Source: a virus. Taken from it: 25,136 nt of DNA. Within the stretch, counting starts at the first letter, position 1; every line of letters starts with the position of its first letter. The position numbers were made by a program, and so were the translations under genes. The stretch spans positions 1 to 25,136 of IMG/VR virus record IMGVR_UViG_3300025910_000032; one strand, given 5' to 3'. Under the pieces are notes generated by a model. That model saw only the letters and a program-made list of their open reading frames with translations, was not told the DNA's origin and did not search any database. Below are positions 1 to 25,136 of this stretch, one piece after another.

Positions 1-1095
1 ATCGGCGGTGCGGTTTGTGCCGTCCCGTGGCCATGCCACCGGCACCGCCGCGCCGATCTGCTTCATTGCGGCCACGTGCTGGATGGAAAGCGCGTCCGCA
101 ACCCGGTAGGTGTGGTGAACGTGGATCACGTCGTTGTCGCGGTCCCACAGGATCAGCACCGCCGCAAACGGATGGCCGATTCCGAAGTCGATGCCCCACA
201 ACTTTGACCAATGCTGCGGGATATATTCGATCGGCGCCTCAATGATCGATTCCTCCGGCGCCATGAAGATACGGCCCGAACCCAACGTCGGCACGCCGCG
301 GGCGCGCGCCTCGCGTTCGTGCGCGAGATAGCCGTCGAGCATCTTCTTTCGCGCGGCCTGCGGGATGTGCAGCGCATCATCCAGCGTCATCATGGTGATG
401 CCGCGGTCGTCTGAGGGGTCGTCAAGGAACCGCAGCACGACGTCGGAGCGGCCCTGCAGCGGCGTAAACGTCAGCCATGAAATACCGTCCTTTTCACCGA
501 TGCGGGCGATGCCCTCGGCGTAGATGACGATCGGCGGCTCCTCGTCAAACCAAATCCAGTCGAGGCCCTCGCCCTGGAACTTCTGCCGGCCCTGCTCATA
601 GGATTTGAACTTACCGATCGAGATGCCGCCTGACTTGTGGCGGACTTGGATCGTGTCGTAGGCATCGGTGACGCCGCGCGCCAGCGACGGCTTGTCGGTG
701 AAGGCATCCTTCGGAATCATCCCGGTGCCAAACAGAGCATCGACGCCAGGCGGCCCGCAGAGCTTCTTCTGCTGGATGTCGCGCACCAAAAGCGAGGTCT
801 CGCCGCAGATCCAGCCCATGGTCGGCTGCTCGAATACCCGCCCCTTCCAGTCGTCCGGGTATTCGCCAGTCAGATGGCAGGCCGCCTCGAATGCTCCGGT
901 CTCAGTCTTGCCGTTGCGGTTGCCCGCCATCAGCAGCCGCTCACGCTTGGTCCGGCCGAGGTCGAGATGCGCCTTCTGCTTCGGGTGCGGCTTGAACGAC
1001 CTAAAGCGCTCGTAGGTCTCGGCATACTCGATGATGTCGAGCGCCTCGGTGAGCTCGCGCAGTTCCTCAAGCGACGGCTCGGCCCGCTCGGTCAC
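1..1095 (-). CDS. terL: Terminase large subunit (C-terminus beyond the left edge)
   Basis: DNA-packaging motor ATPase/nuclease that cuts concatemers and pumps DNA into the prohead. My reading of the reverse strand gives 365 codons open at the window edge. A Walker A motif (AGNRNGKT) lies near residues 55-62, a Walker B (WIWFDEEPP) near the middle, a coupling motif (LTFTPLQG) follows, and an RNase H-like nuclease start (GIDFGIGHPFAAV) is visible near residue 310. The start is a GTG sharing GTGA with the small-subunit stop, with GGAGG seven bases ahead. Only the end of the nuclease domain is missing. The order terS-terL and the coupled start support the call. Confidence 0.93.
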   Translation of the reverse strand, partial: MTERAEPSLEELRELTEALDIIEYAETYERFRSFKPHPKQKAHLDLGRTKRERLLMAGNRNGKTETGAFEAACHLTGEYPDDWKGRVFEQPTMGWICGETSLLVRDIQQKKLCGPPGVDALFGTGMIPKDAFTDKPSLARGVTDAYDTIQVRHKSGGISIGKFKSYEQGRQKFQGEGLDWIWFDEEPPIVIYAEGIARIGEKDGISWLTFTPLQGRSDVVLRFLDDPSDDRGITMMTLDDALHIPQAARKKMLDGYLAHEREARARGVPTLGSGRIFMAPEESIIEAPIEYIPQHWSKLWGIDFGIGHPFAAVLILWDRDNDVIHVHHTYRVADALSIQHVAAMKQIGAAVPVAWPRDGTNRTAD

Positions 1096-1625
1096 TTCGC
1101 CACCTCCGAGAACTCACCCTCAATGACGGCGGGATCGTTGCCGATCAGCTTTTCGAATTGCTCGGGAAAGCGCCGGCGGAACTCGGCAATCTTCTGCGCG
1201 GCCGCAGACACATCCATCTTCCGCGTCACCGTCTTGTGCACGTGAAGCGTCTGCGTGGCGCCAAATCCGGTGCGGTCAAGCACCATCCCGGCCGCCTTCA
1301 GCTTTTCCTTGTTCGTCGCATCCTTGTCCGTCATCACCCCGGTGACCACCGCCGCCGCAATATGCGCCGCCGTCTCCAGCCGCTTTCCCGCCTCCTCGTG
1401 CAGCGCCGCGATCACCCGGGCATCGTGCGCGAGGCGATGCCCCGTCACCCGCAGCGACCCGGGGTGTCCGTCGACATACCCCGCCTGCCGCGCCGCCAGC
1501 GTGTTGTTCCGCCGGCGCCGCTGATCCAGCAACGCCAGCACAAACCGCCGCTGCATCGGATTAAGCGCCAGCATCGCCGGCCCAAATTCAGGAAGTTCGT
1601 CCGGATTTATGAGAGCGGTGGACAT
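1092..1625 (-). CDS. terS: Terminase small subunit
   Basis: This 177-residue protein lies directly before the large terminase and overlaps it by four bases. The N-terminal part (residues ~20-75) reads NPMQRRFVLALL...RQAGY, the helix-turn-helix pattern of Terminase_2-type small subunits that recognise the packaging site. The middle carries a long charged helix with KDATNKEKLKAAGMVLDRTG, typical of the oligomerisation segment. No good Shine-Dalgarno precedes the ATG. Instead ATAAC-TT-GTTAT, a 12-base palindrome, lies directly upstream of the start and could be an operator. The upstream region holds repeated CCGCCGAA(ATTT) elements that could be its DNA target. Confidence 0.85.
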   Translation of the reverse strand: MSTALINPDELPEFGPAMLALNPMQRRFVLALLDQRRRRNNTLAARQAGYVDGHPGSLRVTGHRLAHDARVIAALHEEAGKRLETAAHIAAAVVTGVMTDKDATNKEKLKAAGMVLDRTGFGATQTLHVHKTVTRKMDVSAAAQKIAEFRRRFPEQFEKLIGNDPAVIEGEFSEVAK

Positions 1626-1648
1626 GATAACTTGTTATTCGGAACAGG

Positions 1649-1698
1649 CCGCCGAACAACGCACCGCCGAAATTTCCGGCAAACCGCCGCCGAAATTT
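1649..1698. repeat. Three direct repeats CCGCCGAA(ATTT)
   Basis: CCGCCGAA occurs at 1649-1656, 1664-1671 and 1687-1694. The last two continue as AAATTT, giving 12 identical bases 23 bases apart. The repeats sit immediately upstream of the small terminase start. A TerS binding/packaging site or a late-promoter activator site are both possible; neither is shown by sequence alone. Confidence 0.45.
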
Positions 1699-1905
1699 GG
1701 GAGAAAGCCGCGTGAGAGAAGGATTACGTCGATATATCAACACGATGCCGATTTTCCCCCTACCCCCCTCCCCGCCGGGTCTTTTGGCTGGCAACCCCTG
1801 GCATCTGCGCATGCCTATCAGCAACCGATTGACACGTGACTGACACGGCCTCGCGCGCGTATCCACTAATCCATAGAGATATCAATGAGATACCGGATAG
1901 CTGAT

Positions 1906-1922
1906 GTTCCCACGATAGGAAC
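1906..1922. promoter_or_regulatory. Inverted repeat GTTCC-N7-GGAAC
   Basis: A perfect 5-base inverted repeat with a 7-base spacer lies in the gene-free stretch ahead of the terminases. A related element, CGTTCC-N6-GGAACG, lies at 7694-7711. No T-run follows, so a protein-binding site is more likely than a terminator. Function unknown. Confidence 0.3.
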
Positions 1923-1968
1923 AGCACGGTGTTGGGCTGAGAGCGTGCAACGCTAAAACACCTGCTAT

Positions 1969-1982
1969 GTGATTGAAATCAC
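1969..1982. promoter_or_regulatory. 14-base palindrome GTGATT-GA-AATCAC
   Basis: A perfect palindrome with 6-base arms lies just beyond the 3' end of the leftward gene ending at 2014. There is no U-tract on either side, so it resembles an operator more than an intrinsic terminator. Its target is unknown. Confidence 0.3.
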
Positions 1983-2013
1983 TGTCGTTAACGCACTTGC
2001 GAGATGAATGAGG

Positions 2014-2277
2014 TCAATCCAGCACCTCGTCTGGCAACCGATCACGCGGCAACCAGATGTGCTGTCCGTCGGCGGTTTCGAACATGAACAGGCACTCGCG
2101 ATCCTGCGCATATTCGACCAGCGTTGCGCGCCGGATGAAGCGGCATTTGGCTGGCACACGACCAAGGCTGACTATCTCGGGATGGTGTTCGCTGTTCAGC
2201 ATGATCGGACCAACGTACGTAGCTTGCTCGCCTTTGGGAAGCGGACCTGCGTATCTGCTCGACCTTCTCTGTGGCAT
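2014..2277 (-). CDS. Small conserved-looking phage protein, function unknown
   Basis: An 87-residue protein I do not recognise. It is rich in alternating hydrophobic/charged segments (ECLFMFETADGQHIWLPRDRL), suggesting a small beta fold, with a basic stretch (KCRFIRRATLVEYAQDRE) in the middle. The second of two nearby ATGs was chosen because GAGG lies exactly six bases before it, while the upstream ATG at 2283 abuts that GAGG. It stands alone on the leftward strand between the terminases and a divergent two-gene island, so it may have its own promoter in 2284-2500. Confidence 0.6.
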   Translation of the reverse strand: MPQRRSSRYAGPLPKGEQATYVGPIMLNSEHHPEIVSLGRVPAKCRFIRRATLVEYAQDRECLFMFETADGQHIWLPRDRLPDEVLD

Positions 2278-2507
2278 GTACATCCTCGGCTATTCGCCTT
2301 CGTCGTGGTCCTCGCTCGCGGGCTCGCTGCGGAAGGAAAAGAGCGCGCACGTGTGGACGCGCGATGTCGATGCACCTGATTGCGAAAGCGATCAACGCAC
2401 CGCAAATTTATGCAGCATTTTCAATGGCTCATTGTTTGTGTGCGAACGATGATCGTCGCTACGGTGCGTTGCTGGCCGAAATCGATAGTTTACACCTTGC
2501 GGCAACC

Positions 2508-2813
2508 ATGGCGCCGCCTCGTCACCCTCTCAGATTGCATATCGTTTCGCTGTTTCGGCGTGGCGAACTGGTGTCGGTGCACGAGGCCACGCTGATCTGC
2601 GATGCGTCGCGCCAGGCGATCACGAAATGGCTCAAGGTCGAGGGGATCGACGTCGAGGCACACCGACTGGCCTATCTGGCGAAGCGCAGGACGGCGGCAG
2701 AGCGTCATCTGGAAGGATTACCACCGCTGCGACGGCCCACCAAGGCACAGATGCGCGCCGAAATCGAAAGGGCTGTGAGGTCATTCAATGCTGCGAACAA
2801 ATCGACGCACTAG
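2508..2813 (+). CDS. Putative helix-turn-helix DNA-binding protein
   Basis: About 101 residues if translation starts at the ATG at 2508. The frame is open upstream, and ATG at 2364 would give 149 residues; neither has a strong ribosome site, so the start is uncertain. Residues ~22-45 (VSVHEATLICDASRQAITKWL) read as a helix-turn-helix of the MerR/excisionase-like or generic phage type. The C-terminal third is basic and helical. It is the first gene of a rightward pair set within leftward genes, and the next gene's start overlaps its end by 26 bases. A transcription regulator role is inferred from the HTH only. Confidence 0.6.
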   Translation: MAPPRHPLRLHIVSLFRRGELVSVHEATLICDASRQAITKWLKVEGIDVEAHRLAYLAKRRTAAERHLEGLPPLRRPTKAQMRAEIERAVRSFNAANKSTH

Positions 2814-2988
2814 CCTCGATCAGCGAGAGCGCGCGGCCGCACATTGGCGCAAGTGGAACGAGGTTCGGCCGTGGTTGTTGAAATGTCCGGGATGCGAGCA
2901 TGAGGGTATTGTGCGCACGACACTCAAGAGGCTGCGAGCATCGAATTTGATTTGCTCGAAATGCAGCCGTCCACTGTGGCGGAAATAG
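2788..2988 (+). CDS. Small zinc-ribbon protein
   Basis: A 66-residue basic protein with two knuckles, CPGC (residues ~33-36) and CSKC (~57-60), separated by about 20 residues. This is the spacing of a zinc ribbon. The ATG has GAGG seven bases upstream and lies inside the preceding HTH gene, so the two are translationally linked. Its last 65 bases overlap the 3' end of the leftward gene ending at 2924, a convergent overlap. It probably binds nucleic acid or a protein partner; no specific function is recognisable. Confidence 0.7.
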   Translation: MLRTNRRTSLDQRERAAAHWRKWNEVRPWLLKCPGCEHEGIVRTTLKRLRASNLICSKCSRPLWRK

Positions 2989-3511
2989 TTGCCGCCTTGG
3001 CCCTGCGCCGGCGCGCGCGGGCACTCGCCTTGCCGGCCTTGCGCTGGTGTCTTTTGCGTTGCGACTCGGTCATCACCGCAAACCGCTTTTTGCCTAATTC
3101 GCGGGCCTTTTTCTTCGTAAACAGCCAGGTCGGACGCGTGGAACCAGCCATCGCTGGTTGACGAGGCCTTTTCCGCGCCGAAAGCTGGTCTTTGAGCGGT
3201 GCAAATCGCTCGTCGTCGACCACCAGCACCAGGGCGAGACCAGTGCCCTTGAGCATCTTGCCGAGGCTTTCCCACCCGAACGTGCGCCGTGCGCTCGCCA
3301 TGCGGTGGTTGCGGTGCTTGTGCGACGGCTTGCCCGGGTTCTTGGTGAGCAGCTTCTGCGCGTTGCCTTTCGCGAGTTCGCCGGCCATCTCGATCTGCTC
3401 GAGCGTGGTGTTCAAATCGTCGATGCGGTCCATGAACCCGTCCTGCAGCGCCTCGTAATCGAGGATCACGCGATAGAGCTCGTAGTCCTGCGAGCGAATC
3501 GGCGCGGTCAT
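2924..3511 (-). CDS. Very basic protein of unknown function, last gene of the leftward operon
   Basis: A 195-residue protein. The N-terminal ~50 residues (LDYEALQDGFMDRIDDLNTT and onward) look like a coiled coil. A central segment (TFGWESLGKMLKGTGLALVL) precedes a lysine/arginine-rich C-terminus (KRHQRKAGKASARARRRRAK), suggesting nucleic-acid binding. Start ATG at 3511 shares ATGA with the preceding gene. The C-terminal end overlaps the convergent zinc-ribbon gene by 65 bases, so the last ~20 residues may be poorly conserved. Function not recognised. Confidence 0.65.
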   Translation of the reverse strand: MTAPIRSQDYELYRVILDYEALQDGFMDRIDDLNTTLEQIEMAGELAKGNAQKLLTKNPGKPSHKHRNHRMASARRTFGWESLGKMLKGTGLALVLVVDDERFAPLKDQLSARKRPRQPAMAGSTRPTWLFTKKKARELGKKRFAVMTESQRKRHQRKAGKASARARRRRAKAATISATVDGCISSKSNSMLAAS

Positions 3512-3672
3512 CGCTGCCTCTCGTTCCATTCGATGATCTCGTCGACCTCGCGACGGTCGACGCCGTTGATCCATAGCCCTATCCGCAAGGACATGCGATT
3601 GAACCAGTTGGCGCTGAGAAGCACGAAAGCTCCAGCGCCTACGGTGGCTGCAAACATCCAAAATTCGCTCAT
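3508..3672 (-). CDS. Small single-span membrane protein
   Basis: A 54-residue protein beginning MSEFWMFAATVGAGAFVLL, one N-terminal transmembrane helix, followed by an amphipathic charged tail (RREVDEIIEWNERQR). AGGTG lies five bases before the ATG, which fixes this start rather than an upstream in-frame one. It overlaps both neighbours by four bases (ATGA), so it belongs to a chain of four coupled genes. Function unknown; small membrane proteins in phage early operons sometimes act in exclusion or host takeover, but nothing here shows that. Confidence 0.6.
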   Translation of the reverse strand: MSEFWMFAATVGAGAFVLLSANWFNRMSLRIGLWINGVDRREVDEIIEWNERQR

Positions 3673-3758
3673 CGTATCACCTGCCACGTCCCCAGCACGC
3701 CCCACATGAGCGTCAGCCCGAGCAGAAATGCCAGGATGCGGCGCGATGCGGGAATCAT
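3669..3758 (-). CDS. 29-residue membrane miniprotein
   Basis: The reading frame runs M-I-P-A-S-R-R then a hydrophobic helix (ILAFLLGLTLMWGVLGTW), a single transmembrane segment with a positive N-terminal flank. The ATG shares ATGA with the stop of the 258-residue gene before it, and its own stop shares ATGA with the next membrane gene. This double coupling and clean membrane pattern support a real gene despite its size. No function can be assigned. Confidence 0.55.
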   Translation of the reverse strand: MIPASRRILAFLLGLTLMWGVLGTWQVIR

Positions 3759-4531
3759 TCCGCGGCCTCCCGTGCGCCCTGGTCGGCGGGCATGGTTGGA
3801 ATCGGCGCCTGTGCTGGCTTGTCCGGCTCGCTGCCGAGTTTCACGGCTTCGGCAAATGTGAGTTTTGACGCCTCGCCCTTGCCGATCGCGCGCATCAGGC
3901 CAACCATGGCCGCGCGTCCGTCTACGAGCTGCGGCGCGCAATCGACGAATTCCCGCGCGTCAAGCAACCGCTGTAGCTTGCCGATTCGGCCGGTCATCTC
4001 GTAGGTCTGCCGCAGTGCGATCTTGCGTAGCGTGCCAGGGTCAGGCGCCCATATGTAATCGTGCGGCTTACCCTTCTCGTCGGTGCCGCAATCGTGCCGG
4101 AACCACAACTTTGCCGCGGCATCCACAGCCCAGCACGGCACATCGTCGAGCACTTCGAGATAGACGTCGGCGCGCGCGCCCTCCGCCAAATCTGATTTCC
4201 GCTCGCCGGCGAGCACCGTGAGCAGTTTTGACACCACCGTCGCGGTGACGGTCTCGGCCTCGACGCTTTCAGCGGGTGTTTGCCGCAGGTAGGAGCGTAA
4301 GTTGTCGACGTGGCTCCGCATCTCCTCCCGCTGCGCTTGGCTCGGCATCAGTTCCGCCGGCAGGACCAGCACCTCGCCCCTCTCGAACTCCCGCGTCCCC
4401 GGTTTCAGTTGCACCTCGAGCCGCACGGCGGCGGTCGAGCGCGCCACCCATTGCGGCAATGATGGTAGCGTCGCGGGTCGGCGGGGATCCGGAAGCTTGA
4501 GCGGCTCGTGTTTGACCAGTTCGGTTGCCAT
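3755..4531 (-). CDS. Conserved-looking early phage protein, function unknown
   Basis: A 258-residue soluble protein. A proline-rich N-terminus (residues 1-30) leads to a mixed region and a central helical domain (QREEMRSHVDNLRSYL ... VVSKLLTVLAG), with a later segment DVYLEVLDDVPCWAVDAAAK and GRIGKLQRLLD. The spacing of short helices resembles proteins that follow phage replication-initiator genes, but I cannot name a family. The ATG has AAGGA eight bases upstream. The first 263 bases overlap the end of the replication gene in another frame, an unusually long same-strand overlap. It ends with ATGA coupling to a miniprotein gene. Confidence 0.7.
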   Translation of the reverse strand: MATELVKHEPLKLPDPRRPATLPSLPQWVARSTAAVRLEVQLKPGTREFERGEVLVLPAELMPSQAQREEMRSHVDNLRSYLRQTPAESVEAETVTATVVSKLLTVLAGERKSDLAEGARADVYLEVLDDVPCWAVDAAAKLWFRHDCGTDEKGKPHDYIWAPDPGTLRKIALRQTYEMTGRIGKLQRLLDAREFVDCAPQLVDGRAAMVGLMRAIGKGEASKLTFAEAVKLGSEPDKPAQAPIPTMPADQGAREAAE

Positions 4532-5042
4532 TTCGAGAATCCTTCACCCAGGTGCCCATGAACGCGGCATCCCAGTTTGCTTTGGTGGTCACTGATCGAT
4601 TTGCGTTGGCGTCGCACCATTCGCGCATCCGTACGGCGCGATCGTCGACATCGGCAGGGCTCATCCCGAGTTTTGCAGCCTCGTCGTAGTGCTTCTGATT
4701 TGGTTTCCAGTCGGGTGGAAGTTTGTGGCCGCGCTCTTTCTTTTCTTTCTTATTAACTACCTCTGAATGCTTCTTATCTTCCCTTAAGAAAGAAAGAGCA
4801 TTATCGCCGACATCGGGTGGTGTCGGGTGGATGTCAGGTTGATCGGGTGGATGTTCGCGCTTGCGTCTCCGGTATTCCCGGTCCCAAGTGCGCCGCTTTT
4901 CCGCCGTTTCGTCCACTCCATGTCGGGTGGATACCGCACGCTCCATGGAGCGAACGGCGACGATGATCATCTCCAGCGGAATGCAGTTTTTCAGCATCTC
5001 CGTGATCATGTCTGCGATCGGGGTTGGGTTGGGTTTGGTCAT
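4269..5042 (-). CDS. Phage replication protein, helicase-loader/DnaT-like
   Basis: A 257-residue protein. An N-terminal segment with EKRRTWDREYRRRKRE is followed by a proline-rich linker (~residues 62-80). A domain then reads LPPDWKPNQKHYDEAAKLGM ... VTTKANWDAAFMGTWVKD (~residues 108-168), the W/F-rich pattern of DnaT-like or phage replication-organiser C-terminal domains that load helicase. A low-complexity tail follows. Start shares ATGA with the nuclease gene upstream. The linker is encoded by iteron-like repeats and the next part by an AT-rich block, reminiscent of lambda O with its internal origin. The last 263 bases are also the start of the next gene, so the tail (after ~residue 170) is dual-coded. 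Confidence 0.72.
   Translation of the reverse strand: MTKPNPTPIADMITEMLKNCIPLEMIIVAVRSMERAVSTRHGVDETAEKRRTWDREYRRRKREHPPDQPDIHPTPPDVGDNALSFLREDKKHSEVVNKKEKKERGHKLPPDWKPNQKHYDEAAKLGMSPADVDDRAVRMREWCDANANRSVTTKANWDAAFMGTWVKDSRNGNRTGQTRAAQASGSPPTRDATIIAAMGGALDRRRAARGATETGDAGVREGRGAGPAGGTDAEPSAAGGDAEPRRQLTLLPAANTR
4711..4930. other. Candidate replication origin inside the replication gene
   Basis: TCGGGTGG occurs exactly at 4711, 4813, 4823, 4843 and 4923, with a degenerate copy TCAGGTTG at 4834. The four central copies are spaced 9-11 bases apart, about one helical turn. Beside them, 4741-4800 is strikingly AT-rich for this genome and flanked by an 11-base perfect inverted repeat, GCTCTTTCTTT (4733-4743) and its complement (4789-4799). 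Iterons plus an easily melted block within an initiator gene is the classical lambdoid origin layout. Origin function is inferred. Confidence 0.6.
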
Positions 5043-5566
5043 GCTGATGCGCGATGCTCCGGCGGCACCATGCGATCATTTACAAACTGCATGACGTGTC
5101 TGGCGCAGTCGAATGGATCCTTGAATATCTCCGAGCCAGTGAAGCGCAGCACCGGATGGCCGGCGGCCTGCATCTTGCGGTCACGCTGCTTGTCCCGCGC
5201 GGCCTGGGCCTTGGTTCGCTCATGGTAATCGTGACCGTCACACTCGATAAAAGTGAGAAGGTCGCCGTCGCGATAAACCCAGTCGACGCGGTATTCTTCA
5301 AATTTGTACTGCGGGATGAGAAGCCTGGATTCGCGCGGCCAGTGAGGAAGTTCATGCTGCCCGGCCAATACCAAAGTAAAGCCTGGCATCCCATCGAACC
5401 GCTCAAGAAATAGCAGCGCAGCACCGAGCATCACTTCGATAGGGCTTTCGCACAGTCGGGAGAGCTTGCTATCGATCAGGTGATAGAACCACGCATCGAC
5501 AAAGGCCTGCTCGTCGAGCCTTTCCACAATTTGGATTGATAGTTTTGTCACGTCGATTCCGCTCAT
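5039..5566 (-). CDS. DUF559/Vsr-like PD-(D/E)XK endonuclease
   Basis: A 175-residue protein. CESPIEVML at residues 39-47 supplies a conserved glutamate, YRVDWVY gives D95, and LLTFIECDGHDYHE gives E108 with the EC-D-G-H pattern. KDKQRD-like and RFTGSEIF segments follow. This is the core of the DUF559/very-short-patch-like restriction-fold nucleases. Start chosen at the ATG preceded by GAGGGTGGG, which also shares ATGA with a possible 11-residue miniORF. Position in the replication operon suggests a role in DNA processing, repair or attack on host DNA. The exact substrate is unknown. Confidence 0.75.
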   Translation of the reverse strand: MSGIDVTKLSIQIVERLDEQAFVDAWFYHLIDSKLSRLCESPIEVMLGAALLFLERFDGMPGFTLVLAGQHELPHWPRESRLLIPQYKFEEYRVDWVYRDGDLLTFIECDGHDYHERTKAQAARDKQRDRKMQAAGHPVLRFTGSEIFKDPFDCARHVMQFVNDRMVPPEHRASA

Positions 5567-5594
5567 CCCACCCTCACCTGTTCGTTTGTCTTCC

Positions 5595-5756
5595 TCATCG
5601 CGTCACCGCCAGTTGCATGTCGATATTGGCGAGTTCCTCGGCGAGCTTTGCGGCGTCCTCGGTGCGCTTCTGCCGCTCAGCCAGCTCGGCCGCCCGTCGC
5701 AGGATCGAATGGAATGCCTCGAGTTCGGCGCGGGACATGGGCGGCTGCTGTTTCAT
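5595..5756 (-). CDS. 53-residue helical protein between RusA and the nuclease
   Basis: The protein is almost wholly helical and charged (MSRAELEAFHSILRRAAELA ... RTEDAAKLAEELANIDMQLA), consistent with a small coiled-coil adaptor. Start ATG at 5756 shares ATGA with the end of the rusA-like gene. An inner ATG (residue 7, MSRAEL) is an alternative start. Its stop overlaps a tiny ORF (5598-5563, 11 residues) that in turn shares ATGA with the nuclease gene. The chained junctions support translation of this gene. Function unknown. Confidence 0.65.
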   Translation of the reverse strand: MKQQPPMSRAELEAFHSILRRAAELAERQKRTEDAAKLAEELANIDMQLAVTR

Positions 5757-6157
5757 GCGCACGGCCTCACTGTCACCCTCACACCCAGCGGCGCATGGCC
5801 AAACTCGACCACCAGCCGGCGCATGTGCTTTGGGGAATCGTCCTCGATCGCCTCGATCTTGCGCAGATAGTCGATCACGATCTTCAGCCCATTATCGAGG
5901 TCGAGTTTGCTATTCTCGGAAAACACCACCAGCAGTTCGAACCTGGGAACCTTCAGCAGCCGCAGCGGGCTGAGGCGGCGCCCCTTTGCCGCCAGCACGT
6001 AGGCGTTGGCGACGTTCTTCCATGCGTTGGTGGCCCGCAGCGAGGAGAAGTCGAGTTTTCGCGTGCGGTTCACCGACGGCGGCGTCGGCAGGTCGATGAC
6101 CATGTTCGGCGGCACCGCAAACGGCGGATCGGCAAAGCTGGTGGTTGGCGCGTCCAT
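5753..6157 (-). CDS. rusA: RusA-like Holliday junction resolvase
   Basis: A 134-residue protein with the RusA signature. DLPTPPSVNRTRK near residues 22-34 is the typical beta-strand/NxxR start. KLDLDNGLKIVIDYL at residues 84-98 provides the acidic D86/D88 pair, and IEDD near 104-107 supplies further catalytic acids before the final strand VEFG. RusA dimers cut four-way junctions made during phage recombination and replication. The start overlaps the preceding stop by one base (TAATG). Length fits the family (about 120-140). Neighbours are replication genes, consistent with the role. Confidence 0.88.
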   Translation of the reverse strand: MDAPTTSFADPPFAVPPNMVIDLPTPPSVNRTRKLDFSSLRATNAWKNVANAYVLAAKGRRLSPLRLLKVPRFELLVVFSENSKLDLDNGLKIVIDYLRKIEAIEDDSPKHMRRLVVEFGHAPLGVRVTVRPCA

Positions 6158-6666
6158 TATTCCGCGGCTTCCTTCACGGGCTCCGGCGGATCAACCGGAC
6201 GCTTCTTCTTGAACGCGGCCATGAGCGTCGATTGCCCGTCGTGCCAGCCGGAAACCCACTGCTGCTGCGCTTCAGCCGAAAGCGAAACCGGCGCGCGGCA
6301 TTCCTGCCCCTCCATGCCGGCCACGCGGCCTTGGTCCATGTAGTCGACCAGCGGCTCGAACAGGTTGGTCTGCGTGCCTACCTTCAGGCCAGCCAGCCGC
6401 GCCAGGCGCATGGTGCGCTCGACCATGGCCTTCATCTTCTTGTCCGTTCCGGCGATGATCAGATCCTTGATGTCGGCCAGGGCACCCTTGCCGAGATCGG
6501 ATTTGGCGAGGTCGGCGATCGCTGTCCGATCATTCTTCGCCGCTTCGACCAGTGCGTCAGCCTGCTCGTATTTGCGCTTGTGATGAAACGTCAGCGCGCG
6601 TTTTTCGTCCTCGGTGAGCGTGGAATTTTGACCTGCCGTCGGTAGTCCGTCCTTTTTCTTCGCCAT
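6157..6666 (-). CDS. Phage protein with C-terminal ribosome-modulation-factor-like segment
   Basis: A 169-residue protein. Residues 15-100 are helical and charged (TEDEKRALTFHHKRKYEQAD ... DKKMKAMVERTMRLARLAG). Residues ~111-146 read DQGRVAGMEGQECR ... QQWVSGWHDGQ, the G-x-x-A-G and W-x-x-GW-x-x-G pattern of the Rmf/CrpP family found at the end of many alphaproteobacterial phage early proteins. The ATG at 6666 has GGAG seven bases upstream; the ATG six bases earlier is too close to it. Binding to ribosomes is a possibility by analogy only. Confidence 0.68.
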   Translation of the reverse strand: MAKKKDGLPTAGQNSTLTEDEKRALTFHHKRKYEQADALVEAAKNDRTAIADLAKSDLGKGALADIKDLIIAGTDKKMKAMVERTMRLARLAGLKVGTQTNLFEPLVDYMDQGRVAGMEGQECRAPVSLSAEAQQQWVSGWHDGQSTLMAAFKKKRPVDPPEPVKEAAE

Positions 6667-6686
6667 TCCCATTCTCCTGTTGTGAA

Positions 6687-7070
6687 CTATGCCGACCGCC
6701 GCAAAAACAGCGGCGGCGGATCGTAGTAGGTTTCCTCGTAGTCCGTGATTTCCTGGGCCACGCGCACCGCCTCCGGTGAGATCAAGCCGGGACTGACGCG
6801 GGCCTGCGCGCACAAAATCTTGGCAAACAGGAAAATCTCGCCGACGTTGGAAATGTCGCTGCCGAAATTATCCAAAAGCCCGGCGGCCGCCGTGTTCGGA
6901 TCAGCCGCCGCCGGCGCTTCCTGAGCCTCCCTTCGTTGTGGAGGATCCGCGAAAGGTCCAGCCGCCGCATCGGGGCAAGGGGGCGATATCAATGCGACGG
7001 CTGTGTCCGCGGCGGAGGGTATTGGCGCCGCGGAATCGGTAAGGAATGGTGACGGAGGAAGCGCGGTCAT
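6687..7070 (-). CDS. Hypothetical early protein with disordered N-terminus
   Basis: A 127-residue protein. The first ~65 residues are rich in alanine and proline and look disordered. The C-terminal half (NFGSDISNVGEIFLFAKILC ... PEAVRVAQEITDYEETYYD) is a compact helical piece ending in PPPLFLRRSA. The ATG at 7070 was chosen because GAGGGGG lies six bases ahead; an in-frame TTG at 7088 has no such site. It is second in the leftward operon, after the probable regulator. I do not recognise the family. Confidence 0.62.
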   Translation of the reverse strand: MTALPPSPFLTDSAAPIPSAADTAVALISPPCPDAAAGPFADPPQRREAQEAPAAADPNTAAAGLLDNFGSDISNVGEIFLFAKILCAQARVSPGLISPEAVRVAQEITDYEETYYDPPPLFLRRSA

Positions 7071-7100
7071 CGCGGCCCCCTCGTCCAAGGCGCGATGATC

Positions 7101-7433
7101 TCAGCGAGATCGGCGCAACTGTGCCCGAGTGATGTCAATCGTTTCGCGATGAAACTCCGCGTCCGAAAGAACCAGAAGACTTTCAATTCGGGTGAGCCGA
7201 AGCCGAAGTTCCGAGAGTTCATTGCGCGTTTCCTTTGCCTGTTTTTGTTTCAAGGCGTCGTCGATACGCACAACTTCAGCCGGCTCAATACGACGGGCGC
7301 GGCGATACCAAATTTCATAGCAACGCGAGTATTTAAGCCCCGCCAAACGGGCACTTCTCGCAATAATGTCCTCGATCTTCTCGCCGCGATCGTGCGGCTG
7401 TGAAAGCGCTTTCAGCTTCTCCGCGACGTCCAT
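7101..7433 (-). CDS. First gene of the leftward operon, probable HTH regulatory protein
   Basis: A 110-residue basic protein. Residues ~20-55 (KIEDIIARSARLAGLKYSRC ... EIWYRRARRIEP) resemble a helix-turn-helix, in which R-x-A-x-L-x-G followed by Y-x-x-x-Y would be the recognition region. A C-terminal helix (ELSELRLRLTRIESLL) looks like a dimerising coiled coil. AAGGGGG precedes the ATG by five bases. Its promoter region carries a 16-base palindrome at 7457-7472, possibly its own operator. The regulator role is an inference from fold pattern and first-in-operon position. Confidence 0.6.
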   Translation of the reverse strand: MDVAEKLKALSQPHDRGEKIEDIIARSARLAGLKYSRCYEIWYRRARRIEPAEVVRIDDALKQKQAKETRNELSELRLRLTRIESLLVLSDAEFHRETIDITRAQLRRSR

Positions 7434-7440
7434 CTCAGCC

Positions 7441-7480
7441 CCCTTCCACAAAATTATTGTGAGCGTTCACAACGACTGCT
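7441..7480 (-). promoter_or_regulatory. Probable leftward early promoter with 16-base palindromic operator
   Basis: TTGTGA-N4-TCACAA at 7457-7472 is a perfect palindrome. On the leftward strand it directly precedes and overlaps a -10-like AATAAT, and the ribosome site AAGGGGG of the first operon gene follows within ~20 bases. The -35 is poor. A second inverted repeat CCATG-N7-CATGG lies at 7483-7499. The site probably regulates the leftward replication operon; the binding protein is unknown. Confidence 0.5.
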
Positions 7481-7505
7481 GGCCATGCTCCGAACATGGT
7501 TGCCC

Positions 7506-7682
7506 CTACGCCAGGATTAGAAAATGAAAACCGCTCTCACCGCCGCGCTGGCACTGACCGCCATGGTCATCGTCAACGTCTGGGCGCTGTTCTTCTGCTC
7601 GGTGTGCTGAAATGCGCGCCGCGTTCACCGCTTCGAAGCCGGCGGCGAGATCGCGCAGGAATGTGCGGATGATGTCAGTCAT
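7506..7682 (-). CDS. Small hypothetical protein (uncertain)
   Basis: A 58-residue frame with a convincing helical N-terminus (MTDIIRTFLRDLAAGFEAVN) but a Gly/Gln-rich, less convincing C-terminus. That C-terminus lies antisense to a possible 28-residue rightward membrane peptide (7524-7610). The ribosome site is weak. It lies between the immunity genes and the leftward operon, a place where small regulatory genes are common. Both frames cannot easily be full genes under strong selection; this one is somewhat better supported by composition. Confidence 0.35.
   Translation of the reverse strand: MTDIIRTFLRDLAAGFEAVNAARISAHRAEEQRPDVDDDHGGQCQRGGESGFHFLILA
7524..7610 (+). CDS. Possible 28-residue membrane peptide
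   Basis: The frame reads MKTALTAALALTAMVIVNVW then ALFFCSVC: a basic residue at position 2 followed by one uninterrupted hydrophobic helix and a Cys-rich end. AGGA stands about eight bases before the ATG. It could be a signal-like or toxin-like membrane peptide. It is antisense to the leftward 58-residue frame, so at most one may be functional. No recognisable family. Confidence 0.35.
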   Translation: MKTALTAALALTAMVIVNVWALFFCSVC

Positions 7683-7693
7683 GCTGACGCACT

Positions 7694-7711
7694 CGTTCCG
7701 TTTTTGGAACG
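7694..7711. promoter_or_regulatory. Inverted repeat CGTTCC-N6-GGAACG
   Basis: A perfect 6-base inverted repeat lies just upstream of the leftward 58-residue frame. It shares the GTTCC/GGAAC half-sites with the repeat at 1906-1922. No terminator-like T-run follows the stem on the leftward strand. A protein-binding site is possible; target unknown. Confidence 0.3.
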
Positions 7712-7834
7712 CAATGCACGCTGAAGTGTATTCCCCTCCCACCGAAAAAGAATTTCGGCGTTGGTGTGAATTTTATATGTCGGGAATGCTACAGTTGTGC
7801 TTTGATGACCACTCGCCCAACAAGAGGGTAGGTC

Positions 7835-8527
7835 ATGGGCACGCTTATTCGGTTTCCCCGACGACTTCATGCGCGTGCCTCTTCAGCCACAGGGATAGCT
7901 TCCAGCTTCCGCGCTGCCAACTCAGCCAAAACTTCGAGGGTGATGTCAGGCCTGCCGCGTTCGGCAGCCAATGCCACCACGGCCGCCCAGTGTGGCGCCG
8001 GGATGCCGCGCTTGCGCCAGCCGGACACGACGGACAGCAATTGCCCAAGCGCACCGGCGACCTCGCCAAGTGCACCTGGAGGCGGTGGTGAACCACCGCA
8101 AAGGTCGTCGATGAGTGAATCCCAAGTTGCCATGGGCGCGAACATAGTTTGCATGGTGCAAACCTGTCAAGAGTTTGCAACTCGCAAAACGACATTTTCC
8201 GCAGAATGTGGTGCCATTGGTTCCATGATGGACCCGCCACACCTCGTTTCTGCGCGCCTGAAGGCACTCAGGCAGGAACTCGGCTTTAAGAGCCAAGCCG
8301 CGTTCGCCGAGCGGCTGGGAATTGACAAGAGCACCTATAATCCATTCGAAACAGGCGCTCGGCCACTGACTTTCGAGACTGCCTGCCTGATCCGGCGCGA
8401 ATTCGGCATATCGATCGACTGGCTGTTCTTCGGCGATTTGCAGCAGGGCGCCATCCAGACCATGGCAAAGATCGGTCGCGGTACCGGCGCACCGCCGCCC
8501 AAAGTTCGCAAAACGGCCAATAAATAA
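7835..8527 (+). CDS. Possible long form of the XRE regulator, antisense to the leftward HTH gene
   Basis: The frame of the XRE protein stays open back to an ATG at 7835, giving 230 residues. That ATG has GAGGG six bases upstream, a better ribosome site than the internal start at 8225. The N-terminus MGTLIRFPRRLHARAS matches a pattern I recall from Bradyrhizobium-type ORFs that end in an XRE domain. Residues ~12-100 lie antisense to the leftward HTH gene and look like low-complexity shadow sequence. The two proteins may therefore share a C-terminal XRE domain, or the long form may be chance. Confidence 0.35.
   Translation: MGTLIRFPRRLHARASSATGIASSFRAANSAKTSRVMSGLPRSAANATTAAQCGAGMPRLRQPDTTDSNCPSAPATSPSAPGGGGEPPQRSSMSESQVAMGANIVCMVQTCQEFATRKTTFSAECGAIGSMMDPPHLVSARLKALRQELGFKSQAAFAERLGIDKSTYNPFETGARPLTFETACLIRREFGISIDWLFFGDLQQGAIQTMAKIGRGTGAPPPKVRKTANK
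7867..8133 (-). CDS. Leftward Cro/YdaS-like helix-turn-helix regulator
   Basis: An 88-residue protein. Residues ~28-60 (ALGEVAGALGQLLSVVSGWR then KRGIPAPHWAAVVALA) show the compact HTH of YdaS/Cro or carph-isopro-type regulators. The ATG at 8133 was chosen over those at 8145 and 8154 because a strong promoter (-35 TTGACA 8170-8165, -10 CTATGT 8147-8142) would start RNA near 8135. The upstream ATGs would thus not be transcribed, and the message is nearly leaderless. It is divergent to the XRE gene with operators 1 and 2 between, forming the probable lysis-lysogeny switch. Confidence 0.75.
   Translation of the reverse strand: MATWDSLIDDLCGGSPPPPGALGEVAGALGQLLSVVSGWRKRGIPAPHWAAVVALAAERGRPDITLEVLAELAARKLEAIPVAEEARA
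8141..8170 (-). promoter_or_regulatory. Leftward promoter with operator 1 in its spacer
   Basis: On the leftward strand a consensus -35 TTGACA (8170-8165) is followed after exactly 17 bases by CTATGT (8147-8142), or TATGTT one base further. The 17-base spacer is filled by operator site 1. A repressor bound there would directly block polymerase. The predicted start, near 8135, coincides with the start codon of the leftward HTH gene. Confidence 0.7.
8148..8162. promoter_or_regulatory. Operator site 1
   Basis: TTTGC-ATGGT-GCAAA, extending to the perfect 17-base form GTTTGCA-N3-TGCAAAC. It lies within the -35/-10 spacer of the leftward promoter. Three further copies lie at 8174, 8530 and 8561. 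The likely ligand is the XRE regulator or the leftward HTH protein. Confidence 0.75.
8174..8188. promoter_or_regulatory. Operator site 2
   Basis: TTTGC-AACTC-GCAAA, a weaker copy (two mismatches in the extended 17-base consensus). Its centre is 26 bases from that of site 1. It lies just upstream of the leftward -35 and upstream of the XRE gene's short-form start, so it may affect both directions. Confidence 0.7.
8225..8527 (+). CDS. XRE-family helix-turn-helix repressor
   Basis: A 100-residue protein whose residues ~7-70 form a classic XRE/lambda-repressor domain. LVSARLKALRQELGFKSQAA gives helices 1-2, FAERLGIDKSTYNPFETGAR the recognition helix and loop, and the end GISIDWLFFGD is the common helix-5 motif. 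There is no LexA-like peptidase part, so it resembles the small repressors of P2-like phages. No clear ribosome site precedes the ATG at 8225; 8228 is an alternative. The same frame extends upstream to 7835. Two operator copies lie on each side of the gene, suggesting it controls both arms. Confidence 0.82.
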   Translation: MMDPPHLVSARLKALRQELGFKSQAAFAERLGIDKSTYNPFETGARPLTFETACLIRREFGISIDWLFFGDLQQGAIQTMAKIGRGTGAPPPKVRKTANK

Positions 8528-8529
8528 TA

Positions 8530-8544
8530 TTTGCAGACTGCAAA
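8530..8544. promoter_or_regulatory. Operator site 3
   Basis: TTTGC-AGACT-GCAAA, one mismatch to the extended consensus. It lies just after the XRE stop codon and its centre is 31 bases (about three helical turns) from that of site 4, a spacing that would allow cooperative binding. Confidence 0.72.
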
Positions 8545-8552
8545 CTTTTCTA

Positions 8553-8582
8553 TTGACTAGTTTGCACCCTGCAAACTAAGGT
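8553..8582 (+). promoter_or_regulatory. Rightward promoter with operator 4 in its spacer
   Basis: TTGACT (8553-8558) is followed after 17 bases by CTAAGG (8576-8581), or TAAGGT one base on. The spacer is filled by operator 4, the same layout as the leftward promoter. RNA would begin near 8588, upstream of the first rightward gene at 8609. The -10 is weak, so activation or low basal activity is possible. Confidence 0.62.
8561..8575. promoter_or_regulatory. Operator site 4
   Basis: TTTGC-ACCCT-GCAAA, perfect in the extended form GTTTGCA-N3-TGCAAAC. It occupies the spacer of the rightward promoter exactly as site 1 occupies that of the leftward one. Confidence 0.75.
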
Positions 8583-8608
8583 GTCTTCGGATCAACCGGA
8601 GCGCACCA

Positions 8609-8869
8609 ATGCCCACCGCCGAGCAACGCGCCGACCACGCGCACGATTATCGCAAACACGAACCCTCCCCCCGCCACCAGAAGCGCGCCGTCTCCGTGCT
8701 CGTCGGCTATTGCTGGGGCTTAATGGGCAGCGGCGTCCTCGGCGCCGAGGTCGAAAAGCAACTCCGCGCACGCATCCGCACCGTCTGTATCGAATTCGAC
8801 ATGGAGCCCCCGCCCGAGCCGACGAAGGCCGCCGCGATTTCCTGCCTCATGTTGCGGGAGCCTGTGTGA
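8609..8869 (+). CDS. First gene of the rightward operon, function unknown
   Basis: An 86-residue protein beginning MPTAEQRADHAHDYRKHEPS, with a short hydrophobic region (VSVLVGYCWGLMGSGVLG) followed by a helical charged part. The hydrophobic part is glycine-rich and not clearly a membrane span. GGAG lies seven bases before the ATG and the operator-controlled promoter lies ~20 bases upstream, so this should be an immediate-early gene. That position is where cro- or anti-repressor-type genes are found, but no HTH is evident. It overlaps the next gene by one base (TGATG). Confidence 0.65.
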   Translation: MPTAEQRADHAHDYRKHEPSPRHQKRAVSVLVGYCWGLMGSGVLGAEVEKQLRARIRTVCIEFDMEPPPEPTKAAAISCLMLREPV

Positions 8870-9270
8870 TGGGAAAAACGTATTCCCTCGAAACCGACCT
8901 GATGCCGATCATGCGCGGGGACGTTGCACTACCGAATCCTGAGCCCATCAATCGCGATATCGGCGCTGAGATACTGCACTACAACCAGATGCGCAGCGGA
9001 TGTTCTGTGTTGCTGCCGGGAGAGACGTCCAAAAAATGGAACGTCAGTTTCTTCCTTGACAGCGGGCAAAGCGGCCAACTCTACGGCTCGGGCCTCGTTG
9101 CTTGGACGAAATGGGACAACGAGAAGCGGACCTATGCCGCTACCGGCCTGCGCTTCGCGATCTGCCAGCATACCAAGGTAGATGACCCCGGCGCGAACCA
9201 CTCGCGCGGCTGGCATCCCGGTCGCTGCTCCAAGTGCGGCCTCGACATGACAATCGACAGCGGAGACTGA
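8869..9270 (+). CDS. Hypothetical protein with C-terminal zinc-binding cluster
   Basis: A 133-residue protein. The front two thirds show alternating beta-type sequence (SGCSVLLPGETSKKWNVSFF; GSGLVAWTKWD). The end carries AICQH ... H ... GWHPGRCSKCGLDM, a Cys/His cluster able to bind zinc. GGGAG lies eight bases before the ATG. It is the second gene under the rightward early promoter. The family is not recognised; the zinc cluster suggests nucleic-acid or protein binding. Confidence 0.65.
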   Translation: MGKTYSLETDLMPIMRGDVALPNPEPINRDIGAEILHYNQMRSGCSVLLPGETSKKWNVSFFLDSGQSGQLYGSGLVAWTKWDNEKRTYAATGLRFAICQHTKVDDPGANHSRGWHPGRCSKCGLDMTIDSGD

Positions 9271-9271
9271 C

Positions 9272-9369
9272 ATGGAAATCAACGCCCACTTCGTTCGAAA
9301 AATCAGCGCCTGAACATGCTGGTGCAGTACAGCATGGAAACACTGCCCAACGTACCGGATAGGGATTGA
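9272..9369 (+). pseudogene. Possible small gene broken by a one-base frameshift
   Basis: An ATG with GGAG six bases upstream opens MEINAHFVRK and then stops after 13 residues. Moving one base at the run of five A's (9297-9301) gives a continuous frame to the TGA at 9369 (NQRLNMLVQYSMETLPNVPD), about 32-33 residues in all. An A/T indel in that run, a sequencing error, or two separate minigenes (9272-9313; ATG at 9316) would all explain it. The flanking genes are intact. Confidence 0.35.
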
Positions 9370-9371
9370 GC

Positions 9372-9572
9372 ATGACCCGCACCGTCACTGCAGAAGACGT
9401 CGCCAATGCCGTCCGCAATTTCAACGTCACGACGGATGAGGCAGCGAAGCTGATCCAGAGCTATGCCGAAGCGTTTGCTTCCGGCGAGGTGATCAAGGCG
9501 TTGGAAAAGCAGCATGCCCGCAACATGGCAATCCTCGAAACGCCGCTGATACGGAGGGCGCCCGATGCGTAA
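9372..9572 (+). CDS. Small helical protein, function unknown
   Basis: A 66-residue protein, largely helical (TAEDVANAVRNFNVTTDEAA then KLIQSYAEAFASGEVIKALE). AGGGA lies six bases before the ATG; an in-frame TTG at 9366 is a less likely start. Its end overlaps the next membrane gene by 8 bases. The pattern of two short amphipathic helices could be a protein-interaction module. No family is recognised. Confidence 0.6.
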   Translation: MTRTVTAEDVANAVRNFNVTTDEAAKLIQSYAEAFASGEVIKALEKQHARNMAILETPLIRRAPDA

Positions 9573-9696
9573 GCCCGAACACGCCGATTACACCGATTTC
9601 GCCAGCCTCGCCGAGATCGCGGTCCCCATCCTGATCGCCGAGGCCTGCGTCATGGCCGGGTTGTATCTCGCCGTCATCGCTGTGTGGGGGTGGTGA
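9565..9696 (+). CDS. 43-residue single-span membrane protein
   Basis: A short acidic N-terminus (MRKPEHADYTDFASLAEIAV) leads into one hydrophobic helix (PILIAEACVMAGLYLAVIAV) and ends in WGW. GGAGG lies seven bases before the ATG. The stop overlaps the start of the next gene (TGATG), so it is coupled to the sigma-like gene. Function unknown; candidates are exclusion or membrane-anchoring roles. Confidence 0.6.
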   Translation: MRKPEHADYTDFASLAEIAVPILIAEACVMAGLYLAVIAVWGW

Positions 9697-9947
9697 TGAA
9701 CAACCAGCATCCATCCTTCGACCTCGTCGAATCCGACGCGCGGTATTTCGACAAGATACCCGCGCCGTTCCTCGTGCCGCTCAAGCTGTTGCACCACGAG
9801 AAGATGAATTTCAGCGAGATCGCGCAGCAAACCGGACTACCGGGAGGCACGGTGCGCAGCCGCGTCCATCGTGCCCGCGCGATCATTCGGCGGCTGCGAG
9901 CGGAAGATGTGGCACGGAATGAGACGTGGCAGGAGGCGACAATATGA
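9696..9947 (+). CDS. Sigma-70 region 4-like HTH protein
   Basis: An 83-residue protein. The segment LVPLKLLHHEKMNFSEIAQQ then TGLPGGTVRSRVHRARAIIR is a textbook sigma region 4.2: helix, turn, recognition helix with T-V-R-S-R-V-x-R-A. No region 2 is present, so it cannot be a full sigma factor. It may bind the -35 element or RNA polymerase flap like other free region-4 proteins, acting as regulator or anti-sigma. Coupled by TGATG and ATGA to its neighbours. This assignment rests on motif reading. Confidence 0.72.
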   Translation: MNNQHPSFDLVESDARYFDKIPAPFLVPLKLLHHEKMNFSEIAQQTGLPGGTVRSRVHRARAIIRRLRAEDVARNETWQEATI

Positions 9948-10852
9948 AGATCGACCGTTCCGGCATCTATCGCGGCGTCACCGAGGCCGACTATCGCGCG
10001 GACCCGTGCCCGATCCCGAGCCTCACGCAATCGGCCGTCAAGATCTTGATCGAGCGCTCGCCGCATCACGTCTGGACCGCATCGCCGCGGCTCAATCCGC
10101 AGTTCGAGCCCGATGACGACACGAAGTTCGACGTCGGCAATGTCGCGCACCGGCTGATCCTGGGCCGCGGCAAGGATTTTGAGGTCATCCAGTTCGACGA
10201 TTGGCGCAAGAGCGAAGCGAAGAAGGCGCGCGAAGAAGCCGCCGCCGTCGGCAAGATCGCGGTGCTGCAGCACCAATTCGACCAAGCCGCTGGCATGACC
10301 AAGGCCGCATGGGACCAACTCATGAGGCACGAGGACAAGGACGCATTCACCGCCGGCGCCGCCGAAGTCATGATCGCGTGGCAGGAGGACGGCATCTGGT
10401 TCCGCTCGCTGATCGACTGGCTGCACGACGATCTGCGCACGGTGGATGATTACAAATCGACGGGGATGTCGGTGGCGCCGCACGTCATCGGCATTCGCGC
10501 CGAGGCTGGCGGCTGGCACATCCAGGCAGCATTTATTGAGAGAGGGCTCGATATCCTCGATCCGGCCGGTGCCGGTCGCCGCCGCTATCGCTTTATCGCG
10601 CAAGAGACCGACCAGCCGCACGCGCTCACCGTCATGCACATGAACGAATACTGGATGACGATGGGCCGCAAAAAGGTGGAGGCGGGAATTGCGCTGTGGC
10701 GGCCAGCAGTCAAACACAATTTCTGGCGCGGCTACGGCACCAAAGCTGTGATCCCCGAATATCCGGGCTTCAAAGAGAAGGTTTGGCTCGACCGCGAATT
10801 GAGCGGCGAGTTTGAACCGATGAACCAACCCGAACTGATCCGAGCAGGATGA
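9944..10852 (+). CDS. PDDEXK-type phage exonuclease (RecE/YqaJ-like)
   Basis: A 302-residue protein. Residues 62-69 hold FDVGNVAH, the G-x-x-x-H motif of RecE-type exonucleases. IWFRSLIDWL supplies D158, and VDDYKSTG supplies the D-Y-K (169-171) catalytic motif. It matches the DUF3799/PDDEXK-like exodeoxyribonuclease VIII group that resects DNA ends for annealing. AGGAGG is seven bases before the ATG, and the start shares ATGA with the sigma-like gene. The next gene is a Sak4-like ATPase, so the two likely form the phage recombination module. Confidence 0.87.
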   Translation: MKIDRSGIYRGVTEADYRADPCPIPSLTQSAVKILIERSPHHVWTASPRLNPQFEPDDDTKFDVGNVAHRLILGRGKDFEVIQFDDWRKSEAKKAREEAAAVGKIAVLQHQFDQAAGMTKAAWDQLMRHEDKDAFTAGAAEVMIAWQEDGIWFRSLIDWLHDDLRTVDDYKSTGMSVAPHVIGIRAEAGGWHIQAAFIERGLDILDPAGAGRRRYRFIAQETDQPHALTVMHMNEYWMTMGRKKVEAGIALWRPAVKHNFWRGYGTKAVIPEYPGFKEKVWLDRELSGEFEPMNQPELIRAG

Positions 10853-10853
10853 C

Positions 10854-11846
10854 ATGACCCGAACCTTTGCCGCAAAAGAAGCTGCCCGCGCGGAAGAACC
10901 GCTGTCGATCGGCATGGTTGGACCGCCCGGCGGAGGCAAAACGCTGTCCAGCCTCCGAGTGGCCAAAGGCATCCAGTCCGTTCGCGCCGGCGACATTTAC
11001 CTGATCGACACCGAGGGCGGCCGATCGCGCAAATATGCCGATCAAATCCCGTTCAAATGCGTCGAGTTTGATCCGCCGTGCCGGTCAGAGGATTTCCTCG
11101 CCGCGATCCAGCAGCAGCTTCAGTACAAGCCGGCCGCAATCATCGTCGACAGCATGTCCGACGAGCACGAGGGCCAAGGCGGCTATCTCGAATGGCACGA
11201 CGAGATGATCCCGAAAATGGGAAACAACGAGTGGGCGGCATGGGCGCGGCCGAAGGCATCCCGCAAGAAGCTGATCACCGGCCTGCTACACATCAAGACG
11301 CCGCTGATCTTCACCTTCCGCGCTCGCGAGAAAACCAAGCAGCAGGACAAGCCAGGCAGCAGCAAGAAAGAGATCATCAACATCGGTTGGCAGCCCGTCG
11401 CGCCGCTCGAGATCGTGCACGCGCTGGACCTGACCTGCATCCTGCCGCCCCGCGCCGACGGCGTGCCGGTCTGGAAGTCCGACAAGATCGGCGAAGATTT
11501 CATCATCAAGCTTCCGAACTATCTCGCGCCCTTCATCGAACAAGGCCAGCCGCTCTGCGAAGAGATGGGCGCCGCGTTCGCACGATGGGCGCAAGGGTCA
11601 GCCGCCCCGGGACCAGCCCCGGAGCACCTCCAGACCGGGGCGGCTGACGATATTCCGACCGCGGCGGATTACTGGCTGCAATGGGAAGCGCGCATCCGCG
11701 ACGCAACGCGCGCGGATCAACTCGGCCCTGTGTGGAACGCCGACAAGCAGCTTCACAAACAAATCGCGTGGACGGCGTCGCACCGCTACGAGGATCTGAA
11801 GTCGAAGGTGCTCAAGGCCGTGGAATCGATGAGGACGCCAGCATGA
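10854..11846 (+). CDS. Sak4-like RecA-fold ATPase, single-strand annealing partner
   Basis: A 330-residue protein. Walker A GPPGGGKT spans residues 23-30. A strand YLIDTEGG follows at 49-56, and the Walker B AAIIVDS at residues 94-100. A basic/helical section (KKLITGLLHIKTPLIFTFRA) resembles the RecA core. The C-terminal ~65 residues (DYWLQWEARIRDAT ... SKVLKAVES) look like the W-x-x-x-I domain seen at the end of phage recombinases. It follows the exonuclease by one base. AAA/Sak4 proteins promote annealing of resected ends together with SSB. A generic AAA ATPase role is the alternative. Confidence 0.82.
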   Translation: MTRTFAAKEAARAEEPLSIGMVGPPGGGKTLSSLRVAKGIQSVRAGDIYLIDTEGGRSRKYADQIPFKCVEFDPPCRSEDFLAAIQQQLQYKPAAIIVDSMSDEHEGQGGYLEWHDEMIPKMGNNEWAAWARPKASRKKLITGLLHIKTPLIFTFRAREKTKQQDKPGSSKKEIINIGWQPVAPLEIVHALDLTCILPPRADGVPVWKSDKIGEDFIIKLPNYLAPFIEQGQPLCEEMGAAFARWAQGSAAPGPAPEHLQTGAADDIPTAADYWLQWEARIRDATRADQLGPVWNADKQLHKQIAWTASHRYEDLKSKVLKAVESMRTPA

Positions 11847-11959
11847 GACCGCAGGAAACACGCGGCGAGACCATCGCATGGGCGGGCATCTGGCTTTCGT
11901 TCGCGGTGATCTCGGTGACGGTGATCTGGTGGTGGTTTGCCGCAGCTAGCGGCTCTTGA
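11843..11959 (+). CDS. 38-residue membrane miniprotein
   Basis: A short charged N-terminus (MRPQETRGETIAW) is followed by a tryptophan-rich single membrane helix (AGIWLSFAVISVTVIWWWFA). The ATG shares ATGA with the recombinase stop. Coupling to a recombination gene is curious but such miniproteins are common in phage operons. No function is recognisable. Confidence 0.58.
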   Translation: MRPQETRGETIAWAGIWLSFAVISVTVIWWWFAAASGS

Positions 11960-11972
11960 AGGGATAGCATTG

Positions 11973-12404
11973 ATGTCCTACGACGCCTGTAGCTGCGATT
12001 ATGACGCGCCGTCGTTTCATTCGTCGCGGATGGTCAAGGCTCGCAAGCCCCATAAATGCTACGAATGCCGAGGGATCATCCCGTCTGGCGAAGCCTACGA
12101 ACGGATTGCCGGCGTCTGGGACGGTGAGTTTAGCATGTTCAAGACTTGCGTGCGGTGCAGTGAATTGCGCCAGTGGGCTCGCATTTCGGTCCCTTGTTTC
12201 TGCTGGATTTACGGCGATCTCCACGAAAACGTCCGCGATATGGTGACTGAGGTACGCAGCGATGTGCCGGCAGGTTTTGTCTTTGAGTGGGGACGCCGGA
12301 TGATCCGGATCGAGCGCCATCGATACGGCGAACACTGGCCTCGCAAATTCAAGAACAATCGGCCACCAAGATCAGCCATGGAAATATCCACGGATGGTCC
12401 ATGA
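11973..12404 (+). CDS. Cys-rich zinc-binding phage protein
   Basis: A 143-residue protein. The order is C-x-C in SYDACSCDYD, then KCYECRGIIPSGEAY (C-x2-C) and MFKTCVRCSELRQW (C-x2-C), with PCFCW further on. It looks like a zinc ribbon with two C-x2-C knuckles about 30 residues apart. The C-terminus is basic. AAGGGA lies eight bases before the ATG at 11973; an upstream in-frame start (11937) lacks this. Function unknown, possibly nucleic-acid binding. Confidence 0.72.
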   Translation: MSYDACSCDYDAPSFHSSRMVKARKPHKCYECRGIIPSGEAYERIAGVWDGEFSMFKTCVRCSELRQWARISVPCFCWIYGDLHENVRDMVTEVRSDVPAGFVFEWGRRMIRIERHRYGEHWPRKFKNNRPPRSAMEISTDGP

Positions 12405-12462
12405 CTCTCGCGCATAGGCAAACGAAGCTCGACGCCCCGGCAAAATGATACAGGAGAGATAG

Positions 12463-12765
12463 ATGCTCTACGATCCGAAATGGGAAGTTCAGACCAAACC
12501 CGACGTGTTCTCGCTGGAGAGCCTGATTGCGTGGCTGGAGACGATGCCGGCGGACAAGAAATACGACTGGGCCTTTGCTGAGTCCTGCCTTTTGGGGCAG
12601 TGGTGTGCTGCAAACGGCCTCGCTGGCGACGAACTTTTTGAAAAGAGCATCGAGCTTGGCAACTTTGCCGCGGCTCCCGCTATCGCCAATGCTGCGCTTG
12701 GCAAGCTCAATGAATGCACCTTCGGCGCAGCCCTCGAACGCGCAAGGAAGGCGCTCCATGGGTGA
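12463..12765 (+). CDS. Conserved-looking hypothetical phage protein
   Basis: A 100-residue, mostly helical protein: LESLIAWLETMPADKKYDWA then AESCLLGQWCAANGLAGDEL. GGAGA precedes the ATG by five bases. The phrase L-x-x-W-L-E-x-x-P-x-x-x-x-Y recurs, to my recollection, in small proteins of rhizobial phages, but I cannot name the family. Overlaps the next gene by 8 bases. Confidence 0.65.
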   Translation: MLYDPKWEVQTKPDVFSLESLIAWLETMPADKKYDWAFAESCLLGQWCAANGLAGDELFEKSIELGNFAAAPAIANAALGKLNECTFGAALERARKALHG

Positions 12766-12985
12766 CTTTCACTCTCAGCTTGGCACCAACAGGGCCACAG
12801 CAATTCTGATCGTCGGCGCCCTGCTCGCCGCCTTCGTGGTGACCGGCTGGCGGACCGTATCCGACGTGACGCGAGATGAAGAAGTCAAGCAGCGGCTGCG
12901 ATGGATTGACCGAGACACTATGAAGCTGGAGGACCGGATTAACGATCTGGATCAGCGGGTAAAAGCACTGGAAGCCCGCCCATGA
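12758..12985 (+). CDS. Membrane protein with C-terminal coiled coil
   Basis: A 75-residue protein. One transmembrane helix spans residues ~12-32 (ATAILIVGALLAAFVVTGW), then a coiled coil (TMKLEDRINDLDQRVKALEA). AAGG lies six bases before the ATG, which lies inside the previous gene. The layout, membrane anchor plus coiled coil, resembles small spanin- or tethering-type proteins, but it is far from the lysis cassette. Ends with ATGA coupling to the next gene. Confidence 0.63.
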   Translation: MGDFHSQLGTNRATAILIVGALLAAFVVTGWRTVSDVTRDEEVKQRLRWIDRDTMKLEDRINDLDQRVKALEARP

Positions 12986-13131
12986 CCGATAGCAAGCCCG
13001 GCACCGAGCACGTGAACTGCCCGTGCTGCGGTCGAAAGGGCACACAAAAGACCGATGGGACCGGCCGCCTGTGCTGGATTTGCATTCCCTGCGACATCGA
13101 AATCGAAACTGACGTTGAGATCGAGGACTAG
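12982..13131 (+). CDS. 49-residue zinc-ribbon miniprotein
   Basis: The frame contains HVNCPCCGRKG and LCWICIPCD, two Cys knuckles about 15-20 residues apart, ending in a run of acidic residues. The ATG shares ATGA with the preceding stop. The double knuckle suggests a zinc ribbon that could bind a host or phage protein. Function unknown. Confidence 0.6.
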   Translation: MTDSKPGTEHVNCPCCGRKGTQKTDGTGRLCWICIPCDIEIETDVEIED

Positions 13132-13137
13132 CCGCCC

Positions 13138-13458
13138 ATGACGATGCACGCCGGACAGAAAGTCACGCCAAAAAATGACGATCCTTGGGAGGAAGACGAC
13201 GGCGGCGAGGTCTATCCGCAATTCGGTGCCGTCTACACCATCCGCGCGACACAATGGATTGGCGACGAACAATACCTTTGGCTCTGCGAGATCGTAAATC
13301 CGGAGATGGAATACGAGGATTACACCGGAGAAATTTGCTTCTTCTCTGACGAATTCCGCCCCGTCATCGAAACCAAAACTGAAATCAGCTTCACCCAAGG
13401 CGCGCCGAAGGATTCCAGGAAGTTCGACAATCGCCGCAAGATCAAGGTGAGCACATGA
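13138..13458 (+). CDS. Small beta-rich conserved-looking phage protein
   Basis: A 106-residue protein. The centre reads FGAVYTIRATQWIG ... YLWLCEIVNPEMEYEDYTGE and FFSDEFRPVIE. This alternating pattern (G-x-x-Y-T-I-R ... L-x-E-I-V-N-P ... F-R-P-V) resembles an SH3-like family I recall from rhizobial phages. The first ATG is chosen; GAGG is eleven bases ahead, which is loose. Ends in ATGA with the next gene. Confidence 0.68.
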   Translation: MTMHAGQKVTPKNDDPWEEDDGGEVYPQFGAVYTIRATQWIGDEQYLWLCEIVNPEMEYEDYTGEICFFSDEFRPVIETKTEISFTQGAPKDSRKFDNRRKIKVST

Positions 13459-13814
13459 CCAATCGATTCTACGATGGCTCAGTCGGAGCGCAGTTTCTTG
13501 CGCCGACTGATAGCAAGACAGATGCAGGGGGAGTGAGCCTGTTGGCGGCGCAAGTCATCCGGATCGACGCGTTGCTCAATCGCGAAGAACACGACGCCGA
13601 CTATCAAGCGTTCGTGCTCATCCGCAGGATTTGGCCCGAAATATCAGCCGCCCTCCGCACGGCATCGGATAGCAAGCCGGTTCGCTTCGAATACCGCTAC
13701 CAGCAAGGCCGCTGGGAAGATGCGGGCGAGGCTTACTATAACTTTTGCCGCAAGGAAATCGAACAGGGCAACCCGAACTTCGAGGTTCGCGCCCTTTACG
13801 AGGAGCGCACATGA
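13455..13814 (+). CDS. Hypothetical protein
   Basis: A 119-residue protein with a helical middle (LLAAQVIRIDALLNREEHDA) and an acidic C-terminus (KEIEQGNPNFEVRALYEERT). The start shares ATGA with the preceding gene and its stop shares ATGA with the next. No motif or family is recognised. Confidence 0.62.
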   Translation: MTNRFYDGSVGAQFLAPTDSKTDAGGVSLLAAQVIRIDALLNREEHDADYQAFVLIRRIWPEISAALRTASDSKPVRFEYRYQQGRWEDAGEAYYNFCRKEIEQGNPNFEVRALYEERT

Positions 13815-14644
13815 CCGAAGCCGTGAACAGGGGTGAGTATGCGACCCTGCCGTGTCCATTCTGTGGACAGAAGCCGTATGTGTCGGCCGACATGAGCGGC
13901 GGCGTCATCCGATGCGAAACACACGAATGCTTTGGGCCTCGTACAACGGCACAATATCTGGTTGATGCAGTGAAGCAATGGAACACCCGCTCCGCAGCAC
14001 CGGCAGAGCAAGGGGAGGTGGTGGCGTGGGTAAAACAGATGCACACCGATCTGCGTCGGCTCGCTATCAAACAGCATGTGCGGATGGCCGAAGGCGGCGG
14101 TACGGTGCCCAATGGCAAATCCTGCGCTACTTGCAAAGGCGAATGGGCGGAAGGCGCTCCGGAGTTTCATGCCGAAACATGCACGGCAGCGAAAGATAGC
14201 CCGGCCCTCGCCTCCCCACCCCCGCCCTCAGATGCGCCGGGGGATGCGGTACAGGACACCTATCTGGTTGGCGGCCCTGATCTGCGGGCCATGTCAGGCT
14301 CGACGGAAAGCGACCGGATAATCCAACTGTGGTTTCGTCGCAAGGCAACTGACGAAGATCGAAAGTGGCTGCTGGAGGCAATCAACGCCAAGATTTTAGC
14401 GGACCAAGAAGCCGCCGCGCCACCCCTCTCCGATGCGGAGATTACCGGACTCCCATCCATCGAACTGTTGCGTGTTGCGATTGTTGACGGTTTTAGCAAC
14501 GGCAACGAGCAATACGAAGATTGCCATTGGACGCAACAGCATCGCTTCAACGAGGCTGCCCGCGCCGTTCGCGCCGCCCTCTCCCACCCCGGAGTGAGGG
14601 AACGGGCGGTGTCATCGGCGGATCGCGAGGCTCCCCGTGGTTAA
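13811..14644 (+). CDS. Lar-like protein with extra C-terminal region
   Basis: A 277-residue protein. Residues ~13-60 (LPCPFCGQKPYVSADMSGG ... IRCETHECFGPR ... VKQWNTRS) match the Lar restriction-alleviation zinc domain, ending in the W-N-x-R signature. A second Cys/His set (CATCKGEW ... FHAETC) lies at ~residues 100-125. A proline-rich linker then leads to a helical C-terminal domain (DRIIQLWFRRKATDEDRKWL and later). Lar proteins of Rac/lambdoid phages modulate host type I restriction; the extension is unusual. Coupled by ATGA. Confidence 0.7.
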   Translation: MTEAVNRGEYATLPCPFCGQKPYVSADMSGGVIRCETHECFGPRTTAQYLVDAVKQWNTRSAAPAEQGEVVAWVKQMHTDLRRLAIKQHVRMAEGGGTVPNGKSCATCKGEWAEGAPEFHAETCTAAKDSPALASPPPPSDAPGDAVQDTYLVGGPDLRAMSGSTESDRIIQLWFRRKATDEDRKWLLEAINAKILADQEAAAPPLSDAEITGLPSIELLRVAIVDGFSNGNEQYEDCHWTQQHRFNEAARAVRAALSHPGVRERAVSSADREAPRG

Positions 14645-14909
14645 ACCGCCGGTCAAGCTTTCGGAGAGCAAACAAGTTCAGTCACTCCAAGCTGAACTAT
14701 TCCGAACGACTGAGCCCTTGCAGGGCGACGCATGGATAAGCGACGAGGCCGGCACAGAAACCCTCGCTGAGTTTTTCCAGTTTGTTGAGGGCCACTTAGC
14801 GGCCAACCGCGAAGCAACAAAAGCAATAACCGCTTTCCTTCGCAAGCACCGTCAGCTTCGGCGGGCTTCCTCGATTCCCTCCACTCTGCGCGAGACCCCG
14901 GAGGGATGA
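14637..14909 (+). CDS. Hypothetical helical protein (GTG start)
   Basis: A 90-residue protein beginning VKPPVKLSESKQVQSLQAEL, with a helical C-terminal half (FFQFVEGHLAANREATKAIT). The GTG at 14637 overlaps the end of the Lar-like gene and has GAGG six bases upstream, so it is preferred. It ends in overlap with the next gene. No family is recognised. Confidence 0.58.
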   Translation: MVKPPVKLSESKQVQSLQAELFRTTEPLQGDAWISDEAGTETLAEFFQFVEGHLAANREATKAITAFLRKHRQLRRASSIPSTLRETPEG

Positions 14910-15580
14910 CCTTGCACTACCACGGCACACCGATAACGCCACTGACAGCTCTCTACGAGATGACCGGGCGGCATTTCTGCGTATCCCACGCTCACCCGGC
15001 GGACGTGGCTCGATGCCACCAGATCGGGCAGTCCGTGCTTTTGGACAACGGCGCGTTCTCAAAGTGGAAGTCAAAGAAGGAAACCAATTGGTCGAGCTAT
15101 TACGACTGGGCCGAGCGGTGGCTTTCCTACCCTACGACATGGGCAATCATCCCCGACGAGATCGACGCCGGTTCGCAGTTTCAGGATGCGTTAGTGCGTG
15201 AGTGGCCGTTTGGGCATCGCGGCGCCCCGGTGTGGCACATGGACGAGCCAATAGACCGCCTCGCTAAACTTACCGACGAGTGGCCCAAGGTCTGCATCGG
15301 GTCAACAGATGCCTACTCCGTCGTCCTCTCCCCCGCATGGGAGCGGAAGATGGACGAGGCATTTAACCGGATCGCCCGCAACCATCTCCCTTGGATACAT
15401 ATGCTGCGGGGGATGCAGTGTCTTGGCCGGCGATGGCCCTTTGCATCGGTCGATAGCACCGACATAGCCCAGAACCACCACCGACCGCAGAACACGCCCC
15501 GCGCTATGGCTGACCGCTGGGACGCCATGCAGTGCCCAGGCAAATGGGAAATCCAGCCCGAACAAATGGAGTTAGCATGA
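14906..15580 (+). CDS. TGT-like (DpdA-type?) transglycosylase-fold protein
   Basis: A 224-residue protein. QSVLLDNGAFSKWK (D47) resembles the D-S-G-G-F motif of tRNA-guanine transglycosylases. PVWHMDEPIDRL, VCIGST and a late PFASVDSTDIAQN (D183) match the barrel strands and second aspartate of a TIM-barrel fold. From memory, phage proteins of this pattern are described as DpdA-like, which insert 7-deazaguanine into DNA, but TGT homology here is my reading and not a search. Length is shorter than bacterial TGT (~370). It is coupled to a deoxyribosyltransferase-like gene. Confidence 0.55.
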   Translation: MTLHYHGTPITPLTALYEMTGRHFCVSHAHPADVARCHQIGQSVLLDNGAFSKWKSKKETNWSSYYDWAERWLSYPTTWAIIPDEIDAGSQFQDALVREWPFGHRGAPVWHMDEPIDRLAKLTDEWPKVCIGSTDAYSVVLSPAWERKMDEAFNRIARNHLPWIHMLRGMQCLGRRWPFASVDSTDIAQNHHRPQNTPRAMADRWDAMQCPGKWEIQPEQMELA

Positions 15581-15966
15581 AAACGGTCTATCTCTGCGGC
15601 CCGATCAATGGCTGCACCGATTCCGAGGCGAATGACTGGCGCGAGTTCGTGCAGAAGAGAGCGCCGCACTTTGAATATCTCAACCCGATGAAACGGGATT
15701 ACCGTGGCAAGGAACAGGAATTCTTCAGCGAGATCGTCACGCTCGACAAGATCGATATCGCCAATAGCCATGCACTGCTGGTCAATTACGACAAGCCGAG
15801 CGTTGGCACCAGCATGGAGGTCTATATCGCCTTCTCAACCGGAAAGCTGGTCGTCGTCGTTGCACGGCCAGATGCCGTGGTCAGTCCGTGGCTTCGCTAT
15901 CATAGCCACCGGATCATGCATTCCTTTGACGCAGCAATCATCGAAATCACGGATTTGCTGGCATGA
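15577..15966 (+). CDS. Nucleoside 2-deoxyribosyltransferase-like protein
   Basis: A 129-residue protein. It begins MKTVYLCGPINGCTDSEAND, the N-terminal Y-L-C/A-G-P-I strand-loop of the NDT/MazG-like Rossmann family. DKIDIANSHALLVNYDKPSV then GTSMEVYIAFSTGK supplies the G-T-x-x-E motif with E81 as probable nucleophile, followed by a strand VVVVA. NDT enzymes exchange bases on deoxyribonucleosides. GGAG is five bases before the ATG, which shares ATGA with the TGT-like gene. Together they suggest nucleotide or base modification. Confidence 0.75.
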   Translation: MKTVYLCGPINGCTDSEANDWREFVQKRAPHFEYLNPMKRDYRGKEQEFFSEIVTLDKIDIANSHALLVNYDKPSVGTSMEVYIAFSTGKLVVVVARPDAVVSPWLRYHSHRIMHSFDAAIIEITDLLA

Positions 15967-16181
15967 ACAGGCGCGGGGATCAATACGGGCACGTGAGGGT
16001 GAGCAAGAGACCGAAGGGTGAAAAGCCCTATTACGGCCGTGTTCGGTTCCTCGGGAAGGAAATTTACACCCAGCGCTACGCGACAGCCGACCAGGCCGCC
16101 CTCGCCCGCGAAATCCTAGAAGCGGCATTGCAATTGGTGGGGACTGTTTCAATTCCTTCGCATGACCGAGGAACCCCGTGA
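15963..16181 (+). CDS. AP2-like DNA-binding miniprotein
   Basis: A 72-residue protein. HVRVSKRPKGEKPYYGRVRF then LGKEIYTQRYATADQAALAR reads as three beta-strands (with a central R-x-R-F) followed by a helix, the AP2/integrase-DNA-binding fold. Start shares ATGA with the previous gene; the stop overlaps the next gene's GTG. DNA or nucleic-acid binding is inferred. It lies between modification-type enzymes. Confidence 0.6.
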   Translation: MNRRGDQYGHVRVSKRPKGEKPYYGRVRFLGKEIYTQRYATADQAALAREILEAALQLVGTVSIPSHDRGTP

Positions 16182-16780
16182 TGGTGGCCGCTCTATTCGT
16201 CGAAACGGATGGTTGCTACTTCGGCCTGCCGAACGTCGATCCTTGGGATAAAGCTCGAGACGCGCGGCTATATGCCGGCCCGCATCCGGTCGTTGCCCAT
16301 CCGCCGTGCGATCGATGGCACCAACTCTCAGCGGTCAACAATAAGCGCTGGGGGTATGCGATCAATAAGGATGGGGGCTGCTTTGCCGCCGCCCTTGAGG
16401 CCGTGCGCAAATATGGTGGCGTCCTTGAGCACCCGGCCGAATCTCGAGCTTTCAAGTTCTACGGCATCCCAGAGCCGGTTTCTGATAGTTGGCAATTCAC
16501 GATCGACGGCGATTGGGTCACCGAGATTTGGCAATCCAGCTATGGTCACCGGGCCCGCAAACGGACGTGGTTGCTCTACCATGGCGCCACGATGCCGCCG
16601 CTCCTGGATTGGCGCCGAGTAGCCGGCACGCACCAAATAGGCTTGTTCGACCAGAAGCTACCTCAACTTCCAAAGCGTGAGCGCGCGGCCACGCCACAGC
16701 CATTCCGAGATTTGCTGATCTTAATCGCCGGGGCATCCACGGTCTCGCGCCCGAACCATTCAACCCCGGAGGCGAAGTGA
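16178..16780 (+). CDS. Phage protein resembling the catalytic half of a C5-methyltransferase
   Basis: A 200-residue protein beginning GTG-ATG (16178 or 16181). VVAHPPCDRW (residues 38-47) carries the P-P-C motif of cytosine-5 methyltransferases, and GGVLEHPAESRA (80-91) occupies the place of the E-N-V motif. WQSSYGHRARKRTWLLYHGA follows. No glycine-rich SAM-binding motif is seen at the N-terminus, and the protein is half the usual size. From memory this is a recurring phage family. DNA methyltransferase activity is a possibility but unproven. Confidence 0.6.
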   Translation: MMVAALFVETDGCYFGLPNVDPWDKARDARLYAGPHPVVAHPPCDRWHQLSAVNNKRWGYAINKDGGCFAAALEAVRKYGGVLEHPAESRAFKFYGIPEPVSDSWQFTIDGDWVTEIWQSSYGHRARKRTWLLYHGATMPPLLDWRRVAGTHQIGLFDQKLPQLPKRERAATPQPFRDLLILIAGASTVSRPNHSTPEAK

Positions 16781-17115
16781 TGGTGTGCCTACCCGAATTT
16801 AAGGCTGGCCGCGCGGAAACGTGTGAGTTGGACCGCGTGACAGATCAAGGAGCGGGCAAAGAATACTTCGTAAGACTTCCTGATGGCTATTTGCTGCCGT
16901 GCGGGAGTTGGCTGGGGGCCGAGAAGCGGGCGCGGGCTATTGCTGATCTGGTCAACGTCGTCATGCGCTGGGAGGGCTCATGGCCGCCCATTGGGGTTAT
17001 GGAGGCTGTTGTCGAGAACAACATCATAGACGCATTGCGAGATCGCGCGACGCGAGGCGAGCCAGTTCCGGACTTCCTCGCTGCTGTGGGACAACCGGGG
17101 GAGACCAAGACATGA
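16780..17115 (+). CDS. Hypothetical protein
   Basis: A 111-residue protein. KEYFVRLPDGYLLPCGSWLG is followed by a helical stretch (AEKRARAIADLVNVVMRWEG). GGAGG lies seven bases before the ATG at 16780, which shares TGATG with the previous stop; the preceding GTG is closer and less likely. The family is not recognised. Confidence 0.62.
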   Translation: MVCLPEFKAGRAETCELDRVTDQGAGKEYFVRLPDGYLLPCGSWLGAEKRARAIADLVNVVMRWEGSWPPIGVMEAVVENNIIDALRDRATRGEPVPDFLAAVGQPGETKT

Positions 17116-17405
17116 GCGGCTATACAATCTGGAAAGCGATCCTGGCGCCAACAGGTATTCAGGATATCGAAGTCCCGGAAGGTGCCGAGCTATTGACTGC
17201 ACGCGACCAGCTTGAGCAGATTTGCGTCTGGTTCAAATGCGATCCGAGCAAACCGCCAAGCAAACGTTGCATTGCCATCTGTGGCACGGGACACCCGGCT
17301 CCGGAGGATGCGCGATACGTCGGTACGGGATTCCTGCACGGCGGCCAGCTTGTACTTCATGTGTTTGAGAGCGTCCCCGATCTTGTCGGAGAAGTACCGA
17401 AGTGA
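17112..17405 (+). CDS. DUF7352-like phage protein
   Basis: A 97-residue protein with the pattern TIWKAILAPTGIQDIEVPEG ... VWFKCDP ... CIAICGTGHPAP ... YVGTGFLHGGQLVLHVFE. This I recall as a compact beta protein family (DUF7352) in many phages. The G-T-G-H-P and H-V-F-E motifs are the hallmarks. GGGGGAG precedes the ATG. Its biochemical role is not known. Confidence 0.75.
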   Translation: MSGYTIWKAILAPTGIQDIEVPEGAELLTARDQLEQICVWFKCDPSKPPSKRCIAICGTGHPAPEDARYVGTGFLHGGQLVLHVFESVPDLVGEVPK

Positions 17406-17446
17406 TGACTGACTTTTCCGATTTAGCGAGGGACTACGACCGATGA
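17405..17446 (+). CDS. 13-residue minigene coupling its neighbours
   Basis: The frame M-T-D-F-S-D-L-A-R-D-Y-D-R starts in TGATG with the DUF7352-like stop and ends in ATGA with the excisionase-like start. The exact double junction suggests it is translated, perhaps only to carry ribosomes to the excisionase. A chance ORF remains possible because the interval is only 38 bases. Confidence 0.35.
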   Translation: MTDFSDLARDYDR

Positions 17447-17703
17447 CCGCACCGGCCTCACAGACGCTAGAACGCGAGAGGGACAAGCTATACCTTACGG
17501 ACGCAGAGTTGATCCGGCGCATTGGCGTGCCGGAAAAGACGCTGCGGTCCATGCTGCCGGCCCTGGAGAGCAAATACGGTTTTCCCCGGAAGTCGCCGAT
17601 ATTCGGGGATAGAAGGTATTGGCCGGCCGTGAAAACGTGGCTGGACAAGCACAACGGGCTTACAGTGGACCCCACCACCACAAACGGAAAGGGGTTGCGA
17701 TGA
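17443..17703 (+). CDS. xis: Putative excisionase (winged-helix type)
   Basis: An 86-residue protein. DKLYLTDAELIRRIGVPEKT then LRSMLPALESKYGFPRKSPI ... RRYWPAVKTWLDKH reads as an excisionase/MerR-like winged HTH: helix-turn-helix followed by a wing. It directly precedes the integrase and overlaps it by four bases. By position and fold it would direct excision as the recombination directionality factor. The family DUF4224 is a possible relative. Confidence 0.68.
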   Translation: MTAPASQTLERERDKLYLTDAELIRRIGVPEKTLRSMLPALESKYGFPRKSPIFGDRRYWPAVKTWLDKHNGLTVDPTTTNGKGLR

Positions 17704-18995
17704 CGGATGAAAAACAGCCACCAAAAATGGCTCAGGAAGCGCCGGGCTTAGTCTGGCGGTCACGAAAGAACGGATGGGCCGCGACGTGGCAGGCCCGCAG
17801 CGACCTCGCTAGGCGAGGATATTTGCCCAAGAGCGTCACGCTTTGGTCAGGCGCCGAGCCAGACGCAACCGACGCCCTGCACATCGCCACGCGATGCCAG
17901 CAGTATCAATCCGAAATGCTTATGTGGGGTCGCGGCGTTGAACCGATTCCGCTCAATGGTTTTAGAGGCGATCTGCGATCGCTCATTAATTGCTATCAGA
18001 CCGACGCGGACTCGCCCTACCAAAAGAACCGCTTCCACACCCGCCAAAACCGCGACAGCATGTTGCGACGGATCAGTAAGCGGCACGGCCACGAACAACT
18101 TTCGGATATCAAAGCCCGCGTCCTACTGGCTTGGCACAAAGACTGGAGCGTAGACGGCCAAAGGCTCGCGACCGGATCTGCGTTCATCGGGCAACTCCGC
18201 GCCCTTTTCAGCTTCGGCGCCACGCTACTTGAAAATTCCGACTGCGAGCGGCTATGTGGGGTGATGCACAAGATGCGCTTCCCAGGAACGAAACCGCGCG
18301 GCGTGAGCCTGTCAGCCGAGCAAGCCAACTTGATCCGGGCTGCGGCTCATGATCACTTCGGATGGGATTCCATCGCCCTTGTGCAGGCTTTCCAGTTTGA
18401 ATGCACGCTGCGGCAGGGCGATTGCATCGGGCAATTGGTGCCGCTATCGGAACCTGGCGTGTCCGCCGTTATCGTCCGCGGCCAGAAATGGCTGCGCGGC
18501 ATCGTCTGGCAGGAGATCGACGACAACCTGATCCTTCGGCACATCACCAGCAAAAAGCAAAAGATGGTCGAGGTGGATCTGAAGCTCGGGCCGATGGTGG
18601 TTTCGGAGCTGCAATGGCTGGCCGGCGACGAGCCCCTGATCGTGGTAGACGAGATCACGAAGAAGGTGACAGTCAATCGTCACCTTCTGCCGGCCTCCGG
18701 GCCGCTTGCAATTTGCGACACCAACGGCCTGCCTTGGACGGGCAACGAGTACCGCCGTAAGTGGCGCAAGATCGCGCGGCATTGCGGGATACCCGACAAT
18801 GTTTGGAGCATGGATTCGAGATCTGGGGCTATCTCTGAGGCGATCCAGGCCGGCGCACCAATCGAGTTTGTCCGCCACGCGGCGACCCATAGCGACGTTT
18901 CGCAGACCGCGGACTACGACCGAACGCAGGCCGAGGCCACGGCGAAGGTGATGAAGCTGCGGACGGCGAACAGGAACAAACCCAAAACCGAGTGA
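17700..18995 (+). CDS. int: Tyrosine integrase
   Basis: A 431-residue protein. The C-terminal catalytic domain shows ECTLRQGD (R239), a lysine-rich beta turn (HITSKKQKMVEV, ~K286), WSMDSRSGAISEA (R374), ATHSDV (H397) and ADYDRT (Y406 nucleophile). The box II position normally held by His (H-x-x-R) is Met371, a substitution I have seen in related alphaproteobacterial integrases. The N-terminal ~180 residues include an arm/core-binding region. AAGGGG lies five bases before the ATG. It integrates the phage at an attP, likely in the palindrome that follows. Confidence 0.88.
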   Translation: MTDEKQPPKMAQEAPGLVWRSRKNGWAATWQARSDLARRGYLPKSVTLWSGAEPDATDALHIATRCQQYQSEMLMWGRGVEPIPLNGFRGDLRSLINCYQTDADSPYQKNRFHTRQNRDSMLRRISKRHGHEQLSDIKARVLLAWHKDWSVDGQRLATGSAFIGQLRALFSFGATLLENSDCERLCGVMHKMRFPGTKPRGVSLSAEQANLIRAAAHDHFGWDSIALVQAFQFECTLRQGDCIGQLVPLSEPGVSAVIVRGQKWLRGIVWQEIDDNLILRHITSKKQKMVEVDLKLGPMVVSELQWLAGDEPLIVVDEITKKVTVNRHLLPASGPLAICDTNGLPWTGNEYRRKWRKIARHCGIPDNVWSMDSRSGAISEAIQAGAPIEFVRHAATHSDVSQTADYDRTQAEATAKVMKLRTANRNKPKTE

Positions 18996-19024
18996 CCCCA
19001 GAACGAACACTGACCGAACCTGAC

Positions 19025-19139
19025 TGATGACTGGCTGATCGGACCTCTAAGTAGTTTCAATATAGGCACTTTTTATTGACCGTTAGTGCCTGCTATTCAA
19101 CACTACCATACTGGTCCGATTAGCTGACGTCAGTCATCA
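19025..19139. other. Large imperfect palindrome, candidate attP
   Basis: Directly after int, four nested inverted repeats share almost one centre near 19078-19082: TGATGACTG (19025-19033) with CAGTCATCA (19131-19139), ATCGGACC (19038-19045) with GGTCCGAT (19113-19120), GTAGT (19051-19055) with ACTAC (19102-19106), and AGGCACT (19064-19070) with AGTGCCT (19085-19091), enclosing 14 bases (TTTTATTGACCGTT). Integrase core and arm sites are typically arranged so. Phage genes follow on both sides. Experimental core sequence unknown. Confidence 0.6.
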
Positions 19140-19140
19140 A

Positions 19141-19167
19141 AACCTTAAAAGCCGCGTTGGGCGGCTT
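19141..19167 (-). terminator. Leftward intrinsic terminator
   Basis: On the leftward strand AAGCCGC-loop-GCGGCTT (19167-19149) is a perfect 7-base stem with 5-base loop, followed by TT and then a T-rich tract (TAAGGTTTT). It would stop leftward transcription before the attachment region and int. In the rightward direction no T-run follows, so there it would be only a leader hairpin. Confidence 0.5.
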
Positions 19168-19177
19168 GGAGCGGATG

Positions 19178-19633
19178 ATGGAACTAACGCCAGACACTCT
19201 GCCACACGACCCCGAGGCAACAACCCGAGAGGTGTATTTCCTCTATTGCAGCGGGTTCGTCAAAATAGGTGTCACCAACCACCTAACGCGCCGGATGAAA
19301 GAACTTCAGGTCGCGACGCCTTGGCGGTCGCAGGTTATTTGCACAATTCCCGGAGGCAGGGGAACTGAGGACTACTTCCACTTCATTTTCCAGTCCTACC
19401 ACTTCCGCGGCGAATGGTTTTCTTTCGGCCCTGATCTGCGTTCGTTCATCGAACGGAAGGCGCCAGATTATGCGCTGGAATGGCTCGCCGAGGAGGAGCA
19501 AATCTATCTCGATCTGATCGAGCAGCAGGCCCGACTTCTTGGGCTGATAACCGAGGAGCGCAAGGTTATTCCCATCCGGCCTGGCGGGCGCAACGGCAAC
19601 GGGTGGAATGTGCGGGTCGTGAGAACGCGATGA
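19178..19633 (+). CDS. GIY-YIG (T5orf172/MUG113-like) nuclease-domain protein
   Basis: A 151-residue protein. The core runs EVYFLYCSGFVKIGVTNHLT then RRMKELQVATPW: a V-Y-F-L and V-K-I-G pair where GIY and YIG would stand. A later GTEDYFHFIFQSYHFRGEWF adds the conserved H and E-W-F motif. This is the MUG113/T5orf172 subclass of GIY-YIG. GGAG lies six bases before the ATG at 19178, favouring it over the adjacent ATG at 19175. A hairpin lies immediately upstream. Possible homing-type or repair nuclease. Confidence 0.75.
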   Translation: MELTPDTLPHDPEATTREVYFLYCSGFVKIGVTNHLTRRMKELQVATPWRSQVICTIPGGRGTEDYFHFIFQSYHFRGEWFSFGPDLRSFIERKAPDYALEWLAEEEQIYLDLIEQQARLLGLITEERKVIPIRPGGRNGNGWNVRVVRTR

Positions 19634-19656
19634 CCGCCGAGCACACATATCAGTAG
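19630..19656 (+). CDS. 8-residue minigene
   Basis: The frame M-T-A-E-H-T-Y-Q shares ATGA with the end of the GIY-YIG gene. It may be a chance product of the TGA context, or one of the phage minigenes like lambda bar that are translated at gene junctions. Listed because the same type of junction recurs at 5598-5563 and 17405-17446. Confidence 0.2.
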   Translation: MTAEHTYQ

Positions 19657-19670
19657 GGAGCGCGAGAGCC

Positions 19671-19964
19671 ATGGGACGAGGTAGGCTTTATTCCGAATAT
19701 TGGGCCGACTGCGGCGGGTGCGACGCAAACGACCCGATGGCGGAAACCAACGTCACCTTAGCACGGAAGGAAGCGAAGCGCTTGGGGTGGGGCTGGATTG
19801 ATCGAGTGATGTACTGCCCAAGGTGCATAGCCGCTCGAACGCTGCAAGGCCCTAAACAACATGGCTGGCCCGTAGGCACGCGCTTGTGCGATTGCGTGCC
19901 GTTTGAATCAGATCGACAGCCCTGCCGATGTGATCGCGCAGTGACGAATGGAGAGCGCCAGTGA
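19671..19964 (+). CDS. Small Cys-rich protein
   Basis: A 97-residue protein. The cysteines form CGGC (15-18 region), CPRC (~49-52) and a cluster in LCDC ... CRCD, which could bind zinc. The middle is basic and helical (ARKEAKRLGWGW). GGGAG-type sequence precedes the ATG. It ends in GTGA with the next gene. No function is recognised. Confidence 0.6.
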   Translation: MGRGRLYSEYWADCGGCDANDPMAETNVTLARKEAKRLGWGWIDRVMYCPRCIAARTLQGPKQHGWPVGTRLCDCVPFESDRQPCRCDRAVTNGERQ

Positions 19965-20131
19965 CTAAGCAAAGCCACCTCGCCATCAACGACCTACTCG
20001 ATATAGTCGAGGAGTTGACCAACATCGTCGAGGAATTGAACCCCGGCGCCACTGAGCAGGTCAGGCGCATTCGCTTCCTGACCGAGCGCGCTAATAGGTG
20101 CGCCACTCAAGCGATGACCTTTGAATCTTGA
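19961..20131 (+). CDS. 56-residue helical protein (GTG start)
   Basis: The frame MTKQSHLAINDLLDIVEELT continues as NIVEELNPGATEQVRRIRFL and is nearly all helix, with a heptad-like run (LLDIVEELTNIVEEL). The GTG at 19961 shares GTGA with the previous stop and has GGAG seven bases upstream. It resembles a small coiled-coil dimer. Function unknown. Confidence 0.6.
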   Translation: MTKQSHLAINDLLDIVEELTNIVEELNPGATEQVRRIRFLTERANRCATQAMTFES

Positions 20132-20145
20132 GCAGGAGAGCGGTG

Positions 20146-20289
20146 ATGGGTAAGTGGCCGGCAATTGACCAGTACAGGATTCTTGTGCCCTGTCTCCGTA
20201 CATGCGACTGCGGCGCGACTTGGTACGGCGAGCCAGACGAGAAGATGATCGGACTTTATTGGTGGACGCTATTCAGAATGCCGATCTAG
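20146..20289 (+). CDS. 47-residue miniprotein
   Basis: The frame MGKWPAIDQYRILVPCLRTC continues as DCGATWYGEPDEKMIGLYWW. AGGAG lies seven bases before the ATG. The C-x3-C-x-C cluster could bind metal, and the C-terminus is hydrophobic and aromatic. It is short but has a clean ribosome site within a chain of similar genes. Function unknown. Confidence 0.5.
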   Translation: MGKWPAIDQYRILVPCLRTCDCGATWYGEPDEKMIGLYWWTLFRMPI

Positions 20290-20325
20290 TGCGCTGCTGA
20301 CCGAACACTGAGGAGCCGCGACAAC

Positions 20326-20520
20326 ATGAGCATATTTCTCAATCACCCCTGCGAAAAGTGCAACGCCTCGACCCACAATGAGCCAAACGAGTTTGCAGAA
20401 TATATCTGCGATGACTGCGAGCAGAACGATCAAGAGCACGCGTGGGAGCGCCATTGCACGGATTACGAAGGTCCGCTCCCGCTGATCGAGCAGCAGCGCC
20501 AAGCACTCAAATTCAAGTAA
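20326..20520 (+). CDS. 64-residue zinc-ribbon protein
   Basis: NHPCEKCNAST ... YICDDCEQND shows two C-x2-C knuckles about 16 residues apart, the zinc-ribbon pattern, in a highly acidic context. A weak GGAG is ten bases before the ATG. It is one of several small zinc-ribbon proteins in this phage. Function unknown. Confidence 0.6.
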   Translation: MSIFLNHPCEKCNASTHNEPNEFAEYICDDCEQNDQEHAWERHCTDYEGPLPLIEQQRQALKFK

Positions 20521-20552
20521 CCGAACATCTAACCACTGAGGTGAGGTGACAC

Positions 20553-20753
20553 ATGACAAGCGAGACATTCGGAACTTCACTTGAAGAAATGGACGTTGAG
20601 GCCTTCTTCAACATGCGTGGCTGGCTGCAAAAGGCAGTCGAGGCCGAGGGTGCCAAGATGGTCGGCGGCGGCATTGGTTTGGGTCAGGCAGATATTGATA
20701 TTGAGCTTGATGGATGCCGCTACAACATTAGCATCCGCCCGTTGCCGCGATGA
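20553..20753 (+). CDS. Small hypothetical protein
   Basis: A 66-residue protein with a helical N-terminus (SLEEMDVEAFFNMRGWLQKA) and a glycine-rich centre (KMVGGGIGLGQADI) leading into beta-type sequence (IDIELDGCRYNISIRPL). GAGGTG precedes the ATG. It ends with ATGA coupling to the next gene. Function unknown. Confidence 0.55.
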   Translation: MTSETFGTSLEEMDVEAFFNMRGWLQKAVEAEGAKMVGGGIGLGQADIDIELDGCRYNISIRPLPR

Positions 20754-20869
20754 ATGCCATGACCATCGTTTATCTCCGCAACGTCGGCACCCAAGAAGAT
20801 GAATGCTGGGTGGTCTGCGCCAAAGGCGATCCCGGCGCCGTCCAGTTTGTCGCAGTGTTACCATGTTGA
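20750..20869 (+). CDS. 39-residue miniprotein
   Basis: The frame MNAMTIVYLRNVGTQEDECW continues as VVCAKGDPGAVQFVAVLPC, mostly beta-type, ending in cysteine. The ATG shares ATGA with the previous stop, which is the main evidence for translation. An inner ATG (residue 4) is an alternative start. Function unknown. Confidence 0.45.
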   Translation: MNAMTIVYLRNVGTQEDECWVVCAKGDPGAVQFVAVLPC

Positions 20870-20886
20870 GCAGGGAGTTTTAGCCT

Positions 20887-21120
20887 ATGGCAGAAGTGAC
20901 CGAAATCAGCGGCAATGACCCGCGCGAATACGTCGATCTGATGATCGAATTTAAGGACGGCAAGGTGGTCGGCTGCGAGTTCTACGGAGAAGGACGGCAA
21001 GCAGAGCCACTGACTGAGCCGCAGTTCTTCATGCCGATTGCCGGCGTAGTGTGGCCGCGCGGATTGGATCGTATCGCACGACGCATTAAGCTGGCCCTCG
21101 GCAGGCTATCGCGATCTTAA
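20887..21120 (+). CDS. Small hypothetical protein
   Basis: A 77-residue protein. EYVDLMIEFKDGKVVGCEFY reads as a beta-hairpin and RIARRIKLALGRLSRS as a basic C-terminal helix. AGGGAG lies about nine bases before the ATG. Unknown function; part of the small rightward cluster after int. Confidence 0.57.
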   Translation: MAEVTEISGNDPREYVDLMIEFKDGKVVGCEFYGEGRQAEPLTEPQFFMPIAGVVWPRGLDRIARRIKLALGRLSRS

Positions 21121-21134
21121 ACAGGGAGAGAAAG

Positions 21135-21350
21135 ATGCCAGGCAACCTGACGCAAGAATTGCCGTCCGATTTTCTAGACAGTTGGGGAGGTTGTTCGCAT
21201 CTAGACTGCCTGCCGAAGTGCTGGCACGGACTTGAGGATGGTCATTGCGAGCGGCTTGCGAAGGCCCTCGGCGAATACAATGATGCAATGGAACGCGCCG
21301 ACAACGGCAGGAACACGGGCGGAAAATCTTATCTGCGTCCCGCGCGGTGA
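21135..21350 (+). CDS. Small hypothetical protein with Cys cluster
   Basis: A 71-residue protein. GGCSHLDCLPKCWHGLEDGH has C-x4-C-x3-C with His residues, able to bind metal, followed by an acidic helical C-terminus. GGGAGAG precedes the ATG by four bases. No family recognised. Confidence 0.57.
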   Translation: MPGNLTQELPSDFLDSWGGCSHLDCLPKCWHGLEDGHCERLAKALGEYNDAMERADNGRNTGGKSYLRPAR

Positions 21351-21371
21351 TAAGCGAATAGCGAGGAACCC

Positions 21372-21632
21372 ATGAAACGTTGGTTAGCCATGAAGCTGTG
21401 CCCCGAGTTCGAGCTCGCCGAGCGGCGATTCTGGTATCTGTGGCATCAGGTCGATGACGTGAACAAATGGTGCGACGGCGAAGCACGGGACGCTACGCAA
21501 TGGCTTCTGGATCAGGATGCGGACCACTGGCGTCCGTTGGACGCGCCGCCTAGTGCCCGCGCTACGCCTTGGGGCATCCAGCAATTCAGGGAATGGATAT
21601 ACAAAAAGCGGGGCGAGCGCGCCGCAGCCTAG
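21372..21632 (+). CDS. Small hypothetical protein, Trp-rich
   Basis: An 86-residue protein with several Trp residues (RFWYLWHQVDDVNKWCDG; WLLDQDADHWRPL). GAGG lies before the ATG. The W-x-x-x-W pattern in helical context is distinctive, but I do not recognise a family. It is followed by a 290-base stretch with no rightward gene that holds two leftward membrane miniproteins. Confidence 0.55.
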   Translation: MKRWLAMKLCPEFELAERRFWYLWHQVDDVNKWCDGEARDATQWLLDQDADHWRPLDAPPSARATPWGIQQFREWIYKKRGERAAA

Positions 21633-21653
21633 CGGTGCTGGCCAACCACCAAC

Positions 21654-21740
21654 CTAGTCGCTCAAATACCATGCGAGAAGCCCGCCGCAAACGGCGACAG
21701 CACCGAATGCTCCGAGCAGGATCAAGAGTGCGTCATGCAT
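21654..21740 (-). CDS. 28-residue leftward membrane miniprotein
   Basis: The frame MHDALLILLGAFGAVAVCGG then LLAWYLSD is one hydrophobic helix with short ends. GGAG lies eight bases before the ATG. The start overlaps the end of the 42-residue membrane gene upstream by 19 bases. Two adjacent membrane miniproteins opposing a rightward operon resemble a small independent unit. Function unknown. Confidence 0.5.
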   Translation of the reverse strand: MHDALLILLGAFGAVAVCGGLLAWYLSD

Positions 21741-21850
21741 CTGCGTTTCTCCATTCGATCAGCAATCGCCCCGCCGGCAACCCACAGGCCGTACAGCGGA
21801 AGGCAGATATAGGCGAGCACGATCAGGATGAATCGAACGATGTGTATCAT
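21722..21850 (-). CDS. 42-residue leftward membrane miniprotein
   Basis: MIHIVRFILIVLAYICLPLY then GLWVAGGAIADRMEKRRC: a hydrophobic helix followed by a positively charged end, so a single span with cytoplasmic tail. The ribosome site is weak. It overlaps the following miniprotein gene, suggesting co-translation. Function unknown. Confidence 0.48.
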   Translation of the reverse strand: MIHIVRFILIVLAYICLPLYGLWVAGGAIADRMEKRRCMTHS

Positions 21851-21921
21851 TGAGACCACGAACAGTTTCGAGTAGGATGCAGCCAACTGGTGATCAGAGA
21901 CTACCGATGAGGAAAAAAGAC

Positions 21922-22377
21922 ATGGACATAGTTGAAAAGGTTGCGGCTGACATAGCCGATATCCCCGGCACGCCATCGCCCCGAGAAATCGCCCGCATTG
22001 CCATTGAGGCTTACCAGCGGGAGCTTTGGACGCCAGCCTTTGACATTTCCAACCGCGCCGGGATGATCCCGGAAATGCGCCGCAATCGAGCAAACCAGAT
22101 CACCGCTCACATTATGCATCTGATTGGCAAGTACATCTGCGAGCATGGTAGCGAACAACGTAACTACCGTGACGCCAGCGAAACTCTTTTCGAGGCGGTA
22201 TATGAAAGCGGAGCGGAAATCATCACCGATCTGGATAGGTCAAAGGCTGGACTTCCACCGCGCGGTCCGTATGGCATAACAGCACATGAACTGCAGTTCA
22301 TGGAGGCCCGACTGATGGAAGCAATGCTGAAGCCCATGCCGTTTATCGTGCCGCATAATCACTCGTTAATAACCTGA
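21922..22377 (+). CDS. Hypothetical helical protein, last of the rightward run
   Basis: A 151-residue protein. EKVAADIADIPGTPSPREIA then RIAIEAYQRELWTPAF looks like two helices around a turn. The mid-region (HIMHLIGKYICEHGSEQRNY) is helical too. The ATG at 21922 is preferred because AGGA stands eight bases upstream; ATG at 21907 is possible. Its 3' end overlaps the convergent leftward gene by 12 bases. Family not recognised. Confidence 0.6.
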   Translation: MDIVEKVAADIADIPGTPSPREIARIAIEAYQRELWTPAFDISNRAGMIPEMRRNRANQITAHIMHLIGKYICEHGSEQRNYRDASETLFEAVYESGAEIITDLDRSKAGLPPRGPYGITAHELQFMEARLMEAMLKPMPFIVPHNHSLIT

Positions 22378-22569
22378 CAGGCGCCTCTGCAAGCAACACT
22401 GATAATTGTCTCCAACCTTCTTCTTACACCACCTCAATCTCTGCCGATCCAGATAGGCTTTTGAGTATGTCCCGAATCCCTGTTGTCTGGGGTGATAATC
22501 CGCCCGCGCCATCGTGCACGTCGCCATCAGGACGATGACGGCGCACACGGGGATGATCCATTGGGTCAT
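22366..22569 (-). CDS. Small probably exported Cys-containing protein
   Basis: A 67-residue protein with a signal peptide (MTQWIIPVCAVIVLMATCTM, likely cleavage after ARA) and a mature part with three Cys (WCKKK ... QCCLQ). It is the last gene of the leftward lysis cluster, directly after the stop of the coiled-coil gene. Periplasmic or membrane-associated role is inferred. It could be a spanin-type or disulphide-stabilised lysis accessory protein; nothing specific is shown. Confidence 0.55.
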   Translation of the reverse strand: MTQWIIPVCAVIVLMATCTMARADYHPRQQGFGTYSKAYLDRQRLRWCKKKVGDNYQCCLQRRLSGY

Positions 22570-22896
22570 CTAGGCGGCATCCGGGACCTTGTCGTCGATG
22601 GCCTTCAGCCGATCGGCAATCGCCGTTGCAGAAGCAACTGCCGAATCGATCGCGGCCTGCTGTTCGGGTGTGAGCCCGCCGGTCGGGATGTTGGCGAGCT
22701 GCGCAAGAAGGTTGTCGGTATCGGCTGATACCTTATCGACTTCGGTCGAGATCGTGGCGAGCGCGGCAGTCAGTTCTTCAAGTGTAGCCATGATGGTCTC
22801 CTTAAACGAGGTCAGTTTGTCATCCAGGGCATCCAGGCGCCGCATGACCTCACAACGCGCCTCGACATGGTGATAGTGATCAACTCGAAAGCGCAT
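22570..22896 (-). CDS. Coiled-coil protein of the lysis cluster
   Basis: A 108-residue, almost wholly helical protein. TLEELTAALATISTEVDKVS then ADTDNLLAQLANIP is a long coiled coil, with a glycine hinge and a second helix (TPEQQAAIDSAVASATAIAD). AAAGGAGG five bases before the ATG at 22896 fixes the start. Proteins of this kind lie near lysis genes in many phages of this group. Function unknown. Confidence 0.65.
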   Translation of the reverse strand: MRFRVDHYHHVEARCEVMRRLDALDDKLTSFKETIMATLEELTAALATISTEVDKVSADTDNLLAQLANIPTGGLTPEQQAAIDSAVASATAIADRLKAIDDKVPDAA

Positions 22897-22907
22897 CTGC
22901 GCCTCCT

Positions 22908-23174
22908 TTAGCCATGCGGGAGAAGTTTCAGTAGAACGGCACTGACCGCAACGACCAAACCTGACAGGCCGCCCCAAACCGAGGCCTTCACCTTGAGCAT
23001 GGCCACCTCCACCCTGATGTCGGTGATGCTCTGGTCCCGCTGGTCTAGCGCGCGTTCGAGCTTTTCATTCAAGTCCGTCATGCCTTTGTCGATTCTGGCT
23101 AGCTCTGCGATAACGAGTCTCCTGTATTCCGGCCATGAACGCTCGTCTCCCACATCGTTATGATCCGGTGCCAT
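22908..23174 (-). CDS. XhlA-like membrane-anchored protein
   Basis: An 88-residue protein. The N-terminal two thirds form a coiled coil (ELARIDKGMTDLNEKLERAL then DQSITDIRVEVAMLKVKA). One transmembrane helix ends the protein (VWGGLSGLVVAVSAVLLKLL). This is the layout of XhlA/hemolysin-type proteins, which assist holins. AAAGG-type sequence precedes the ATG, which overlaps the PAS gene by 17 bases. Confidence 0.7.
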   Translation of the reverse strand: MAPDHNDVGDERSWPEYRRLVIAELARIDKGMTDLNEKLERALDQRDQSITDIRVEVAMLKVKASVWGGLSGLVVAVSAVLLKLLPHG

Positions 23175-23625
23175 TGGCCCGCCTTTTGCGAATGGTCGCC
23201 ACCGTGAAATAACCTTGCTTGGCGATGATCGGGCTCAGGCTGATTTCAACATCGAACTCTGTCCCGGTCTTGTGTCGTCCCTGCAAAATCATTCCGAGGC
23301 CCATCGGGCGGGTACGTGGTTCTGCAATGTATTTGGCGCGGTGAACTTCATGCCGTGTGCGGGCGGCATCCGGTACGAACATTTCGATCGGCTTGTCGTA
23401 AACTTCCGATCGATGGTAGCCGAACATGAGTTCCATGTGTCGGTTGATGAGCTTCACAACTCCATTTTCGTTAACGACGACAATGGCATCCGGATAGCCA
23501 TCCTCGAACAACTGCGCTGCAAAATCTGGATCGATCAGAGAATCACCGATTTGACGAAGTTTCTCGATGTTGTCGCTCATGGCTTCCGGCCTTGTGCAAT
23601 CTATGGTTGGATAGTCTTCAGCCAT
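23158..23625 (-). CDS. Stand-alone PAS-domain protein
   Basis: A 155-residue protein. Residues ~38-148 form a PAS domain: LFEDGYPDAIVVVNENGVVK, INRHMELMFGY, PIEMFVPDAARTRHEVHRAK, then GRHKTGTEFDVEISLSP. R-x-R-H at 89-92 places H92 where FixL-type PAS domains bind haem, but Met112 stands at the position of FixL Arg220. No kinase, cyclase or HTH output domain is present. The ATG has AGGG about eight bases upstream. It sits between the spanin-like pair and the XhlA-like gene, so it may sense a signal for lysis timing. Confidence 0.75.
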   Translation of the reverse strand: MAEDYPTIDCTRPEAMSDNIEKLRQIGDSLIDPDFAAQLFEDGYPDAIVVVNENGVVKLINRHMELMFGYHRSEVYDKPIEMFVPDAARTRHEVHRAKYIAEPRTRPMGLGMILQGRHKTGTEFDVEISLSPIIAKQGYFTVATIRKRRANGTGS

Positions 23626-23701
23626 ATTTTCAGCCCTACCCCTAGGGTTGGAGGTGTGGTTAGACTCGGCCTGCCGTTGACGCGACAGGTCGGGTCGCTC
23701 G

Positions 23702-23911
23702 TTATTTCTTCGGAACGCATTGATCCCGATAGGTCAACTCGTTCGCAAGCAACCGACGCTTGACACCATCCGACGCCACGATCTTCCCGTCACCCTTCTG
23801 CACAATCACCCTGTTGTAGACCTGACAGAATGAGTCGATCTGTTCGGGTGTGCAGCTACTTGGGCTCAAGGCCAGTAAGCCCAGCATCAACATCGGCGGC
23901 GCTAAGTGCAT
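23702..23911 (-). CDS. Small lipoprotein-like protein, possible outer spanin (Rz1-like)
   Basis: A 69-residue protein with an N-terminal hydrophobic signal (MHLAPPMLMLGLLALSPSSC) ending in Cys20, an imperfect lipobox. The mature part is short with one more Cys pair (SFCQVYNRVIV ... YRDQC). It starts within the preceding gene in another frame, overlapping by 56 bases; GGAG stands seven bases before the ATG. Such a lipoprotein nested with a membrane-anchored protein is the Rz/Rz1 layout. The lipobox is weak, so the role is tentative. Confidence 0.5.
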   Translation of the reverse strand: MHLAPPMLMLGLLALSPSSCTPEQIDSFCQVYNRVIVQKGDGKIVASDGVKRRLLANELTYRDQCVPKK

Positions 23912-24083
23912 TGACCTTCTCCATGATAGCCTTGCCGGCGGCCGTCTTGTTGGCGATGGCCAGCGCGATTTTGGCTATCTCCGAATCCGCGCCGGCCTTG
24001 AACTGCCGAGCATCATTCACCTCTCCCATGATCGCGTTCGCGAGTTTGAGAAAAAGAAGAACGATCTCGGCCCACGTGAACAT
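23856..24083 (-). CDS. Membrane-anchored protein, possible inner spanin
   Basis: A 75-residue protein. An N-terminal hydrophobic helix (MFTWAEIVLLFLKLANAIM) is followed by a helical part (DSEIAKIALAIANKTAAGKA). The start overlaps the holin stop by one base (TGATG), and the lipoprotein-like gene begins inside its end. Inner spanins are membrane-anchored with a periplasmic coil; this one is short, and direction across the membrane is unknown. Confidence 0.55.
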   Translation of the reverse strand: MFTWAEIVLLFLKLANAIMGEVNDARQFKAGADSEIAKIALAIANKTAAGKAIMEKVNALSAADVDAGLTGLEPK

Positions 24084-24352
24084 CAGGCAACCTTGGCGGC
24101 TGCCACGGCGGACTGCACCGCAGAACCGGCTGCGGCAGTGGTCTGAACTTCAACGCCGGGCAGAGCCTGAGCGGAAGCGGCGATGGCGGCCGGACGATTC
24201 GATACCCACGACCAGATAACGGGGCCGATGGTTGCCGCGCCGCCGACGATCCACGTCCACGTCTCGGCATTGACCCATCCCTTGGCGATGATGAAACCGC
24301 CGATAGCGGCGAGGACGGCTCGAATAATTCCGGTAATCTGATCGCTAGACAT
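24083..24352 (-). CDS. Holin (Pam3-gp28-like)
   Basis: An 89-residue protein with two membrane helices: IIRAVLAAIGGFIIAKGWV and WTWIVGGAATIGPVIWSWV. A charged step SNRPAAIAASAQALPGVEV and an alanine-rich tail follow. The pattern W-S-W-x-S-x-R and the conserved A-L-P-G-V match the Pam3-gp28 holin family as I recall it. GGAG is nine bases before the ATG at 24352. It lies next to the endolysin gene. Confidence 0.75.
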   Translation of the reverse strand: MSSDQITGIIRAVLAAIGGFIIAKGWVNAETWTWIVGGAATIGPVIWSWVSNRPAAIAASAQALPGVEVQTTAAAGSAVQSAVAAAKVA

Positions 24353-24399
24353 TTTGTATTTCTCCGTGATGCTTAATTGCGCGATGCCGTCGCGTGCGG

Positions 24400-25035
24400 T
24401 TAGCTTAGGGCTTTCCATGTCTGTGGGCCGGCCACCCCGTCCGGATCAAGCTTGTGACGAACTTGGAACAGGCGAAGCGCGTACTCTGTTTCCGACTTCG
24501 GCTCGTAGACGCCTGTCATCGCGCAACCGAGAAGCGCCTGCAGTTTTTTGACTTGGTCGCCAGTCGATCCTGACCGCAATGTGGGAGGCGCTTGAACGAA
24601 CGGCGGCGCGTCGATCGGAGGTGCGGCCAAGCCATCAATCGCCCATGGCGCAACGTCATCGGCGAGTGCGCCAGGCATGATCGAGATGTGAACATGGTGG
24701 TCGTGCGGGTTGGAGCCGCTGTACGGCCGCCATTTGCCCGCCGAAGGTCCGGCCGGCCCAGATCCAATGCGACGGTTCGAGATGACGTATTTCAGCCGCC
24801 GATCCTGCTGCTTCAGCAGCATGTCGGCGAAGGCGTAGGAATCGAAGCCGTCCCTGGGATCGTGGGTGATGTCGATCGCGTGCACCACGCCGGCCGAATC
24901 CGGATTGTGGTCGGAGGCCCGGGCGGAATGTGAGGTGTCCCCGACTGAGCCGTCGCTATCCTTTGATCGCCCCGGCCACTTTTCGTTGACCTGGGACCGC
25001 AGTTTTTCCAAACCCTTAGCCAAGCGCCAAGCCAT
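24400..25035 (-). CDS. Endolysin: M15-like peptidase with C-terminal peptidoglycan-binding domain
   Basis: A 211-residue protein. Residues ~35-118 hold the metal site: TSHSARASDHNPDSAGVVHA (H43, D55 in HAIDI) and PHDHHVHISI (H114, H116), the pattern of VanX/M15-type endopeptidases. A proline-rich linker follows, then a PG_binding_1 domain (LRSGSTGDQVKKLQALLGCA ... GVAGPQTWKAL). GGGAG eight bases before the ATG at 25035 selects it over the ATG at 25080. It cuts the cell wall peptide after holin release. Confidence 0.85.
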   Translation of the reverse strand: MAWRLAKGLEKLRSQVNEKWPGRSKDSDGSVGDTSHSARASDHNPDSAGVVHAIDITHDPRDGFDSYAFADMLLKQQDRRLKYVISNRRIGSGPAGPSAGKWRPYSGSNPHDHHVHISIMPGALADDVAPWAIDGLAAPPIDAPPFVQAPPTLRSGSTGDQVKKLQALLGCAMTGVYEPKSETEYALRLFQVRHKLDPDGVAGPQTWKALS

Positions 25036-25136
25036 CCGCCGATCTCCCGTTTCGGGCAGGACCATGGCAGGCAGTGGCATTCCAGCAACGCACCGCCGGG
25101 TTGCTCGCGGCTGGGTTGTGGTATAGGATTCCGGTA
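25036..25136. other. Short gene-free tail before the window end
   Basis: About 100 bases upstream of the endolysin gene. An inverted repeat GCAAC-N10-GTTGC is visible at 25085-25104. A leftward TATACC -10-like sequence lies near the edge, but its -35 would be at or beyond the edge. No gene is seen here. Confidence 0.3.

Follow-up and report, generated by a model that had tools for sequence, protein, structure and literature searches.

Iterons conserved across reading frames in a phage initiator gene suggest an embedded replication origin whose repeat type follows a basic helix of the initiator

In the virus record analysed here (a complete IMG/VR virus record of 25,136 bases, hereafter the window), copies of a short repeat lie around an AT-rich tract inside a replication gene on the minus strand. 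Do they form an origin embedded in that gene, as the original prediction supposed, or are they there for the protein, for control of the gene or for some other binding factor? Our comparisons indicate that the segment 4711-4931 is very probably a phage replication origin embedded in the gene of its own initiator. This reading fits best, as the repeats are kept as DNA in whatever reading frame they lie, change together in relatives, adjoin the AT-richest tract of the record and are nearly confined to the gene.

The prediction had listed five exact copies of TCGGGTGG, and all five were found on the plus strand, at 4711, 4813, 4823, 4843 and 4923; the degenerate copy reported at 4834 is also present (TCAGGTTG, two mismatches). 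The central four copies are spaced by 10, 11 and 9 bp, which agrees with the proposed period of about 10 bases. As the gene lies on the minus strand, the coding-strand unit is CCACCCGA. The full 9-bp unit on that strand, TCCACCCGA, is complete in four of the five copies, and these four are the only occurrences of that 9-mer in the entire record. The 8-mer TCGGGTGG occurs six times in the record, five of them inside a 220-bp stretch of the initiator gene, while dinucleotide shuffles gave a mean of 0.98 copies and none of 100 reached six. Among the 8-mers of the window its clustering is the strongest, with five copies in 220 bp against a maximum of three for unrelated 8-mers. The search over the full record returned just one copy outside the cluster, at 3272-3279 on the minus strand, which is probably there by chance. 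The linker of the encoded protein is proline-rich, and the central four copies had been assigned to it; the copies at 4711 and 4923 are located outside. The coordinates of all features are collected in Table 1.

Table 1. Features of the putative embedded origin and of the genes that carry or overlap it (window coordinates)
Feature	Position	Strand	Remarks
Initiator gene P0001	4269..5042	-	257 aa; HTH-like N-terminus, basic helix, disordered linker (presumed), DnaT-like C-terminal domain (probable), variable tail
HTH-like N-terminal segment of P0001, residues 7-38	codons 4929..5024	-	helices 8-18 and 23-38, mostly high pLDDT
Basic helix EKRRTWDREYRRRKRE of P0001, residues 48-63	codons 4854..4901	-	proposed iteron-reading element
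DnaT-like C-terminal domain of P0001 (probable), residues 106-177	codons 4512..4727	-	
Iteron 1, TCCACCCGA	4923..4931	-	read Ser-Thr-Arg, frame 0
Iteron 2, TCCACCCGA	4843..4851	-	read (His)-Pro-Pro-Asp
Degenerate iteron, CAACCTGA	4834..4841	-	2 mismatches
Iteron 3, TCCACCCGA	4823..4831	-	read Ile-His-Pro
Iteron 4, CCACCCGA	4813..4820	-	A before it; read Pro-Pro-Asp
Iteron 5, TCCACCCGA	4711..4719	-	beyond AT-rich tract; read Leu-Pro-Pro-Asp
AT-rich tract	4735..4794	.	presumed unwinding element; 70% AT
Inverted repeat, left arm	4733..4743	.	11 bp, perfect; not conserved in L007, L009
Inverted repeat, right arm	4789..4799	.	11 bp, perfect
Downstream ORF P0003	3755..4531	-	overlaps initiator gene by 263 nt (4269-4531), different frame

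The AT-rich tract of about 60 bases noticed next to the repeats proved to have the highest AT content of any 60-mer in the record (70%, against a mean of 41%), and every homologue checked was AT-rich at the corresponding place. The 11-base inverted repeat said to flank it is perfect in both arms, and only one other place in the record holds a perfect 11-bp pair equally close. As a conserved element the inverted repeat was rejected: it measures 10 bp in the homologue L008, is absent from L007 and L009 and is at best short in the more distant clade B described below, so it is probably no essential part. GC skew, suggested as a check, showed no clear turning point at 4.8 kb and was uninformative.

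The gene product had been described as helicase-loader-like, a role that an initiator replaces with a better fit: in a profile search residues 64-182 of P0001 matched phrog_1408, 'replication initiation protein' (E 1.1e-6), a profile matched by 11 of 14 members, and we consider the assignment to PHROG families of replication initiation and primosomal proteins sound. The structure model consists of N-terminal helices (8-18 and 23-38) followed by a basic helix (45-63), a low-confidence linker and a helical C-terminal domain; the linker, where the iteron cluster is located, is presumably disordered. The C-terminus is probably DnaT-like, although the resemblance is weak. A Pfam scan at E<=0.1 returned a weak DnaT match and nothing else, including no match to the lambda O family model; PF17948 (DnaT C-terminal, ssDNA-binding) scored 13.4 bits, below its curated cut-off of 25, hhalign of the C-terminal region against DnaT gave 50%, and the fold match to the DnaT C-terminal domain 2ru8 was weak (Z 3.9 over 67 residues). 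No close homologue of P0001 was found among cultured phages, plasmids and reference genomes, nor by a broader-alignment scan of the reference genomes. A PDB sequence search with P0001 gave no match, a viral fold library gave no significant match to the model, and Foldseek with the whole model returned nothing significant, the DnaT C-terminal domain appearing as a weak row.

Long overlaps of the initiator gene with its downstream ORF are also present in L008, L009 and L014; in L007 and L010 the overlapping place is occupied by an unrelated gene. By its position, P0003 is a candidate helicase loader, as in lambda and SPP1, and its sequence pattern suggested the same function, which none of the tests confirmed; it had no Pfam match and no informative fold match when G39P and lambda P loaders were sought. 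The gene directly upstream of the initiator (5039-5566) matches MTES_1575/DUF559 nuclease-like families. Further along the record, an integrase-like gene (17619-18995) and a CI-like repressor gene (7835-8527) suggest a temperate phage. The ORF at 13745-14644 matches Lar-like restriction alleviation proteins (phrog_599, E 1e-7), and 14906-15580 encodes a queuine tRNA-ribosyltransferase-like protein (phrog_887, E 1e-45) that is possibly linked to DNA base modification.

Three IMG/VR homologues, L007-L009, 65-74% identical across the whole alignment, bear the TCCACCCGA unit at sites matching those of the window. In these four genes the unit is read in three frames, as Ser-Thr-Arg, Pro-Pro-Asp and Ile-His-Pro. 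When only amino acids invariant in all four proteins were counted, codons were identical at 12 of 12 positions within iterons and at 35 of 89 elsewhere (Fisher P=4e-5). Off-frame 8-mer repeat pairs numbered 21, compared with a mean of 2.4 and a maximum of 13 under a protein-preserving null in which synonymous codons were shuffled and the protein was kept (P<=0.003). One iteron is displaced by 9 bases between the homologues, with copy number nearly kept. Three reading frames, frozen codons and an excess over protein-preserving shuffles thus establish that the TCCACCCGA repeats are selected as DNA, not as protein. A linker rich in prolines might be thought to generate such repeats as the by-product of a repetitive sequence selected as protein, but a single 9-mer giving STR, PPD and IHP, the failure of the shuffles to reproduce the repeats, full codon invariance inside the window-clade iterons and not elsewhere, and the 9-base shift leave a repetitive protein as no explanation; we find this account hardly credible.

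Clade B (L010, L014, L015 and L190-L195), 31-38% identical to P0001, carries the unit TCCACCGGA, one base off TCCACCCGA, in 5-8 copies per gene at matching sites, and this unit is rare in the clade B records outside the gene. Three copies in L014, 10 bp apart, pass through frames 0, 1 and 2, and codons across the clade are identical at 12 of 13 positions in iterons compared with 33 of 88 elsewhere (P=2e-4). More distant members have TCCGCAGA (L011) or CGTCACGAC (L012) in the same region. Between clades, the iterons change as a set.

A wider sample was drawn from 120 IMG/VR stretches picked solely by the C-terminal motif GVKLDWxATWRNW, and 102 distinct ORFs from them were tested. Off-frame repeats (P<=0.01) were present in 47 of these and in 3 of 131 control ORFs that those contigs supplied (Fisher P=4e-17), bearing in mind that some linkers are low in complexity and that not every repeat-bearing linker need therefore be an origin. 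Across these ORFs, repeat coverage was highest in the linker, reaching 18-39% some 130-250 nt ahead of the motif, and stayed at about 3-7% over most of the remaining gene. Two stretches, L224 (543-1115) and L226 (2695-3339), have ATTCCGCA units exactly 10 bp apart in three frames, and the peptide that these units encode includes IPQNSA. Strong off-frame repeats were also seen in the initiator-like genes of two named phages, Burkholderia phage Bcep176 gp11 (L041, 1027-1833; GGAACAGT) and Mycobacterium phage Babsiella gp64 (L039, 892-1830; AGGGGAAC, 8-bp spacing), which possibly hold embedded origins.

Which part of the protein would read the iteron was addressed by searching with the basic helix alone, under no iteron condition, and adding the genes already found. 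The resulting 44 distinct genes vary in their N- and C-terminal domains, and 39 were classifiable, having at least two exact iteron copies and a clear majority. Helix class predicted the iteron in 39 of these 39, counts that come from related sequences rather than independent events and from classes defined after the data were seen. The DRxY helix (EKRRxWDRxYRR) pairs with TCCACCCGA (8/8), the [W/Y]DRxR helix with TCCACCGGA (20/20) and the DRxR helix in which W/Y is replaced by a small or other residue with TCCGCAGA (11/11). Among the five genes left unclassified, allowing one mismatch brings L203, L228 and L233 into line with the rule, gives a mixed result for L199 and leaves L240 against it. 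An independent check in named-phage collections found no phage with these helices. A different helix, AERQRKFRER, is found with GCGTTAC units spaced by about 10 bp in the cultured Rhizobium phage RHph_Y1_10 (L242, 1222-1905; MN988487.1, gene EVB56_056); together with L012 (GTCACG), these two cases hint at a fourth helix-iteron class.

As a predictor of shared iterons, similarity of the helix (AUC 0.90) exceeded that of the C-terminus (0.71) and the N-terminus (0.61), and the helix value was still 0.87 for pairs in which both flanks were dissimilar. L198 has an N-terminus similar to that of P0001 and an unrelated, phrog_270-type C-terminus, and its gene contains six TCCACCGG iterons of the clade B kind in three frames; since clade B iterons are kept despite the unrelated C-terminus, the C-terminus does not set the iteron. 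Similar N-termini accompany different helices and iterons in L205 versus L222, L211 versus L232 and L241, and the window versus L198, and the N-terminus of L237 likewise begins TPIA with an iteron of the third type. The iteron type stays with the helix type when the other domains are swapped, and these data therefore strongly suggest that the basic helix, residues 48-63, reads the iteron. Helix and iterons are mostly close neighbours, so they could also travel as a recombining cassette without direct recognition. Iteron copies on both sides of the helix match its type too, and cassette inheritance would itself suggest that helix and iteron must match. We see about equal chances for and against a further proposal, according to which the helix is portable and obeys a simple rule: a change of one or two residues (DRxR to DRxY, or W/Y to small) would switch between TCCACCGGA, TCCACCCGA and TCCGCAGA, the embedded origin would change to match in any frame, and the flanking domains would be swapped freely.

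Repeats selected as DNA could serve purposes other than replication. Autoregulation is common among initiators, and any sequence-specific binder could maintain such repeats, so that the iterons might be operator-like sites by which a phage protein, the initiator or another, regulates transcription of its own gene, the origin being elsewhere. The sites are, however, located mid-gene around the AT-richest tract and not at a promoter, linker repeats recur widely in replication genes and not in neighbouring ORFs, and the layout is the same as in known embedded origins (PMC7466680, PMC6316719); we therefore judge an operator function unlikely. A host protein in place of the phage initiator might bind the iterons, as host factors do at some origins, but the iteron type tracks a helix of the phage protein itself and a single conserved host factor would leave several iteron types unexplained, which makes this quite improbable. 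The perfect 11-bp arms could indicate that the AT-rich tract and inverted repeat act as an RNA structure or terminator element. RNA folding at this place is ordinary (z -1.3), which led us to reject an RNA structure there, and with the arms lost in L007 and L009 and at best short in clade B such an element is barely plausible.

We thus retain the reading of an embedded origin, in which the activity of the origin is inferred, together with iteron binding, DNA melting and the recruitment of helicase. P0001 molecules would occupy the TCCACCCGA iterons, whose spacing is close to one helical turn; the bound protein would strain the DNA, and the adjacent 60-bp AT-rich tract would melt. The host DnaB helicase could then be brought to the melted tract via the DnaT-like C-terminal domain of P0001, probably with help from the partner encoded by the overlapping downstream gene.

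Embedded origins have so far been known from a handful of model phages, and here sequence alone reveals the arrangement in phage initiators of a large group that has hardly been studied. This also provides a practical means of finding the origins of uncultured phages. The initiators and iterons form a matched set differing at few positions, and a protein-DNA matching rule thereby becomes directly testable. Simple constructs can therefore test how the specificity of an initiator and of the origin in its own gene change jointly, and how phages of the same group avoid or cause cross-interference.

The original prediction drew a parallel with lambdoid phages, which holds for the mode of working and fails for the protein family, P0001 belonging with phrog_1408 and having no lambda O match. 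In lambda and Stx phages the middle of gene O holds an AT-rich tract together with four to six iterons (PMC7466680), so that, as in the window, both elements are within the initiator gene and a replication partner gene, for which P0003 is the candidate in the window, is in the region. The window differs from them in its iterons (about 9 bp, with a spacing of about 10 bp and another sequence), in copies that flank the AT-rich tract on both sides, in relatives of which some have 10-bp units passing through three frames, and in a protein outside the lambda O family in Pfam. In SPP1, oriL is located within gene 38, whose product gp38 is the origin-binding protein, gp39 being the loader, and it likewise combines direct repeats and an AT-rich unwinding element inside the gene (PMC6316719); in the window no second origin was found, and no sequence relation to SPP1 was detected. 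The replication protein gene fhv_0043 of Francisella phage KIRK, beside a G39P-like gene, contains a predicted origin (PMC7924643), a prediction only, as in the window, and in a different protein family (Phg_2220_C). In PICI rep-ori regions two iteron sets flank an AT-rich region, as here, but the origin is 3' of rep and not within it (PMC6092414). The C-terminal region of P0001 also resembles some mycobacteriophage 'RepA-like' proteins; mycobacteriophage RepA origins were rejected as a match, the paper reporting no repeats (PMC7157519) and the RepA proteins that it tested being at most possible members of the P0001 family. Phage replication proteins of phrog_1408 and phrog_3992, such as Bcep176 gp11, are similar to P0001 in the C-terminal region, and the gp11 gene also has strong off-frame repeats; the iterons differ; no published origin for these proteins was found in the open-licence literature. 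With lambda/Stx, SPP1, KIRK and PICI as precedents the arrangement itself was already known, and what appears new, as far as the open-licence literature reached, is this group of initiators, the way in which its short iterons extend over three frames, and an apparent connection of one helix with iteron sequence.

Follow-up and report, generated by a model that had tools for sequence, protein, structure and literature searches.

A probable lysogeny switch with mirrored operator-promoter modules around a single-domain XRE repressor in an uncultured phage and its metagenomic relatives

The immunity region of phage lambda, arranged as OL-PL, cI and OR-PR-PRM, is the closest described counterpart of the locus reported here (the lambda features that we compare are general knowledge). 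This locus lies in a 25,136-base window, the whole of IMG/VR virus record IMGVR_UViG_3300025910_000032, where four TTTGC-N5-GCAAA palindromes are placed around a small XRE gene. By sequence, it shares with lambda a repressor gene flanked by operator sets in outward early promoters, a divergent gene for a DNA-binding protein in the cro position, a division of the arms into one for recombination and integration and one for replication and packaging, an operator beside the repressor promoter and, in some relatives, extra genes in the rex position. Unlike in lambda, the map is mirrored, each module has two operators rather than three (in the window and nearly all relatives), the repressor is a lone HTH domain without a cleavable C-terminal domain, and the cro-position gene itself looks leaderless. 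Hence, the switch would work like a mirrored lambda immunity region, but because of its two-operator modules and the lack of the cleavable repressor domain we regard it as a variant rather than a full member by the usual definition. The features of the locus are as follows:

7867-8133, minus strand: HTH gene in the cro position, 88 aa, transcribed away from the XRE gene
8141-8170, minus strand: predicted leftward promoter; -35 TTGACA (8170-8165), 18-bp spacer, -10 TATGTT (8146-8141), 7 nt to the ATG (8133-8131)
8147-8163: operator site 1, GTTTGCATGGTGCAAAC, perfect; fills the leftward promoter spacer; conserved in 25 related loci
8173-8189: operator site 2, GTTTGCAACTCGCAAAA; directly adjoins the repressor promoter -35; its centre lies 26 bp from site 1 and at -44 from the repressor ATG
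8189-8217, plus strand: predicted repressor promoter; -35-like ACGACA (8189-8194), 17 bp, extended -10 TGG-TGCCAT (8209-8217), 7 nt to the ATG (8225)
8225-8527, plus strand: XRE repressor gene, 100 aa, single HTH domain, D34 as the recognition-helix N-cap
8529-8545: operator site 3, ATTTGCAGACTGCAAAC; begins 2 bases past the repressor stop codon, with one base between
8553-8582, plus strand: predicted rightward early promoter; -35 TTGACT (8553-8558), 18-bp spacer, weak -10 TAAGGT (8577-8582)
8560-8576: operator site 4, GTTTGCACCCTGCAAAC, perfect; fills the rightward promoter spacer; 31 bp from site 3
8586-8600, plus strand: predicted leader hairpin, TTCGG-ATCAA-CCGGA; the Shine-Dalgarno for the ORF that follows lies in the 3' arm
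8609-8869, plus strand: first rightward early ORF, 86 aa

A preliminary description of this DNA had placed four operator sites around the repressor gene, and all four are found there; a scan of the entire record recovers exact TTTGC-N5-GCAAA copies at these sites only, against an expected mean of 0.045 per window and a maximum of 1 in 400 dinucleotide shuffles. The 17-mer consensus with three mismatches allowed is less striking (4 of 100 shuffles reach four), so the weight rests on the exact words and their positions. Sites 1 and 4 had also been assigned to 17-base spacers of outward promoters with the -10 boxes CTATGT and CTAAGG. The sites do fill the spacers, and TTGACA and TTGACT are present, but we read both -10 boxes one base further, with 18-bp spacers, because relatives conserve TAtnnt in this register, with the 18-bp spacer, in the leftward promoter. 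The rightward TAAGGT is a poor -10 box (3/6). The two modules, which had been called identical, are similar and mirrored, but they differ in the distance between their sites (26 versus 31 bp) and in what follows: an apparently leaderless start on the left versus a leader with a hairpin and a Shine-Dalgarno on the right.

This arrangement recurs in metagenomic sequence. A protein search recovered four viral relatives; each retains the four sites and their spacing, and in two the operator word differs. A scan of IMG/VR with the pattern TTGAC-N2-GTNNGC-N5-GCNNACTA, which holds DNA only and no protein information, matched 37 stretches, 17 of them with both mirrored copies. An XRE ORF lies between the mirrored modules in 15 of these 17; the other two (L014 and L039), which come from one phage, contain an XRE remnant without its HTH. 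In all, about two dozen further IMG/VR loci share the module layout with an XRE gene between. The recurrence of the layout under a DNA-only pattern, along with the joint change of operator word and XRE helix considered below, upholds the earlier proposal of a compact switch in which the repressor gene sits between mirrored modules. Across nearly all of the 26 rows of our table, sites 1 and 2 are 26 bp apart (25 in one) and sites 3 and 4 are 30-32 bp apart; the third site is degenerate in L029, and the right module of L018 lies off its contig. A second, relaxed pattern scan mainly added single-match contigs, which were left out of the analysis. One natural variant, L038, has an in-frame deletion of ~156 bp relative to L026, which takes out the XRE HTH and leaves a short protein and all four operators; this deletion and, separately, that in L014/L039, both of which leave operators and promoters in place, fit a loss of repressor function.

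Several loci depart from the common plan. L122 is the sole case with a third left operator-like site, 21 bp from its neighbour, such that its sites fall at -101, -80 and -54 from the XRE start. In L040, L015, L024 and L108, extra ORFs with lipoprotein-like N-termini (LCGC, LSGC, LGGC and LAGC, respectively) lie between the XRE gene and site 3; by analogy with lambda rexAB, whose position they share, they may be lysogenic genes, for example for superinfection exclusion. L034 and L044, matched by the DNA-only pattern, feature TTGAC promoters whose spacers hold a GTACGC-N5-GCGTAC palindrome, with no XRE relative detected, and perhaps belong to another operator family that is placed in the same way.

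The close relatives are all metagenomic contigs. A blastn search with positions 7000-9300 had no match among phage records, a genome-contig scan with a single protein returned only a spurious match, and plasmid records yielded only distant HTH matches. A profile search combined with a de novo palindrome search found similar layouts in distant phages with the other words TACAG, TTACA, TACAC and TTCAG. Among named phages, Bradyrhizobium phage ppBeUSDA76-1 shares a leftward small ORF, a rightward HTH regulator followed by an integrase, palindromes on the left side of the regulator and, on the right side, a pair spaced by 32 bp, but its operator word is TTCACA...TGTGAA and its regulator is only 32% identical. 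In Rhizobium phage RHph_I3_18, the cro position is taken by a relative of the leftward HTH protein, and the gene reading away from it is annotated as repressor C; however, that repressor gene is long (696 bp), and mirrored modules with the present operator are not seen there. Sinorhizobium phage StopSmel was set aside, being annotated with a Ner-type (Mu-like) switch. We found no published description of the switch layout or of the carph-isopro protein in the open-access literature, a search that gives weak evidence of absence.

The 100-aa XRE protein has matches above the curated cut-offs to HTH_3 (PF01381; 39.6 bits, cut-off 23) and Phage_CI_repr (PF07022; 25.7 bits, cut-off 22). Profile searches returned no family match outside its HTH and, with only HTH families matching, no C-terminal peptidase, cooperativity or cleavable RecA-induced domain. 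Its AlphaFold model has pLDDT values near 90 for residues 1-70 and poor values after 72, and places the recognition helix at residues 35-43 with residue 34 as its N-cap. The best structural matches of the model include the DNA-binding domains of P22 c2 and the 434 repressor, with which it shares the fold and a recognition helix expected to read the operator; it differs from them in the operator word (TTTGC, TTCGC or TTGGC-N5), in having no C-terminal domain and in an identity of only 23-29%.

The third base of the operator half-site is T, C or G, changing as a set across the sites of each phage, with TTGGC phages mixing in some TTTGC half-sites. XRE residue 34 is D in 7 of 7 T or G loci and in none of the 17 C loci, where it is A, E, K or T. 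When the recognition-helix columns are left out of the tree, the operator class is seen to switch four times, each time together with residue 34, and only two of these paired changes fall on well-supported branches; thus, the pattern of co-variation is strong, but it comprises only four independent changes. Column 81 of the XRE protein also separates the operator classes, but its residues are mixed. The base that pairs with T (A) or with G (C) could donate a hydrogen bond to an aspartate at the N-cap, whereas the G that pairs with C could not. Because residue 34 tracks the third operator base, it is very probably the XRE protein that binds the operators as a repressor. The operators themselves are concentrated at the switch: exact copies are confined to it in 13 further whole records (all TTCGC), and in six T and G records nearly all operators lie there, two records having one match elsewhere.

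The starts of the two divergent genes show a conserved geometry. The leftward promoter was defined from an alignment of 25 loci, in nearly all of which the ATG lies 11 nt past ACTA; counted over the 26 rows, the HTH ATG falls at exactly this distance, which is 7 nt past the -10, in 23. On the other side, the same number of aligned loci gives the consensus CGACattt...TGnTnnaaT-N7-ATG for the repressor promoter, and in nearly all the XRE ATG stands 36 nt from the start of ACGAC, with the extended -10 TGnTnnaaT ending 7 nt before it. The bases between these fixed promoter and start elements vary freely. Shine-Dalgarno-like words are found upstream of the start in 3 of 25 HTH genes, 1 of 25 XRE genes and 23 of 23 rightward ORFs. 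The simplest reading is that the HTH and repressor genes are probably translated from leaderless mRNAs, a mode for which lambda cI, expressed from PRM, is a known precedent. An XRE message starting at its own ATG would place site 2 centred at -44, close to the position of lambda OR2, which is centred at about -42 from the PRM start. For the leftward HTH gene, the most likely start is the ATG at 8131-8133 rather than the longer ORF start at 8154. Its 88-aa product scores 34.5 bits against NCBIfam NF046037 (carph-isopro domain), below the cut-off of 38. At 2880-2940 in RHph_I3_18 (L162), the annotated HTH gene start lies inside its likely promoter, and a later ATG would make that gene leaderless too.

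The rightward transcript appears to begin differently. RNAalifold on a sequence-only alignment of the leader returned five consensus pairs, two of them with changes on both sides; the hairpin is consistent only when the folded stretch includes the -10 side, a start farther downstream having given none. This lends moderate support to an mRNA that probably opens with a hairpin in which its Shine-Dalgarno is contained. The 86-aa ORF that follows has no family match in profile searches.

Taken together, these features make it very likely that the locus serves a temperate phage as its lysogeny (immunity) switch, in which a dimer of the 100-aa XRE repressor would bind the four palindromes and block both early promoters. 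At site 1 it would shut off the left arm, which runs from the 88-aa HTH gene through other small genes to a RusA-like nuclease and the terminase small subunit. At site 4 it would do the same for the right arm, comprising the 86-aa ORF, an exonuclease VIII-like gene, an AAA protein and an integrase-like gene. Sites 2 and 3 would be helper sites, and a dimer at site 2, at about -44, could activate the weak promoter from which the repressor itself is expressed, much as CI bound at OR2 does in lambda.

It is a real possibility, though one to which we give less than even chances, that the leftward HTH protein is the main operator-binder, or that both proteins bind all four sites in the manner of lambda CI and Cro. 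At every locus compared, the HTH gene reads away from the XRE gene and stands under site 1, its homologue in RHph_I3_18 occupies the cro position beside a long C repressor, and its best column, near the recognition helix, explains 0.83 of the operator-class entropy. However, operator class and the XRE N-cap residue correspond without exception, and the natural XRE HTH deletions that keep the sites fit repressor loss while still accommodating a second binder. It is highly improbable that the XRE protein is instead an autoregulator resembling an antitoxin or restriction controller, its operators tuning only its own expression: weak profile matches to the HipB, HigA and RstR models and a fold resembling restriction controller proteins are set against the location of sites 1 and 4 in the promoters of two early gene sets rather than that of the XRE gene, the lack of any recognised toxin or restriction enzyme beside it, and a layout tied to phage early genes.

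Within the XRE-repressor switch, occlusion might be supplemented by a DNA loop joining dimers at both modules, as between lambda OL and OR. Across 25 loci, the distance from site 1 to site 4 shows a 10.5-bp periodicity (R 0.56, p about 4e-4; p about 0.004 for unique distances), but a 12-bp period is nearly as good (p 8e-4), the loci are related, and the repressor has no known oligomerisation domain; hence, looping is only suggested, and we consider it rather unlikely. Only tentatively would we go further and propose an undescribed, widespread class of switch that pairs a single-domain repressor with a cro-position gene, both expressed from leaderless mRNAs, in which one N-cap residue reading one operator base largely sets immunity specificity and a DNA loop holds the two modules without a repressor C-terminal domain.

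The locus and its relatives provide an aligned family of about 25 uncultured-phage lysogeny switches whose operators, recognition helices, promoter geometry and translation starts can be considered side by side. They raise the question of what inactivates a repressor at induction when it has no cleavable domain. The family also offers a natural series for the repressor-operator code, at the level of one residue and one base, and such a code could predict the immunity groups of metagenomic phages by sequence alone.
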